NCBI RefSeq assembly: GCF_038066715.1
Contig: NZ_JBBUKT010000003.1
Coordinates: 620,001 to 684,000, forward strand
Direction of reading: 5' to 3'
Length of the DNA: 64,000 bases
Source: Luteolibacter sp. Y139
GTDB lineage: Bacteria > Verrucomicrobiota > Verrucomicrobiia > Verrucomicrobiales > Akkermansiaceae
Below are positions 1 through 64,000 of the stretch, in pieces; positions within the stretch are counted from its first letter, which is position 1, and the number at the start of each line of letters is the position of its first letter. Made by a program: the position numbers and the translations under genes. The notes under the pieces are model-generated. The model did not search any database. It was not told the DNA's origin and saw only the letters and a list, made by a program, of their open reading frames with translations.

Positions 1-91
1 GTGGCTGGCAAGCTCGTGGCGAGCGATGAATCATCGAAAGCCCGCTCCGCTGTGACGGCGCGACCCGTTTCCCGTTTTTCCCTTCAGGGCC

Positions 92-589
92 TCACTTCAC
101 GAGGGGATTCTTCGGAAAGCTATCGCGTTCGGGACCGGACTCGACCTTTCCATCCACGGGCTTGCCCTCCTTCACCACCCGGCGCTCCACGACCTTGGTC
201 TTGGGGGTCAGGATGATCGCGTGATCTTCCAGGCGGGCTTCAAGGCCGGCTTGCTCGAGGATATCGCTCATCAGCTTCCCGGCGGATAAACCTTTTCCGG
301 AAATGTTCACCTTCGTCGGCCATTTCTTGCGATCGAACGCCTTGTCGATCCACTGGAGCTTGATGACTCCCTTGGTCTCGGTATCGACCATGGAAGTGAG
401 CACGCCGATGGCATCTTCGACCGATGCTTGATCGAGCGTGACCTGGGGAAGGATCACCCCGGAGAGCGGCGTCTTGGAAAGTTGTGCCTTGAGCGAGACT
501 GCTGCAGGAGCAGGCGCAGGGGCGGGTGCCGGAGTCTGCGCAAACACAGGAAAAGACAGTGATAGCAGGATCGCTGCGAGGAGTTTCAT
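92..589 (-). CDS. Exported protein with STN-like (secretin/TonB N-terminal) domain
   Basis: Small exported protein of 165 residues. Residues 1-18 are a signal peptide ending in FAQ, followed by an Ala-Pro repeat linker (about 20-28). Residues about 45-115 resemble the short STN domain at the periplasmic end of secretins and TonB receptors: VTLDQASVEDAIGVL at the start, then a KVNISGKGLSAGKLM segment and a beta strand LEDHAIILTP. The charged tail follows. No beta-barrel or secretin core is attached, so this is a stand-alone periplasmic STN-like protein; the role is unknown. It is monocistronic as far as visible. The ATG start fits the signal peptide. Domain call is from pattern only. Confidence 0.7.
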   Translation of the reverse strand: MKLLAAILLSLSFPVFAQTPAPAPAPAPAAVSLKAQLSKTPLSGVILPQVTLDQASVEDAIGVLTSMVDTETKGVIKLQWIDKAFDRKKWPTKVNISGKGLSAGKLMSDILEQAGLEARLEDHAIILTPKTKVVERRVVKEGKPVDGKVESGPERDSFPKNPLVK

Positions 590-657
590 TAACTGCTACC
601 AAGACATTGCATGACTGGCGGCGCAAGGAGGATCACGATGGGGGCCGCAAGGGGTAT

Positions 658-1680
658 TTACTTTGCGGTGCCCTCCTTGAACCAAGCCATGGCCTTGGCG
701 AATTCCTCGCGCCTGAAGTTGTGGCCGCCCTCGAAAAGTTCCAGCCGGACCTCGCCATATCCTTCCGACTCGGCGCTCTCCTTCAGCTTGGTGGCCTGGT
801 CCACGGTCGAGATGTCATCGCTCTTTCCATTGCTGATGAAGACGCGGACCTTCTTGAGGCTGGCCTTGCGGAAGCCGCTTTCGGCGCGCGCGCTGGCGGT
901 CATGTCCTGATTGCAGCCACCGGCGAAGATGCCCACCACATCGAGCTCGCAGGCCAGCAGCTCGCCGGCACGGAAAAAGGACGCCTTCGCTCCGCCGGAA
1001 AATCCGCAGCAGGCGAACTTCCACGACCGGGACGCGGGCCATACCTTTGCGAGCGCTTCCACGGCCTGCTTGTGCACGGCGAGGTCGCTGCCCTCGCAGT
1101 GTTGGTTGTTATCCAGCCGCGGGTTGCCCTGATCGGTATCGGCGGTGATGACGACCCAGCCCGCCTGCGTGGCGAGACCGGCGAAGCCATCCATGGCTGC
1201 GATATTGCCGCGCTTGCGTTCGCCCTCGTTGTTGATCGGTGCGCTGACCCACATCACTTGCTGCGGCTTGGCGGGATTGAAACCCGCGGGCAGGGCAATC
1301 GCGATTTTCAACTGCGCGGGCTTGGTGTCCGCCTTGGCGAATTTCTTCAGCGTGGCGGCGGAAAGCGGTTCCTGCACGGTGGTCACCGAGCCGTCCGCCT
1401 TGAGCGCTGTGCCGCAAAGGCTGAACGTCCCGACGGGCGACGCCTTCCCTGGCGGCTGGGTTTTCTGCCACTCCCCGGCGAACTGGCGGTCGTCCGGGCT
1501 CAGTTTGGCGAGCGGCAGCGTCACTTCCTTGCCCTTGAGATTGAGCACGATCTGCTCGCCTTCCAGGCGCACGATCTCGGCGTCGATCTTGCGGCCGGTG
1601 GTGTCGGTCCAGACCCGGGCGCCGGCGGCCGCGAGAAGGAGGCCACTTGATAAAAGGGCGACGGCGGATTCCCGAATCAT
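658..1680 (-). CDS. Exported alpha/beta hydrolase with N-terminal SHD1-like domain
   Basis: 340-residue exported hydrolase. Residues 1-21 are a signal peptide. Residues about 22-70 form a small SHD1-like beta module (RVWTDTTGRKIDAEIV followed by LKGKEVTLPLAKLSPDDR), common on exported proteins of Verrucomicrobiota and Planctomycetota. The remainder is an alpha/beta hydrolase of the esterase/dienelactone-hydrolase type: nucleophile elbow GFSGG with Ser228, a late Asp region (NGKSDD) and a His in EGGHNF. Substrate cannot be told; a polysaccharide- or peptide-linked ester is a reasonable guess. It stands alone, divergent from the VOC gene at 1801. Confidence 0.75.
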   Translation of the reverse strand: MIRESAVALLSSGLLLAAAGARVWTDTTGRKIDAEIVRLEGEQIVLNLKGKEVTLPLAKLSPDDRQFAGEWQKTQPPGKASPVGTFSLCGTALKADGSVTTVQEPLSAATLKKFAKADTKPAQLKIAIALPAGFNPAKPQQVMWVSAPINNEGERKRGNIAAMDGFAGLATQAGWVVITADTDQGNPRLDNNQHCEGSDLAVHKQAVEALAKVWPASRSWKFACCGFSGGAKASFFRAGELLACELDVVGIFAGGCNQDMTASARAESGFRKASLKKVRVFISNGKSDDISTVDQATKLKESAESEGYGEVRLELFEGGHNFRREEFAKAMAWFKEGTAK

Positions 1681-1800
1681 CAGGTATCGCGTAGCAACGC
1701 AGCGTCACCCGTGTCACGCCACCAGCCTGACAGCGGGCGCATGCTCACCCTGAGCAGACGGCATTGGTCGCGCGACGGCAGGAGGGACTATGCTGCGGCC

Positions 1801-2292
1801 ATGAATCCCACCACCATTGACCCCCGCGTCCGTATCGGCCACGTCCACCTGAAGGTCGCCGACCTAGGGCGCTCGATCCGCTTCTACCGGGACGTCCTCG
1901 GCTTTGAGGTGACGCAGCGCTATGGCGACTCGGCCGCGTTCCTGTCGGCGGGCGGCTATCACCACCACCTCGGCCTGAATACCTGGGAAAGTCTGGGCGG
2001 TAGCCCGCCGCCGCCCGGGACGACCGGGCTTTACCACACGGCGATCCTTTTCCCGGACCGGGCGGAGCTGGGGAAGGCGCTGCGACGTCTCGGGGAGGCC
2101 GGAATCCGGCTCGACGGGGCCGCCGACCACGGCGTCAGCGAGGCGCTCTACCTGCGCGACCCGGATCAAAACGGCGTGGAACTCTACCGCGACCGGCCGG
2201 AAAGCGAGTGGCCGCGCCAGCCGGACGGCAGTCTGGCGATGGTCACCCGGCCGCTGGACCTGAAAAAGCTCCTCGCCGAGGCGGCCATCTAA
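1801..2292 (+). CDS. VOC-family (glyoxalase/extradiol dioxygenase-like) protein
   Basis: 163-residue vicinal-oxygen-chelate fold protein with two beta-alpha-beta-beta-beta modules: IGHVHLKVADLGRSIRFYRDVLGF at the start (cut here to its recognisable pattern HVHLKVADL...FYRDVLGFEV) and YHTAILFPDR in the middle, ending ALYLRDPDQNGVELYRDRP. Metal ligands are likely the first His (GHVHL), the mid His (YHTA) and the late Glu (VELY). This layout is that of catechol-2,3-dioxygenase-like VOC enzymes (CatE/YfiE type), but no aromatic-degradation genes are nearby, so the substrate is unknown. The ATG at 1801 is chosen over an upstream in-frame start at 1711 because the VOC fold begins right after it. 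Confidence 0.8.
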   Translation: MNPTTIDPRVRIGHVHLKVADLGRSIRFYRDVLGFEVTQRYGDSAAFLSAGGYHHHLGLNTWESLGGSPPPPGTTGLYHTAILFPDRAELGKALRRLGEAGIRLDGAADHGVSEALYLRDPDQNGVELYRDRPESEWPRQPDGSLAMVTRPLDLKKLLAEAAI

Positions 2293-2344
2293 CCGCCGCA
2301 GTTCCGGGGTTGAAATCCTCACGAAATCCGCTTGCCTCTGCGGA

Positions 2345-3778
2345 ATGAAATCCATCCTCGTCTGCCTCCCCCTGGCATTTTCGCTGAATCTCCATGCCGC
2401 CATTGGCGAATGGCGGGTCCTTCAGGACGGCGAAGGTGGCTCGATCAAGGCCCGCTTCGAAGGCCTTTCCGGCGACCGCTACCTGCTGCGCCGTGAGGCG
2501 GACGGGAAGCTTTTCGAGGTCTCTCCCGGCATGCTTCAGGGTGAGGATCGCACCAGCTTCGACTCGCAGGCCAAGCAGCTCTCCGAGGAAATCGAGAAGC
2601 TGGACAAGATGTCCGGCCACGACCTTTTCTCCGGCACTCCCTTTGAAGTGCGGGATGCGAACGAGATCGCCTCGGCGCTGAGTCTCAGCCAGGAATCGAA
2701 GACCAAGCACAGCGCCAGCTGGCGGAACTACACCGGCGATAGCTACCGCCTCTTCGGCGCGCGCCCCTACTCGGTGGCGCTCTATGCCGACCAGGAAGGC
2801 CACGCCACCATCCTGTCCGCGGTCTATTCGAACAAGGGCGACTTCAAGAGCGGCGTCGGCCAAGGCGAGAAGCACTTCGAAGGCAAGTCGACCGCCGATG
2901 AAGACAGCCTTGCCAAGGCGATGGGCGCGGACGAGCAAGCGATTCTCGACAGCATCAAGGGAGTGCTCGGCGAGCCGAAGACGCAGCGCTTCGGCGACTC
3001 GCGCGCGACGCGACGCAAGGTCAGCCGCTGGGACTGGAACGGCCAATCGCTGATCCTCTCCAGCCAGGAAGGCGAATACGTTTCGCTCTCCATCGTGCCG
3101 CTCGAACTTGCCAACGCCGGCGGCAAGACTGCCAAGGTGAAGGACGGCGATATCCGCAAGCAGATGCTCGCCGACATCGTGAAGGAGAACAACGGTGACG
3201 TCTACCTCGGCCAGATCCCGATGGTAAACCAAGGCCCGAAGGGCTACTGCGTGCCAGCCACCTTCGAGCGGGCGATGCGTGCCGCGGGCATCGACGCGGA
3301 CATGTACCTGCTGGCCATGGTCGGCAAGAGCGGCATGGGCGGCGGCACCTCCGTGGAATACCTTCTCGAGGAAGTCCGCCAGCAAGTCCGCAACAAGGGC
3401 CGCCGGACCAAGGACGAACACATCAAGGAACTGAAAGTGCGCGACGTGAAGCGCTACATCGACGAAGGCGTGCCGGTCATGTGGACCATGCGCTCGCTTG
3501 GCGAATACAACAAGGTCGCCAACGAAAACACCTCCAAGCGCAAGTCTGTCACCGACTGGGGCCAATGGGCGAAGGACATCGCCGCCCAAGCCACCACCAT
3601 CGCCAAGACCGAGGGCGAGCAGGAGAACTACCACATCTGCATGATCGTCGGCTACAACGAGGCCACCAATGAGCTGGCCGTGTCCGACTCGTGGGGTGCC
3701 AGCTACGAGCGCCGCTGGGTGCCAGCGCCGGTGGCGCAGTGGGCGAGTTCGGGTGGGTTGTTTATGATTCTGCCGTGA
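2345..3778 (+). CDS. Exported C39-like cysteine peptidase with N-terminal SHD1-like domain
   Basis: 477-residue exported protein. Signal peptide 1-19 (ends LHAA). Residues about 22-75 are an SHD1-like module (EWRVLQDGEGGSIKARFEG, KLFEVSPGMLQGEDR). The middle 100-290 is unassigned. The C-terminal 180 residues are a papain-fold peptidase of the C39-like family: NQGPKGYCVPATFERAM with Cys302 as nucleophile and the Gln four or more residues ahead as oxyanion residue, His430 in YHICMIVGY, and Asp448 in VSDSWG. All catalytic positions are present, so it should be active, acting in the periplasm or outside. A strong terminator follows at 3849. Confidence 0.8.
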   Translation: MKSILVCLPLAFSLNLHAAIGEWRVLQDGEGGSIKARFEGLSGDRYLLRREADGKLFEVSPGMLQGEDRTSFDSQAKQLSEEIEKLDKMSGHDLFSGTPFEVRDANEIASALSLSQESKTKHSASWRNYTGDSYRLFGARPYSVALYADQEGHATILSAVYSNKGDFKSGVGQGEKHFEGKSTADEDSLAKAMGADEQAILDSIKGVLGEPKTQRFGDSRATRRKVSRWDWNGQSLILSSQEGEYVSLSIVPLELANAGGKTAKVKDGDIRKQMLADIVKENNGDVYLGQIPMVNQGPKGYCVPATFERAMRAAGIDADMYLLAMVGKSGMGGGTSVEYLLEEVRQQVRNKGRRTKDEHIKELKVRDVKRYIDEGVPVMWTMRSLGEYNKVANENTSKRKSVTDWGQWAKDIAAQATTIAKTEGEQENYHICMIVGYNEATNELAVSDSWGASYERRWVPAPVAQWASSGGLFMILP

Positions 3779-3848
3779 AAACGATCAGCTTCCTTTAGCC
3801 GATCAGTTTTCGCCATCCTTCAAATTCTCAGCCCCTAAGGGCGAAGTG

Positions 3849-3882
3849 AAAAAGCCCCGGGCGCATCGCCCGGGGCCTTTTT
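3849..3882 (+). terminator. Rho-independent terminator after the C39-like peptidase gene
   Basis: Ten-base-pair GC stem GCCCCGGGCG / CGCCCGGGGC around a CAT loop, preceded by five A and followed by CCTTTTTG. It lies 70 bases downstream of the stop codon and ends transcription before the sigma-factor gene. The flanking A and T runs mean it could also work on the other strand. Confidence 0.9.
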
Positions 3883-3982
3883 GTTTAAAGCGTCCAGCAG
3901 AAGGCATCCTCATCGGGGCCCGCTGCTTCAGTTGAAATTTTTTGTCTGCCATTCCCGGCAGCGCGACACTCATTTTCAGAAC

Positions 3983-5920
3983 ATGGAAAAGAGCGCGCCA
4001 TCCGATCACGACCTCCTCGCCCAGTGGCTCGGCGAGCACCGTGAAGCGGCGTTCCACGCCCTCGTCGACCGGTACACGGCGCTGGTCCACGCCACCGCGC
4101 GCCGGACCTGCGGTGACGAGTCCATCGCCACCGAAGCATCGCAACTCACCTTCATCACCCTCGCGGGAAAGGCCGCATCGCTGCTGAGCTGCGCATCACT
4201 CGGGGGCTGGCTGCACGCCACTTCCATGATGCATGCGAAGAACCTCATCCGCAAATCGCAGCGCGAAAATCGCAAGCGCCATCACCTGCAACTCGCCATG
4301 GAGACGACCCCGCCGGATGCAACCAGCCAGAGTGTCTGGAAGGACATGGAGCCGATGCTGGATGATGCGCTTGCCGCGCTGCCCGCAAAGGACCGGGAGG
4401 CACTGCTGCTCCGCTTCTACCGCTCGCTCAGCATTCGCGAGATCGCGGCCACGCTTGGAATCGCCACCGCGGCCGCGCAGAAGCGCGTCGACCGCGCCGT
4501 CGAGCGACTGCGCCTCCACCTCTCCCGCCGCGGTTGTCAGGCTGGCGGCACACTCTCGGCCGCCATGCTTGCCGGCTTCGCCGTCGATGCACAGGCCGCT
4601 CTACCCGCGTCATCGGTGCTCGCGTCGAAGGCCCTCGCCGCGAGCGCAGCCACCGGCTCGCTCGCGACCCTCGCCACTTTTCTAACAGCCACTGTCATGA
4701 AGACCACCTCGTTCGTCCCACCGCTGGCCGTCCTGCTCGCCGCGGTCACTTGGATCGGCTCGCAACGCCATTCCCTCGCCAGCGTGGAAAGCGAAAGCAC
4801 CCGTCTCCGCCAACAACTCGCGGACCAAACGCTGGCTTCGACAAATCCCGGCGCCGGCACTCGCAAGCTATCCGCAGAGCGCGCCATGCCAACCGATTGG
4901 AAAGAGCTCGCCGCCCTCCTTGATGACCCGGTCATCCGCCGCCAATTCTGGCAGCGGGTGGAGAACATGACGTCGGAAGAACTCGTGCGATCGCTGCGGG
5001 AAATTTCCACGCTCAGTATGCTCCAGAGCGAGCGGGTGGCCTTGGAAAACGTCATCAGCGGCAAGCTCGTAGCGGTGGATCCCGAGGCGGCGCTGGTGAA
5101 CTTCCCCGACCAGCTCGGTGATCCGGGCATGCTTGGAAGACAATTGCCGGTCGCCCTGCTCGCATGGATGAGAAAGGAACCCGCGGAAGCCATCGCATGG
5201 CTGGACACACAGATCGCCGCGGGACGTCTCGATTCCAAGCGACTGGGTCACAGCGATGGCACGCGCACGGCCTTCGAGGCGAATGCGGTCGTGGGACTGT
5301 TGTCCTCAGACCCGGCCGCCGCAGGTCGAAGACTGGCAAATCTAACAGATGAGGACCGTGCCGAAACCATGCGCTACGCCGGGACACTCGGGATCATCGA
5401 TCCCCCGGAGGCATTCGTCGCACTGGCCCGCCAGCAACTGCCGGATGAGGGCGCGAAGGAGGCGATCAAGGCGCAAGCGGCCAAGCGCGTCCACGATACC
5501 GACTTCAGCAGCGTGAATGAATTTCTGGATGCCGTGGCCGCGACGCCCGCGGAGCGCGAGAATTGCGTCCGTTCCGTGGTTCCTGACGGAACCATGGCCA
5601 TTCTCATGCAGCGGAAGATCGCGGCGGAGGATATCCGCGCGATCCGCGACTGGGCGATATCCCAATCCCCCGCCCTCGCCGGCGAAGCCACAGGAAACAT
5701 GCTCGGCCAGATATCCATCCAGCAGGATCAGATCCCCTACCCCGAAATCATCTCACTGGTGCGCCAGTACCATGAAGCAGGCGATGGCGACTCACTCCTG
5801 ATCTCCTTCCTGGAGAACACCTACGCGGAAAATGAAGCCAACAAGGTGATGTGCCGCGAACTGGCGGAGAAAGTCACCGATGAAGCCAAGCGCTCGGAGC
5901 TGCTGCAGAACCTGAAATAA
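3983..5920 (+). CDS. ECF-type sigma factor fused to a membrane anchor and helical-repeat domain
   Basis: 645-residue protein. Residues about 8-95 match sigma region 2 (FHALVDRYTALVHATARR ... GGWLHATS) and about 125-180 match region 4 with a helix-turn-helix (LPAKDREALLLRFYRSL, then IREIAATLGIA and AAQKRVDRAVERLR). After it come an Ala-rich hydrophobic stretch (about 188-235) and a membrane helix (about 242-259, PPLAVLLAAVTWIG), a short coiled coil, and some 350 residues of helical repeats carrying a recurring D-P-x-x-A motif (DPEAALVNF, EPAEAIAWL, DPAAAGRRL). The sigma part would be cytoplasmic and the repeats outside the membrane, so this could be a membrane-tethered sigma factor that carries its own sensor. 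ATG 3983 is chosen because region 2 begins just after; an upstream ATG at 3881 lies in the terminator. Confidence 0.82.
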   Translation: MEKSAPSDHDLLAQWLGEHREAAFHALVDRYTALVHATARRTCGDESIATEASQLTFITLAGKAASLLSCASLGGWLHATSMMHAKNLIRKSQRENRKRHHLQLAMETTPPDATSQSVWKDMEPMLDDALAALPAKDREALLLRFYRSLSIREIAATLGIATAAAQKRVDRAVERLRLHLSRRGCQAGGTLSAAMLAGFAVDAQAALPASSVLASKALAASAATGSLATLATFLTATVMKTTSFVPPLAVLLAAVTWIGSQRHSLASVESESTRLRQQLADQTLASTNPGAGTRKLSAERAMPTDWKELAALLDDPVIRRQFWQRVENMTSEELVRSLREISTLSMLQSERVALENVISGKLVAVDPEAALVNFPDQLGDPGMLGRQLPVALLAWMRKEPAEAIAWLDTQIAAGRLDSKRLGHSDGTRTAFEANAVVGLLSSDPAAAGRRLANLTDEDRAETMRYAGTLGIIDPPEAFVALARQQLPDEGAKEAIKAQAAKRVHDTDFSSVNEFLDAVAATPAERENCVRSVVPDGTMAILMQRKIAAEDIRAIRDWAISQSPALAGEATGNMLGQISIQQDQIPYPEIISLVRQYHEAGDGDSLLISFLENTYAENEANKVMCRELAEKVTDEAKRSELLQNLK

Positions 5921-5940
5921 GCTTTTGAAGGAATCATCCC

Positions 5941-7239
5941 ATGAGAGTTCCCCTCTACCTTTCAGTCGCCGCAATCGCCATCGCCCTTGGCATCGGCTGG
6001 CATGATCACCACCGCCTCATCGCGGCACGCGCGGAATTGGATGCACTTGTTAGAGAAGGCGACGCACACGCAGCCGGGGATTCATCAGGCGGATCCCAGG
6101 ACTCGCGGCGAACCCGCGAGGAAGCCCGGAAAGCCGGTGCGGAACTGGCCTCCGACTGGATGGACTATCTCACCAAGCTCGAGTCGCCGGAACGCGAGGA
6201 CGGCGCGGTGCTGAAGGAGCGCGATGAGGAACTCTTCAGGCGCACGCTGCTCATGACCACCACGGGGTGGGACAGCTTCATCACCCGGTTGCTGGAAGCG
6301 GAGGATGTTCCGGAGCATATCCGGCGCTCCGTGATCTTTCGCACGCTTGACACCTGGATACCCAAGGATCCGCGCGGCGCGCTGAAGCTCATCGGGAAGG
6401 CGCGTGGACTCATCGGCGACGATCCACGCGGTGCCAGCTCGCTGAGCACCGCCATCCACTATCTGGCAAGGACGGATCCTGCTGCGGCGGTGGAACGGGT
6501 GCGGCATCCGGAGGAAAACCTGGCCGGATGCGTGAATGATCGGACCCGCACGAGCCTGATCGCCGGAGTCGCTTTCAGCGACCCCGCGCTGGCCCTGCAA
6601 CTGGTGGATGAAATGGACCTCAAGGACCGCCACAGCACCATCTTTTCCATGGGGGAAACTCCCCGGACTGGTCCGCAGAAGACAGCTGTACTGGCAGCAA
6701 TGCGCGAACGTCTTCCGGCACTCGCGAATGATGGAGCACGGGCCGAGATCTCGCAGACCATCCTGAGCGGACTCGCGAACTCCTTCACCTACGGAAACTT
6801 CAGCGAGGCCAGGCAGTGGCTCGAGTCCGCCAAGCTCACACCCACGGAACTCGCCATCTTCGCCCGGCAGGTTCAGGGCTCTGTCCTCCGCCCTGAAACC
6901 GGCCTGTGGATCGAGTGGCTCGGCTCCCGGCTTTCCCCGGATGACTCCCGCCGCATCGCCGCCACCATGATGAACGACTGGGCCGACCACGATTATCAGG
7001 CCGCCACCGACTGGCTCTCTAACAAAGCTCCCGATGGCCCCGTGAAAAGCGCCGCCATCACCGGCTACATCGGCTACATCGCCGACTACCAGCACGAAAC
7101 CGCCGCCCGCTGGGCCATCACTCTCCCCGAAGGCGACGAACGCGACAATAGCCTGCGACAAGTCTATCGCCGCTGGCCGGCCCAGGAAGCCGACGCACGG
7201 GATGCCTTCGCCAAGGAGAACGGCTTCACTTGGCCGTGA
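5941..7239 (+). CDS. Single-pass membrane protein with DP-x-x-A helical repeats, companion of the sigma factor
   Basis: 432 residues. One N-terminal membrane helix (about 4-20), then a long helical region. It repeats the motif seen in the C-terminal half of the preceding sigma-factor fusion: DPRGALKLI, DPAAAVERV, DPALALQLV, then SEARQWLES and YQAATDWLSN at 35-45 residue spacing, as in TPR-like solenoids. It starts 20 bases after the sigma-factor stop with a good ribosome site (GAAGGA), so the two are one operon. I infer that it pairs with or antagonises the sigma factor's outer domain, as anti-sigma partners do; there is no anti-sigma zinc motif. Function otherwise unknown. Confidence 0.75.
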   Translation: MRVPLYLSVAAIAIALGIGWHDHHRLIAARAELDALVREGDAHAAGDSSGGSQDSRRTREEARKAGAELASDWMDYLTKLESPEREDGAVLKERDEELFRRTLLMTTTGWDSFITRLLEAEDVPEHIRRSVIFRTLDTWIPKDPRGALKLIGKARGLIGDDPRGASSLSTAIHYLARTDPAAAVERVRHPEENLAGCVNDRTRTSLIAGVAFSDPALALQLVDEMDLKDRHSTIFSMGETPRTGPQKTAVLAAMRERLPALANDGARAEISQTILSGLANSFTYGNFSEARQWLESAKLTPTELAIFARQVQGSVLRPETGLWIEWLGSRLSPDDSRRIAATMMNDWADHDYQAATDWLSNKAPDGPVKSAAITGYIGYIADYQHETAARWAITLPEGDERDNSLRQVYRRWPAQEADARDAFAKENGFTWP

Positions 7240-7274
7240 GTCCTCCAGAACCCCGGCGGCCGCCAGGAGCTATT

Positions 7275-7883
7275 TCACACTTCCAAATCGCCCTTGCTCA
7301 ACCTCGACACCCGCATCCGCTCACCGAAGAGCAGCGACTTGAACTTCGCGTAGTCCTTTTCCGGCCTGCCGGATAGCAGCCTGAAGCGGTATTCGGGCCA
7401 GTGATGCATTTCATCGATCGCATTGCTCAGGCGTAGCGCGATGACCTCATCACTGTCCGTGCCCCGGCCACGCAAGCGCCGGGCGAGTTCGTCTTCATCC
7501 GGCGGCATCACGAAGAGATCGACCAGCGCGAGGCGGATCGATTCATTCTCACAGGCGCGGACCTGTGCTGCACCCTGGACATCGATGTCCATGACCACGT
7601 CGATGCCCGCGGCGAGACGTCCGATGACCTCACTGCGCAAGGTTCCGTAGTGATTTCCGTGGACGAGCGCATGTTCGAGGAAATCCCCCGCCGCCACTCT
7701 CGCCTCAAACTCCTCCACGGTGAGGAAGAAGTATTCCTTCCCGTGCGTCTCGCCGAAGCGCGGCTGGCGGGTGGTGCAGGAGACGGAGAACTCCGCCTCG
7801 CCCTCGGCGGCGAGCCGGCGGCAAAGCGTGGATTTCCCGGAACCCGAAGGGCCGGAGACGAGATAGAGGATGCCGGATCGCAT
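7275..7883 (-). CDS. gmk: Guanylate kinase
   Basis: 202 residues, the usual length. Converts GMP and ATP to GDP and ADP in the cytoplasm. The P-loop is GPSGSGKST (11-19), followed by the GMP-binding signature with TTRQPRFGETHGKEYFF and the conserved HGNHYGT, then DIDVQGAAQVR, which carries the Asp-x-Asp-x-x-Gly of the family. The gene lies 19 bases downstream of the M3 peptidase stop and is probably co-transcribed with it. No unusual residues. Confidence 0.95.
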   Translation of the reverse strand: MRSGILYLVSGPSGSGKSTLCRRLAAEGEAEFSVSCTTRQPRFGETHGKEYFFLTVEEFEARVAAGDFLEHALVHGNHYGTLRSEVIGRLAAGIDVVMDIDVQGAAQVRACENESIRLALVDLFVMPPDEDELARRLRGRGTDSDEVIALRLSNAIDEMHHWPEYRFRLLSGRPEKDYAKFKSLLFGERMRVSRLSKGDLEV

Positions 7884-7902
7884 GCGCGGGACGCGGATGG
7901 GA

Positions 7903-10014
7903 TCAAGCGAGCGCGGGTTGCGCCAGCCCGGAACGTTGCAGCAGGGGCTCCAATTCCGGATCGCGGCCCATGAAGCGGCGGAACAGCTCGTCCACCGGCT
8001 CCGAATTCCCCTTGGAAAGGATGTGCTCGCGGAAGGCCGCTCCGGTTTCCGGGTCGATCACGCCGTTTTCCTGAAAGCGGGTGAAGGCATCGGCATCGAG
8101 CACCTCGGCCCATTTGTAGGAGTAGTAGCCCGCGGCGTAGCCGGTCGGCGAGCTGAAGAGGTGGTTGAAGCGGCGCGCCATGCTCGGCGAGTCGGTCTTC
8201 ATTTGAACGCGATAGCTGGAGAGGATCTCGCGATCCACCACATCGAGGTCGCGGCCATCGTAGCGGTCGAGATGGGTGTGCAGCTCCAGGTCGAGCTTGC
8301 CGAAGGCGAGCTGGCGCATGAAGGCGGTGGCGCTCATGTAGTTCTTCGCCGCGATCATGCGGTCGTAGAGATCGTCCGGAATGGTCGCACCCGTCTCGTG
8401 ATGCTTGGCGAAATAATCGAGCGAGCGGCGATCCCAACAGAAGTTCTCCATGATCTGCGAGGGTAGCTCGACGAAGTCCCACGGGACATTCGTACCGGCG
8501 AGCGAACGCACCGGGACATCGCTCAGCAGTCCGTGCAAGAGGTGACCGAACTCGTGGAAGATGGTTTCCACTTCGCCGTGGGTGAGCAATGCCGGCTTGT
8601 CATCCACCGGCGGGCTCATATTGCCGATGATCAGACCGAGGTGCGGCTCGCGGGCGGCACCATTGCCACCGGGATGACCATGGAAAAGGCAGTTCATCCA
8701 CGCGCCGCCTCGCTTCGACTCGCGCGGGTGCCAGTCGGCATAGAAGGAGCCGAGATGCTCGCCGCTCTTGGTGTCGAGGAGGTCGTAGAACTTCACCTCG
8801 GGGTGCCAGACTTCGGGTTTCTCCGACTTCTCCACGCTGGAGCCCTTTTCGAAATACGCGGCCTCACGCTCGTGAATGGTGATGCCGAAGAGCTGCGAGC
8901 ACAGATCGAACATCCCGCTCATCACGCGATCGACCGGGAAGTAGGGGCGTAGCGCCTCGTCATCGAGATCGTATTCTTCCTGGCGGCGCTTCTCGGACCA
9001 GTAAGCGAACTCCCACGGCTGCAAGCCATCGACAGCCGTGCCGGTCTTCTTCGACTTGTAGTCGCAGAGGGAGCGATATTCGGCATGAAAGGGCGACTCA
9101 ATGCGATCGTGCAGGTCTTCCGTGAACTTCAGCGCGGTCGCGCCATCGCGGGCCATCCGGCGCTGGAGCGTGAGATCGGCGAAGTGGCCATGGCCGAGGA
9201 TGGCGGCCTTCTCTTTCCGCAGCTCGAGGATCTGCCAGACGAGCTGGGTGTTATCGTGCTCGCCTTCACCGGCGACCTTCACCGATGCCTCCCAGACCTG
9301 GCGGCGGATGCCCTCGTCGTCGAGGTGCTGCATCAGCGGGAACATCGACGGCATCTGCAGCGTGAAGCGCCAGGCGGGCTTCTCGTCGGTGGCGAGCCCC
9401 TTGGCTTTCGCATTGGCGAGGGCGGCGGCTTTCGCGGAAGCGGGCAAGCCGGCGAGCTTCGATTCGTCCCCGATCACGAGGTCCCAGGCATTGGTCGAAT
9501 CGAGCACGTGCTCGGAGTACTGCTTGGTCAGCTTGGAAAGCTCGGCTTCCACGGCAGCCACCCGGGTCTTTTGGTCCGCCGGCAGGTCGGCGCCGGACTG
9601 GACGAAATCGAGCATGGTCTCCTGGACGAAGCGCTTCTCGACCGGTCCGAGCGACGCCACGGCGGGCGATTCGCCAAAGGACTTCAGCACCGCCCACAGC
9701 TTTTCATTGAGGGGGATGGAGGCGTAGAACTCGGAGACTTCCGGCAGCATCGCATTGAGCGCTGCGCGCTGGGCTGGCTCGTCGCAGACGGAATCGAGGT
9801 GATTCAGGCGTCCCCAGCCGAGATTGAGCAGGTCGCTGGCTTTCTCGAAGGCGCCGAAGGTGTTCGCATAGGTCGCTTCGGCGGGGGTCACGGCGCAGAC
9901 CGCGTCGAGGTTGGCCTTGGCGATTTCGAGCGCCTTGCGGATGTCGGGCTCGACCGCCTCCGGCGTGAGCGTGGACCAGCGGACGTGAAAACCCTCGTCG
10001 AGGAACGGATGCAT
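7903..10014 (-). CDS. M3-family zinc metallopeptidase (oligopeptidase A/Dcp type)
   Basis: 703-residue cytoplasmic oligopeptidase that cleaves short peptides. The zinc site HEFGHLLHG has His487, Glu488 and His491, and the third ligand lies in the following helix around PSQIMENFCWD. The N-terminal two-thirds is the helical channel typical of M3A enzymes, and GGAWMNCLFHGHPGG matches the conserved block ahead of the zinc helix. Length is close to the usual 680. Start ATG 10014 (MHPFLDEGF) is preferred to a start at 10101 because the family begins there. No signal peptide. It heads a two-gene operon with gmk. Confidence 0.9.
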   Translation of the reverse strand: MHPFLDEGFHVRWSTLTPEAVEPDIRKALEIAKANLDAVCAVTPAEATYANTFGAFEKASDLLNLGWGRLNHLDSVCDEPAQRAALNAMLPEVSEFYASIPLNEKLWAVLKSFGESPAVASLGPVEKRFVQETMLDFVQSGADLPADQKTRVAAVEAELSKLTKQYSEHVLDSTNAWDLVIGDESKLAGLPASAKAAALANAKAKGLATDEKPAWRFTLQMPSMFPLMQHLDDEGIRRQVWEASVKVAGEGEHDNTQLVWQILELRKEKAAILGHGHFADLTLQRRMARDGATALKFTEDLHDRIESPFHAEYRSLCDYKSKKTGTAVDGLQPWEFAYWSEKRRQEEYDLDDEALRPYFPVDRVMSGMFDLCSQLFGITIHEREAAYFEKGSSVEKSEKPEVWHPEVKFYDLLDTKSGEHLGSFYADWHPRESKRGGAWMNCLFHGHPGGNGAAREPHLGLIIGNMSPPVDDKPALLTHGEVETIFHEFGHLLHGLLSDVPVRSLAGTNVPWDFVELPSQIMENFCWDRRSLDYFAKHHETGATIPDDLYDRMIAAKNYMSATAFMRQLAFGKLDLELHTHLDRYDGRDLDVVDREILSSYRVQMKTDSPSMARRFNHLFSSPTGYAAGYYSYKWAEVLDADAFTRFQENGVIDPETGAAFREHILSKGNSEPVDELFRRFMGRDPELEPLLQRSGLAQPALA

Positions 10015-10127
10015 GCGCCTTTCCCTAGGCGAGGTCTTCGCGGGTGGAAATGTCGAATTTTCCGTCGGGACGCCTTCATTCCGTGGCAGCAGCAGGAACA
10101 ATCGGCCGTTCCGTGAAATCTAGCAGC

Positions 10128-11522
10128 ATGAAGAATCCAAGGACCGGGCCCAAGTTGGGAATCCGGGCAATTTGCGCGGCGCTGGGGCTGGTGGTTTTTC
10201 CAGCTGTGGCGACCGAAAAGCCGAATGTGCTGGTGATCGTGGCCGATGACCTCGGATGGGCAGACGTGGGCTTCAATGGCGGGACGATTCCGACCCCGAA
10301 TCTCGACCGGCTCGCGTCGACCGGGGTGAATCTGACCGGCTTCCGCGCCGCGCCGATGTGCTCGCCGACCCGGGCGGGGCTGATGACCGGCCGCTGGCCG
10401 CTGCGGTTCGGCATGATGCGGGCGGTGGTCCCGCCGTGGTCGAAATACGGGCTGCCGGCCGAGGAAAAGACGATCCCCGAGCTGCTGGCCCCCGCCGGCT
10501 ACGAGCAGCGGGAGATCACCGGGAAGTGGCACCTGGGCCATGCCAAGCGCGAATTCCTGCCGCTGGCCCACGGTTTCACGAGCTTCTACGGCTGCTACAA
10601 TGGGGCGATCGACTACTTCACCCACGAGCGCGACGGCGAAACCGACTGGCACCGGAATGACCAGACGGTGAAAGAGCCGGGCTACTCTACGGATCTCATC
10701 GGTGCGGAGGCCGCCCGCTTCGTCCGGGAGGCTCCGGATGAAAAGCCATGGCTGCTCTACATGCCGCTGAATGCCCCACATGCGCCGATGGAAGCGAAGG
10801 AGGAAGATCTGGCGAAATTCTCCAGTCTGGGACCCAAGAAGCGGGTCTATGCGGCGATGGTGAACGCGATGGACCGGGCGATCGGCCAGGTTCTCACGGC
10901 CGTGGAAGCCCGGCCGGATGCCGCCGATACCCTGGTGCTCTTCTTCAGCGACAATGGCGGAGTGAAGGGCGAGGGGGCCAACAATGGTCCGTATCGCGGT
11001 GCCAAGCTGGGCGTTTATGAAGGCGGCACGCGATCCTGCGCAGCGATCCGCTGGCCGGCGGCAGGCCTGACCGGCGGCAAGCGCTTCGACGGGCGCATCG
11101 GCTACATCGATGTGCTGCCGACCCTGCTCGCCGCGGCCGGTGCGGAGGCTCCGAAGAACCTGGATGGCATCGACTTCCTGCCCGCCCTCCGCGACGGCAA
11201 GCCGCTGCCGGAGCGCCCGTGGTTCTCCTACGTCCACCAGGGCGAGGATGCCCATGCCTCCGTGCATCTCGGCTCGTGGAAGCTGGTCGCGCACGATGAT
11301 TTCTTCTCCGAAAGTCCCACGGCGAAAGCGACTTGGGAACTCTACGACCTGGCGGCTGACCCGGGAGAAGCGAAGGACGTGGCTGGGCAGCATGCCGAGA
11401 AGGTCGCCGAATTGAAGAAGCTCCTGCGTGAATTCGGGACTTGGCAGAAGAAGGGAGTGGGCCCCTACGGCGAAGGGCGCGAGGGCTTCAAGTCGCCGAA
11501 GGATTGGGTCATCACGGAGTAG
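10128..11522 (+). CDS. Exported Cys-type sulfatase
   Basis: 464 residues: signal peptide about 1-28, then an S1 sulfatase. It hydrolyses sulfate esters, most likely on sulfated glycans. The N-terminal metal site is VADDLGWADVGFNGG, and the formylglycine motif is CSPTR with Cys78, so it needs a formylglycine-generating enzyme, which is not in this window. Later landmarks are TGKWHLGH, FSDNGG (metal ligands) and the C-terminal YDLAADPGEAKDV block. It resembles arylsulfatase A and N-acetylgalactosamine-6-sulfatase. The exact sugar cannot be told. It is divergent from the M3 peptidase gene; ATG 10128 gives the signal peptide. Confidence 0.92.
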   Translation: MKNPRTGPKLGIRAICAALGLVVFPAVATEKPNVLVIVADDLGWADVGFNGGTIPTPNLDRLASTGVNLTGFRAAPMCSPTRAGLMTGRWPLRFGMMRAVVPPWSKYGLPAEEKTIPELLAPAGYEQREITGKWHLGHAKREFLPLAHGFTSFYGCYNGAIDYFTHERDGETDWHRNDQTVKEPGYSTDLIGAEAARFVREAPDEKPWLLYMPLNAPHAPMEAKEEDLAKFSSLGPKKRVYAAMVNAMDRAIGQVLTAVEARPDAADTLVLFFSDNGGVKGEGANNGPYRGAKLGVYEGGTRSCAAIRWPAAGLTGGKRFDGRIGYIDVLPTLLAAAGAEAPKNLDGIDFLPALRDGKPLPERPWFSYVHQGEDAHASVHLGSWKLVAHDDFFSESPTAKATWELYDLAADPGEAKDVAGQHAEKVAELKKLLREFGTWQKKGVGPYGEGREGFKSPKDWVITE

Positions 11523-11574
11523 CGGCGGGAAATTCGGGGATGAAGTTTCCCCCGCCCTCGGTAGCGTCGCCGCC

Positions 11575-12174
11575 ATGCCGAAGGACCTGTTGGAAGTCAG
11601 CCGTGAACTGAAATCGATGGCCGAAGCCGGCCTGCGCTACTCCGACGGGCCCTACGACCTCGAACGCTACAAGCGCCTCCACGAAATCGCTTCCGAACTG
11701 CTCACCGCCGAGGACCGCGAGTTCCGCTGGCCGGTCGAAATCGGCTACGCCACACCCAAGGTCGATGTCCGCGCCGCGGTGATCCGGGAGGGAAAGATCC
11801 TGCTCGTGCGCGAAGCGAGCTCAGGTCAATGGACCCTCCCCGGCGGATGGGCCGACCTGAATGCCAGTCCCGCCGAAAACGCCGCCCGCGAGGTGCTGGA
11901 AGAGGCCGGCATCGTGGTGGAGGTGCGGAAGCTCATCGCCTGTTGGGACAAGGACCGCCAGGGCCACCCGCGCCAGCCGGAGCATGTCTACAAGCTGGTC
12001 TTCCTGTGTGAGGCGACCGGCGGCGAACTGACGCTGTCCCATGAAACCGATGGGGCGGACTGGTTCTCGCCGGATGCGCTGCCCGATCTCTGCCCCTACC
12101 GAGCAGCGGCGCACTACATTGATCTCGCCTTCACTCACGCGGCCCAACCGGAGCTGCCGACGGCTTTCGATTGA
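11575..12174 (+). CDS. NUDIX hydrolase with N-terminal helper domain
   Basis: 199 residues. The first 60 form the small helical domain that precedes NUDIX domains of the YjhB/Nudix_hydro type; the NUDIX domain follows. The box reads GWADLNASPAENAAREVLEEAGI as a pattern of G, then REVLEEAGI, but the first box glutamate (the E of G-x5-E) is Ala here, while the catalytic REVLEE core is intact. Substrate of this group is often an ADP-sugar or nucleoside diphosphate derivative; not resolvable. The gene is convergent with the LprI-like gene, one base apart. Confidence 0.88.
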   Translation: MPKDLLEVSRELKSMAEAGLRYSDGPYDLERYKRLHEIASELLTAEDREFRWPVEIGYATPKVDVRAAVIREGKILLVREASSGQWTLPGGWADLNASPAENAAREVLEEAGIVVEVRKLIACWDKDRQGHPRQPEHVYKLVFLCEATGGELTLSHETDGADWFSPDALPDLCPYRAAAHYIDLAFTHAAQPELPTAFD

Positions 12175-12175
12175 T

Positions 12176-12526
12176 TCACTTCTCCTCTAGCAGAAGCTCC
12201 TTCAAGCTCTTCACCCGCTCCTTCGTCAGACTGCCGCGGACGCCTTCGTGGATGAGGGGCCACATGCTGCCGCCGCGGGCTTCGGCATCGGCACGGAAGG
12301 CCGCCTCGGCATCCCGCCATGCGACCCAGGCGCGCTGGGATTTCTTGAGGTTCTCCTTGGCCTCGTCGTCGAGGTTGGCGAGGACCTTGGCATAGGTCTC
12401 ATTGAGTTCCTTGTCCGCCTTCTTGAAGGCCTCGGCGGCTTCGGCGTTCATTTCCTGCTGCGACTGGGCGTGGAGTGCGACCGGGGCAGCAACGATCAGG
12501 GCGAGGCAAAGAGGGAGGAATTTCAC
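12176..12526 (-). CDS. LprI-like (DUF1311) exported protein
   Basis: 116 residues, signal peptide about 1-21 (ends HAQ). The mature part is an all-helical DUF1311/LprI-type domain, with ADKELNETYAKVLANL and the SQRAWVAWRDAEAAF block whose Trp-x-x-x-Arg-Asp is the family mark. Family members are periplasmic; some inhibit lysozyme, most have no known role. Typical family members have paired cysteines, which are absent here. GTG at 12526 is taken as start because it gives the signal peptide; an upstream ATG at 12574 would add 16 residues. Confidence 0.75.
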   Translation of the reverse strand: MKFLPLCLALIVAAPVALHAQSQQEMNAEAAEAFKKADKELNETYAKVLANLDDEAKENLKKSQRAWVAWRDAEAAFRADAEARGGSMWPLIHEGVRGSLTKERVKSLKELLLEEK

Positions 12527-12616
12527 GGGTGGATCCTGACGGCGTGAAACGAAATCATCAACTTCAACCCACATGAATCGCTTTCCCTAACCCCCAAGAT
12601 TTGTAGGGTCCCGCGC

Positions 12617-13327
12617 GTGCACGCATACGTCCTCGAGGCCGACCCCATCCATGAGAACTCGATCAACTACTTCGCGGCAGCGCTCGGGTTCCATCGGCTG
12701 GGCTATCGTGTGGAGCGGTATCGCTTGAGCGAGCTGCCCTTGCTCGGGGTGTCCCGGGAGACGCCGGTTTTCGGCGGGGTCGAAAGCATCCTGCGTGTGT
12801 TCCCCTCCTACAAGAGCCTCCCTCATTACCCGACGGAGCTTGCGGGTTTCCTCGGGCGCGATATCCAAGTGAAGCGGCTGTCGGAGGTGAAGCACGGCGA
12901 GTTTTTCAAGCCGCTGGAACAGGATCACAAGAAGTTCGCGCCGATGCTTCTGGATGACTCGGTGGCCGCGTCCATCGCGGTGCATTCAATGGAGCCGGAT
13001 CACCAGGTCTACGTCAGCGAGGACGTGTCGATCCTCTCGGAGTATCGCTGCTACGTGCATCATGGGGAAGCAGCAGCCATCCATTGCTACAAGGGCGACG
13101 TTACGATCTTCCCCGACCGCAACGCCGTCCTCAACATGATCGAGGCCTACACCTCCGCGCCGGTGGCCTACGGTCTGGACGTCGGCGTCCTAGAATCCGG
13201 CGAGACCGTCTTGGTCGAAGTGAACGATTTCTGCTGCCTGGGGAACTACGGCATCCGCCCCACGCCCTACGCCTTCGGCATCGCCAGCCGCTGGGAGCAG
13301 CTGTGGGGTCAATACAGGAAACCGTGA
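12617..13327 (+). CDS. ATP-grasp protein of the R2K clade
   Basis: 236 residues from a GTG start. It matches the short R2K-type ATP-grasp domain (DUF4343-like): DHQVYVSEDVSILSEYRCYV supplies the ATP-binding Glu and the characteristic Arg/Lys pair region, followed by YKGD, and the metal-binding end is VLVEVNDF with the Glu and Asn expected of ATP-grasp ligases. Family members catalyse ATP-dependent carboxylate-amine ligation, often on peptides or proteins, but no precursor peptide or partner enzyme is next to it. The gene sits alone, divergent from the LprI-like gene with about 90 bases between. Substrate unknown. Confidence 0.7.
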   Translation: MHAYVLEADPIHENSINYFAAALGFHRLGYRVERYRLSELPLLGVSRETPVFGGVESILRVFPSYKSLPHYPTELAGFLGRDIQVKRLSEVKHGEFFKPLEQDHKKFAPMLLDDSVAASIAVHSMEPDHQVYVSEDVSILSEYRCYVHHGEAAAIHCYKGDVTIFPDRNAVLNMIEAYTSAPVAYGLDVGVLESGETVLVEVNDFCCLGNYGIRPTPYAFGIASRWEQLWGQYRKP

Positions 13328-13491
13328 TGGGCATCGCGGGGTGGGCGAGTGAATGCGCACTCCCCGACATGCGATTTGCAGAGGGTGTTTGAGGATCCGC
13401 GCGCTGGGAATGCGGAAGGCCCTTCTTTTCCCAAGGCGCTTCGTGCTGGCACGGCACCCGCGAGAAGAGCGGGTCAACCTTCTGCCACGCC

Positions 13492-13848
13492 ATGAGCACG
13501 CACGCCGAACTCACCCGCCGCTGCTTCGAAGCTTACGAGAAAAAGGACCGCAGTCTTATCGAGCCGATTCTGGCTGAGGACTTCACCTTCAGCAGCCCGC
13601 TCGATGATGCGATCAATCGCGAGAGCTATTTCGAGCGTTGTTGGCCTAACAGCGAGCATGTGGGCACTTTCGAATTCGAGAAGCTGATCGAGGACGGCGA
13701 TGACGTGGTAGCTATCTACCTCGCGACGTCCAAGGATGGAGCGCAGTTCAGGAACACGGAAGTCTTCACCTTTCGGGGTGAACAGCTGGTCCACGTGCAG
13801 GTGTATTTCGGCAGCGATACCAAGGAGAGCGCCAGTCAGGAGGATTAG
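13492..13848 (+). CDS. SnoaL-like/NTF2-fold protein
   Basis: 118 residues with the layout of SnoaL-like NTF2-fold proteins: an N-terminal helical hairpin (LTRRCFEAYEKKDRSLIEPIL), AEDFTFSSPL as first strand, and C-terminal strands VFTFRGEQLVHVQVYFG. Such proteins bind or isomerise small molecules; no specific function is seen. Its 3' end overlaps the convergent GH127 gene by four bases. Confidence 0.8.
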   Translation: MSTHAELTRRCFEAYEKKDRSLIEPILAEDFTFSSPLDDAINRESYFERCWPNSEHVGTFEFEKLIEDGDDVVAIYLATSKDGAQFRNTEVFTFRGEQLVHVQVYFGSDTKESASQED

Positions 13849-15695
13849 CGCAGCGGGAAATACACCGAATAGCGCTCCAGCCCGACCTGATAGAAGGGCA
13901 CCAGCGGGATCTCGCCCGTGGTGGTCTTGAGGGTGTAGCCGGTCTTGCCCTTTTGCATCAGCGATGGGCTGCCTTTGCTGGAAACTGCGGGGACCTTGGC
14001 CTGGTCCATTTCCTTGCGGCCGAGCTGGATGAAGGGAACGCTGCCATCCGCGTAGAAATCGGTCTTCTCCAATCCTTGGTCGCCGAGCTTGGCTGCAAGC
14101 AGGATGGGGCCTTGGTAAAAGGCCGCGTAGCCGCCACCCGCGGACTTCTCCATGCGCGGCTCCGGCGGGAAGTAGGCTTGGAGCACGTCGCCATTCTGCC
14201 AGGTGCGCTTCACGTCGAGGTAGCTGCCGGCCTCGGGCTTGAGCGAGAGGTCCTTGCCGTTTACCCGCAGCCGGACCTGCCGCGCATCCACCCAGCCGGG
14301 ACAGCGCACGGACAGTGTGAAGTCCGCAGGCTTCTCCGACTTCACGGCCAGGGTGACGATTCCGTTTTCTAACAAATCCGAGGTCTGTCGTACTTCGTGA
14401 CCCTTCCACCGCACCTGCGAGGGAATGAAGAGATTCACCAGCAACCGGTCCTCGGATGCCGAGTAAATGTAGGCCCCGTAGCGCCCGTGGTTCTCCATGC
14501 CGCTGCCGACGCAGCACCAAAAGGAATCGAACGGCAGCGAGTAGCGCTTGTAGTGGCCGGGCCGGGTCGGGGTGTAGTAGGCGAAGCCATTGTCAGGCGC
14601 GGGGCCCATCGAGCTGAGGATATGATTGTAGAGCGCGCGCTCCATGTAGTCGGCGTAGCGCGCCTGCGGCTGCAGCTCGTGAAGCTGGCGAGTCAGCTTG
14701 AGCATGTTGTAGGTATTGCAGGTTTCCGGGCCGCAGATGTCCGCCAACTTGCGGTCGTATTCGGCGGGATTGATGAAGGCTTCCCAGATGCTATTGCCGC
14801 CGAAGGCGAAGCTCTGCTTGGAAATGACCGCGTCCCAGAAGTTCGTGGCGGCCTTGTGCCAGCGCTCCTCTCCGGTCGCTTCATAGATGCGCTCGTAGCC
14901 GACGAAGAGGGGGATCTCGGTGTTCGCGTGACGGCCGTTGATGATGGCAGCGTTGTTGTTCTCGAAGGCGGCGACCATCGGCTCCTTGCGGAAGCGCTTG
15001 GCGAGGGCGAGATACTCGGGCTTGCCGGTCTCAGCGTAGAGGTCCGCCAGCACTTCATTTGGCGCGCCGAATTCCTTCGAGGTCAGGTCCGACCACTGCT
15101 GGTCGGTGAGCTTGGAGGTGATCTGCACGCACCAATCGGCGTAGCGAATGAGGACGTCCTTCGCCTGCAAGTTGCCGCCGGTCAGCCAGGCATCGCGGAC
15201 GCCGGCGAGGGTCTTGTGGCCGACATACCACGGGACCACATTGCTGAGGCGCAGGTCGCCGCGGCCAAGCGAGGCATACCACTTGTCGGCCTCCCACGGG
15301 GACGCGTAGAGCCCGCCATCGCCGCGGTTCTTCTGGAATTCCGCCATTTCGGAGACGACGTAGTCCATCCGCTGCTTCACCTTCGCGTCGCCGGTAGCAG
15401 CAGACATCCAAGCGAGGGCGCTGAGGTAGTGACCCACGATGCCGGAGCCGTTCTTCTCCCAGCCGCCGTAGAGCTCGCCCTTCGGCTTCAGGCGGGCGGC
15501 GGCGCGCATTCCGGAAAGGAGCCGGTCCGGATCCAGTTGGAGCAGGTAATCGAGGTCGCGCTTCTGGGCGTCACGGAACGGGCTATCCAACAGCCGCACA
15601 TCGGCGACCGGGATTCCCTTTACAGCCAATTTCGGAAGCTCCGCCGCTGCCGTGCTTATCATCGCAGCGGCGACCATATGCCAAACCTGTCTCAC
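13845..15695 (-). CDS. Exported GH127 glycosidase (beta-L-arabinofuranosidase family)
   Basis: 616 residues with an N-terminal signal peptide (about 1-18). An (alpha/alpha)6-barrel enzyme of family GH127 (former DUF1680). The zinc/thiolate catalytic centre is complete: Glu324 and Cys326 in PETCNTYN and Cys394-Cys395 in FWCCVGSG, which match Glu338, Cys340, Cys417 and Cys418 of the Bifidobacterium HypBA1 enzyme. It therefore likely uses the cysteine nucleophile mechanism to release L-arabinofuranose or a similar sugar from plant-type glycans or glycoproteins. No other glycosidase is adjacent; the sulfatase at 10128 may belong to the same glycan-degrading lifestyle. Confidence 0.92.
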   Translation of the reverse strand: MRQVWHMVAAAMISTAAAELPKLAVKGIPVADVRLLDSPFRDAQKRDLDYLLQLDPDRLLSGMRAAARLKPKGELYGGWEKNGSGIVGHYLSALAWMSAATGDAKVKQRMDYVVSEMAEFQKNRGDGGLYASPWEADKWYASLGRGDLRLSNVVPWYVGHKTLAGVRDAWLTGGNLQAKDVLIRYADWCVQITSKLTDQQWSDLTSKEFGAPNEVLADLYAETGKPEYLALAKRFRKEPMVAAFENNNAAIINGRHANTEIPLFVGYERIYEATGEERWHKAATNFWDAVISKQSFAFGGNSIWEAFINPAEYDRKLADICGPETCNTYNMLKLTRQLHELQPQARYADYMERALYNHILSSMGPAPDNGFAYYTPTRPGHYKRYSLPFDSFWCCVGSGMENHGRYGAYIYSASEDRLLVNLFIPSQVRWKGHEVRQTSDLLENGIVTLAVKSEKPADFTLSVRCPGWVDARQVRLRVNGKDLSLKPEAGSYLDVKRTWQNGDVLQAYFPPEPRMEKSAGGGYAAFYQGPILLAAKLGDQGLEKTDFYADGSVPFIQLGRKEMDQAKVPAVSSKGSPSLMQKGKTGYTLKTTTGEIPLVPFYQVGLERYSVYFPLR

Positions 15696-15740
15696 AAATC
15701 GAACCTGAGACAGCCAGACGGGGACGGGGAAGCCGGAATT

Positions 15741-15935
15741 GTGGCTTTCGCGGAACTACCGTTCGAGCGATTCTCATGCATGGCAATCGATGGACTTAGC
15801 GATGAGGAGGCTGTCGAACTTGCACTCCGACGAGACGCGGAGATCGAAGCGGGAAATGTAGCGCCACTCACCCATCAGGAATTGATGCAGCGCCTACGAT
15901 TGGACCGCGACATGAACCCGAGGCAAGCGGATTAA
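15741..15935 (+). CDS. Possible orphan antitoxin (addiction-module protein, PF09720-like)
   Basis: 64 residues from a GTG at 15741. The sequence has the features of the short addiction-module component family: a LPFERF segment near the start, then DEEAVELALRRDAEIEAGN and LTHQELMQRLR, like the usual W-x-x-E-I-x-x-R, E-I-E-A-G, P-x-E-E-V-x-x-R-L-R pattern. No ParE-type toxin follows before mgtE at 16017, so it would be an orphan, or a remnant. An in-frame ATG at 15780 is an alternative start. The similarity is short and I am only moderately sure that it is expressed. Confidence 0.4.
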   Translation: MAFAELPFERFSCMAIDGLSDEEAVELALRRDAEIEAGNVAPLTHQELMQRLRLDRDMNPRQAD

Positions 15936-16016
15936 TGCGGAGTTCCGGCGACCTTTCAGAGGCCGCGTCACCTCTCCGCGCTTGGCGGTCCCAACTCCCG
16001 CCGTACACTCCGTGCC

Positions 16017-17414
16017 ATGCCGGACGACGAAGCGACCCTCCCCCTCGACGAGCTCATGCGAGCCGTTGAGGCTGAGGACCGTAGCGCCGTCCGCGCCTTG
16101 GCCGAGGAGATGCACTACGCCGACCTCGCCCAAGCCTATCAGGAGATCGAGGAGGAGAAACACGAGCTGTTTCTCAAGACCATCGGTCCGGAAAAGGCGG
16201 CGGACATGATCGTCGAGCTGCCGGACACGATGATCGAGGAGGCGCTCGATGCCTTCAGCCCGTCCGAGCTGAAGGTCCTCTTCCACGAACTCTCCGACGA
16301 CGACCGCGTGGACATCCTCCAGGACGTGGGCGACGAGGCGCGGCTGCGATTCCTAGGCCTGCTTGGTCCGGAGGACGAGGAGCTCACCCGCTCGCTGCTC
16401 AAGTATGAGCACGATACTGCCGGCGGCCGCATGACCACGCTGATCGGCCGGATTTTCGTCTACCAGACGGTGAAGCAGGCGATCGAAATGCTCCGCCGCG
16501 GCCAAGAGTCGACCGAAACCCTCAGCCGGATTTTCGTGGTCGATGAAAAAGGCCGCTTGCTCGGCAAGCTGCGGTTCCGCGATCTCGCCTTCAACACCTG
16601 GGACACGCCAATCCGCGACATCATGCGCGAGATCGGCCCGGAGCGCGTGCTCGCTACTGCCGACCAGGAAGAGGCGGCGAACATGCTGCTGAAGTACGAC
16701 CTCATCGCGCTGCCGGTCATTGATGAATTCGACCACCTGCTCGGCATCATCACGCACGATGACGCGATGGAGATCCTTCAGGAGGAAAGCACCGAGGACA
16801 TCGAAAAGGCCGCGGGTATCGGTGGCGAGCAGTCGGAGGAAACCTATCTCAACACCACCATCGTCAGCCAATTCCGCCGCCGCGCCGGATGGCTAACCGG
16901 ACTCGCCTTCGTCTCGCTGCTGTCCGGCTATGTGATGATGCGCTTCGGCAATATCCTCAGCCAGGTGTTCCTGCTGTCGCTGTTCCTGCCGATGGTGGTC
17001 GCGGCTGGCGGCAATACCGGGGGTCAGGCTTCCACGATGGTCATCCGCGCGATGTCGCTGGGCGAAATCGGGCCCGGCCTGGCGGGCGAAGTCGCTTGGA
17101 AGGAACTCCGCACCGGCTTCTTCCTCGGAGCCCTGCTCGGCACGTGCATGGCGCTCTTCACGGTGCTTCTCCTGCCGTTTTTCCACCTGCCGATGCCGCC
17201 CGGGATGTCGCTCTGGAAAGTGGCGGTCGCCATCGCCGTGGCACTCACGACCCAGGTCACTTCAGCGACCTTCCTTGGCTCGCTGCTGCCACTCGGCGCG
17301 CGAGCGGCGAAGCTCGACCCTGCGGTGGTTTCAGCTCCGGCCATCGCGGCAATCGTCGATGTGTCCGGAATGGTCATTTATTTCTCGGTCGCCCGGGCGA
17401 TCCTAGGCTTATGA
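16017..17414 (+). CDS. mgtE: Magnesium transporter MgtE
   Basis: 465 residues, normal length. Inner-membrane Mg2+ channel gated by cytosolic Mg2+. Residues about 20-130 are the superhelical MgtE N domain (repeated ADMIVELP-, DDRVDILQD- type motifs), about 135-255 a CBS pair, a linker helix, then five membrane segments from about 285. The ion-pore block PMVVAAGGNTGGQAST is intact, as is the late SAPAIAAIVD motif with the selectivity Asp. Its stop overlaps the next gene's start as ATGA, suggesting translational coupling with the kinase-like gene. Confidence 0.95.
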   Translation: MPDDEATLPLDELMRAVEAEDRSAVRALAEEMHYADLAQAYQEIEEEKHELFLKTIGPEKAADMIVELPDTMIEEALDAFSPSELKVLFHELSDDDRVDILQDVGDEARLRFLGLLGPEDEELTRSLLKYEHDTAGGRMTTLIGRIFVYQTVKQAIEMLRRGQESTETLSRIFVVDEKGRLLGKLRFRDLAFNTWDTPIRDIMREIGPERVLATADQEEAANMLLKYDLIALPVIDEFDHLLGIITHDDAMEILQEESTEDIEKAAGIGGEQSEETYLNTTIVSQFRRRAGWLTGLAFVSLLSGYVMMRFGNILSQVFLLSLFLPMVVAAGGNTGGQASTMVIRAMSLGEIGPGLAGEVAWKELRTGFFLGALLGTCMALFTVLLLPFFHLPMPPGMSLWKVAVAIAVALTTQVTSATFLGSLLPLGARAAKLDPAVVSAPAIAAIVDVSGMVIYFSVARAILGL

Positions 17415-17812
17415 GGGACTTGAAGGATGGCATCCGCGCCCACGTGCGGATCGATTGGATGGGGAATGTGCACAAGCGCTTCCGCGGCACGGACGCCGAC
17501 AAGCGCTATGCCACCGAGGTGGCCGTGCTCAAGGTGCTGGAGGAACGCGGCTGTCCCTACGTGCCGAAGCTGGTGGAAGAACATCCCGAGGAGCTTTATT
17601 TCGTTTCCACGAGCTGCGGCCAACCGGCGTCCACCATTTCAAAGGAACGTGCCGACCAACTCTTCGCCGATCTGGAGAAGGACTACGGCGTCCGTCATCT
17701 GGATGCCGAGCCGCGGAACATTACTTACGATCCTCGCGCGGGGCGGTTCTGCGTCATCGACTTCGAGCTGGCGGAGATTTTGCCGCCGCCCGAACAGCCG
17801 AAATCAACCTGA
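17411..17812 (+). CDS. Minimal protein-kinase-like protein
   Basis: 133 residues, overlapping the mgtE stop as ATGA. It has the order of kinase landmarks in a very short frame: Lys22 in VHKRF as a possible beta-3 lysine, Glu36 in YATEVAVLKVL as the helix-C glutamate, a hinge-like ELYFVSTSCG, the catalytic loop HLDAEPRN (His97, Asp99, Asn103) and IDFELAE (Asp117) in place of Asp-Phe-Gly. A glycine-rich loop is lacking. It resembles RIO/Kdo-kinase-like small phosphotransferases. Coupling to mgtE suggests a link with Mg2+ transport, but this is inference. Its substrate is unknown. Confidence 0.65.
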   Translation: MRDLKDGIRAHVRIDWMGNVHKRFRGTDADKRYATEVAVLKVLEERGCPYVPKLVEEHPEELYFVSTSCGQPASTISKERADQLFADLEKDYGVRHLDAEPRNITYDPRAGRFCVIDFELAEILPPPEQPKST

Positions 17813-17827
17813 CTAACCGAATCGCCC

Positions 17828-18232
17828 ATGCTCGACCACGTCTTCATCACCGTCAAAGACCTCGGTCGATCGATTGCCTTCTACGAGACGGCTCTCCAGC
17901 CGCTCGGCATCGAGCATGTCATCGACTACGACGGCAAGGACGGCCCCGAAGGCCATCCCGATCTCAAGGGCTTCGGGCGGGACGGCCGAGTATTCTTCTG
18001 GCTCAGGCAGGGCGATGCCGATGCCAAGGCGGCGCATATCGGCTTCGTCGCCAAGAGTGAGGCCGAGGTGAACGCATTCCACGAGGCAGCGATGGCAGCG
18101 GGCGCTACCGACAACGGCCCGCCCGGTGCGCGCCTTTACTACGATCCGCGCTACTACGCTGCAAACGTCTTCGATCCCGACGGCTATAGCCTTGAGGCGG
18201 TCTACAAGAGCTGGCAACACGGCCAATCATAG
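17828..18232 (+). CDS. VOC-family protein
   Basis: 134 residues, a single-domain vicinal-oxygen-chelate protein: MLDHVFITVKDLGRSIAFYE at the start, KAAHIGFVAKSEAEVNAFHE in the middle and YYAANVFDPDGYSLEAVYK at the end. The His of LDHV, the His of AAHIGF and the Glu of LEAVYK are the likely metal ligands. It lies 15 bases after the mini-kinase gene, so it may be read from the same transcript. Substrate not known. Confidence 0.85.
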   Translation: MLDHVFITVKDLGRSIAFYETALQPLGIEHVIDYDGKDGPEGHPDLKGFGRDGRVFFWLRQGDADAKAAHIGFVAKSEAEVNAFHEAAMAAGATDNGPPGARLYYDPRYYAANVFDPDGYSLEAVYKSWQHGQS

Positions 18233-18296
18233 TGGCTGAGTCACTGGGACGATTTGCATACCGTTTTCAGTGGCAAAGCGTAACATGGACGCCCCC

Positions 18297-18761
18297 ATGA
18301 ACCATTCTGTCCATCTAGCATCCGTTGAAGCGGTGCCCACCGCAGTGGTGCGCGAGCAGGTGAAGCCTCACGAGCTTTCCAAGTTCGTCCCCGCGGCTTG
18401 CGGCGAAGTCTGGTCCTTCGTTCGCGCCGCCGGGCTGCCGAAACCGGGGAGACACGTGGCGTTGTATTTGAAGGATCACCAGGTGGAAGTCGGAGCGGAG
18501 GTCACCGAGCCGTTTGTTGGAGATGACCGCGTCCACTACTCACAGCTCCCTGCAGGCCAAGTGGCGACAACGACCCACTTCGGTCCTTATAGTGGCCTTG
18601 GCGAAGCCCACGATGCGGTCCGGCGATGGTGCGCGGAAAACGGGCAGGTGCCTGCCGGGATTTGTTGGGAGATCTACGGGCACTGGGAGGAAATCTGGAA
18701 CGCCGATCCCTCGCAGATCCGCACCGACGTCTTTTATCTGCTTCAAGAGCAGGCATCCTGA
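18297..18761 (+). CDS. GyrI-like (effector-binding) domain protein
   Basis: About 154 residues made of one GyrI-like small-molecule-binding domain, as in the effector half of AraC/MerR-type activators and SbmC: VPTAVVREQVKPHELSKF at the start, DRVHYSQLPAGQVATTTHFGPYSGLGEAHDA, of which HFGPYSGL is the family mark, and GICWEIYGHWEE with the conserved Glu pocket residue. There is no DNA-binding domain, so it is a stand-alone binding protein, possibly with esterase-like or detoxifying function. ATG 18297 is picked since the fold starts there; ATG 18285 and GTG 18270 are also in frame. Confidence 0.8.
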   Translation: MNHSVHLASVEAVPTAVVREQVKPHELSKFVPAACGEVWSFVRAAGLPKPGRHVALYLKDHQVEVGAEVTEPFVGDDRVHYSQLPAGQVATTTHFGPYSGLGEAHDAVRRWCAENGQVPAGICWEIYGHWEEIWNADPSQIRTDVFYLLQEQAS

Positions 18762-18817
18762 AGGTGGCGGGCGAATGCGCTTGATAGAGCCCGGCGGGTC
18801 CGGGGCATCTTCATGGC

Positions 18818-19552
18818 GTGGCCTTTGAGCTCCAGCCCTTCCTCGCCGAGTTCGGCGCGCTTGCCGCGGAACGCGGATTCGTCGCGCAGACGCTGTGCGA
18901 AACCGCTGCCGGCCCGGTGATCGTTTGGGAAAAGCGGGGCGATGGCCTGGCGGCTTACCTTTCCGCCGGGATCCACGGCGATGAACCGGCTGGTCCGCTC
19001 GCCGTGATGGAACTGCTCAAGCAGGGAGCCCTCAATGACGGCCCGTGGCTGGTCTGCCCGGTGCTCAATCCTACCGGGCTGGCCGCCGGCACTCGCGACA
19101 ATGCGGACGGCGTGGACCTTAACCGCGACTACTGGGCCCGCCGCACTCCGGAGGTCCAAGCCCACGCCGCATGGCTGGAGTCGCTCCCCTGCCCGCGGAT
19201 TTTCATCTCGCTGCACGAGGACTGGGAAACCAGCGGCTTCTATTTCTACGAGATCAATCTCGGCGACGATCGGCCGGAGCGCGCCGGTGCGATCCTGGAG
19301 GCCGTGAAGCCGTGGTTCCCGCCCGAACCCGGCGCGATGATCGATGGCCACGACATCCGCGATGCGGGCTGGATCTATCACGCCGCCGAGGCGGACCTCC
19401 CGGGAAATTGGCCGGAGGCGATCTTCCTGGCCAAGCGCGGCTGCCCGGTTTCCTTCACCTTCGAAACGCCGAGCGCGAATTGCCTGCAGGACCGGATCGC
19501 CGCGCATGTGGCCGCGGCGAAGGCGGCCGCTACATTTCACCCGCGTCTCTGA
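18818..19552 (+). CDS. M14-family zinc carboxypeptidase/amidase
   Basis: 244 residues from a GTG start. Zinc ligands are in GIHGDEPAG (His53 and Glu56) and SLHEDWE; the substrate-binding segment NADGVDLNRDYW has the Arg-Asp pair, and FTFETPS carries the catalytic Glu. This is the short M14 form, like murein-peptide amidase MpaA and DUF2817 or aspartoacylase-type enzymes, so it may trim muropeptides or N-acylated amino acids. No signal peptide, so cytoplasmic. 37 bases precede the next gene. Confidence 0.87.
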   Translation: MAFELQPFLAEFGALAAERGFVAQTLCETAAGPVIVWEKRGDGLAAYLSAGIHGDEPAGPLAVMELLKQGALNDGPWLVCPVLNPTGLAAGTRDNADGVDLNRDYWARRTPEVQAHAAWLESLPCPRIFISLHEDWETSGFYFYEINLGDDRPERAGAILEAVKPWFPPEPGAMIDGHDIRDAGWIYHAAEADLPGNWPEAIFLAKRGCPVSFTFETPSANCLQDRIAAHVAAAKAAATFHPRL

Positions 19553-19589
19553 GATCGACGGCGCGGGCGGCGACGCTAGTTTGCGCGCT

Positions 19590-21833
19590 ATGCGATTTCT
19601 CCTGCCGTTGCTGTGCCTCCCTGCGGCCCTCCTCGCCGCACCCGCCGACGACTTCATTGCCGCCGCCAAGGCGAAGCACGGAGAAGCCGGTGAGAAAGCG
19701 GCAAAGTTCCTGACTGAGAACATGCCGGCAAAAGATCGCGAGGCGTTGTCGGCGGAATTTCTCGGCAACAACCTCGATCTCGCCCTCCAAGCGCGCGGCG
19801 AGTTCCCGTGGGCGAAGGACGTCCCGGAGGACATCTTTCTCAATGACGTGCTGCCATACGCCGTCTTTGACGAAACGCGCGAGGCATGGCGGAAGGACTT
19901 CCTCGAAAAGGCGCGGCCTCTGGTGAAGGACGCGAAGACCGTCACGGACGCTGTGCAGGCGCTGAACCGCGAGTTCTTCAAGATCGTCGACGTTCACTAC
20001 AACACCGGCCGCAAGATTCCGAACCAGAGTCCGTCGGAGTCGATGGCGATCAACAAGGCGACCTGCACCGGTCTCTCGATCATCCTCGTCGATGCCTGCC
20101 GCGCTGTGGGCATCCCGGCCCGCGCCACCGGCACACCGCTGTGGGCGAATGAGCGCGGCAATCACACGTGGGTCGAGGTCTGGGACGGCGACTGGCACTT
20201 CACCGGTGCCGACGAATACGAGAAGGACGGCCTGGATCGCGGATGGTTCGTGAACGATGCCGCGCAGGCCAAGCTGGACGATCCGAAATACGGCATCTTC
20301 TCGACCTCGTGGAAGAAGGACGGCACCGCATTCCCCATGGTCTGGGCAGAGGGAAGCCAGGACGTGGCGGCGGTGAATGTGACCTCCCGTTACGCGAAGA
20401 CACCCGCCCCGGCGGAAAGCGCCGTGGCAAAGCTCGGCGTGCGGCTTTTCCAGAAGAAGGGCGGCGAACGCCTGGCGGTTCCGTTCGTGGTGCTGGATGA
20501 CACCGACAAGAAGCTCGGCGAGTCAGAGACCAAGGCGGGCACGACGGATCTCAATGACATGCCGCGCTTCGAGTTGAAGCCCGGTGCCAAGGGCTGGCTG
20601 CGATTCACGAAGGAGAGCGAGGTGCGGGAGATGGCCTTCGGCCCGCTGGAGAAAGGCGATCCGACAGTGGATGCGGCTTGGGAGGATCTAGCACCGGTCC
20701 CCTGCTCGATCTCGACGGTGGAGTATTGGCTTTCCTCGTCACGAAAGGAAGAAGATCTGCCCGGTGACCTGAGCAAGGCCGATGCCGCACGCGTCCTCCA
20801 CCTGCTGGCCGCGGATCGTACGAGCGCCCTTGCCAAGGAGCGGAAGGACGAGCTGGAGAAGAAGTCGATCACGCTCGGTGACAAGACGTTGCGCTGGCTG
20901 GACAAGACCTTCGGCGACGCCCCTGCCGAAGGCCGCAGCCTGTGGATCTCCATGCACGGCGGCGGCAGCGCCCCGCCGCAAGTGAATGACCAGCAGTGGC
21001 AAAACCAGATCAAACTCTACGAGCCGGCCGAAGGCATCTACATCGCGCCGCGCGCGCCTACCGACACCTGGAACATGTGGCACGAGGGGCACATTGATCC
21101 GATGTTCCAGCGGCTGATCGAGGACCATGTCGCCCTGCGCGGCGTGAACCCTAACAAAGTCTATCTCATGGGCTATTCGGCCGGCGGTGATGGCGTGTGG
21201 CAGCTCGCTCCCCGGATGGCGGACCGTTTTGCCGCTGCCGCGATGATGGCGGGCCATCCGAACGAGGCCTCGCTGTTAGGCCTGCGTGACCTGCCCTTCG
21301 CGATCTTCATGGGTGGCGCGGATGCTGCCTACGATCGCAACAAGATCGCCGCTGCCAAGACTGCCGAGCTCGACCAACTCGCGAAGGACGATCCTGGCGG
21401 CTACGTCCACATGTCCCGGATCTACGAGGGCCTGCCGCACTGGATGAATCGCAAGGACGCCGAAGCCGTGCCGTGGATGGCCACCTTCACCCGCCAACCC
21501 TGGCCGAAGAAAATCGTGTGGTTCCAGGACGACATCACTCACGACCGCTTCTACTGGCTGAAGATTCCCGATCTCGCCGCTGCCAAAGCCGGGCAGAAGA
21601 TCGTCGCGACCGTGGAAGGCCAGAAGATCAGCCTGGAAGGTGACGTGCCATCCAAGACCGAGCTGCGGCTTTCCGATGAGCTGCTGGATCTCGATCAGCC
21701 GGTGACCGTCAGCGTGAACGGCAAGCAGGTCCACGAGGGAAAGGTGCCGCGAACGGCCACCGCCATCCGCACCACGCTGAATGAGCGCCTTGATCCGGCG
21801 GCGGCGGCAAACGCAGTGCTAATACTGCCCTGA
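19590..21833 (+). CDS. Exported transglutaminase-like plus alpha/beta-hydrolase fusion protein
   Basis: 747 residues, signal peptide about 1-15. Residues about 130-230 are a transglutaminase-like (papain-fold) domain: Cys159 in KATCTGLSI, His192 in NHTWVEVWDG and an Asp in HFTGADE. After a beta-rich linker (270-400), residues about 440-680 form an esterase/PHB-depolymerase-type alpha/beta hydrolase with LWISMHGGGSAPP for the oxyanion region, nucleophile Ser530 in GYSAGGDG and a likely His in GLPHW. A short beta domain ends the protein. Both active sites look intact, so it may be bifunctional on peptide- or ester-crosslinked polymers outside the cell. An upstream in-frame ATG (19344) is ignored, as it overlaps the previous gene and hides the signal peptide. 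Confidence 0.8.
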   Translation: MRFLLPLLCLPAALLAAPADDFIAAAKAKHGEAGEKAAKFLTENMPAKDREALSAEFLGNNLDLALQARGEFPWAKDVPEDIFLNDVLPYAVFDETREAWRKDFLEKARPLVKDAKTVTDAVQALNREFFKIVDVHYNTGRKIPNQSPSESMAINKATCTGLSIILVDACRAVGIPARATGTPLWANERGNHTWVEVWDGDWHFTGADEYEKDGLDRGWFVNDAAQAKLDDPKYGIFSTSWKKDGTAFPMVWAEGSQDVAAVNVTSRYAKTPAPAESAVAKLGVRLFQKKGGERLAVPFVVLDDTDKKLGESETKAGTTDLNDMPRFELKPGAKGWLRFTKESEVREMAFGPLEKGDPTVDAAWEDLAPVPCSISTVEYWLSSSRKEEDLPGDLSKADAARVLHLLAADRTSALAKERKDELEKKSITLGDKTLRWLDKTFGDAPAEGRSLWISMHGGGSAPPQVNDQQWQNQIKLYEPAEGIYIAPRAPTDTWNMWHEGHIDPMFQRLIEDHVALRGVNPNKVYLMGYSAGGDGVWQLAPRMADRFAAAAMMAGHPNEASLLGLRDLPFAIFMGGADAAYDRNKIAAAKTAELDQLAKDDPGGYVHMSRIYEGLPHWMNRKDAEAVPWMATFTRQPWPKKIVWFQDDITHDRFYWLKIPDLAAAKAGQKIVATVEGQKISLEGDVPSKTELRLSDELLDLDQPVTVSVNGKQVHEGKVPRTATAIRTTLNERLDPAAAANAVLILP

Positions 21834-21881
21834 AACAAGCTCACACCCGGAGCTGGAATAGCCCGGGCACATTCACCGCCT

Positions 21882-22304
21882 TTGAAGTCCGTAATTTCCG
21901 AAAGCAGATGGAAGGCATTCTGCGTCCGGCGTGAACTGCCGCTCGAGCAGGCCGGATTTGCCATCGCCACTTGCTACTATGGCATCGGTTTCAACACGCG
22001 GCCGGGAACACTGCTACTTACGAGCGACGCGATCATTCACCATTCCTACTCCTGGCGCGATACGTGGTATGCGATTTTCGAACCCAGCATCCCTGTCGTG
22101 ATTCCTCTGTCCGACATCGATTTCATCGTTGAGAGGCACTACGGCTTTTGGCGGCGTGCGCACCTCGCGCATCCTGATGCTTGTTTCGAGGTCGTCACGT
22201 CCGCGAAGGAGAGTCATCATCTGGTCTTGCAGCGAGGCGGAATAGAATTCCGCGCGGCATTGGTCGAGGCCTCGGTCAAATTCCTCGATGACGACGTCGC
22301 TTGA
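21882..22304 (+). CDS. Hypothetical protein, PH/GRAM-like beta fold
   Basis: 140 residues from a TTG start; no ATG is available in frame near the 5' end. I do not recognise a family with certainty. The strand pattern GTLLLTSDAIIHHSY, then VIPLSDIDFIVERHYGFWRR, CFEVVTSAKESHHLVLQR and IEFRAALVEA fits a bacterial PH or GRAM-like domain, which bind lipids or proteins. 24 bases precede the PhzF-like gene, so they may be co-transcribed. Confidence 0.6.
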   Translation: MKSVISESRWKAFCVRRELPLEQAGFAIATCYYGIGFNTRPGTLLLTSDAIIHHSYSWRDTWYAIFEPSIPVVIPLSDIDFIVERHYGFWRRAHLAHPDACFEVVTSAKESHHLVLQRGGIEFRAALVEASVKFLDDDVA

Positions 22305-22328
22305 ACCTCCACGACCGGAACAGGACTC

Positions 22329-23114
22329 ATGAGCATTCCCTACTATCAGGTTGATGCGTTTACGGACCGTCTCTTCGGCGGCAATCCCGCCGGGGTGTGC
22401 CTCCTGACGGATTGGCTGCCGGACCACGTCCTGCAGTCCATCGCGGCCGAGAACAACCTGGCTGAGACCGCCTTCGTGATTCAGCGCGACTCGTTCTTCG
22501 ACCTCCGCTGGTTTACCCCGGAGCTCGAGGTGGATCTATGTGGCCATGCGACCTTGGCCTCCGCCCACGTGATCTTCCGGCATCTAGGCTACCGTGGTTC
22601 CGTTGTCCGGTTCCAGACTCGTTCCGGGATCCTTTCGGTTTCGCGCGAGGAGGGTGAGCGGCTCACGCTCGATTTCCCGGCCCGCCCGGCAGATCTGTGT
22701 GATACACCGGCTGCGTTGGCTGCCGGCCTAGGTGCCACCCCGGTAGTCACTGGCAAAGCCCGCGACTACCTCGCCGTTTTTGAGTCTGAGGAAGAGGTGC
22801 GCCATCTCAAGCCGGACATGGCGGCTCTCGCGCGCCTCGATTGCCTGGGGATCATCGCGACCGCGCCCGGTGTGGATTGTGATTTTGTCTCGCGGTTCTT
22901 CGCTCCCGGCGCAGGGGTTCCCGAAGACCCGGTCACAGGCTCCGCCCACTGCACACTCATTCCCTACTGGGCCGGGCGTCTGGGCCGCACGAAGCTCCAT
23001 GCGCGACAGGTTTCCCAGCGGGGCGGGGAGTTGTTCTGCGAGCATCGCAGCGACCGCGTCGGCATTGGCGGCCATGCCGTGACGTATTCGTCCGGCTTTC
23101 TTCACGTCTCCTAG
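22329..23114 (+). CDS. PhzF-family isomerase/epimerase-like protein
   Basis: 261 residues, the usual length. The two-lobed PhzF/DapF-like fold is marked by QVDAFTDRLFGGNPAGVCLL at the start, catalytic Glu46 in NNLAETAFV, DLCGHATLASAH and, in the second lobe, EDPVTGSAHC. The protein is therefore likely an active isomerase using general acid-base chemistry, but no phenazine genes are near and the substrate is unknown. The start has a fair ribosome site (CAGGA). Confidence 0.9.
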   Translation: MSIPYYQVDAFTDRLFGGNPAGVCLLTDWLPDHVLQSIAAENNLAETAFVIQRDSFFDLRWFTPELEVDLCGHATLASAHVIFRHLGYRGSVVRFQTRSGILSVSREEGERLTLDFPARPADLCDTPAALAAGLGATPVVTGKARDYLAVFESEEEVRHLKPDMAALARLDCLGIIATAPGVDCDFVSRFFAPGAGVPEDPVTGSAHCTLIPYWAGRLGRTKLHARQVSQRGGELFCEHRSDRVGIGGHAVTYSSGFLHVS

Positions 23115-23143
23115 ATACGGCGTTGCCCTCAAAGTAACGTAGG

Positions 23144-23161
23144 CGCGTTCGTGAGAACGCG
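23144..23161. other. Short intergenic hairpin
   Basis: Perfect seven-base arms CGCGTTC / GAACGCG around a GTGA loop, 30 bases after the PhzF-like stop. It has no T run, so it could be a weak or Rho-type stop signal or simply a stem stabilising the message end. Confidence 0.4.
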
Positions 23162-23237
23162 GAAGCCACCGGCTAAGCGGACTTCACCCTTCCTTCCGCG
23201 ATGTCACCACCGCGCCCACGAAGATAACATTCCCACG

Positions 23238-23271
23238 AAAAAGCCCGGCTTCCTGAGGGAGAGCCGGGCTT
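23238..23271 (-). terminator. Rho-independent terminator of glnB
   Basis: Ten-base arms AAGCCCGGCT / AGCCGGGCTT around an 11-base loop, followed on the minus strand by TTTTC. It lies 26 bases past the glnB stop codon. Confidence 0.88.
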
Positions 23272-23296
23272 GGATGACCTGGGGAAAATTTTTCAG

Positions 23297-23761
<465 letters not shown>

Positions 23762-23841
23762 TCAATCTCAAGAGTTTCCGGGGATTAGCCGGTGCTCCCG
23801 GCGGTTTTTATCCCAGTGGATTTTCAAAGTTCTCTTCCGCC

Positions 23842-24174
23842 TTGAACGACCCATTTCCACCTCCAAATCCCTCGATCCGCTGGTTCCGAGTCGTGGTCTG
23901 GCTGATGCCCACCTGCATCGCTTTTACCACCCTTCTCGCACTCGATCTGGTCGCTCCCCTGCTGGGAGGACCGTTCGGATGCTGGCTCTTCGGCTGGGGA
24001 ACGGTCAACTTGGCGACGACCTACGGCCTCGGCCTGTTTGACGGGAAGTTGAGACGCTCGCGGCTGTCTCCCGATGATGTCTTCCCACCCGAGGCGCAGT
24101 TCCTGATTCTCCAGCTTATCATCGTGCCGCCCCTGTTCCTCGCCGGCTGGGCGATCCTCTCGTCGGTTCCTTAG
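23842..24174 (+). CDS. Small hypothetical membrane protein
   Basis: About 110 residues with two or three membrane segments: a long hydrophobic run (VVVWLMPTCIAFTTLLALDL), a middle one around WLFGWGTVNLATTYGLG, and LILQLIIVPPLFLAGWAIL at the end. Family not recognised. The start is uncertain: the frame is open from 23743 with TTG at 23743 and TTG at 23842; I use the second because the upstream part is not protein-like and overlaps the glnB promoter region. 33 bases precede the acyltransferase gene. Confidence 0.5.
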   Translation: MNDPFPPPNPSIRWFRVVVWLMPTCIAFTTLLALDLVAPLLGGPFGCWLFGWGTVNLATTYGLGLFDGKLRRSRLSPDDVFPPEAQFLILQLIIVPPLFLAGWAILSSVP

Positions 24175-24207
24175 CGGGAACGACCTTGGGACCCTCCGTT
24201 TTTTCCT

Positions 24208-25314
24208 GTGCTGGCAGGCGATGCATGGCAGCGTCGCCGCGCCTTGTCCGCCCCGCGAAACACCCAACTGGATGGCTGGCGCGCTTTTGCCGTGCTGGGC
24301 GTGATCTGGCTGCACTGGACGCCACGGGAATGGCGTGGCGCTCTGCCCTTTGAGATCGGCCTGTACTTCTTCCTGATTCTCACCGGCTTCCTCACAACAC
24401 GGGTGCTGCTGCGCGACCGTGACGCAGGCGAAAAGCTGCACAAGCCCTGGAGGCGGATGGCCTTCCGGCACTTCCTGAAGCGGCGGGCGATCCGGCTGCT
24501 GCTGCCCTGCTATGCGGCGATGCTTCTCGGATGGCTCTGCCGCTCGCCCGACCTGATCGCCCATCCCTTCATCTACCTCGGGCACTTGGCGAATCTCCAC
24601 ATGGCCTTCTCGCCGAATTGGCCACCCGGCACCGCGCACTACTGGACCCTTGCGATCCAGATCCAGTTCTTCCTGCTCTGGCCGCTGGTGATCTTCTACC
24701 TGCCCAGAAAGGCTCTGTTGCCCACCCTGATCGCCTTCGTTTTGCTGGCTCCGCTTACCCGCTGGGCGGTTCTGAATTATTTCCCTCAGGTCTATCACGC
24801 AGGAGCCCTGTCCACTTCGGCAGCGGACTACCTCGGGACGGGCTCGCTGCTGGCGCTGGCGATGGAACGCGGGATGCAAGCAGGTGATCGCAGGCTGCGC
24901 TTCGCCGCTTGGCTGGCCTTTGCCGCCTACCTGATCCTGTATGTGTTCGATGAATCCGGCCATGCGGTGACCGGTTTGCGACACTTCCAGCAGACCCTGC
25001 TCTCGATCGCTTTCGTCGGGCTGATCTCCGCGACTCTGCACGGCTTCTCCGGTGCCTTGGCGAAAGTGCTCGAGCATCCCGTGGCCCAACACATCGGGCG
25101 GATCAGCTACGGGCTCTATCTCTTCCACACCATCGTGCCGCTGGCAGTGGGCAAGCTCATCCCTTGGCTGTGGTGGGCGGACGGCCCCAACCAGCTGATG
25201 CTGGCACTGCGCATCCTCGTCTTTGCCCTAGGCTCCTGGGGTACGGCTTATGCCTGCTGGCGCTACCTTGAGCAGCCTTTGGACCGATTCCGCCAGCACT
25301 CCCGTCCGGCTTAG
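24208..25314 (+). CDS. Acyltransferase 3 family membrane protein (OafA/YrhL-like)
   Basis: 368 residues, GTG start, about ten membrane helices. Starts with NTQLDGWRAFAVLGVIWLHW, where the Arg and His match the catalytic region of acyltransferase-3 proteins, and then EIGLYFFLILTGFLTTRVLL and KRRAIRLLLPCYA. Members O-acylate surface sugars such as O-antigen, exopolysaccharide or peptidoglycan. No SGNH domain is fused. The acceptor cannot be told. It is followed 76 bases later by tdh. Confidence 0.9.
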   Translation: MLAGDAWQRRRALSAPRNTQLDGWRAFAVLGVIWLHWTPREWRGALPFEIGLYFFLILTGFLTTRVLLRDRDAGEKLHKPWRRMAFRHFLKRRAIRLLLPCYAAMLLGWLCRSPDLIAHPFIYLGHLANLHMAFSPNWPPGTAHYWTLAIQIQFFLLWPLVIFYLPRKALLPTLIAFVLLAPLTRWAVLNYFPQVYHAGALSTSAADYLGTGSLLALAMERGMQAGDRRLRFAAWLAFAAYLILYVFDESGHAVTGLRHFQQTLLSIAFVGLISATLHGFSGALAKVLEHPVAQHIGRISYGLYLFHTIVPLAVGKLIPWLWWADGPNQLMLALRILVFALGSWGTAYACWRYLEQPLDRFRQHSRPA

Positions 25315-25390
25315 TCACTTTTCCCGGTGGTAAAACATTTCCCTAGCTCGCCCTAGGGGCCCGTGCACCATCCCGAGCGCACCCGATCTG

Positions 25391-26419
<1,029 letters not shown>

Positions 26420-26475
26420 CCGACGGCTCCACCCCTCGAAAGAGCGGTTTTTCCGGGGTTGTCGTCGCGGAGGAT

Positions 26476-26493
26476 TGTGACCAATTTGTCACA
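26476..26493. promoter_or_regulatory. 18-bp palindrome, candidate operator upstream of the CotH/LTD gene
   Basis: Perfect arms TGTGAC-N6-GTCACA, 22 bases upstream of the giant protein's ATG, followed by TAGAAT at 26501, a possible -10 box. It looks like a CRP/FNR-type half-site pair, but the TGTGA to TCACA spacing is eight bases, not six, so the regulator is unknown. The overlap with a possible promoter suggests a repressor or class II activator site. Confidence 0.45.
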
Positions 26494-26515
26494 CAGCCTC
26501 TAGAATTCCCTAGGA

Positions 26516-29500
26516 ATGCGACGCTTCCTCCTCCCCCTCCTCATCCTCCCCCTCTGTGTCTCCGGACTCCGGGCGGATGTGATTTTGTCCGAGTTCCTCG
26601 CCTCGAATCAGAATGGCGCGGAAGACAATTTCGGCGAGAAGGAGGATTGGATCGAGCTCTACAACACCGGCACCGCCGCGGTGAGCCTCGACGGCTGGTG
26701 GCTGACCGATGACCAGGCGGAGAAAAAGAAGTGGCGCTTTCCCGCCGTCAGCATCCCTGCCAAGGGCACCGTGCTCGTCTGGGCCTCCGGTCGTAACCTG
26801 ACCAATCCCGCGGCTCTGCTGCACGCGAATTTCAGCCTCTCGTCCGAGGGTGAGTTCCTCGGCCTCTACAAGCCGAACGCCACCACCGGCTCGGCTCAAC
26901 TGGTCGACTCCTTCGGCGCGTCCTACCCTCCGCAGGCACCGGACATTTCCTACGGCATCTCGTTCACGGCTACTACGACGACCGTAGTAGCTACCGGCCA
27001 GAGCGGGAAATACCGGGTGCTCGCCAACAATGCGACCGGCCAGACGAACTATAGCGGCAGCAACTATGCTGGCGGCGATATCGGCACCAGCCTGAGCGGC
27101 GGCTGGAACGTAAGCCCGTCCTTCAGCGACACCACCTGGACAGCAGCTGCGACCGGGCTGGGCTACGACACGAGCGGCGGCCTCAACGCGTGGATCGCGA
27201 CCAACTGCCAGACGGCGATGCAGAACGTGAACCCGTCGCTCTGCTTCCGGCGAACGTTCAGCGTTTCCAGCCCGTCTTCACTCGTGACCTGCAAGTTTCG
27301 CATGCGCTACGAGGATGGCTTCGTCGCCTGGCTGAACGGGACGGAGATCGCGCGCGCCAACTTCGCCGGCACCCCGGCCTACAATTCGGTCGCTACGGCT
27401 GCACTCGATGAGACGATCCCCAACTCGTGGACCGAGTTCAACGTTCCGGTTTCCCTGCTGATCTCCGGCAGCAACGTGCTCGCCATCCAGGGGTTAAATT
27501 CAAGCACCAGCAGCTCGGATTTCCTGCTGCTGCCCGAGATGACCACCGGCACCGATCCTGTCCCCGGCGGGAATGTTTATTTCAGCCAGCCAACACCCGG
27601 CGCGCTGAACAATACAGGATCGGCCGGACCAGTGGTGTATGATGCCACGCCCGTCGATCCTCTGGTCCCCCGCCCCCTCGGCAATGCCAGCAGCCCCGCG
27701 CTGAAAGTCACCGTGCGCGTGGTGAAGACGAAGAACAACGTCTCGTGGGTGCGCGCCTATCCCCGGACCATGTGGGGTGCGGAATCGACCGTGAATCTCA
27801 ACGACAGCGGCACCGCTCCCGACGACATTGCGGGCGACGGCATCTACTCCGGGAACCTGACGACCAGCGCGGTCACCGCCGGCCAGATGTTTCGCTGGCG
27901 CTTTGAGGCGCGCGATACGGCGGGGAATTCCACCATCTTCCCGGCCTACACGAACACGACGGACGCGCCTCAGTACTTCGGCACCGTCGCGCTCAACAGC
28001 GCCACCACGACCAGCCAATTGCCGGTGCTGGAATGGTTCGTCGAAGGCTCGCCCGCGACCGGGCCGACCGCGGCCGCCTTCCGTAGCTCCTGCTACTACC
28101 TGAACCGCTTCTACGACAACATCGGCCACGAGATCCATGGCCAGTCCACCTCCGGCTTCGCGAAGAAGAGCTACGACTTCGATTCTAACAGCGATCACCG
28201 CTTTGTCTGGAAGGAAGGTGAACATCCTGTGAAGGATCTCAACCTGCTATCGAACTGGGCCGACAAAACGAAGACCCGCAACACGCTTTCCCATGAGGTC
28301 GGGAAGCTGACCGGCACTCCCTATCACTTCGCCTTCCCCGTCCGCGTGCAGCTCAACGGCGCCTTTCATGGCGTGATGGATCTTCTCGAGGATGGCGACG
28401 ACCGGATGCTGGAACGCAACGGCCTCGATCCCGAAGGAGCCTTCTACAAGATCTACGCCGAGAACCTGACATCAAGCGCGGAGAAGAAGACACGCCGGAC
28501 GGAAGACCAGTCCGACTTGAACGCCTTTGCCAGCGCGCTCGACAGCGCCACGCAGGCGCTCGCCACCCGCCGCACCTACGCCTACGACAACGTCGACCTC
28601 GCGGCCACCATCAACTACCTGGTGACCCGCCAGTTCAACAGCGACCGCGACCACGGCCACAAGAACTTCTACCTCTACCGCGACACCAATCTGACCCGCG
28701 AGTGGCGGCCGATCATCTGGGACGTCGATCTCTCCCACGGCCACAACTGGATCGCCACCTACGGCTACTTCGACGACACCCTCGTCTCCAACAACGCCCT
28801 CAATTCCCACTCCGCCAACAATCGGCTCTACAACCTGATCTACGAATCGACGGAAATGCGCACGATGTACGTCCGCCGGATGCGGACGCTGATGGACCAG
28901 CTTCTCCAACCGCCCGGCACGGTGAATGGCATCCTGGAAACGCGGATGCGCGCGATTGCCGCAACCGTCGATCCCGATCCCGCGAACCCCTCATCGTGGA
29001 CCGATGGCGACCAGGACTTCACCAAGTGGGGCGTGAATTCCAACTTCGCCGCGAATCGTCCGCGCGAGGAAGTGGAGCGGGTGGTCAGCGGCTACTTCGC
29101 TCCGCGCCGGACCTTCCTTTTCAACCGGCCCTTGCTCTACGCTCCTGGCAATACCGCGAGCACCCAGATCCCGGCCGCCGCGCAGACCAATACGCCGGGC
29201 ATGGTGACGATCGACTCGGTGGATTTCCTCCCCGCTTCGGGCAATCAGTCACACGAGTATCTGATTCTCAAGAATACCACGTCTCAGGCCGTGGACCTCT
29301 CCGGGTGGAAGCTCGATGGAGGAATCGAGCATGTCTTCGAAGGCGGTACCGTGATTCCTCCGGGCAGCGGCAGCGCGATCGCCGAGTATCAGGGGCTCCT
29401 CCATGTGGTGAAAGACGCGCTGGCATTCCGGAGCCGGACCAGCGGTCCCACGGGTGGGCAGAAGCGTTTCATCCAGGGCAACTATTCCGGCCAGCTTTCC

Positions 29501-30511
29501 GCCCGTGGGGAAACCGTGAACCTGCGCGATCCCTCGGGTGCATTGATTGCCTCCTTCAGCTATCCTGGCACACCATCGGCACTCCAACAGTTCCTCCGTA
29601 TTTCGGAGATCCAGTATCATCCCACGGTTCCGACGCCTGCGGAGGAAACGGCCATGCCCGCCGTAGTCGAAGACGATTTCGAGTATGTCGAGTTGGTGAA
29701 CATCGGCACCACCACGCTCACGCTGACGGGTGCGCATTTCACGCAGGGCATCGATTTCACCTTCCCCGCTTCCACGCTGGCGGCAGGAGCGCGGGTGATC
29801 GTGGCGAAGAATCCGGCCGCCTTCGCCCTACGTTATCCGGGTACGACAGTTCCCGTACTTGGACCCTACAGCGGCGTGCTGGCGAACGGCGGCGAGAAAC
29901 TCGAACTGGCTGATGCGGTCGGAGAGAGCGTTCTCGATTTCGAATACAAGGATGGCTGGTACCCGGCTACCGATGGCACGGGGCGTTCGCTGGTCCTTCG
30001 CGCTCCCTCGACCACGCCTTACGATGACTTCGGCAATCCACAGCGCTGGGCCATCAGCGCCACGACCGGCGGCAGCCCGGGCAATGCCGACAGCTCCTTC
30101 GCCCAAGCCTATCACGGCTGGGACAATTTCCACTTCACCTCCGCCGAGCGGGACAACCCGCTCGTTTCCGGCCCGGATGCCGACCCGGATGGCGATGGTC
30201 GCACCAACGTCGACGAGTATACCCTCGCGACGAACCCTCGCCTGATCGACTCGCCGGTCATGTCGTTCACGTGGTCGATGGATGGCACCACCCGCCGTCC
30301 GGCGCTGCGCTTCCGCAGGCCTGCGAACGCCCTTGATGTGGCCTACGAGCTCCTTGCCGGAAATAATCTGGCTACATGGCCGGTCGTCGCCACGAGTGCC
30401 ACATCGGCCACTCCACTCCCGGATCAAACCGAAGAAGCCGTGATGCGGGATACAGCGAGCGACACCGCGACGCGACGCTTTCTCAAGCTGCACACGATAT
30501 TCACGCCATGA
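26516..30511 (+). CDS. Giant exported CotH-kinase/lamin-tail-domain protein
   Basis: 1331 residues, signal peptide 1-20. Order: a lamin tail domain (about 20-130, VILSEFLASNQNG then DWIELYNTGTAAVSLDGW); a beta sandwich (about 180-345, with DGFVAWLNGTEIARANF); a linker; a CotH protein-kinase-like domain (about 495-870, with HGVMDLLEDGDDRML, HGHKNFYLYRD and IIWDVDLSHGHNW, whose Asp-Val-Asp is the CotH metal motif); two further lamin-tail domains (about 895-965 and 1026-1115); and a C-terminal calcium-binding motif (about 1219, DPDGDGRTNVDEY) followed by a beta domain also seen on two other giants here. CotH domains phosphorylate spore-coat proteins in Bacillus; here an extracellular target is inferred. 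Convergent with tilS, overlapping by 11 bases. Confidence 0.85.
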   Translation: MRRFLLPLLILPLCVSGLRADVILSEFLASNQNGAEDNFGEKEDWIELYNTGTAAVSLDGWWLTDDQAEKKKWRFPAVSIPAKGTVLVWASGRNLTNPAALLHANFSLSSEGEFLGLYKPNATTGSAQLVDSFGASYPPQAPDISYGISFTATTTTVVATGQSGKYRVLANNATGQTNYSGSNYAGGDIGTSLSGGWNVSPSFSDTTWTAAATGLGYDTSGGLNAWIATNCQTAMQNVNPSLCFRRTFSVSSPSSLVTCKFRMRYEDGFVAWLNGTEIARANFAGTPAYNSVATAALDETIPNSWTEFNVPVSLLISGSNVLAIQGLNSSTSSSDFLLLPEMTTGTDPVPGGNVYFSQPTPGALNNTGSAGPVVYDATPVDPLVPRPLGNASSPALKVTVRVVKTKNNVSWVRAYPRTMWGAESTVNLNDSGTAPDDIAGDGIYSGNLTTSAVTAGQMFRWRFEARDTAGNSTIFPAYTNTTDAPQYFGTVALNSATTTSQLPVLEWFVEGSPATGPTAAAFRSSCYYLNRFYDNIGHEIHGQSTSGFAKKSYDFDSNSDHRFVWKEGEHPVKDLNLLSNWADKTKTRNTLSHEVGKLTGTPYHFAFPVRVQLNGAFHGVMDLLEDGDDRMLERNGLDPEGAFYKIYAENLTSSAEKKTRRTEDQSDLNAFASALDSATQALATRRTYAYDNVDLAATINYLVTRQFNSDRDHGHKNFYLYRDTNLTREWRPIIWDVDLSHGHNWIATYGYFDDTLVSNNALNSHSANNRLYNLIYESTEMRTMYVRRMRTLMDQLLQPPGTVNGILETRMRAIAATVDPDPANPSSWTDGDQDFTKWGVNSNFAANRPREEVERVVSGYFAPRRTFLFNRPLLYAPGNTASTQIPAAAQTNTPGMVTIDSVDFLPASGNQSHEYLILKNTTSQAVDLSGWKLDGGIEHVFEGGTVIPPGSGSAIAEYQGLLHVVKDALAFRSRTSGPTGGQKRFIQGNYSGQLSARGETVNLRDPSGALIASFSYPGTPSALQQFLRISEIQYHPTVPTPAEETAMPAVVEDDFEYVELVNIGTTTLTLTGAHFTQGIDFTFPASTLAAGARVIVAKNPAAFALRYPGTTVPVLGPYSGVLANGGEKLELADAVGESVLDFEYKDGWYPATDGTGRSLVLRAPSTTPYDDFGNPQRWAISATTGGSPGNADSSFAQAYHGWDNFHFTSAERDNPLVSGPDADPDGDGRTNVDEYTLATNPRLIDSPVMSFTWSMDGTTRRPALRFRRPANALDVAYELLAGNNLATWPVVATSATSATPLPDQTEEAVMRDTASDTATRRFLKLHTIFTP

Positions 30512-31472
30512 ACAGACGACCCGCCCGCCGGCGCAGGACACGTCCACCGGGCAGATTCACCGCCGGAGGTCCGTCCACATCGAGCAAGGCCAGCCCGCGC
30601 AGGACGAGCTCTCTCGATAAACCTGTCACGCCGGAATTACGAAGATAGTCGTACAAGCACGCCGCTTGCAGCTCGCGCGGCAGTGTCCGCAGTTTTGGCA
30701 AATGCAGGCGTCCCTGCGGATCGAGCACGTCCGCTTGTTTCACGGCCCAGCGTTCGATCACACGATGCTCACAGGACGAGCCCGCAGCGCGCACCAGCGA
30801 CTCGGTGACATCACGGCGCGCGATATCGGAAAGCAGCGGCAGCACCTCGTGACGGAGGCGATTGCGCACGGCAATGGGCTTGCCATTGGTCACGTCCTCG
30901 CGCCACGTGAGCTTCTCCGCCGAAAGCCATCCGCGCAGGTCATCGCGCCGCAGGAGCAGCAGGGGCCTCTGGCACTCCAGAGGCCGGCCGGCGACTTGGA
31001 GGACTTGGTTTTCCAGCATGCCTGACAGACCACGGCTGCCGCGCAGTAGATTCCACAGGACGGTCTCCGCCTGGTCGTCGGCGTGATGAGCGAGCAGCAG
31101 CCGCGGACAGCGGTGCTTCCGCGAGCATAGCGCGAAGAAGGCATGGCGTGCCTCGCGCGCGGCAGTTTCCAGCGAGTCGCCATGGTCCCGCATCACCGCT
31201 CGCACGTCCGTCTTGCCGGACTCACAGGGGTAGCCGAGCGAAGCCGCCAGCTTCTCGACAAAGCGCGCATCACTCGTCGAGGCCCTGCCGCGCAGCCCGT
31301 GATCGAGGTGGCAGACCACCACCTCGCGGAAGCCATGGCGGTGCAGCAGGTGGAGCAGCGCCACCGAATCCGCACCGCCGGAAATGCCCGCGAGGAAGCG
31401 CCGCCGCTTCGGAGCGGCCTGGAACCAAGCGATTTCCGGGAACGGCACGGCACAGCCATGACCGGACTGCAC
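30501..31472 (-). CDS. tilS: tRNA(Ile)-lysidine synthase
   Basis: 323 residues. Converts C34 of tRNA(Ile2) (CAU anticodon) to lysidine with ATP and lysine; essential in most bacteria. The N-type ATP pyrophosphatase P-loop is SGGADS (31-36), followed by HLDHGLRG, LAHHADDQAETVLWNLLRGSRGLSGM and RPLLLLRR, all family blocks. The C-terminal TilS_C part is short. An upstream stretch before residue 20 may be extra. It ends 11 bases inside the convergent CotH gene. Confidence 0.93.
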   Translation of the reverse strand: MQSGHGCAVPFPEIAWFQAAPKRRRFLAGISGGADSVALLHLLHRHGFREVVVCHLDHGLRGRASTSDARFVEKLAASLGYPCESGKTDVRAVMRDHGDSLETAAREARHAFFALCSRKHRCPRLLLAHHADDQAETVLWNLLRGSRGLSGMLENQVLQVAGRPLECQRPLLLLRRDDLRGWLSAEKLTWREDVTNGKPIAVRNRLRHEVLPLLSDIARRDVTESLVRAAGSSCEHRVIERWAVKQADVLDPQGRLHLPKLRTLPRELQAACLYDYLRNSGVTGLSRELVLRGLALLDVDGPPAVNLPGGRVLRRRAGRLFMA

Positions 31473-31516
31473 GAGTTTTCAAGTGACGATCTCTCATTCC
31501 AGCCCATGTTCAGGGC

Positions 31517-31891
31517 ATGAAGCTCGCCGCCGTCCTCGCCTGCCTCGCCCTCGCCACGCCCCTCCACGCCGCGGACGAACCCGCCCCTGTGAAAATCGAG
31601 CAGGCGGAAAAGCAGATCACCGACGGCGTTCAGATCCTGGACGTTCGCACGCCGGATGAGTGGAAGGAAGGCCACCTCGAAAAAGCCAAGCTGGTCACCC
31701 TCTCGAAGGAAGGCTTTGTCGAAAAAGCCAAGGCAGAGCTCGACCCGAAGAAGCCGGTCCTTGTCTATTGCAAGTCCGGCGGCCGCAGCGCCAAGGCTGC
31801 CAAGCAGCTGCGCGAGGCCGGCTTCACCGTCTACGACTTGGATGGCGGCATCACCGCCTGGCAAAAGGCAGGCAAGCCGGTGGTGAAGTGA
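31517..31891 (+). CDS. Exported rhodanese-like protein
   Basis: 124 residues, signal peptide 1-19. One rhodanese domain with LDVRTPDEWKEGH and the active-site loop CKSGGRS (Cys85), so probably an active periplasmic sulfurtransferase or disulfide-linked carrier. Ends DLDGGITAWQKAG, as usual for the family. Monocistronic, divergent from tilS. Confidence 0.92.
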   Translation: MKLAAVLACLALATPLHAADEPAPVKIEQAEKQITDGVQILDVRTPDEWKEGHLEKAKLVTLSKEGFVEKAKAELDPKKPVLVYCKSGGRSAKAAKQLREAGFTVYDLDGGITAWQKAGKPVVK

Positions 31892-31950
31892 GCGTCTGAA
31901 TTTACGCGGCCTTTACAGCGCGCCCGGACCGGCTGCGGCATGATGCCGGC

Positions 31951-32607
31951 ATGTCCACCGTGATCCGCTGGATCGGCTGGGTGGCGCTGCTTGCCGGAGC
32001 GCTGCTCATTACACAGAACTCGCTCAGCGACTTCGGTCCCGGCGGCGAAGGGATCTTCGTGGAACAGAAGGGTGAGATCGGGCGCCAGCCGCTGTGGATC
32101 GTCTGTCTCTACGTTCACGTCGTGGCAGGGATTGTGTGCCTGCTTTCCGTCCTGCCCCAGTTCTCCCGCAAGCTGCTTCGCCGCATCCCGGCACTGCACC
32201 GCTGGTGTGGCCGGATCTATGCGGCCAGCGTCTTGTTCGTCCTCTCCCCTACCGGCATTTACCTCGCCTTTTTCGCCAAGGGCGGCCTCGCGGGAAAACT
32301 CGGCTTCCTCCTGTTAGGCGCGGTGACCTTTCACACCACGCTCCGCGGGGTGACCTCGATGATCGGCGGGACTCGCGATCTCATCGCCCACCGCGAGTGG
32401 ATGACGCGCTCCTTCGCCTACGCGGCCAGCGCCATCACCTTCCGCGTCTATCATCTCGCCTTCCTCTTGGCCGGGATGGCGGAGGAGAAGAACTACGCGA
32501 TCTCTCTCTGGCTCAGCATTCTCGGCAATGCTGCCGTGGCGGAACTGGTCCTCCGCCGCCGCTCACAAGCTCCAACCCTTTCTTCTACCATTCCATCCAT
32601 CTCATGA
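31951..32607 (+). CDS. DUF2306-type membrane protein
   Basis: 218 residues, about six membrane helices. Motifs of DUF2306 membrane proteins are present: IPALHRWCGRIYAASVLF and AHREWMTRSFAYAASAITFRVY (here shown as its core HREWMTRSFAYA). These conserved His residues suggest a haem- or metal-related role, as in the cytochrome-b-like superfold, but function is unknown. Its stop overlaps the next start as ATGA. Confidence 0.8.
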   Translation: MSTVIRWIGWVALLAGALLITQNSLSDFGPGGEGIFVEQKGEIGRQPLWIVCLYVHVVAGIVCLLSVLPQFSRKLLRRIPALHRWCGRIYAASVLFVLSPTGIYLAFFAKGGLAGKLGFLLLGAVTFHTTLRGVTSMIGGTRDLIAHREWMTRSFAYAASAITFRVYHLAFLLAGMAEEKNYAISLWLSILGNAAVAELVLRRRSQAPTLSSTIPSIS

Positions 32608-33032
32608 AAACGACATCATCCATCCTCGCACTCGTCGCCGTCACGACGCTGCTGCATGCGGCGCCGCCACAAGCCCAGCCTACCCCTGAAGACCTCGCCA
32701 AGGGAAAGGTCGCCGTGGAAATCTACGGGAAAGTGAACTCCATGAGCGGTCGCTTCTCTCGCGTGGGGCCTATCAACAGCCACCAGCTTGAGTTCCAAGC
32801 GCCCATGTTCGTGAAGGAGGAAAAGCGGCTACCCTTCACCATCACTCCCGTGAGGAATCCGAAGGTCGCCGTGCAATTACAGGGCTACATCCGCCTCTCC
32901 GATCAGGAGATTTTTCTGCTGGATCAAAAGACCGGGCAATACCTGCCCGCCCGTGAAGACCCACGCTTCGCCCCGCCACAGCAGCAACGGGAGCTTCCTT
33001 TGCCGAAAATCGAGCCGGCCAAGCCGCTCTAA
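32604..33032 (+). CDS. Small exported hypothetical protein
   Basis: 142 residues, signal peptide about 1-20, then a beta-rich domain: VAVEIYGKVNSMSGRF, LPFTITPVRNPKVAVQLQGYIRL, IFLLDQKTGQYLPA. No family recognised. ATGA overlap with the DUF2306 gene means both are translated as a unit. Confidence 0.65.
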   Translation: MKTTSSILALVAVTTLLHAAPPQAQPTPEDLAKGKVAVEIYGKVNSMSGRFSRVGPINSHQLEFQAPMFVKEEKRLPFTITPVRNPKVAVQLQGYIRLSDQEIFLLDQKTGQYLPAREDPRFAPPQQQRELPLPKIEPAKPL

Positions 33033-33134
33033 GAGCGGTTTCGGCAACCTGTCCGGCTCCGAAGTTGATGGCCGTATGTAATCGCCTGCCTCCATGCCAT
33101 CTCCTAACCTCTCCGCCAAAGGAGGAACTCAGGC

Positions 33135-33956
33135 ATGGACTCTTCAACGCTCTTCTCGGTGGCCCCCACCTTCCCGATGGATGAGGGCCGGATTCGGGAC
33201 CGGAGCCGGGAAATGATGCTTCGTTCGCCGTCGACATGGGTGCCCCTGCTCATCGCAGGTGCAGTGGGTTTCGCGCTGGAGGCGGGCATGGCGGGCTTCG
33301 TCCTGCTCCTGGGAGTGACGGCCGCTTTGGTGTTCCGCTATTGGAACAAGCAGCGTCCTGCCGTGGATGCCGCCAGCGTGCGTGAATTGATCGGCGAAAG
33401 CAACGCGGAGCAGGATCAGGAACTGAAGCGCATCATCGGCAATCTAACGTCGAAGGGCTTGCCCCAGTATGCCCAAGGTCTCGGCCGCTTCCTTTCTCTC
33501 AAACAGAAGATCGAGAAGGAGGTCCATCACAGCAAACACCTGGCCGTCTTCTCGCAGGAGGTGGAGAAGGGCGTGGACGGCATTTGTGCGGAAGTCTGCC
33601 GCGAGATCACCGGCATCCGTGCCCGGGAAGAAGGGCTCGGTGAAATCCTGACCTCGCGCGATCCCACGCGCCTGGATCGTTTGGAAAGCGCGCGGAACAA
33701 ATCCCATGCTGCCATTCTAAACGCCTACACATCGCTCTATCAGGTCCATGCGGAAATCCTCGGACTGGTTTCCGATCCTCTCGAGCGAAAGACGCCGGAA
33801 GATGCCAAGGATCAGCCCGGCCAGCGCTTGCAGGAAATCCTCGGAGGCTTGCGCGACGAGGCTGACATGATCGCCCGCACCCACGAGCGCATCCGGCGCA
33901 CGCTGGAAGAGTGCCCCTCGGCGGTGGAGACGACGAAGCCGGGAGCCTTCTGCTAG
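33135..33956 (+). CDS. Membrane protein with coiled-coil cytoplasmic part
   Basis: 273 residues. One or two membrane segments (about 34-66, VPLLIAGAVGFALEAGMAGFVLLLGVTAAL as a run split by Glu-Ala-Gly), then long helices rich in charged residues (about 85-270), most likely a coiled coil. Family not recognised. The start is exceptionally well supported: AAAGGAGG at 33118-33125 lies nine bases before ATG 33135, one of the few strong ribosome sites in the window. Convergent with ureC, eight bases apart. Confidence 0.7.
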   Translation: MDSSTLFSVAPTFPMDEGRIRDRSREMMLRSPSTWVPLLIAGAVGFALEAGMAGFVLLLGVTAALVFRYWNKQRPAVDAASVRELIGESNAEQDQELKRIIGNLTSKGLPQYAQGLGRFLSLKQKIEKEVHHSKHLAVFSQEVEKGVDGICAEVCREITGIRAREEGLGEILTSRDPTRLDRLESARNKSHAAILNAYTSLYQVHAEILGLVSDPLERKTPEDAKDQPGQRLQEILGGLRDEADMIARTHERIRRTLEECPSAVETTKPGAFC

Positions 33957-33964
33957 ACGAAGGG

Positions 33965-35682
<1,718 letters not shown>

Positions 35683-35686
<4 letters not shown>

Positions 35687-35994
35687 GCGTCGAGCTTGCC
35701 GTTCACCTTGTTGTTAAGGCCGTAGATCCTGCGCTCGCCAGCGAAGGCGACCAGAGGCACTTCACGCGTGTCGCCGGGCTCGAAGCGGATCGCCGTGCCC
35801 GCCGGGATGTCCAAGCGGAAGCCACGGGCAGCGGCGCGATCAAACTCGAGCGCCTCATTCACCTCCGCGAAATGGAAGTGGCTGCCGACCTGCACCGGAC
35901 GATCGCCGGTATTCGCCACCGCGAGCTTCAGCTTCGCGAGACCTTCGTTGATCTCGATAACGCCGTCGGGCGTGATGACTTCTCCGGGGATCAT
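35683..35994 (-). CDS. ureB: Urease beta subunit
   Basis: 103 residues. Beta subunit that stabilises the urease trimer: [36 protein letters not shown] and [16 protein letters not shown] are family blocks. Overlaps ureA and ureC by ATGA at each end, indicating coupled translation. Confidence 0.96.
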
Positions 35995-36293
35995 CGGACA
36001 GGATGGTGAACGGTGACCAGCTTGGTGCCGTCAGGAAAGGTGGCCTCCACCTGGATGTCGTGGATCATCTCGGCAACGCCCTCCATGACCTCGTCGCGGG
36101 TGACGAGCGTAGTGCCGTAGCTCATGAGTTCCGCCACCGACTTGCCATCGCGGGCACCTTCGAAAATCTCGGCCGTGATCAGGGCGACGACCTCGGGATA
36201 ATTCAGCTTCACGCCGCGATCACGGCGCCGACGTGCGAGATCCGCAGCCACGACCACCAGCAGCTTCTCCTGTTCGCGCGGGGACAGGTGCAT
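35991..36293 (-). CDS. ureA: Urease gamma subunit
   Basis: 100 residues, full length. [23 protein letters not shown] at the start (core LSPREQEKL), [22 protein letters not shown] and [21 protein letters not shown] mark UreA. Three bases separate it from the upstream His-rich gene, so the two are in one transcript. Confidence 0.96.
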
Positions 36294-36296
36294 GGC

Positions 36297-36575
36297 TCAG
36301 GATGCGGCGAGCAGGGCGAGCGAACCGCCAAAAGCGACGGCCGCACCGATGCGGACCTTGCGGCTCTTGGTGAGATGGAACAGTACCACCGACGTGACCA
36401 CCACGATCGCCAGTGAAATTTCGAACGAGCCGTGCAAGTGCAGCCAATCCGCCCGGAGCTGTTCAAACTCATCTTCCTCACCAGGCGGATGATAATGGCC
36501 CGGATGGGCGGCGGCGATGGTGGGCAGAATGGCAAACAAGCCGGGCAGCAGCTTGCGAAGGGTTTCGCGGATCAT
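36297..36575 (-). CDS. His-rich small membrane protein in the urea operon
   Basis: 92 residues. Signal-like or membrane helix (about 8-23), then AHPGHYHPPGEEDEFEQL with His24, His27 and His29 and an acidic run, further His46 and His48, and a membrane segment (about 53-67) plus a hydrophobic C-terminus. No family is recognised with confidence; the AHPGH start resembles HupE/UreJ nickel transporters, but the rest of that protein is missing. Packed between urtE (2 bases) and ureA (3 bases), so a role in urea or nickel handling is inferred, not shown. Confidence 0.7.
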   Translation of the reverse strand: MIRETLRKLLPGLFAILPTIAAAHPGHYHPPGEEDEFEQLRADWLHLHGSFEISLAIVVVTSVVLFHLTKSRKVRIGAAVAFGGSLALLAAS

Positions 36576-36577
36576 GA

Positions 36578-37303
36578 TCAGACGGTGAGGTATTCCTTGA
36601 TGAGTTCATCGCTGAGGCCGGTCATCGGGCCATTGGCGGCAACGCGACCGCGTTCGAGGATGCAGAAGTCGTCGCCGAGTTCCTTGCAGAAGTCCAGGTA
36701 CTGCTCGACCAGCAGGATCGCCATCTCGCCCTCGTCGCGCAGCATCTTGATGGCCTCGCCGATCTGATCGATGATGTTCGGTTGGATGCCCTCTGTCGGT
36801 TCATCGAGGATGAGCAGCTTCGGCCGGGTCAGCAGGGCACGCCCGATCGCGAGTTGCTGTTGCTGCCCACCGGAGAGCATGCCGCCCTTGCGCGGCAGGA
36901 ATTCCTTGATAATGGGAAAGAGCGTGAAGACCCGATCGACTTCCTCCTTCTTCGGTTTGCGGCCGCGGGCGATGGTGCCGACGTAGAGATTTTCCTCCAC
37001 CGTGAGCTGCGGGAAAATTTCCCGACCCTGTGGCACAAAGCCGAGGCCCTTGAGCGCGCGTTTCTCGGGGCTGAAGCGTGAGATCGTTTCGCCCTCCAAG
37101 GAAACGGTGCCGATGTCGGCAGACATCAGGCCGGTGATGGCCTTGAGCGTGGTCGTCTTGCCGACACCATTGCGGCCCATCAGGCAGAAGACGGTCTTCG
37201 GCCGGATCTCCAGGCTGACGCCGCGCAGGATGCGGCTGCCGCCGATCGAGACGGACAGGTCGCTGACGGAAAGAGTCGGGGTTTCGGTGGCTACGGCAGT
37301 CAT
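36578..37303 (-). CDS. urtE: Urea ABC transporter ATPase UrtE
   Basis: 241 residues. LivF-like ATPase: Walker A GRNGVGKTT, signature LSGGQQQQLAIGRALL and Walker B LLILDEPTEGIQPNIID. The GIQPNI sequence after Walker B is typical of UrtE. Part of a high-affinity urea importer with UrtB, UrtC and UrtD. Six bases from urtD. Confidence 0.95.
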   Translation of the reverse strand: MTAVATETPTLSVSDLSVSIGGSRILRGVSLEIRPKTVFCLMGRNGVGKTTTLKAITGLMSADIGTVSLEGETISRFSPEKRALKGLGFVPQGREIFPQLTVEENLYVGTIARGRKPKKEEVDRVFTLFPIIKEFLPRKGGMLSGGQQQQLAIGRALLTRPKLLILDEPTEGIQPNIIDQIGEAIKMLRDEGEMAILLVEQYLDFCKELGDDFCILERGRVAANGPMTGLSDELIKEYLTV

Positions 37304-37309
37304 GGTACT

Positions 37310-38077
37310 TCAGGCGGCCTTCTTCTTGCGACCGAGATAGACCTCGATCACGCGCTCATCGCTCTGCACCTTGTCCACCGAGCCTTCACAGAGGACATTG
37401 CCCTGGTGGAGCACGGTGACGATCCCGCCCTGCGAGATCTGCCGGACGAAGGTCATGTCATGCTCGATGACGACGATGGTGTGCTTGCCGGCGAGCGAGA
37501 GAAGCAGCTCGCCAGTGCGATGCGTTTCCTCATCGGTCATGCCGGCGGCGGGTTCATCGACCAGCAATAGCTTTGCGTCCTGCGCGAGGAGCATGCCGAT
37601 CTCCAGCCACTGCTTCTGGCCGTGGGCAAGCGAGCCAGCCTTGGTGTGGGCCCGTTCGGTGAGCTTGATGGTGTGCAGGATCTCATCCATCCGCGCCTCC
37701 TGCTCCTTCTTCACGCGGCCGAAGAGCGAGTGAAGGATGCCGCGCGAGCCGGCAAGCGAGAGCAGCAGGTTCTCGCGCACCGTGTGATCGACATACACGG
37801 TCGGCGTCTGGAATTTCCGGCCGATCCCGAGGCGATAGATCTGATACTCGTTCATCTTCAGCAGATCGTGCGTCTGCTCGAAGTGAAGCGTGCCGGTGTC
37901 CGGCTTGGTGCGGCCGGTGATGAGGTCGAGGAAAGTGGTCTTGCCCGCGCCATTCGGACCGATGACGGTGCGCAGCTCGCCCTTCTCGAGGGCGAAGTTC
38001 AGATCGCGGATCGCCTGGAATCCGGAGAAGGACTTGTTCAGTCCCTCCGCGGCCAGGAGGTAGGGCTGCATGCTCAT
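37310..38077 (-). CDS. urtD: Urea ABC transporter ATPase UrtD
   Basis: 255 residues. LivG-like ATPase: Walker [10 protein letters not shown], the conserved [24 protein letters not shown] as signature and [16 protein letters not shown] as Walker B, the last typical of UrtD. Its ATG overlaps urtC's stop by four bases. Confidence 0.95.
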
Positions 38078-39204
38078 TTGGTCTTCGCGGCGGAGGTGAG
38101 GAGTGCTTCTTCGGCGGCGGCAGCCTTAATGCCTTGGCGACGGGCCATGATCTCGCGGATCTGGGCGGGAATGCCGACGATCCCCTTCGGCAGGAACAGG
38201 ACAACGAGCACAAAGCTGCCACCCATGATGATGAGCCAGAAATCGGGGAACTTGGTCGTCGCCCAGCTCTTCAGGAAGTTCACCAGGATCGCGCCAATGA
38301 TCGGACCGATAAGGGTGCCGCGGCCACCAACCGCCACCCACACGACGGCCTCGAGCGACTTTTCGGTCATCATCTCGCTGGGATTGATGATGCCGACTTG
38401 CGGCACATAGAGCGCACCCCCGATTGCCGCGATCATCGCACTGATGACGAAAACGAAGAGCTTGAAGTTCGCCGCCGAGTAGCCGGAGAAGAGCACGCGG
38501 TTCTCGCTATCGCGGATGGCGCGCTGAATCAGGCCGTAGCGGGACGTGGTCAGCCACTTGCAGAAGACAAAGACGAGCGTCAGCGTGATCGCCGAGGCGA
38601 TGTAGAGCATGCGCTTCGTCTCCGGGCTGCGGACGTCCGCGCCGAGGATGCTGCGGAAGTCGGTGAAGCCATTGTTCCCACCCATGAAGAGCTCATTGCG
38701 GAAGAACATCAGCGCGGCACCGTAGGTCAGTGCCTGGGTGAGGATGGAGAAATAGACACCCTTGATGCGCGAACGGAAGGCGAGGTAGCCGAAGATCCCG
38801 GCAAGCAGCCCGGGCATCAGGAAGATCATCAGTGCCGCGAACGGGAAGGAGTGGAAAGGCTCCCAGAAGCCAGGCAGTTCCTTTCGTCCCATGAAGTCCA
38901 TGAAGTCTGGAAGCGCACTCTTGTACACCGGGTCGGGCCCGATCATCAGCATCAGGTGCATGCCGAGCATGTAGCCACCGAGCGCGAAGAACAGCGATTG
39001 GCCGAGGCAAAGCAGACCGGTGTAGCCCCACAACAAGTCCACCGAGATGGCGAGGATGGCGTAGCAAAGATACTTGCCCCAGGTATTCAGCGTGAAGTCG
39101 GTAACCCCGCCGGAGGCATTGAGCACCGGCATTCCAACCACGAGGAATAGCGCGATGGCCGCGAGAGCAATGGTGGGGACCTTGCCGTTTAGAGAAGTAT
39201 TCAT
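38074..39204 (-). CDS. urtC: Urea ABC transporter permease UrtC
   Basis: 376 residues, LivM-like permease with about nine membrane helices. [38 protein letters not shown] and GGNNGFTDF are UrtC blocks; [17 protein letters not shown] is the permease coupling region. ATG 39204 is used because it overlaps the urtB stop as ATGA; a longer frame to 39252 lies within urtB. Confidence 0.94.
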
Positions 39205-40949
39205 CAGTCGAGGCTGCGGGAGCGGGTGGCGAAGAGGCCCGAGGGCTTCCACTGGAGGAAAAGAATGATGGCACCGAGCACGAGGATCTTGCCGGTGACG
39301 GGATCACGCAGGATCTGCTGAAGCGATTGATCGGCCATGCCGATGCCGAGCGCACTGATCACCGTGCCGAAGATATTTCCCACACCGCCCACGACGACGG
39401 TCATGAAGGAGTCCACGATGTAGTTCTGACCAAGGTTCGGGCCGACGTTTCCGAGCTGGGAAAGGAAGGCTCCGGCGAGACCGGCCAGGCCGCTGCCGAA
39501 GGCGAAGGTCATCATGTTCACCCGCTCCGTGCGAATCCCCATGCAGGCGGCCATCCCGCGGTTCTGCATCACGGCCCGGATCAGCAGGCCGAGCGAGGTT
39601 TTATTGAGCGTGGCCCAGGTCAGGAAGATGATGAGCACCGCGAAGCCGATCACGAACACCCGGTTCCAGCCGAAGACGATGTCGTTCACGGTCCAGTTTC
39701 CGGACAGGTAGGCGGGACTATCCACCTGCACGTTGTTCGCGCCGAAGATCAGGCGGAAGAGCTGCTGGAGAACCATCGACACTCCCCAGGTCGCGAGCAG
39801 CGACTCTAGCGGACGCTTGTAGAGAAACCGGATGATGCCGCGTTCCAGCAGCAGGCCCACCCCCGCAGCTGCAAGGAAGCTGGCCGGAATGGCAACGAGG
39901 AAATAGAGGCTCCACGCGTTCCCGGTCAGGTTCAACCCGGGAATATTGACCGGGATGCCAAACGGCGACATGTGAATGCCAGCCGCGAAGAAATTCTGGA
40001 TCAGGTAGGTCGTGTAGGCTCCCACGACGATGAGTTCACCGTGCGCCATATTGATCACCCCCATCAGGCCGAAGGTGATCGCAAGGCCGATTGCCACGAC
40101 CAGCAGCACGCTGCCGAGCGATAACCCTCGAAAAAGGGTGCCGGCGGAGTTCACGAAGGAAACGTGAGAAGCGATATCGGCCTGTGCCTTGTCGCAGGCG
40201 GTCACGAGACTGGCCTGACCCGCTTTCTCCGCTTCGTCGCGGGTCGCCTTGATGACATCCTTCGCGCCGATCGAAGCCATTTTGCCGAGGTCAGTCACCG
40301 CGGCTTCGCGGACCGCCACATCCTCGGAGTGCAACTTCAAGAATGCGATGGCTTCGGCCAGCGCGGCCTTCACCTTGCCATTTTTCTCGGTGGCGGCGAG
40401 CTGCTCCAGCAGCGGCAGCTTCGCGATATCCTGCTCAAGACCAGTATCCTGCACGGCCCGCATCCGCTTGGCGACGTCCGGCGAGGAAAGTGCGAGGCGG
40501 TCCGTCACGCCCTTCATCACGCGACGCAGCGAGGAATCGGTGTCGGCCACGGAGAGGTCGTCCTTGCTCACCCGCACCGGCTTGCCATCGTCCGCCGTGA
40601 CCGGTTTGCCAGTGGCGAGCGCCACGAGTGCGAATTTTTCGTCACCATCCGCCTCGCCATCGATCAGCACGGCGAGATTGTTCCCGGCGGCGTCCTGATA
40701 TTGGAAAATTTCGCTCTCCTTCCACTTTGTGAGCAGCGGGACCACTTCGTCCGCGTTCGCCGTGGCCAGGGTTTCGACCAAGGTCTTCTGCTGGTCCACG
40801 TCCATGAGCACGGCCGCCTCGGCGACGACCTCACGCGGCGTTTTCGATTCCTGGGCAGTGCAGGTTGTGAAATGTGCCAGCACCCACCAGAGGAAGACCC
40901 CGGTCATGCGGCCCCAGCCGCCCATTTTCCCTGCAGACGCGAGCGACAT
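39204..40949 (-). CDS. urtB: Urea ABC transporter permease UrtB
   Basis: About 581 residues. Signal peptide, then a 250-residue periplasmic N-terminal region rich in charged helices that is a known mark of UrtB, then LivH-like membrane helices from about 285 with [25 protein letters not shown] (core VINMAHGEL) and [18 protein letters not shown]. Start choice is unsure: GTG 40964, ATG 40949, ATG 40925 or ATG 40907 are in frame. The near-perfect sigma-54 element at 40965-40979 would start transcription near 40953, which fits ATG 40925 (leader near 28 bases, AGGGA before it) better than 40949. The normally upstream urtA is missing. Confidence 0.93.
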
Positions 40950-40964
40950 GGTAAATCCACGCAC

Positions 40965-40979
40965 GCACTCGTCGTGCCA
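40965..40979 (-). promoter_or_regulatory. Candidate sigma-54 promoter of the urt-ure operon
   Basis: Minus-strand TGGCACG-ACGA-GTGC. Both invariant dinucleotides (GG at -24, GC at -12) are present and only the first T of TTGC differs from the consensus. It lies directly before the first gene of a nitrogen-scavenging operon, and glnB has a perfect copy, which supports it. The predicted start near 40953 conflicts with the 40949 start but not with 40925. Confidence 0.7.
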
Positions 40980-41164
40980 CCCCGTGGGAGGCCCCTGTCA
41001 CACCCATGAGCGGGACTTCTGGAGAATCGCCTGATCCATTACTGATTCCTCATGGTCCCGTCCCGGCTCGACAAAGCCGCCCGATTGGCCAACCCTAACG
41101 GCGGTCGCCGCCCCCCAAACCGCCACGCCTTCAGCGACATTTCCTTTTCCAGCCCGTAGCACCC

Positions 41165-42826
41165 ATGTCCGGATCCTTTCTCCCGAAACCGTTTTCCCAT
41201 TCCTACGAGATCGACCCCAAGTTCTCGAAGAGCGCTGTCTATTTCTCCTGCGAATTCGCCATCGACCAGATCTTCAAGATCTACTCGGGCGGTCTCGGCT
41301 TCCTCGCCGGCTCGCACATGCGCTCCGCCGCCGCCCTCCGTCAGAACGTATGTGGCATCGGCATGCTGTGGACCTATGGTTACTACGACCAAGCGCGAGG
41401 CGAAGAACGCGAGATGGCGGTCCAATTCCGCAAGAAGCAGTACGCCTTCCTGCAGGACACCGGCATCAAGTTCCAAGTGCCTGTCCACGGCCATCCGGTG
41501 TGGGTGAAGGCGATGTTCCTGCCCGGAGATGTCTTCGGCACCATTCCGATGTTCTTCCTGACCACGGATCTGGACGAGAATGACCACCTCTCCCGTGCGA
41601 TCACGCACCGGCTCTACGACAACGACCCGCTGCGCCGCATCGCCCAGTACATCATCCTCGGTGCCGGCGGCGCGCGCCTGCTTGAGGAACTCGGTGTGGA
41701 TCCTGAAGTCTGGCACCTCAATGAAGCCCACGGCCTGTCTGCCGCCTTCCGCGTCTTCGAGCGGACCGGCAGCGTGGACGAAGTGAAGAAGCGCTTCGTC
41801 TTCACCACCCACACTCCCGAGGAAGCGGGCAATGAGAAGCATGACTTCAAGTTGCTCCACGACTTCACCTTCTTTGGAAACGTGTCGATGGACACCATCC
41901 GCGGCATCACCGGCATCGATGGCGAGGTCTTCAATCACTCGCTCGCTGCGCTACGCCTGAGCCACCTGTCGAACGCGGTTTCCAAGCTCCACGGCGACGT
42001 CTCCCGCAAGATGTGGGAGCACTACCCGAACATTTGCCCCATCACTCACGTCACCAATGCACAGAACGGACGTTTCTGGAAAGACAAGGGACTCGAGGGA
42101 TCGCGCCTTGAGGGCGACATCGAAACGCTGAAGACCCGCAAGCGCGAGCTGAAGGCGAATCTTTTCCAGACGGTCGCGAATCAAACCGGCAAGCTCTTCA
42201 ATCCCGATGTGCTGACGATCGTGTGGGCCCGCCGCTTCGCCGGCTACAAGCGTCCCGACCTCATCACCCGCGATATCCGTCTCTTCCGCTCGCTGGTGAA
42301 CAACAACGAGCGGCCGGTGCAGGTCATCTGGGCCGGCAAGCCGTATCCCTTCGACTTCGGCGCGATCGAGACTTTCAACCATCTGGTCCAGACGACGAAG
42401 GACTTCCCGAACGTGGCCGTGCTCGTGGGCTACGAGCTCGAGCTCTCGCGCCAATTGAAATACGGCGCCGACATCTGGCTGAACAACCCGGTGGTCACCC
42501 GCGAAGCTTCCGGCACTTCCGGCATGACCGCCGCGATGAACTCTGCGATCAACCTCACCACCTACGACGGCTGGGTCTGCGAGTTCTCCAAGGACGGCCA
42601 CAACAGCTTCATCATCCCACCTGCCGACCCGAGCCTCGACCCGGAAGCACGCGATCGCCACGACCTGCTCGGCTTCTACGACGCCATGGAGCAGAAGGTC
42701 CTGCCGCTCTACTACGGCAACCCGGACGGCTGGTGGAAGCTGGTGCTGAACTCGATGAACGAGGTGGTGCCCTTCTTCGACTCCGACCGCATGGTGACGG
42801 AGTATTACGAGAAGATCTACGCTTGA
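41165..42826 (+). CDS. Short-form alpha-glucan phosphorylase-like protein without the PLP lysine
   Basis: 553 residues, GT35-like. It matches the short phosphorylase group (glycogen/alpha-glucan phosphorylase, 550-850 residues) at YSGGLGFLAGSH, WHLNEAHG, THTPEEAGN, WARRFAGYKRPDLI and VIWAGKP. In the catalytic block EASGTSGMTAAMN the residue that binds pyridoxal phosphate, Lys in normal EASGTSGMKAALN, is Thr455 (codon 42527-42529). Known phosphorylases need that lysine, so this protein is either inactive, uses another residue, or has changed activity. It is a lone gene; divergent from urtB. Convergent with xdhC, overlapping 10 bases. Confidence 0.85.
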   Translation: MSGSFLPKPFSHSYEIDPKFSKSAVYFSCEFAIDQIFKIYSGGLGFLAGSHMRSAAALRQNVCGIGMLWTYGYYDQARGEEREMAVQFRKKQYAFLQDTGIKFQVPVHGHPVWVKAMFLPGDVFGTIPMFFLTTDLDENDHLSRAITHRLYDNDPLRRIAQYIILGAGGARLLEELGVDPEVWHLNEAHGLSAAFRVFERTGSVDEVKKRFVFTTHTPEEAGNEKHDFKLLHDFTFFGNVSMDTIRGITGIDGEVFNHSLAALRLSHLSNAVSKLHGDVSRKMWEHYPNICPITHVTNAQNGRFWKDKGLEGSRLEGDIETLKTRKRELKANLFQTVANQTGKLFNPDVLTIVWARRFAGYKRPDLITRDIRLFRSLVNNNERPVQVIWAGKPYPFDFGAIETFNHLVQTTKDFPNVAVLVGYELELSRQLKYGADIWLNNPVVTREASGTSGMTAAMNSAINLTTYDGWVCEFSKDGHNSFIIPPADPSLDPEARDRHDLLGFYDAMEQKVLPLYYGNPDGWWKLVLNSMNEVVPFFDSDRMVTEYYEKIYA

Positions 42827-43596
42827 GGCATTGATCGCCGCTCAAGCAGTTGGGCGGCGATGCTGATCGCGATCTCGTGCGGATCGTTTCCACCGATCGG
42901 CAGGCCGAGCGGGCAGGTGATTCTATCTAACAAACCTTCCGCGACTGCCTCCGTCCTCAGGTCCCGCAGCAAGGCCGCGCGTTTCGACGCGCTGCCAATC
43001 ACTCCCAGAAATGGAATACCGGGATAGCGGGCCAGCACGTCGCGCAGCACCGGCACGTCACTGGCGTGACCTTTGGTGATCGACAGCACGAACGACTGTC
43101 CGGTGACCAATCCGACGCCATCTTCAAAAGAAGCCACGGGGTGAGTCGCGAGGTTCTTCGCCACCGGCAATCGCGAGAGCCAATCAGCTCGCGTGTCGAT
43201 TACATCAATATGGCATGAAAGCGGCAGCAGCACCGGCACCAGCGATTGCACGATGTGACCCGCACCGAAAATGACGAGATGCCAAGGCGGCTTGGCCGCC
43301 ACGCGCTCGAACAGCAGCGTCATCTCCCCGCCACAGGTCATGCCGATATCGCGCTGGAGATTCCAGCAGACAAGGCGGGTAAATTCCTCGGATGAACCTA
43401 GTAGTTCCGCCGCCTCGGCAAGCGCACGCGCTTCGATTCGCCCGCCGCCGACAGTGCCGCTTTGCAGGCCATCGCGGGTGACGAGCATCTTTGCTCCCGC
43501 TTCACCCGGCACACTGCCACGCGCGGCGGCCACGGTCACGACGATGACGTCGTTGCCGGTTTCCGTGAAGCGGGCGATTTCCTGCCAGGGATTCAT
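42817..43596 (-). CDS. xdhC: XdhC-like molybdenum-enzyme maturation protein
   Basis: 259 residues. XdhC/CoxI family: binds sulfurated molybdenum cofactor and inserts it into xanthine dehydrogenase. TETGNDVIVVTVAAARGSVPGEAGAKML at the N-terminus (core AAARGSVPGEAGAKML), TVGGGRIEA and MTCGGEMTLLFE with the conserved Cys-Gly-Gly, then a Rossmann-like domain from HLVIFGAGHIVQSLVP, ending CPLGLPIGGNDPHEIAISIAAQLL. It is coupled to the uricase gene upstream by ATGA. The xanthine dehydrogenase itself is not here. Confidence 0.9.
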   Translation of the reverse strand: MNPWQEIARFTETGNDVIVVTVAAARGSVPGEAGAKMLVTRDGLQSGTVGGGRIEARALAEAAELLGSSEEFTRLVCWNLQRDIGMTCGGEMTLLFERVAAKPPWHLVIFGAGHIVQSLVPVLLPLSCHIDVIDTRADWLSRLPVAKNLATHPVASFEDGVGLVTGQSFVLSITKGHASDVPVLRDVLARYPGIPFLGVIGSASKRAALLRDLRTEAVAEGLLDRITCPLGLPIGGNDPHEIAISIAAQLLERRSMPQA

Positions 43597-44438
43597 CGCG
43601 CAATGACCGCCTCGATTTCTCCGTGCGGTTCATCCGTGGGAAGCAGCACGCAGCTTTGCCCGGGCCGGCCGAGCTTCGTGAGATCGAGCCCGAGGAAATG
43701 GACATTCGGCATCTTCAGCTCGATCCGCGAGATCTCCGGCACGCGCTCCAAGGCGAGCTCGCCGATCTGATAGAGCGTGCGCTGGACCGAGGGACTGTAG
43801 GTCGTGGCGAACACCTCATGCGCTGCGGCAAGAACCTCCGTATCCGCGGCGATGAAACCCGCTGTTAGATCCGCGAACTCCCACTCCGCTGTCAGGCGCG
43901 TGGCAAAGACGCGGTCGGTGGTCGGGGGCAGCGTGGTGAGTTCGCAGACGTTGTAGTCGGCAAAGCCGGATTGCGTGCTCTTCATCACCAGATGCCCGCG
44001 TATGCCCGAGGTGAGCTTCGGAGCTTGCCCGCGGAAGAAAGTCGCCCGCGAGAATGGCTCACCATTCGCGGCGTGAGTGAACGCATGCGGGTGCGGACTG
44101 CCATTGATCGTCATCCGTTCCCACTTCCGCTCGCGCAGCTCGACCTCGACGCCAGAGAGATGCGGATACTTTCCAAGGAAATGCTCCACGATGATCTTCG
44201 CGAAGCTCGTCCGGCAGGTTTCCAAATGATCATGCGCCAGGAAGTGGATGGTGTTCTTCACCGTGTCCGTGGGCACGATCGATGAGTTGTCATCGGAGAG
44301 GTAGGAACCCGCCAAGTCACCGTGGAGAAGCACGTCGGCCTCGAGCTCGCAGACGTCGTGATGCGAGTCATCGTGCCGCAGGACTTTCATCACGCGGACC
44401 CGGAACTTGCCATAGCGATTGGATTCGAGCGTTGCCAC
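43593..44438 (-). CDS. pucL: Factor-independent urate hydroxylase (uricase)
   Basis: 281 residues from a GTG at 44438 (LESNRYGKFRVRVMKVLR at the start; the family begins here). Oxidises urate to 5-hydroxyisourate. SDDNSSIVPTDTVKNTIHFLA carries the catalytic Thr and the neighbouring loop, and the tunnel-fold repeat runs to the end, with VPEISRIELKMPNVHFLGLDL (core MPNVHFLGLDL) as the C-terminal block. An in-frame ATG at 44537 would run inside uraD and is not used. XdhC follows as an ATGA overlap. Confidence 0.92.
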   Translation of the reverse strand: MATLESNRYGKFRVRVMKVLRHDDSHHDVCELEADVLLHGDLAGSYLSDDNSSIVPTDTVKNTIHFLAHDHLETCRTSFAKIIVEHFLGKYPHLSGVEVELRERKWERMTINGSPHPHAFTHAANGEPFSRATFFRGQAPKLTSGIRGHLVMKSTQSGFADYNVCELTTLPPTTDRVFATRLTAEWEFADLTAGFIAADTEVLAAAHEVFATTYSPSVQRTLYQIGELALERVPEISRIELKMPNVHFLGLDLTKLGRPGQSCVLLPTDEPHGEIEAVIAR

Positions 44439-44466
44439 GGGTGGAGGGAGTAAGGATGGTGTCGAA

Positions 44467-44985
44467 GTGAGGACTCTAACGGTCGATGCGTTGAATGCGA
44501 TGCCAAAGGCGGACTTCGTCGCCTGCCTCGGCGGCATCTACGAGCACTCGCCGTGGGTCGCGGAGCAGACCGCGGGTGAGCGCCCTTTTTCCGGGAAAGA
44601 GCACTTGGCGGACCGGATGCGCGCCGCGGTGGAAAATGCGGACGAATCCGCAAAACTCGCGCTGATCCGCGCCCACCCGGATCTGGCCGGCAAGCTCGCC
44701 CGCGCCGGTGCCCTGAGTGCCGAGTCGACCCGCGAACAGGCGGGTCTCGGCCTCGACCGGCTCTCCGATGCGGAATTCGAACGCTTCACCGACCTGAATA
44801 CCCGCTACCGCGAGCGCTTCGGCTTCCCCTTCGTGATCTGCGTGCGCCTGACCGACCGACCGGGCATTCTCGCGGCCTTCGAGCGGCGGCTGGAACACGA
44901 CGCGGCGGCAGAAATCGCAGAGGCGCTCCGGCAGATCCACTACATCGCAGGGCTACGGCTCGGCGACTTGGTGACAAAATCGTAG
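44467..44985 (+). CDS. uraD: OHCU decarboxylase
   Basis: 172 residues from GTG 44467, divergent from uricase. Decarboxylates 2-oxo-4-hydroxy-4-carboxy-5-ureidoimidazoline to S-allantoin. Shows GGIYEHSPWVAEQT, the catalytic IRAHPDLAGKLA with the His, EQAGLGLDRLSDAEF and LNTRYRERFGFPFVICV, the family's end block. Only 28 bases separate its start from the uricase start; starts of both are therefore provisional. HIU hydrolase and allantoinase are not in the window. Confidence 0.93.
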   Translation: MRTLTVDALNAMPKADFVACLGGIYEHSPWVAEQTAGERPFSGKEHLADRMRAAVENADESAKLALIRAHPDLAGKLARAGALSAESTREQAGLGLDRLSDAEFERFTDLNTRYRERFGFPFVICVRLTDRPGILAAFERRLEHDAAAEIAEALRQIHYIAGLRLGDLVTKS

Positions 44986-45059
44986 GTTACGCAATCGCGT
45001 ACTTGAAGTCATGGCGAGATGTGTTTAGGGTGACTCTCGTTCACTCGTCCCTCCCCCCA

Positions 45060-45227
45060 ATGAAGCACCGTATCTGCCTTGCATGGTTCGGCGACCTCGA
45101 CGCTCCACAGCGCGAACGCTCGAAGCCGAAAAAAGAGTCCGCCGCCGTGGCCCAAACTCCCAGCCGCAACCAGCGACCGAAGGTCAAGGAAGCGGCCGAG
45201 TTGCGCCGCATGTTCGGCCGCGACTGA
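45060..45227 (+). CDS. Small hypothetical protein
   Basis: 55 residues (MKHRICLAWFGDLDAPQRER to the end, ending ELRRMFGRD), mostly charged and Pro/Lys-rich in the middle. No family recognised, no strong ribosome site, and it lies between uraD and LysR, whose stop is ten bases away on the other strand. Could be a small basic protein or a non-coding stretch. Confidence 0.35.
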   Translation: MKHRICLAWFGDLDAPQRERSKPKKESAAVAQTPSRNQRPKVKEAAELRRMFGRD

Positions 45228-45237
45228 GTCCATCCGC

Positions 45238-46116
45238 CTAGCCAGCCTTCGCCCGCTTGCGAAGGCCTGCGAGCACCAGTTCCGCCAATGGCGAGAGCTT
45301 GCCCCTCCATGCGGCCGCGATGGTCAACTCGGGGCAATCCGGAATCTGCCAGGCACGAGTGCCCTTCGGAGCGGTGAGGCCCGGTGCCTTCACGCTGAGT
45401 CCCGCGCCGAAACCACCGGCGACATAGGCGTGGACGAGTTCCAGCGAGTTCACCTCGATCCGCGACGGCCACTCGAGCCGCGCCTTGGCCAGCCCCTTCG
45501 CAAACAACCGGCTCATCGCCGTGTCCGAGGGCGGACGGATCAGCGGCAAATCCACCGCCATCCCATGCATGCCTGAGCGTGCGACCTGGTAGGATTCCGG
45601 CAGCAGCAAAACGAGCGGCATGGAAATCAGCACCTCGGTGCGGATACCCGCAGGCGCCCGGCCTTCCAACTCACAGACAGCCAGATCGACCTGTTCAGCC
45701 TCTAGCAAGGCGAAACCGGCCCGCTGATCGGCATCGACCAGCGTCAGCTCCAAGTCTGGCCGGGCCTTGCGCACTGACGCGAGCACATCGGGAAGATGCC
45801 GACGGATGATGGTGGCCGGCGCCGCCAGACGCAGCCGCCGCGACGCTTTCCCGGCCACCTTCGCCGCCATGTCCGGCAGCGCGCTGAAGAAGGGCGCGAG
45901 GAACTCGTACAGCTCGCGCCCCTCCGCCGTCAGCTTGAAGGGCCGCCGCTGGAACAGCCGCACACCGAGATCGTTTTCCAATAGCGTGATCTGCCCGCTG
46001 ATCGCCGGCTGCTGGATGCCGTAGGGCATGCTGCGGGAGGCCGCAGTGATACCGCCATTGCGCGCGACATGATAGAACAGCTCGAGATGGTGCAGATTCG
46101 GCGTCACGCTGCGCAT
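45238..46116 (-). CDS. LysR-family transcriptional regulator
   Basis: 292 residues. Winged helix-turn-helix about 6-66 (LELFYHVARNGGITAASRSM, QPAISGQITLLENDLGVRLFQRRPF) and a type-2 periplasmic-like effector domain after (LRLAAPATIIRRHLPDVLA, then VDLAVCELEG). It lies next to the uraD-uricase-xdhC purine genes on the opposite side, so purine control is plausible but not shown. No operator repeat was seen by eye. Confidence 0.9.
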   Translation of the reverse strand: MRSVTPNLHHLELFYHVARNGGITAASRSMPYGIQQPAISGQITLLENDLGVRLFQRRPFKLTAEGRELYEFLAPFFSALPDMAAKVAGKASRRLRLAAPATIIRRHLPDVLASVRKARPDLELTLVDADQRAGFALLEAEQVDLAVCELEGRAPAGIRTEVLISMPLVLLLPESYQVARSGMHGMAVDLPLIRPPSDTAMSRLFAKGLAKARLEWPSRIEVNSLELVHAYVAGGFGAGLSVKAPGLTAPKGTRAWQIPDCPELTIAAAWRGKLSPLAELVLAGLRKRAKAG

Positions 46117-46180
46117 CCAATCCGAAGCAAATGATCCAGCCTAGGATTTCCTCACACCACGATGGTGCTAACTTCCGCCC

Positions 46181-46582
46181 GTGGACGGCGACGATTTCAT
46201 CGTGGTGGCATTCGACGGCGACTGCCTGATGTGCAGCAAGAGCATCCGCTTTCTGGCGGAGCACGACCCACGGCGGCGCTTCCGGTTCGTGAAACTCCAG
46301 AGCCCGCGGGGCCAGCAGATGGAGGAAAAGGCCGGCACTGGAGCCCTGAATACCGCGCTGGTCGAAGTAGACGGCCAGGTCTTCTCCCGCTCGGCTGCCA
46401 TCCTGCGGGCGATGCGCGAACTCGGCACCGGCTGGCGGATCCTTTCCGCGCTGGGCCGCTGCATTCCCCGTCCGCTGCGGGACTGGGCCTACGATTTCAT
46501 CGCCGCCCGCCGCCACAGGTGGTTCGGCAAGGGCGATGCCTGTTCGATGCCGTCCGAGGCCCTGCGCGAGCGCCTGATGTGA
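46181..46582 (+). CDS. DCC-family thiol-disulfide oxidoreductase
   Basis: 133 residues from GTG 46181. Thioredoxin-like fold of the DCC/YuxK family: AFDGDCLMCSKSIRFLAEHD at the start, where DGDCLMC gives the Asp and the two-cysteine pair, then RFRFVKLQSPRGQQ. The C-terminal RHRWFGKGDACSMP keeps a third Cys. Redox partner unknown. Divergent from LysR by 64 bases. Confidence 0.87.
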   Translation: MDGDDFIVVAFDGDCLMCSKSIRFLAEHDPRRRFRFVKLQSPRGQQMEEKAGTGALNTALVEVDGQVFSRSAAILRAMRELGTGWRILSALGRCIPRPLRDWAYDFIAARRHRWFGKGDACSMPSEALRERLM

Positions 46583-46726
46583 TCAGGCCTCCGTTCCATT
46601 TTTTCCGGCTCAAATCCCTAACATGTGGAGTTGTGTTCCGGTCATCCGCAAACACAGGCACTTTCCGCCACCAAAACGCTCTTCCCATCCTTGGCCGGAG
46701 ACCTAGGGTGCCGGTCTCATCCGATC

Positions 46727-49700
46727 ATGCGCCTTCTTTTTTCCCTGCTGTGTCTTGCTTCCCTGCCGCTTCAGGCAGCGCCGCCGGTGCTTTCCGCGGA
46801 ACCTCAGGATCAGCAGGTGGAGTTCGGAGACAATGCTGTCCTCTCCGTAACTGCCAGCGGTTCGAACTTGTCATATCAGTGGTATAAGGGACAAAGCGGC
46901 AATCTCTCTTCACCGGTACTCGGTGCCGTCGGTCCGCTGATGCTGAGCCTGCCGCTCGCCGCCGACAGTTCGTTCTGGGTCCGGGTTTCCAACGCCGACG
47001 GTGCCGTCAATAGCCCGGCCGCTGACATCACCGTGGCCCCGATGGTCCCAGCCACCCTGAAGGGCACCGGCTTCGTCCGGAATCAGGCAGTGAGCACGCC
47101 GGTCTCCTTGGTCCGCGACGTCGTCCGGGTCGTAGGGGGACGCTATCACGCCCATTTCATCAAGTCCGACGGCAGCCTGTGGGGGCTCGGCGGAAACAGT
47201 TCCGCCCAGCTCGGCGACGGCACCAGCACCCATCGTTATAACCCGGTCCCCGTGACCCTCACCGGGGTGATGCAGATCGCTGCGGGCGACGAACACACGA
47301 TCTTCCTGACGGCGGACGGAAGCTTGTGGGCGGCTGGCAGCAACAACGACGGTCAGCTTGGCGATGGCACCGGAATCAGCCGCGGCACGCCGAAAAAGAT
47401 CACGGGAGGCGTCGCCCGGATCGCAGCCGGCGGCTACAAGACCTTCTTCATCCGGACCAACGGCTCGCTGTGGGGCATGGGCAGTAACTACGGCGGAGAA
47501 CTCGGGGACGGCACCACGATCCCTCGCTACTCACCGGTGAAGATCGCGGACGGCGTGGTGAATGTGACCTCCGGCGGCCGCCACGCCATGTTCATCAAGT
47601 CGGACGGCTCCCTGTGGGCCATGGGACAAAACGACCACGGCCAGCTCGGCAATGGAAACAACACCGTGGTTTGGCAAGGCCCTGTCTCTGTCGCGACCGG
47701 CATCTCCCGCGTCGCCGCCGGCCCGGTGTACACCCTGATCCTGAAGCAGGATGGCACGCTGATGGGGACCGGCTACAATGGCTCCGGTCAACTTGGCATC
47801 GGGAGCACCACCAGCACCACGACCCCATCGGTCTGCACCACGGGAGTTCGCGGCATTTCCACCCAGCAGGATCACTGCCTGTTCCTCAAGGACGACAACT
47901 CGCTGTGGGGCATGGGGTGGAATCCGCAGGGCCAACTGGGCGATGGCACCACGGTCACCCGCACTCTTCCCGTTCCCATCGCGAGCGGTGTCTCCGGCAT
48001 GGCCGCCGGGGGAAGCTTCAGTTACTTCCTGGATGCCACCCCGCAGATCACCGGCCAGGACGCCCCGGTGGCCAGCCTCGTGAATGACGGGCTGGTTCTC
48101 CGCGTGGTGGTCGCCGGCCCCGGGCCCTTTTCCTACCAGTGGTTCACAGGAGCGGCCGGCGATACCACCCAGCCGATCGCAGGTGCCGTGACTTCCGTTT
48201 ACGCAGTCCCGGCTGCTTCCATCGGCCAGCCGCATTGGGTGCGGATCACCAATGCCTACGGCAGCAAGGACAGCGCCGCCGTGGTCCCGGCGAATGCCGA
48301 AACCCAACCGGTGGTCACCACCCAGCCCCAGCCTCAGGCCGTCGGATATGGGGAAAACGCGACCTTCACCGTCGCAGCCACCGGCACCGGCCTGGGCTAC
48401 CAATGGTATGCCGGCCCCGCGGGTGACACGTCCGCTCCCGTGGCCGGAGCGACCGGCGCCATGCTGGTCACCCCGCCCCTGTCCACGCTCACCAGCTTTT
48501 GGGTCCGGGTCACGAACCTGTCCGGCAGCGGCGATAGCATCGCCGCCACCGCAACCGTCACCCCGGCCACCACCGGCCGCCTGATGGGCAGCGGGGACAA
48601 TTCCTGGGGCCAGCTCGGGGTGCCTTCCAATACTCCCCAACCGGCCCAGGTGGCGTCGGGCATCCTCGACATGACCACAAACGTCGACCATGGCCTGATC
48701 CTCACCGCTACCGGCGAACTGTTCGCCACCGGACGAAACTACTACGGCCAGCTCGGCGACGGCAGCACGACCGACCGCTACACGCCGGTGCTGATTGCCA
48801 GCAGTGTCGCCCGTGTGGCCACCGGCTATTCGCACAGCTTGTTTGTGAAGACCGATGGCACCCTGTGGGGCGTGGGCTTGGCAGACGGCGGCCAACTTGG
48901 CGATGGAGGTGGTTACTACAGTCGCACGACTCCCATCCAGGTCGCCACCGGTGTCGCCGACATCTCGTGCTCGAATTACTCCAGCCAGATCCTGCGGACG
49001 GATGGCACCCTGTGGCAGACCCAGGTGAGCACCGACTACGAAGTCCCTGATTGGACCCTCGTCGCCACCGGCGTGGTCCGGGCCCGCGGCGGTTGGGATC
49101 GCTATTTCATCAAGGCTGATGGCAGCTTGTGGGGACGCGGCTACGACAACTACGGCCAAATCGGCGATGGGCCGGAAGTCACCGGCGAGACCCCGGTGCT
49201 CGTCGCTACCGGCGTCAGGAAGATGTCCGCGGGCCAGTATCACAGCCTGTTCATCAAGAACAACGGCACCCTGTGGGCTGCCGGGTACAATTTCTTCGGC
49301 CAGCTCGGCGATGGCACCACCACCAATCGGCCCACCGCCTTTCAGCTCGCCACCAATGTCGTCGATGCCGCCGCGGGCAATTCCCACAGCCTGTTCGTGA
49401 AGACGGATGGCACGATGTGGTCGATGGGTTACCCGGGCAGTGGCCGGCTCGGTGGCAATTACAACTCGAACACGACCCTTCCCGGACTCGCCGCCACCGG
49501 CGTTTCCAAAGTGGTCGCCGGATCCTCCCACTCATGGTGGATGGATGCCCGTGCCGAACTCGCCGGCCAGCCTGCCGATGCCGTGATACTGACCGGCCAG
49601 CAGGCGACTCTCAGCGTGTTGCCGGGCGGGCCCGGGCCTTTCACCTACCAGTGGTTTGCCGGTGAAACCGGAGACCAGTCCGCTCCTCTGGCCGGAGCGA

Positions 49701-51769
49701 CTTCCTCCTCTTTCCAAACCGCGCCACTGGCCGTCACGACCAAGTTCTGGCTGCGGGTCGGAAATGCCTACGGCACCGCCAACAGCCGCACCGTCACGGT
49801 CACCGTCGCCGTGCAGCCAGTCATCACCATCGAGCCCGACCAATACTCCGTGCTCACCGGTTCGCAGGCGCTCTATTCGGTCGCGGCCACCGGCGGTGCG
49901 CTTTCCTACCAATGGTATCGGGGAACGCCGGGAAACACCTCCAATCCAGTGGCAGGAGCCACCAGTCCTGTCCTCGGCTTGTCCGCTCTCAGCGGGGCAC
50001 CCGCCGTCTGGGTGCGCGTGACCAATCTCGCCGGCACGGTCGACAGCCACGGGGCTACCGCAATGGCTCCCCTGCGAGTGCCGGGCACGGTCTCGGGCAT
50101 GGGACGCAATACCTTCGGGCCCTTGGCCGATGGCACCACCCAGCAGCGCCGGACGCCGGTTCTCTCGATGCGCGACGTGGTCAAGATCTCGGCCGGCATC
50201 GATCACAGTCTCTTCCTCAAGGCCGATGGCTCGCTGTGGGGTTCCGGTACGAGCTACTCCGGGGAACTCGGAACCGGTTCCTCCATCAATCAGAACCTGC
50301 TGCCCATCCCGATCATGACGGGAGTCGCGGACATGTCTGCCGGAGGCTTCACTCTCATCCTGAAGCAAGATGGCACCCTGTGGGCCACCGGCACCAATGA
50401 CTATGGTGCGCACAGCGGCGCCCCGAGCGCACCCCGCTTCACCCCCGTACAGGTAAACAGCGGGGTTTCACGGATCGCCGCAGGATCGTTCCACAGCCTG
50501 GTCGTCAAAAACGACGGCAGCCTCTGGGCCTACGGCGGGAATTCCGATGGCCAGCTTGGCAATGGCAGCTCTTCCAACCCCGGCCAGCCGGTCCATCTGG
50601 CGGACAGTGTCGTCGACGTCGCCGCCGGCTCCGGACACAGCCTGTTTCTCAAGAACGATGGCACTCTCTGGGCGACCGGCTACAGCCAGATCGGCAGCGT
50701 CTCCATATCCTACGAGCCGATCCTCGTCGCCCGGGACGTGGTCGCCTGTTCCGCTGGCCGGCAATTCAGCCATTTCATTAAAAACGACCGGTCGCTCTGG
50801 GCCGTGGGCCGCAATGAATTCGGCATGCTCGGCACCGGCAACAAGAACTCCCAACCCGCGCCGGTGCGGGTCATGGAAGACGTTGCCTCGGTGTCCTGCG
50901 GATTCGATCACACCTGCATCGTCAAGCTCGACCGCACGGTCTGGACCGTGGGACGAAACGATCAGGGACAGCTCGGCACCGGCGATCTCACGAGCCGCAG
51001 CACCCCGGTCATGATCGCCGCCGGTGTATCCTCCTCCGCCGCGGGAAGCAGCCAGAGCCTCTTCATCGACCTGAAGCCGCTGATCACCCGCCAGCCGGTG
51101 TCGCTCAATGCCCAGGCTGGCAGCGAGACTTCGCTGGACCTTGAGATCCACTCTTCGGTGCCCGCGACCATCCAGTGGTATCGCGGCCGCAGCGGCGACA
51201 CCTCGCGGCCGATCACCGGCGCGACAGGAAGCATTCTGACGCTCCCATCGCCGCTGACCGGCACCTATTACTGGGCGCGCGTTTCCAATGAATGGGGATG
51301 GCGCGACAGCGCCGCCGCGGCCGTCACCTTGCCCGGAATGGGCAGCACCGATTGGCAGGAGTGGGCCTTCAATGCGGGGCTCAACGAGAGCAACCTCTCC
51401 CCCGAGACCGATGCCGATGGCGACGGTTTGGCAAATGTACTCGAACGGGCCTTCGACACCTCGCCGCTGCTGCCCTCCCCTGAAGGCCTCCCGGTCGCGA
51501 CCTTGGCCTTCCGCAATGGCCAAACCTACCTCGACCTCGTTTACCGCCGATCCAACTCCGGGTCACCTGACATCGGCTACCAGTGGTCGCCCGACCTGAT
51601 TACCTGGTCCACCTTTTACCCGGTGAGCAACGGCGGCCCAGGATCCGGCTCGCTGAGCCTGCTCAACTCGAACGTCGATGGTGATGGCTCGGCGAGCTTG
51701 TACCGCATCTCGCGGTCCCTGCGTTCATGGGAAACCGTTGGTTTCCTTCGCCTTGAGGTGACGGAGTGA
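46727..51769 (+). CDS. Giant exported RCC1-propeller / Ig-like repeat protein
   Basis: 1680 residues, signal peptide about 1-17. Architecture is three rounds of Ig-like domain(s) plus an RCC1 beta-propeller. Ig 1 at about 25-110, RCC1 block 1 about 125-430 (repeats of the type DGSLWGLGGNSSAQLGDGT), two Ig domains about 440-620, RCC1 block 2 about 620-940, Ig domains about 945-1115, RCC1 block 3 about 1120-1445, an Ig domain, then a C-terminal calcium-binding motif (DADGDGLANVLE) plus a beta domain like that on the other two giants here. Ig motifs such as YQWYKG / SFWVRVTN recur. Probably a cell-surface or secreted adhesin-like protein; no enzyme domain. Start ATG 46727 is set by the signal peptide. 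A repeat copy follows 35 bases after its stop. Confidence 0.87.
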   Translation: MRLLFSLLCLASLPLQAAPPVLSAEPQDQQVEFGDNAVLSVTASGSNLSYQWYKGQSGNLSSPVLGAVGPLMLSLPLAADSSFWVRVSNADGAVNSPAADITVAPMVPATLKGTGFVRNQAVSTPVSLVRDVVRVVGGRYHAHFIKSDGSLWGLGGNSSAQLGDGTSTHRYNPVPVTLTGVMQIAAGDEHTIFLTADGSLWAAGSNNDGQLGDGTGISRGTPKKITGGVARIAAGGYKTFFIRTNGSLWGMGSNYGGELGDGTTIPRYSPVKIADGVVNVTSGGRHAMFIKSDGSLWAMGQNDHGQLGNGNNTVVWQGPVSVATGISRVAAGPVYTLILKQDGTLMGTGYNGSGQLGIGSTTSTTTPSVCTTGVRGISTQQDHCLFLKDDNSLWGMGWNPQGQLGDGTTVTRTLPVPIASGVSGMAAGGSFSYFLDATPQITGQDAPVASLVNDGLVLRVVVAGPGPFSYQWFTGAAGDTTQPIAGAVTSVYAVPAASIGQPHWVRITNAYGSKDSAAVVPANAETQPVVTTQPQPQAVGYGENATFTVAATGTGLGYQWYAGPAGDTSAPVAGATGAMLVTPPLSTLTSFWVRVTNLSGSGDSIAATATVTPATTGRLMGSGDNSWGQLGVPSNTPQPAQVASGILDMTTNVDHGLILTATGELFATGRNYYGQLGDGSTTDRYTPVLIASSVARVATGYSHSLFVKTDGTLWGVGLADGGQLGDGGGYYSRTTPIQVATGVADISCSNYSSQILRTDGTLWQTQVSTDYEVPDWTLVATGVVRARGGWDRYFIKADGSLWGRGYDNYGQIGDGPEVTGETPVLVATGVRKMSAGQYHSLFIKNNGTLWAAGYNFFGQLGDGTTTNRPTAFQLATNVVDAAAGNSHSLFVKTDGTMWSMGYPGSGRLGGNYNSNTTLPGLAATGVSKVVAGSSHSWWMDARAELAGQPADAVILTGQQATLSVLPGGPGPFTYQWFAGETGDQSAPLAGATSSSFQTAPLAVTTKFWLRVGNAYGTANSRTVTVTVAVQPVITIEPDQYSVLTGSQALYSVAATGGALSYQWYRGTPGNTSNPVAGATSPVLGLSALSGAPAVWVRVTNLAGTVDSHGATAMAPLRVPGTVSGMGRNTFGPLADGTTQQRRTPVLSMRDVVKISAGIDHSLFLKADGSLWGSGTSYSGELGTGSSINQNLLPIPIMTGVADMSAGGFTLILKQDGTLWATGTNDYGAHSGAPSAPRFTPVQVNSGVSRIAAGSFHSLVVKNDGSLWAYGGNSDGQLGNGSSSNPGQPVHLADSVVDVAAGSGHSLFLKNDGTLWATGYSQIGSVSISYEPILVARDVVACSAGRQFSHFIKNDRSLWAVGRNEFGMLGTGNKNSQPAPVRVMEDVASVSCGFDHTCIVKLDRTVWTVGRNDQGQLGTGDLTSRSTPVMIAAGVSSSAAGSSQSLFIDLKPLITRQPVSLNAQAGSETSLDLEIHSSVPATIQWYRGRSGDTSRPITGATGSILTLPSPLTGTYYWARVSNEWGWRDSAAAAVTLPGMGSTDWQEWAFNAGLNESNLSPETDADGDGLANVLERAFDTSPLLPSPEGLPVATLAFRNGQTYLDLVYRRSNSGSPDIGYQWSPDLITWSTFYPVSNGGPGSGSLSLLNSNVDGDGSASLYRISRSLRSWETVGFLRLEVTE

Positions 51770-51804
51770 GTTCACGCACGAGCGCCTGAAGGGCCGCTAT
51801 CACC

Positions 51805-51974
51805 GTACAAGAGTAGGCCGCCAAGGTCCCACCCCTGGCGGCCCGAATCATTTCCTGCCCACACCCGTAGGCTGCGGAAGCGATTTTGTGCTGTTCACCC
51901 TTACATGAAAACTCACGCAGAGCGCGGTCTTCATGGTCATAGACCCTTCAGGTTTTCAGACGTTCAAAGTTTCT
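51805..51974. repeat. Intergenic repeat family, copy 1 (about 170 bp)
   Basis: First of three direct copies of one intergenic sequence. It begins GTACAAGAGTAGGCCGCCA and ends near CGTTCAAAGTTTCT. It holds a hairpin with perfect eight-base arms GGCCGCCA (51816-51823) and TGGCGGCC (51836-51843), and a second imperfect inverted pair around ATGAAAAC ... GTCTTCAT. No coding frame is convincing. It begins 35 bases after the RCC1 gene's stop. Confidence 0.9.
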
Positions 51975-52400
51975 GAGAAATTTTTCAAACTTCTCGCGGA
52001 GCTTGGAACAGCGGCCCGGGAGAAGCGTGCGAAGATCGGTTGATCCGCCAATGCGCCGATGCACCCCACAGTTCACCTTGCCAGAGTACAAGAGTAGGCC
52101 GCCAAGGTCCCACCCCTGGCGGCCCGAATCATTTCCTGCCCACACCCGTAGGCTGCGGAAGCGATTTGTGCTGTTCACCCTTACATGAAAACCAACGCAG
52201 TGCGTGGTCTTCATGATCATAGACCCTTCAGTTTTTCAGACGTTCAAAGTTTCTAAAAAAACTTTCCCGGATTCTTTCAGGGACGCCCCTGCAATCTGTT
52301 GGAAGGCGCGGGTTTCCAGCGGCATCCGTCAAAACATGGCGAACTCAAAATTCTAAATAATATCGACGTTTCTTAAGCTTTGTGGCTTATGGCGCGCGCC
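51975..52400. other. Gene-poor stretch between the RCC1 and metalloprotease genes
   Basis: About 630 bases (51770-52400) have no gene. Besides the two repeat copies, the gap 51975-52085 and the 146 bases before ATG 52401 are AT-richer than their surroundings. No clear terminator, tRNA or protein frame was seen; a -10/-35 pair for the metalloprotease gene could not be picked out. Confidence 0.5.
52086..52254. repeat. Intergenic repeat family, copy 2
   Basis: Same sequence and orientation as copy 1, differing at scattered bases, e.g. ACCAACGCAG where copy 1 has ACTCACGCAG, and ATGATCAT where copy 1 has ATGGTCAT. It lies 147 bases before the metalloprotease gene and keeps the GGCCGCCA / TGGCGGCC hairpin exactly. 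Confidence 0.9.
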
Positions 52401-55400
52401 ATGCGACGCCTCCCTGCGATCCTACTGCCGTTGATTCTTTTGGTCGGAGTTGCCCTTTGGTGGCTCAAGCCGTCCGCCCCGCCGCCACTTCCCCCGGTCG
52501 CGAAGGCTGCGGAGGCTGAGAAGCCAAAGTCCCGTCCTTCAGTAGCCGATCCTGCCCTGACGCAGTGGCTGGCCGATCACCGCGAAGCGCGCGAAATCCC
52601 CGCTGCCGACATGGAGCGGGCGGTGACGATGGCGACGGAACGCAAGGAGCGGATGCTCCAGTGGATCGCGGCCGACCCGAAGCAGGCCTTGGAGCAGGCA
52701 GTCACGCTGGCGGAATACGAGGCGCTGCCGGAGCCGCTCAAGCCTCTCTATGAGCGGCCCTTCGTGGCGATGGCGACGCTGCGGGTCTTGCCGGTATGCG
52801 TCGAAGGCGGCCCCGCCGAGCCGATGCGTGTTCTGGAAATGGAAGGCCAGAGCTGGCAGGCGTCCGTCTTTGGCCGGCGGCAGCAGCAGGTGACCAAGGA
52901 AGGCACTCCGCTCGCCGGCATCACTCTTGATGGGGTCGCGGCGATCGACGAGCAGGCCTTCGTGCCAGTCGCCTCGAAGGAAGTCGCGGCCCACGCTGCA
53001 CTGCCTCTCGGCAATCCGGATCCGGCCCGTGACTTCTCCACCGGTGAAGCGCTGGGCGACCACGCGGTCACTGCCTTGGCCGCGGGCAAGCGCTACCTCT
53101 TCGCCGATACCGCCTCGCTTGAGGATGCGAATCAAAAGATGGCCAAGCTTGATGAGTCGATCTCGCCTAAGAGCGGTTCAAACGTGGTGTTCGCCCTGCC
53201 ATCACCCGCTGAAGGCGGAGTGAATTGGGAAGGAGCTTCGGCCGAGGTCGAGCTTCAGGCGGACGCTTGGTCGGAGACGCCCAAGTCCGTCTTCTGCATC
53301 CGCGTGGATTTCTCCGACGTGCCCGGCCAGGTCGTGACCCAAGCCGCCCTGGCATCGGTCATGAATACCGCCGTGGCGGATTCGCTGACGAAAATGTCCT
53401 ACGGCAAGACCACCATCACCGCGGCGGTCAGCTCCACCACCGTCCGCATGCCGCTGCCCTCGACGTCCTACGCGCCGGACAAAAACAGCGAACTCCACAC
53501 CGACGCGAGGAACGCCTACCTCGCCGTGGCCGGGCCCACCGCGCTCAATGGCTACGACATCGTGGTCGTCCATTTCGCGAGCATCGGCATGCAGGGCAGT
53601 GGCCTCACCTATGCCGGCCTCGCGGGCGGCGGCAGCCAGTGGCTGCAGGGCACCATCGCCTCGGGCGTCATCATCCACGAGTTCGGCCACAACTACGGCA
53701 TCGGCCACTCGAGCTTCTGGGCGACCTCCGATGGCAGCGTGACCGGCGCCGGTAGCAGCGTGGAATACGGCGACCAGACCGACATCATGGGCAGCGGCCC
53801 GGATCCGGAGGGCCACTTCCACATGCAGGGAAAACAACGGCTCGGCTGGCTCACGGCTGCACAGTGGCAGGACGCCACTGCCACCGGTTCCGGCACCCGG
53901 CGCATCTACCGCTTTGACTCCAGCGCCACTACCGGTGCGCTGCGCGGCGTCCGCATCACGAAGGCCGCCTCACCGGCCGAATACTACTGGGTTGGCTATC
54001 GCCCCGGCATCCCGACCCAGCCTTCATTCCAGAAGGGTGCCTATCTGATCTGGCAGCGCCCTGCGGAGTCGCGTTCGTGGCTGATCGACACCACTCCGGG
54101 AACGCCGGATGGAAAGAATGACGCCGCCGTCGCTCTCGGCCGCACCTTCGCGGACGCCACCGCCAATGTTTACGTCACGCCGCTCGCCATCGGCGGCACT
54201 GGAGCCAACCAGTGGCTCGATGTGAACGTGCAGATCGGACCTTTCCCCGGAAACATCGCACCGACGGCCACGCTGACCGGCACCGGCAGCATCGCCGCAC
54301 GCGCGAGCACCACCTTCTCCGCCTCGGCGTCGGACGGCAATGGCGACACGCTCGCCTACAACTGGGACTTCGGCGACGGCAGCACCGCATCGAATGCCTC
54401 ATCGGTGAGCCATCTCTGGCTCGTCGGCGGCAACTACACGGTGACTCTGACCGTGAGTGACATGAAAGGCGGCACGGTCGTGAAGACGCAGGCCGTCACG
54501 GTCAGCGATCCGCTCACGACCTGGACCGCCGGGAGCGTAGGTGCCAGCCGCACCGTGAACCGCAGCGCCTACCTCAACGGCCGCTTCATCGTCACCGGCA
54601 ACCAGTACGCCTATGGATCCTTCGACGGCGTAACCTGGAAGGAGCAGTACCTGGCCCTGAACTTCAACAGCGGCGGCATGGCCTATGGCGATGGCCGCTA
54701 TGTGATCGCCGGCTTCGATTCGATCAGCGGCGATTGGCATGCGACCACCTATTCCTCCACCGATGGCATCCACTGGACTCAGGGAACCCTCGGCCTGCTT
54801 CCGGAGCTTCGTGATGTGGCGTGGGGTGCCGGTGCCTTCGTGGCAGTCGGCGATGATGGCACCATCCTGCGCTCGACCAATGGCGGACAAACCTGGACCC
54901 AGTCAACGGCGCCCGGCGTCGCTTCGCTCAGCAGCATCGCCTATGGCGGCGGAGTCTTCGTCGCCGTCGGCGGCACCACGGTCTACACCTCGCCGGATGG
55001 CATTGCCTGGACCGATCGCAGCTCGGGTCACACCTTGCAGAGCTGGCACAGCTTTGACCGCGTGATCTACGCCGCCGGGAAATTCATCGCGGGCGGTTGG
55101 TACAGCGGCATGCACGCGTCGCTGAATGGCGGCGTGACCTGGACCGAGATGCCGATCCGTGGCGACCACGACTACGACGTGAACAACATCGTCGCCGGTG
55201 AAGGCTGCATCGTCGCCTCGGCGATCGACAAGACAGACTCGAATACCTCGGTGCTGCTGGTGTCGGTCGATGGATTGTCATGGGAGGAGAGTGGCTATAC
55301 CGGCTTCCCCTCGACTCCCGCGCTGGCCTTCGGTGGCGGCCGTTATTTGACCGCCAGCGGCGCGGCAGGTGCGACCTCGCGCAGCAATGGCTTCTACCCC

Positions 55401-56942
55401 TCGAACTCGGCACCCACCGCGAGCATCAGCGCCCCCGCTACCGCGAATGCGCGGGCCGGCGTGCTCTTCTCCTCCACCACCAGCGATCCGAATGGCGACG
55501 CGCTCACGTTTGCCTGGGACTTCAAGGATGGCACTTCTCTAACAGGGGGCTCGTTCGCCTACCATGTCTTCCCGACCGGTGGCACGTATTCCGTGGACCT
55601 CATCACCACGGACACCCGCGGCGGCGTGACGGTGGCCAGTCATTCGATCACTGTCTCCGATCCGTTGGACAACTGGACCACCCGCACGTCCGGCACCACT
55701 GCCCACCTGAACGACATCGCCTTCGGCGGCGGCAAGCTCGTCGCGGTGGGAGAAAGCGCCGGCACCTACCGGATCTCCACCGATGGCATCAACTGGACCA
55801 CCGGCGGCAGCATGGCGGCCAATGGCTACCTCTACGGAATCATCTACGACGGCACCAATTTCGTCGTCGTCGGCCAGGACTATGACTTTACGGCGCCTGC
55901 CGGTTGGAAGGGCGCGATCTACACCTCGCCGAATGGCACCACCTGGACCCGCCGGAGTTTCTCCGGATCATCGCTGAAAGACGTGGCTTTCGGTGGCGGC
56001 GTTTACGTCGCGGTGGGCGAAGCCGGCGCGCTGTGGCGATCCACCAATGGCACCACCTGGTCGCCGGTTCCGTCCGGCGTCTCGGTGAATATCAATGGCG
56101 TTTCCTACGGCAATGGCGGCTTCGTCGCCGTGGGCGCGGCCAATGACGGTGGCTCGGGCATCGTGCTGACCTCGCCGGATGGCAACACGTGGACCAATAC
56201 CTCCGCCGCCGCCGGGCTGCTGAGTTGGCACGGCTTCTACGATGTCCAGTACTGCAACGACCGCTTCCTCGCCTCCGGCTGGTACACGAAGATCCGCCAC
56301 TCCACCAACAATGGCGCCAGCTTCACCACCACCCAGACCGGCACCCGCCAGATCCCTGCCTTCGCTTATGGCAATGGCATCTACTTCGCCGCCGGCGTCG
56401 ACAAGGACAACGCCAACGCGGACATCAACCTGATCTCCACCGACGGCGCGAACTGGAGTGCGCTGACCACCGCCGGCCAGGATGACCGGAATGCCACCGT
56501 ATTCTACAACAACACCTTCATCACGGTGGGAGCGAATGGCTCGATCCGCCAGTCCGCCACCGTCACCGCTCCGCCGACCGGTGGCTACGCCGCATGGCAG
56601 GCCGCCCAATTCCCCGGCTCCCCGGCGCTCTCCGGCAGCGAGGAAGACTACGACCGCGATGGCGTGCCGAACCTGGTGGAATACGCGACCGGCACTGATC
56701 CGCGCGATAGCAGCAAGCGGCCAACCTTCACCCGCACGGTGCAGGGTGGTCAGCTGATCCTCACCGTCCCGCGGAATGCGGACGCCGTGGATGTCACGAT
56801 CACCGCTGAAAGCTCGAGCAACCTGTACGACTGGGCTGGCGCCGGGGTGATCCTGCTCGAGGACACGCCCCAGCAATTCCGCGCGGCGATCCCTCTCAAT
56901 GGCTCCCGTAAATTCCTGCGGGCCCGGTTCTCGGTGAACTGA
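52401..56942 (+). CDS. Giant exported metzincin metalloprotease with PKD and Asp-box propeller domains
   Basis: About 1513 residues. Membrane/signal helix about 3-22, proline-rich linker, prodomain to about 290, then a zinc peptidase with HEFGHNYGIGH (His426, Glu427, His430, His436; the HExxHxxGxxH of metzincins) and a Met-turn-like DIMGSG. Then a PKD domain (about 614-703, YNWDFGDGSTAS), an Asp-box propeller (about 704-1000, repeats of the type YTSPDGIAW, RSTNGGQTW), a second PKD (about 1002-1088), a second Asp-box propeller, and a C-terminal DRDGVPNLVEY calcium motif and beta domain. Likely a secreted protease that binds glycans or other polymers. Starts TTG 52380 and ATG 52389 are also open; ATG 52401 gives a clean signal anchor. 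Confidence 0.87.
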   Translation: MRRLPAILLPLILLVGVALWWLKPSAPPPLPPVAKAAEAEKPKSRPSVADPALTQWLADHREAREIPAADMERAVTMATERKERMLQWIAADPKQALEQAVTLAEYEALPEPLKPLYERPFVAMATLRVLPVCVEGGPAEPMRVLEMEGQSWQASVFGRRQQQVTKEGTPLAGITLDGVAAIDEQAFVPVASKEVAAHAALPLGNPDPARDFSTGEALGDHAVTALAAGKRYLFADTASLEDANQKMAKLDESISPKSGSNVVFALPSPAEGGVNWEGASAEVELQADAWSETPKSVFCIRVDFSDVPGQVVTQAALASVMNTAVADSLTKMSYGKTTITAAVSSTTVRMPLPSTSYAPDKNSELHTDARNAYLAVAGPTALNGYDIVVVHFASIGMQGSGLTYAGLAGGGSQWLQGTIASGVIIHEFGHNYGIGHSSFWATSDGSVTGAGSSVEYGDQTDIMGSGPDPEGHFHMQGKQRLGWLTAAQWQDATATGSGTRRIYRFDSSATTGALRGVRITKAASPAEYYWVGYRPGIPTQPSFQKGAYLIWQRPAESRSWLIDTTPGTPDGKNDAAVALGRTFADATANVYVTPLAIGGTGANQWLDVNVQIGPFPGNIAPTATLTGTGSIAARASTTFSASASDGNGDTLAYNWDFGDGSTASNASSVSHLWLVGGNYTVTLTVSDMKGGTVVKTQAVTVSDPLTTWTAGSVGASRTVNRSAYLNGRFIVTGNQYAYGSFDGVTWKEQYLALNFNSGGMAYGDGRYVIAGFDSISGDWHATTYSSTDGIHWTQGTLGLLPELRDVAWGAGAFVAVGDDGTILRSTNGGQTWTQSTAPGVASLSSIAYGGGVFVAVGGTTVYTSPDGIAWTDRSSGHTLQSWHSFDRVIYAAGKFIAGGWYSGMHASLNGGVTWTEMPIRGDHDYDVNNIVAGEGCIVASAIDKTDSNTSVLLVSVDGLSWEESGYTGFPSTPALAFGGGRYLTASGAAGATSRSNGFYPSNSAPTASISAPATANARAGVLFSSTTSDPNGDALTFAWDFKDGTSLTGGSFAYHVFPTGGTYSVDLITTDTRGGVTVASHSITVSDPLDNWTTRTSGTTAHLNDIAFGGGKLVAVGESAGTYRISTDGINWTTGGSMAANGYLYGIIYDGTNFVVVGQDYDFTAPAGWKGAIYTSPNGTTWTRRSFSGSSLKDVAFGGGVYVAVGEAGALWRSTNGTTWSPVPSGVSVNINGVSYGNGGFVAVGAANDGGSGIVLTSPDGNTWTNTSAAAGLLSWHGFYDVQYCNDRFLASGWYTKIRHSTNNGASFTTTQTGTRQIPAFAYGNGIYFAAGVDKDNANADINLISTDGANWSALTTAGQDDRNATVFYNNTFITVGANGSIRQSATVTAPPTGGYAAWQAAQFPGSPALSGSEEDYDRDGVPNLVEYATGTDPRDSSKRPTFTRTVQGGQLILTVPRNADAVDVTITAESSSNLYDWAGAGVILLEDTPQQFRAAIPLNGSRKFLRARFSVN

Positions 56943-56970
56943 GGCGGCTGTTGGAATTCGGCTTGGACGG

Positions 56971-57006
56971 AAGGGCGTTCCTGCTCACTGCGGGATCGCC
57001 CTTTTT
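56971..57006 (+). terminator. Rho-independent terminator of the metalloprotease gene
   Basis: Outer arms AAGGGCG / CGCCCTT with an inner near-complementary TCCTGC / GCGGGA, then TTTTTC. It lies 28 bases past the stop and before repeat copy 3, so copy 3 is transcribed apart from that gene. Confidence 0.85.
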
Positions 57007-57043
57007 CTGCGATTTCACCGGTCCTCGGAGAAGCGACATCGCC

Positions 57044-57218
57044 GTACAAGAGTAGGCCGCCAAGGTCCCACCCCTGGCGGCCTGAATCATTTTCCCTGCC
57101 CACACCCATGGACTAAGGAAGCTGACGTTTATTGCTGTTCACCCTTACATGAAAACTCACGCAGCGCGCGGTCTTCATAGTCATAGACCCTTCAGTTTTT
57201 CAGACGTTCAAAGATTCT
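57044..57218. repeat. Intergenic repeat family, copy 3
   Basis: Same orientation as copies 1 and 2, with a slightly longer 175-base form and more differences (for example CCTGAATCATTTTCCC and AAGGAAGCTGACGTTTATT where copies 1 and 2 read otherwise). The hairpin GGCCGCCA / TGGCGGCC is kept and flanked as before. Copies 2 and 3 flank the metalloprotease gene as direct repeats. Confidence 0.88.
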
Positions 57219-57353
57219 GAGGAAAATTTTGCGGAGGGATTTTTTCCCCGAACCGGGCGTTGGGCCGGTGGCAAAAACAACTTCCCAGTAGTAAAAGAGG
57301 CGTCCGGCTCCGTCTTGACCTTGAAGGCCGGGTTGAACATATCAGTGGCAGTC

Positions 57354-58685
57354 ATGAAGTCGCACCTCCCACGCGCGCTCGCCATCCTGCTCACCCTATC
57401 CGCCGCTTTTGCCCAGGAAGGGCGGAAGTTCGACAAGCTGCTGGACTACGAGGACGTGATCATCCGCAAGGTCGAGCCGGATGGCATCCGCATCATGCAC
57501 AAGGGCGGGATCGCCAAGATTCCCTTCGAGCGCCTGCCCCCCGAACTGGTGGCGGAGCTGGGCCTGAACGCCGAGGACGCGGAGCTTCACCGCAAGAACA
57601 CCACGGTCGCGGAGAACGAGGCCGCGAATCGTGAGAAAGGCGCGGATTTCCTCAAGTCCCGCGCTACCAAGCTCGTCGGCATCATTCTCCAAGTGAAGGA
57701 AGGCGGCATCCTGCTCTCCCCCGCTGGCTTCACCACCGGCAAGACCAAGGAGATCAAGGTCCCCTACACCGTGCAGGAAGACGGCCCAACCACCCTCCAG
57801 CCGAACCGCAAGCCGAAGATCGTAAAGGGCTTCACCACCAAAACCGTCCCGGAGGTCATCACCGTCGAGGTCGCGTGGCTTTCCTGCGATACCAAGCCCT
57901 ACATCGACGGGATGAAATTTGAGAAGGATGTCTACGTGGTGGGCAAATACACTTACGTCGGCACGGACGGAGCCGAGCGGACCGTCCCGTCATTCACCAC
58001 GGATTCCACCGCGTTGCTCACCGCCGGCGGCCACGGTGATGCGGCAGAGGCTGCGAAGAAGCCGGTGGGCATCGCGACCGGCACTGGCTTTTTCATCACG
58101 GCCAGCGGTCACATGCTGACCAACAACCACGTCGTCGCCAACCGCACCAAGATCGAGGTGGAAGTCGGTGGCAAGTTCGTGCCTGCCAAGGTGCTGAAGT
58201 TCGATGCCACCAACGACGTCGCCCTGCTGAAGGTGGAAGCCGAAAACACCAAGTGGCTGCCGCTGGGTGAAGAGAAAGGCATCGGCCTCGCCAAGCCGGT
58301 CTTCACCGTGGGCTTCCCCCAGGTGACGGTGCAGGGCAGCTCGGCGAAGTTCACCGAAGGCAGCGTCAGCTCGCTCTCCGGTGCGAATGATGATGGCCGC
58401 TACTTCCAGATCAGTGTTCCGATCCAGCCCGGCAACTCCGGCAGCCCGCTCGTCGATGGCACTGGCAAGGTCGTCGGCATCGTCTCCGCTACCCTCGGCA
58501 GCGGCGTCTCCTCGCGCGGCCTGGAGATCAATCAGAACGTGAACTACGCGCTGAAGATCGGCTACGCGAAATCGATGCTCGGCTCGGCCTTCACCCCGCC
58601 TGCACCACTTGCGAATCCACCGAAGACCCGAGAGGCATTGGTCCAAGCCACGGCCGATGCCGTGGCCTTGATCAAGGCGCAGTGA
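57354..58685 (+). CDS. Exported trypsin-like serine protease (S1C/DegP-type) with N-terminal SHD1-like module
   Basis: 443 residues, signal peptide about 1-20. Residues about 26-75 have the small beta module seen on other exported proteins here (EDVIIRKVEPDGIRIMHKGG, IPFERLPPELVAELG). The protease domain (about 235-400) carries His259 in LTNNHVVAN, Asp288 in TNDVALLKV and Ser362 in GNSGSPLVD, so the triad is complete. No PDZ domain follows. It may act as a periplasmic quality-control protease. ATG 57354 gives the signal peptide. Confidence 0.87.
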   Translation: MKSHLPRALAILLTLSAAFAQEGRKFDKLLDYEDVIIRKVEPDGIRIMHKGGIAKIPFERLPPELVAELGLNAEDAELHRKNTTVAENEAANREKGADFLKSRATKLVGIILQVKEGGILLSPAGFTTGKTKEIKVPYTVQEDGPTTLQPNRKPKIVKGFTTKTVPEVITVEVAWLSCDTKPYIDGMKFEKDVYVVGKYTYVGTDGAERTVPSFTTDSTALLTAGGHGDAAEAAKKPVGIATGTGFFITASGHMLTNNHVVANRTKIEVEVGGKFVPAKVLKFDATNDVALLKVEAENTKWLPLGEEKGIGLAKPVFTVGFPQVTVQGSSAKFTEGSVSSLSGANDDGRYFQISVPIQPGNSGSPLVDGTGKVVGIVSATLGSGVSSRGLEINQNVNYALKIGYAKSMLGSAFTPPAPLANPPKTREALVQATADAVALIKAQ

Positions 58686-58691
58686 ACGATG

Positions 58692-60116
58692 CTAGTTCGA
58701 CGGTGGCTTCGACACGGTTACGGTAACCTTCACCTCCTTGCCATCTGGCGCAGTGCCGCTGCCGATGACCTGGGGCTTGTCCTTTGTGAGCGTCGTGTTT
58801 GCTTCCAGCTTCCCGATCTTCACGTCTCCCGAGACGACATCGATCGCGTAGCCGAGATCGAAGATGACTCCGTCGCCTCCTTCGGTGGCTTCGCTGCGGA
58901 AGAGCAGCTGGTTTCCCGGATCACTGCTGGACCTTCGTATCTCAGCCCGCTCGCCCGACCGGGATGCCAAGCCCCAGCCGCCCGACTCCGGATTGGTTTC
59001 TATCCAGATCGGCGGTACCAATTCGCCGTCGAGAACGCTGGCAAACAAATACTCTGCGAGGTCCTGAGTCACTTGATCGGCCAAGACGAACGCCGTTCCC
59101 GTCAACGGATCAATGCACGCACAATCACGCTCATTTCGAAAGGCAACGCCTCGCTCTTCCAACACCGGCCTGATGTTGAGCAAGGGCATCCGGGTCCATT
59201 CCGCAAGTTCCGGCCCAGTGACGTCAGGCCCCGGCCGCGAACGAGCCTCTGCCAGAAAATGGGAAGCGGAACCCTTGGCCATCGGATAGATTCCGAGCCA
59301 GCGGTTCGCATCCAATTGCTTTCGCAGTGGTTTTCCGCGCACACCAGAATTCGACCAAGCCCTCAGACCATCGGGCGTTTCCACCCAACAGAATTCTTTC
59401 GAGGGAGTGCCATCCATCAGCTCCTCCTCAGTAGAGACCACAAGTTCCCAACGCTGGTCTTTCGTGCCTTGGCAAGCGATCTGACAGGGACTTCCGTTCC
59501 CAAGCGTGACGGCAGTCTTTACTTCCCAAGTCCAGTGACTGTCTTCCGCAGGCCAGCTCACGAAAAACTGGGTGTCACAGGCATTTCCGTCACTGGAAGA
59601 GGTGGTTTCCACTTCCGCTAGAAGCTCATTCATTTCCAGCGAGGCTTTTTCTCCACTGCGCGAGATGAGCGACAGAGAACGCGGCTTTCCAGTTCCCTTT
59701 ACTTCGATGCGGGTGCGAATCACTTTGGGCAGCTCGTCGCATCTCAGCACCTGTTCGGCGACAAGCACATCGTGCCACGAGCCGCGGGCGACGATCATGC
59801 CCGAGCGCGAGTTCCACACGATCCAGTCCCCTTTCCAATCGATTTTCACTTCACCGGGTGCTGGACCGTTGGAGAGATCGCTTTCTCCAACACCGGCGAA
59901 ATCCAGAACGTTCCAATAGATACATTTCGAAAGGTCCCAAATCTTGTCCCCCGGTTGGAAGAACGCGGAATCACCCGGTGGCTTTGCGAGAGGCGGAGCA
60001 TCCGCGTATGACGGGGCGACTCGTTCCACCGGGATCTTCCATGCGGCGGTGATGGAGGCTCGCGCGATTCCAGCCGCGGCGCAAAAGAGAATCATCAAGA
60101 CGCGGAGCCATGACAT
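58692..60116 (-). CDS. Exported protein of unknown family
   Basis: 474 residues, signal peptide about 1-20 (MSWLRVLMILFCAAAGIARA, then ITAAW). No recognised domain. The mature part is beta-rich with several Trp (DWIVWNSRSGMIVARGSW, HWTWEVKTAV) and charged helices in the middle. Base composition looks slightly AT-richer than neighbours. It lies downstream of acnA on the same strand, behind a terminator. ATG 60116 gives the signal peptide; a frame to 60197 overlaps the terminator. Confidence 0.6.
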   Translation of the reverse strand: MSWLRVLMILFCAAAGIARASITAAWKIPVERVAPSYADAPPLAKPPGDSAFFQPGDKIWDLSKCIYWNVLDFAGVGESDLSNGPAPGEVKIDWKGDWIVWNSRSGMIVARGSWHDVLVAEQVLRCDELPKVIRTRIEVKGTGKPRSLSLISRSGEKASLEMNELLAEVETTSSSDGNACDTQFFVSWPAEDSHWTWEVKTAVTLGNGSPCQIACQGTKDQRWELVVSTEEELMDGTPSKEFCWVETPDGLRAWSNSGVRGKPLRKQLDANRWLGIYPMAKGSASHFLAEARSRPGPDVTGPELAEWTRMPLLNIRPVLEERGVAFRNERDCACIDPLTGTAFVLADQVTQDLAEYLFASVLDGELVPPIWIETNPESGGWGLASRSGERAEIRRSSSDPGNQLLFRSEATEGGDGVIFDLGYAIDVVSGDVKIGKLEANTTLTKDKPQVIGSGTAPDGKEVKVTVTVSKPPSN

Positions 60117-60154
60117 GTCATGAAGCTGAGCAACCGCGGGGAAGAACGCAAGAA

Positions 60155-60178
60155 GCCGCTTCCGTTGCCGGAAGCGGC
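60155..60178 (-). terminator. Terminator after acnA
   Basis: Perfect ten-base arms GCCGCTTCCG / CGGAAGCGGC around TTGC, 45-65 bases past the acnA stop. The minus-strand bases after it are TTCTTGCG, a weak U tract. Confidence 0.8.
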
Positions 60179-60221
60179 CTCGAAACCTCGGCAACATGAG
60201 TGTCGCCGCTCCTCACGAGCC

Positions 60222-63080
<2,859 letters not shown>

Positions 63081-63211
63081 GGGAAGCTACCTATACAACA
63101 GCGGTATGAAACTTCCAGAGGCATCCTGCAGCCCGGTCAGCCGCGGCGGGAGAACAGCCAAAAATCACTCTCGAGCGCCCTCAAAGTCAGGCTACCTCGG
63201 ACTGTTGGACT

Positions 63212-63760
63212 TCAGCCCATTGATCCTTTGATCATCTCATACTCGACTGGCCACATCGCGTCCAAATTGAGAGCAGCGGGATCGATGCGAGCAAGAGCGA
63301 GACCGAAATCAAAAGCGAAGTCGGACTGAATCGCTTCAGCCATCAAGCAGAGACTTTCTGCAAACTGAAGTACCGATGAATTGATAAAGACTCTCTTCAT
63401 ATTCGAATCGTGATTCAGGTAGATGACACTGCCGTCACTCTCGTCTATGCAGACAAAATCACCCGAACCATTGCTTCCCAAAAGCCTGTAGCGGTCAAAC
63501 TCGCGATCCAGAAATGAGGACGCGGAGGATAATTTCTTTAGGACTTTATCTGGGCCATCCCCAAACGAAAGGAACGGAGCCGCCTCCTCCGGGAGGCCAA
63601 CTTCTCGCAGAAGAGCTTTTGATGCCTCGTCAATTTTCAACTCCTCTATTCGTTCTCGGGGGAAGTCGCGAAACCGCCCCAAATCGAGATCAACACCTTC
63701 AGGTGCTGGCTCCTGAGCCTTCTGAAATCGTGTTTTGAACTCTCGCGGCGTCATGTTCAT
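63212..63760 (-). CDS. SUKH-family (SUKH-4-like) immunity protein
   Basis: 182 residues, no signal peptide. The pattern matches SMI1/KNR4-type SUKH-4 proteins: GLPEEAAPFLSFGDGP at the first strand, YRLLGSNGSGDFVCIDESDGSVIYLNHD (core LLGSNGSGDFVCID) and VFINSSVLQFAESLCL, then the helical end. Such proteins are usually antidotes to contact-dependent or polymorphic toxins. No toxin or secretion gene is adjacent, so it looks like an orphan. Sequence is visibly AT-richer than the genes around it, a sign of transfer. Confidence 0.78.
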   Translation of the reverse strand: MNMTPREFKTRFQKAQEPAPEGVDLDLGRFRDFPRERIEELKIDEASKALLREVGLPEEAAPFLSFGDGPDKVLKKLSSASSFLDREFDRYRLLGSNGSGDFVCIDESDGSVIYLNHDSNMKRVFINSSVLQFAESLCLMAEAIQSDFAFDFGLALARIDPAALNLDAMWPVEYEMIKGSMG

Positions 63761-63774
63761 TTCCCAATAGAAGC

Positions 63775-63805
63775 GGCTCTTGGGCCTCGAAGACCCAAGA
63801 GCCGA
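63775..63805 (-). terminator. Terminator-like hairpin after the acnB-like gene
   Basis: Perfect 11-base arms CGGCTCTTGGG / CCCAAGAGCCG with a nine-base loop, 38-68 bases past the stop at 63843. The bases after it on the minus strand (CTTCTATTGGG) are only weakly T-rich. Confidence 0.75.
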
Positions 63806-63842
63806 TAAAGCGGGGCGGGCTGATGACCCGCAGTCCGTTACG

Positions 63843-64000
63843 TTAGGAGGCGGCCACCAACTCCTTCACCGGTGGGGCGAAGGTGGTGAGGTCGATGCCT
63901 TCGACGGCGGTCTTGTATTCATTCAAGCTCGGCGTGCGGCCGAGGATGGCGGAAAGGACGACGACGGGCGTAGAGGAGAGGAGGGACTCGCCCTTCTTCC
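63843..64000 (-). CDS. Probable aconitase B (AcnB) C-terminal end, gene cut off by the window
   Basis: The last 51 codons of a minus-strand gene, running off the right edge. The end reads SAILGRTPSLNEYKTAVEG, then a short hydrophobic tail with ELVAAS at the stop. This fits the C-terminal end of AcnB (in E. coli: AALIGKLPTPEEYQTYV), the bifunctional aconitase/2-methylisocitrate dehydratase, but the match is short and other proteins cannot be excluded. Confidence 0.5.
   Translation of the reverse strand, partial: KKGESLLSSTPVVVLSAILGRTPSLNEYKTAVEGIDLTTFAPPVKELVAAS

Follow-up and report, generated by a model that had tools for sequence, protein, structure and literature searches.

An ECF sigma factor fused to a predicted membrane-anchored solenoid in Luteolibacter sp. 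Y139, its paralogous companion, and a conserved start codon at the sigma/membrane junction

Few studied cases of membrane-tethered sigma factors are named in the review that covers them (PMC8999054). In ECF57, with a model from Singulisphaera, WD40-like C-terminal extensions are prevalent in some members but follow no strict rule, and a pair of cysteines is said to link the sigma2 and sigma4 domains (PMC8999054). The extensions of ECF48, ECF52, and ECF53, which carry a zinc-finger domain, and that of IutY (ECF243) are described in the same source as anti-sigma factors, and the IutY sigma factor is released by intramembrane proteolysis (PMC8999054). In planctomycetes, ECF sigma factors, often bearing WD40 repeats, have been recovered in Triton and SDS fractions, a behavior that fits the tethering of such fusions to the membrane (PMC8567305). 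Internal starts are known from RpnL/RpnS and Cas10d/Cas11d, where they give an N-terminally shorter protein that cooperates with or opposes the full-length form (PMC10327210). A literature search of limited depth found no description of an internal start in a sigma factor or ECF fusion.

The window, a stretch of 64,000 nucleotides from Luteolibacter sp. Y139, contains a sigma fusion gene, P0001, and directly behind it a companion gene, P0002. The outer domain of the fusion is called O and the companion C; TM denotes the predicted membrane helix. The features are as follows.

3854..3876, + strand: terminator-like hairpin with a T tail, between the upstream gene (end 3778) and the sigma gene (consensus scan)
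3983..5920, + strand: P0001, sigma-linker-TM-solenoid gene, 645 aa (ORF, domain searches)
4061..4264, + strand: sigma region 2, residues 27-94 (Pfam PF04542)
4358..4510, + strand: sigma region 4, residues 126-176 (Pfam PF08281, Sigma70_r4_2)
4538..4696, + strand: Ala-rich linker, residues 186-238 (sequence comparison)
4697..4699, + strand: internal ATG at Met239, a proposed second start of translation (alignment, junction statistics)
4697..5920, + strand: predicted sigma-free product TM-O, 407 aa (alignment A1; extent equal to that of unfused O genes in relatives)
4703..4759, + strand: predicted membrane helix, residues 241-259 of P0001 (hydropathy)
4898..5911, + strand: outer alpha-solenoid domain O (AlphaFold model ma51e103d2531)
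5941..7239, + strand: P0002, companion gene C, 432 aa, O paralogue (ORF, sequence and profile comparison, AlphaFold)
5941..5997, + strand: predicted membrane anchor of C, residues 1-19 (hydropathy)

The two genes lie on the same strand and are separated by 20 nt, as a preliminary description of the locus had placed them. The hairpin upstream suggests that the O-C pair forms its own operon; the signal is weak, with one match in the consensus scan and an average of 2.7 in shuffles of the scanned region.

The N-terminal part of P0001 is an ECF-type sigma factor, with regions 2 and 4 and without region 3. Sigma70_r4_2 scored 42.9 bits (cut-off 25.7) and TIGR02937 sigma70-ECF 58 bits (cut-off 42.9), whereas Sigma70_r2 was borderline, at 19.6 bits on the protein, under the 24-bit cut-off, and 24.1 bits in the frame search of the genome; no region-3 family appeared in the Pfam search listing for P0001. 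Like ECF57, the protein carries a long extension C-terminal to its ECF sigma core (PMC8999054). Its cysteines C43, in sigma2, and C185, just after sigma4, resemble the ECF57 pair, but across 74 fusions (a smaller set than the 89 used for the junction below) the first is present in 24, the second in 22, and both in only 13 (Fisher p 0.0025). Unlike ECF57 as presented in the review, P0001 has a predicted alpha-solenoid rather than a WD40 outer part (no Pfam WD40 match at E<=1), a paralogous companion gene, and a conserved junction start codon (PMC8999054). It shares with IutY and ECF48/52/53 the arrangement of a sigma factor and a membrane-spanning extension in one chain, with a predicted helix between them. 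It differs from these in that Pfam found no anti-sigma domain in it at E<=1, as the preliminary description had stated, although a strongly diverged one could escape that search, and in having a companion, none being described for those proteins in the relevant part of the review (PMC8999054). The planctomycete fusions belong to another phylum and have other outer domains, and the portion of their source that concerns them mentions no internal start (PMC8567305).

Downstream of the sigma part, the Ala-rich linker is similar in sigma fusions bearing other outer domains. The helix at residues 241-259 has a 19-residue hydropathy mean of 1.54, the maximum of the protein, and residues 55-73 in sigma region 2 reach 1.47; residues 1-19 of P0002 reach 1.76. 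Membrane helices and topology of both proteins were predicted from hydropathy alone. AlphaFold predicted an all-helical solenoid for O (mean pLDDT 84.9), with helices spanning residues 68-405 of the 407-aa form, and likewise a helical solenoid for C (mean pLDDT 81.9). The sigma regions, the Ala-rich stretch with a single membrane helix, the roughly 350 residues of helical repeats, and the solenoid shared by two singly anchored proteins had all been part of the preliminary description, and each was borne out. No Pfam family exceeded its cut-off in O or C. Structure searches returned generic solenoids only, the best matches having Z 9.6 for O (277 residues, rmsd 14.9) and Z 11.4 for C (337 residues, rmsd 15.9), and plain Foldseek with O gave no match at E<=1e-3. 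The sigma-TM modules are joined to several different outer parts; in L165, a sigma part 79% identical adjoins an outer part unlike O, indicating a domain swap at the junction.

O and C are paralogous solenoids. The D/E-P-x-x-A repeat on which their relationship had been proposed is present in both, with all six quoted motifs found in the translations. As two single sequences they match by BLASTP at E 8e-5, and profile-profile comparison (hhalign) gave 98.4% probability, E 8.5e-15, over 376 columns, almost the entire length; larger profiles gave 99.5% and E 2.1e-23. The window's O scored 97.0% against the C profile and its C 97.2% against the O profile. Two unrelated control proteins and a single shuffled O remained at or below 0.6%, which rules out a merely loose motif match. 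A mirror-tree of O and C gave r 0.90, against a maximum of 0.275 in 500 permutations, but carries no weight as proof of binding, because neighboring genes are inherited together. The trees comprised 76 O and 74 C rows, leaving out pairs with short or broken matches; L047, L048, and L163, which duplicate the records of L089 and L098, are absent from the trees and counted in the set of 95.

Among 60 loci fetched by C match (L081-L140, chosen from among the strongest matches of a longer list), 67 of 69 C ORFs lie directly downstream of an O on the same strand, with a median gap of 12 nt; in the remaining two, O or C is broken across frames. The preliminary description had staked itself on conserved pairing in related genomes, and that pairing was found. 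A sigma factor is attached to O in 6 of the 67 pairs. The other 61 are sigma-free, among them L128, which is the rear part of a sigma-O gene that has been broken. Two further sigma-free pairs, L035 and L036, are present in the window's own genome. Conversely, 17 of 18 sigma+O ORFs are followed by a C-like ORF, and the remaining one stops at a contig end; in L128 the C stands behind the second O fragment, and the C matches in L159 and L161 are weak (49 and 75 bits). The scan of genome contigs covered four relatives only. Since so few of the O's carry a sigma factor, C is, on the evidence of gene arrangement, a partner of the outer domain itself, with sigma as an optional passenger. The earlier reading of a sigma fusion with its companion is thus retained for paralogy, fold type, and pairing, and abandoned for the companion as an accessory of the sigma fusion.

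In alignment A1, Met239 (window position 4697) lines up with the start codon of the sigma-free O genes. The preliminary description did not mention this codon. Its conservation was examined in 92 sigma-profile ORFs, of which 90 were long, 89 had a helix, and 76 had the ATG; 60 of the loci were hand-picked from match lists, and the set of 89 takes in true fusions such as L041, L044, L147, and L152. An ATG lies within 14 codons ahead of the helix in 76 of these 89 fusions (16/18 among O-fused genes, 16/20 outside the family), compared with 18 of 62 helices internal to other proteins (Fisher p 1.6e-12), a control that used a stricter hydropathy rule (2.0 versus 1.4) and includes helices of multipass proteins. 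Met occupies 56 of 356 residues at positions -8 to -5 before the helix and no more than 15 of 356 in any other four-residue bin from -40 to +39; in 23 kinase-TM proteins, the same positions hold 2 of 92. These two controls reject the junction Met as a general trait of internal membrane helices. The 13 fusions lacking the ATG include 7 with GTG or TTG in the span (4 at the aligned place by eye) and 6 with none. Shine-Dalgarno-like (SD-like) motifs precede 3 of 76 junction ATGs and 3 of 73 C starts, and are more frequent at sigma-free O starts (6/32).

The RNA at the junction ATG is less structured than in synonymous shuffles (mean z +1.11, 68 of 76 positive; +1.27 in the window), a bias that drops to z 0.22 at most from a distance of 14 codons onward. 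C starts are similarly open (n=76, first 14 codons, z +0.97), and no such openness is found at 152 other internal ATGs of the same fusion genes (z -0.04) or at 62 other membrane helices (z -0.15); kinase helices are shifted slightly in the same direction (z 0.30, t 1.8), and L192, with a GTG junction, has z -0.74. Junction genes outside the family retain the signal (n=16, z 0.94, t 2.6, 13 positive). The 76 fusions are related, and grouping them into 18 clusters at 50% identity weakens the signal (mean z 0.77, t 2.3, 14/18 positive). Third-position G is depleted in the 10 codons before the ATG (0.10 versus 0.26 expected), third-position A is enriched in codons +1 to +4 (0.31 versus 0.19), and Lys codons after the junction favor AAA over AAG by 72:35, versus 714:1147 elsewhere; the G depletion and AAA enrichment resemble those at true C starts. 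The junction displays a conserved in-frame start codon in an initiation-like RNA context, as would be expected of a gene within a gene.

The conserved start codon implies a second, sigma-free product, and the P0001 gene thus probably encodes two proteins, sigma-TM-O and a predicted TM-O. The best explanation of the locus as a whole, which we consider reasonably probable, is an O-C pair with a sigma factor fused at the start of O, two products, and mixed complexes. The O-C homology, the adjacency in relatives, the dispensability of sigma, the conserved junction start codon, and the synonymous-site bias for open mRNA were computed directly. In the proposed mechanism, an O gene has acquired an ECF sigma factor, attached in frame exactly at the O start codon, so that translation would yield a membrane-tethered sigma-TM-O and, from 4697, a sigma-free TM-O. 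Both O forms and C may assemble into mixed O-C complexes, in which the sigma-free form would sustain the ordinary O-C complex and dilute or compete with the sigma-bearing one. The solenoids would lie on the noncytoplasmic side of the membrane, where O-C would read an external signal. That signal could free sigma, for which regulated intramembrane proteolysis of the IutY kind is the simplest route; alternatively, it might let the tethered sigma reach RNA polymerase. Activation of IutY-type fusions goes through cleavage by Prc and RseP. Such a gene would resemble RpnL/RpnS and Cas10d/Cas11d in giving a shorter product from an internal start, although those are nucleases and CRISPR parts and the product here is a computationally predicted, sigma-free, membrane-anchored copy of a sigma fusion (PMC10327210).

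The junction Met and its open RNA might instead be a relic of repeated fusions at the O start codon, or serve another role, such as an internal transcription start, RNase cleavage, or a slow spot aiding membrane insertion. Repeated fusion is plausible, since the fused O's do not form one clade: when tried against a single origin of the fusions, the O tree demands six label changes, at least two of them forced by starred branches. The tree has numerous long, unsure branches. The modest RNA signal after clustering also fits a relic or another role. Against this, the sigma part and linker are common to fusions with unrelated outer domains, yet Met is kept while adjacent residues vary. Moreover, other internal helices and kinase-TM proteins show neither the Met peak nor an RNA signal of this strength, and the AAA preference after the ATG best fits a translation start; we regard this alternative as doubtful.

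Two further readings concern what the pair does. O-C pairs could be structural or scaffold complexes rather than sensors, with the fusion parking sigma at the membrane until turnover frees it. The generic structural matches, without ligand information, the lack of a Pfam family above cut-off, and the differing neighbors of L035 and L036 are compatible with this, but the several outer parts borne by sigma-TM modules are what exchangeable sensors would show, and we judge a scaffold unlikely. The view put forward earlier, in which the outer domain lets the sigma factor sense unaided and the companion specifically regulates the sigma fusion or competes with it, draws on the paralogy of O and C, the immediate adjacency of their genes, and the failure of Pfam to find an anti-sigma domain. 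C is, however, far commoner beside sigma-free O (61/67), on which ground a companion tied to sigma was rejected, and the same genome has two sigma-free pairs, making this view quite unlikely.

These genomes contain many membrane-tethered sigma factors, and the two-product reading may extend beyond this locus. Membrane-tethered ECF sigma factors of the Verrucomicrobiota may broadly be two-product genes in which the internal start sets the ratio of signaling to nonsignaling receptor, with the O-C type assembling with a paralogous companion and the ratio acting as a built-in threshold for sigma release; we hold the chances of this to be evenly balanced. If it is true, one gene would titrate signaling by making both a tethered sigma factor and a sigma-free sensor, and annotation that assigns one protein to each reading frame would overlook a second protein across the whole class. 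The conserved O-C pair provides a defined partner: two paralogues found together both in the presence and in the absence of a sigma output.

Two neighboring genes on the forward strand are considered here, the second of which starts 20 nt after the first:

3983-5920 (+): P0001, 645 aa, in which sigma regions 2 and 4 of the extracytoplasmic function (ECF) type are followed by an Ala-rich linker, a single predicted membrane helix (TM), and an outer alpha-solenoid domain (O)
5941-7239 (+): P0002, 432 aa, the companion protein (C), predicted to be membrane anchored

The upstream open reading frame (2345-3778, +; 477 aa) has a signal-like N terminus and a stretch resembling a C39-type peptidase. 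A terminator-like hairpin (3854-3876) lies between it and the pair, although comparable matches are not rare in shuffled sequence.

O and C are paralogues. O and C match by BLASTP as two sequences alone (E value, 8e-5), and a profile of four O sequences aligned with a profile of three C sequences over 376 columns (E value, 8.5e-15), with larger profiles giving an E value of 2.1e-23; two unrelated proteins and a shuffled O, used as controls in the profile comparison, gave no match. AlphaFold predicts a helical solenoid for both with good confidence (mean pLDDT, 84.9 for O and 81.9 for C), and structure searches returned only generic repeat solenoids as solved structures resembling them.

In the loci examined, most pairs are sigma free and C nearly always stands behind O; C is thus a partner of O, with sigma an optional extra. 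The genome of the window contains three O-C tandems, comprising the window pair and two without sigma (L035, 4123-5442/5447-6709; L036, 4569-5846/5865-7202), as well as an unpaired O (L037). Across 260 genomes of the family, C was matched in 170 and O in 109 (E value of ≤0.001), many of the matches being weak. Pairing was counted in 60 loci chosen among the strongest C matches; these held 69 C open reading frames, 67 of which came immediately behind a same-strand O, at a median distance of 12 nt. Sigma was present on O in 6 of the 67 pairs and absent in 61, one of which (L128) is the rear half of a broken sigma-O gene. In the two exceptions (L109 and L125), C or O is split over different frames. 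A wider set that included loci fetched for other reasons, and in which some records were entered twice, had O with 92 of 95 C open reading frames (78 unfused and 14 fused). Conversely, 17 of all 18 open reading frames carrying both sigma and O are followed by a C-like frame, which in L128 comes behind the second O fragment and in L159 and L161 is only weakly C-like; the 18th (L157) ends at a contig edge.

Several arrangements of these genes were seen in single loci. L087 (2548-12095) carries three consecutive O-C pairs within 10 kb of one genome, with sigma fused to the third. The sigma-O genes of L128 (two open reading frames) and L129 (a frame ending with a partial O match) are seemingly interrupted, which may reflect true breaks or assembly errors. 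In two genomes, a separate sigma gene (L036, 3715-4356, −; L082, 4310-5047, +) is found upstream of, and divergent from, an O-C pair without sigma, as if the same link existed without fusion. In L147 (10098-14484) and L149 (987-5177), a sigma-free O-C pair begins 263 and 91 bp, respectively, behind a same-strand sigma-TM fusion whose outer part is of a different kind.

Sigma region 2 had 58 matches in the 7.1-Mb genome of the window. By profile comparison, five other long sigma fusions there have outer parts related to O/C (L040, L041, L043, L044, and L045), L043 (78.2% probability) and L045 (88.1%) being weak cases against O; in L040, L041, and L043, the fusion is moreover overlapped by a downstream frame that is O/C related. 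The outer parts of L038 and L042, and of L165 from a relative, are not O-like. The sigma part of L165 is 79% identical to that of the window, whereas the section past the junction is unrelated to O; the break between them is at the sigma/membrane junction. The O tree needs six changes of sigma label, at least two of which are forced by well-supported branches, though many branches are long and the total is approximate. In this tree, the closest grouping of the window's O, with a support of 99, is with L132, whose O is also fused to sigma. Concordance between the O and C trees (r = 0.90) is expected of genes inherited together. C43 and C185 of P0001 resemble the Cys pair described for ECF57, but both residues are present in only 13 of 74 fusions examined; P0001 was not assigned to ECF57.

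Many sigma-free O genes begin with M-K-x-x-x-x-x-P-P followed by the anchor, some starting with TTG or GTG, and the same motif occurs inside P0001 at Met239 (codon at 4697). By eye, TTGACA lies ~36 to 37 nt before the likely start codon of sigma-free O genes, for example those in L094, L102 (883), L104, L112, L114, and L118, a placement suggesting that their transcripts may be leaderless or carry a very short leader. Among 92 sigma-profile open reading frames, the C-terminal part was long in 90, and a helix flanked by K/R was present in 89; an ATG falls within 14 codons before the helix in 76 of these 89. This holds for 16 of the 18 O-fused proteins and for 16 of the 20 that come from beyond the family. 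Met accounts for 56 of 356 residues at positions −8 to −5 and never for more than 15 of 356 in the other bins between −40 and +39, compared with 2 of 92 at −8 to −5 in 23 kinase-TM-sensor proteins. Internal helices of other proteins had Met in the same span in 18 of 62 cases (Fisher P = 1.6e-12 versus the fusions). In the other 13 fusions, the span contains GTG or TTG but no ATG (seven) or none of the three codons (six); four of the seven (L158, L165, L192, and L219, read by eye) have the GTG or TTG at the aligned place, which carries little weight because one base change from ATG produces it.

Folding around the junction ATG is weak, with a mean of −2.6 kcal/mol per 40 nt compared with about −8 to −13 from 30 nt outward (63 junctions). 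Because amino acid content accounts for part of this, synonymous codons were shuffled, positive z values meaning that the real RNA is less structured. Averaged over 76 junctions, z was +1.11 at the ATG, where 68 values were positive, and did not exceed 0.22 from 14 codons outward; in the set of 63 junctions, these values were +1.07 and 0.29 or less. Controls gave −0.04 (152 other ATGs in the same fusion genes), −0.15 (62 other membrane helices), and 0.30 (kinase helices; t = 1.8), and C starts, taken over their first 14 codons, gave +0.97, with positive values at 66 of 76. The signal was present in O-fused genes (1.12; positive in 14 of 16), in genes from beyond the family (0.94; t = 2.6; positive in 13 of 16), and at the window's own junction (1.27). 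Kinship counts against it: over 18 clusters at 50% identity, the mean z falls to 0.77 (t = 2.3; 14 of 18). Third-position G is depleted before the ATG (0.10 versus 0.26 expected) and third-position A enriched just past it (0.31 versus 0.19), where AAA and AAG encode Lys at 72:35 compared with 714:1147 elsewhere (P = 6e-9). Shine-Dalgarno-like 4-mers are no more frequent at junctions (3 of 76) than at C starts (3 of 73), although sigma-free O starts have them in 6 of 32 cases.

Internal starts yielding regulatory products are described for other systems (PMC10327210). The P0001 gene most likely makes both sigma-TM-O and a sigma-free TM-O, each of which would assemble with C. Recovery of planctomycete ECF sigma factors from detergent fractions, as reported in PMC8567305, is consistent with membrane tethering, and PMC8999054 describes intramembrane proteolysis as the characterized release route for IutY, a sigma-TM fusion. 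By analogy with IutY, sigma may be activated through such cleavage, and the sigma-free TM-O would either dilute the signaling form or maintain the ordinary O-C complex.
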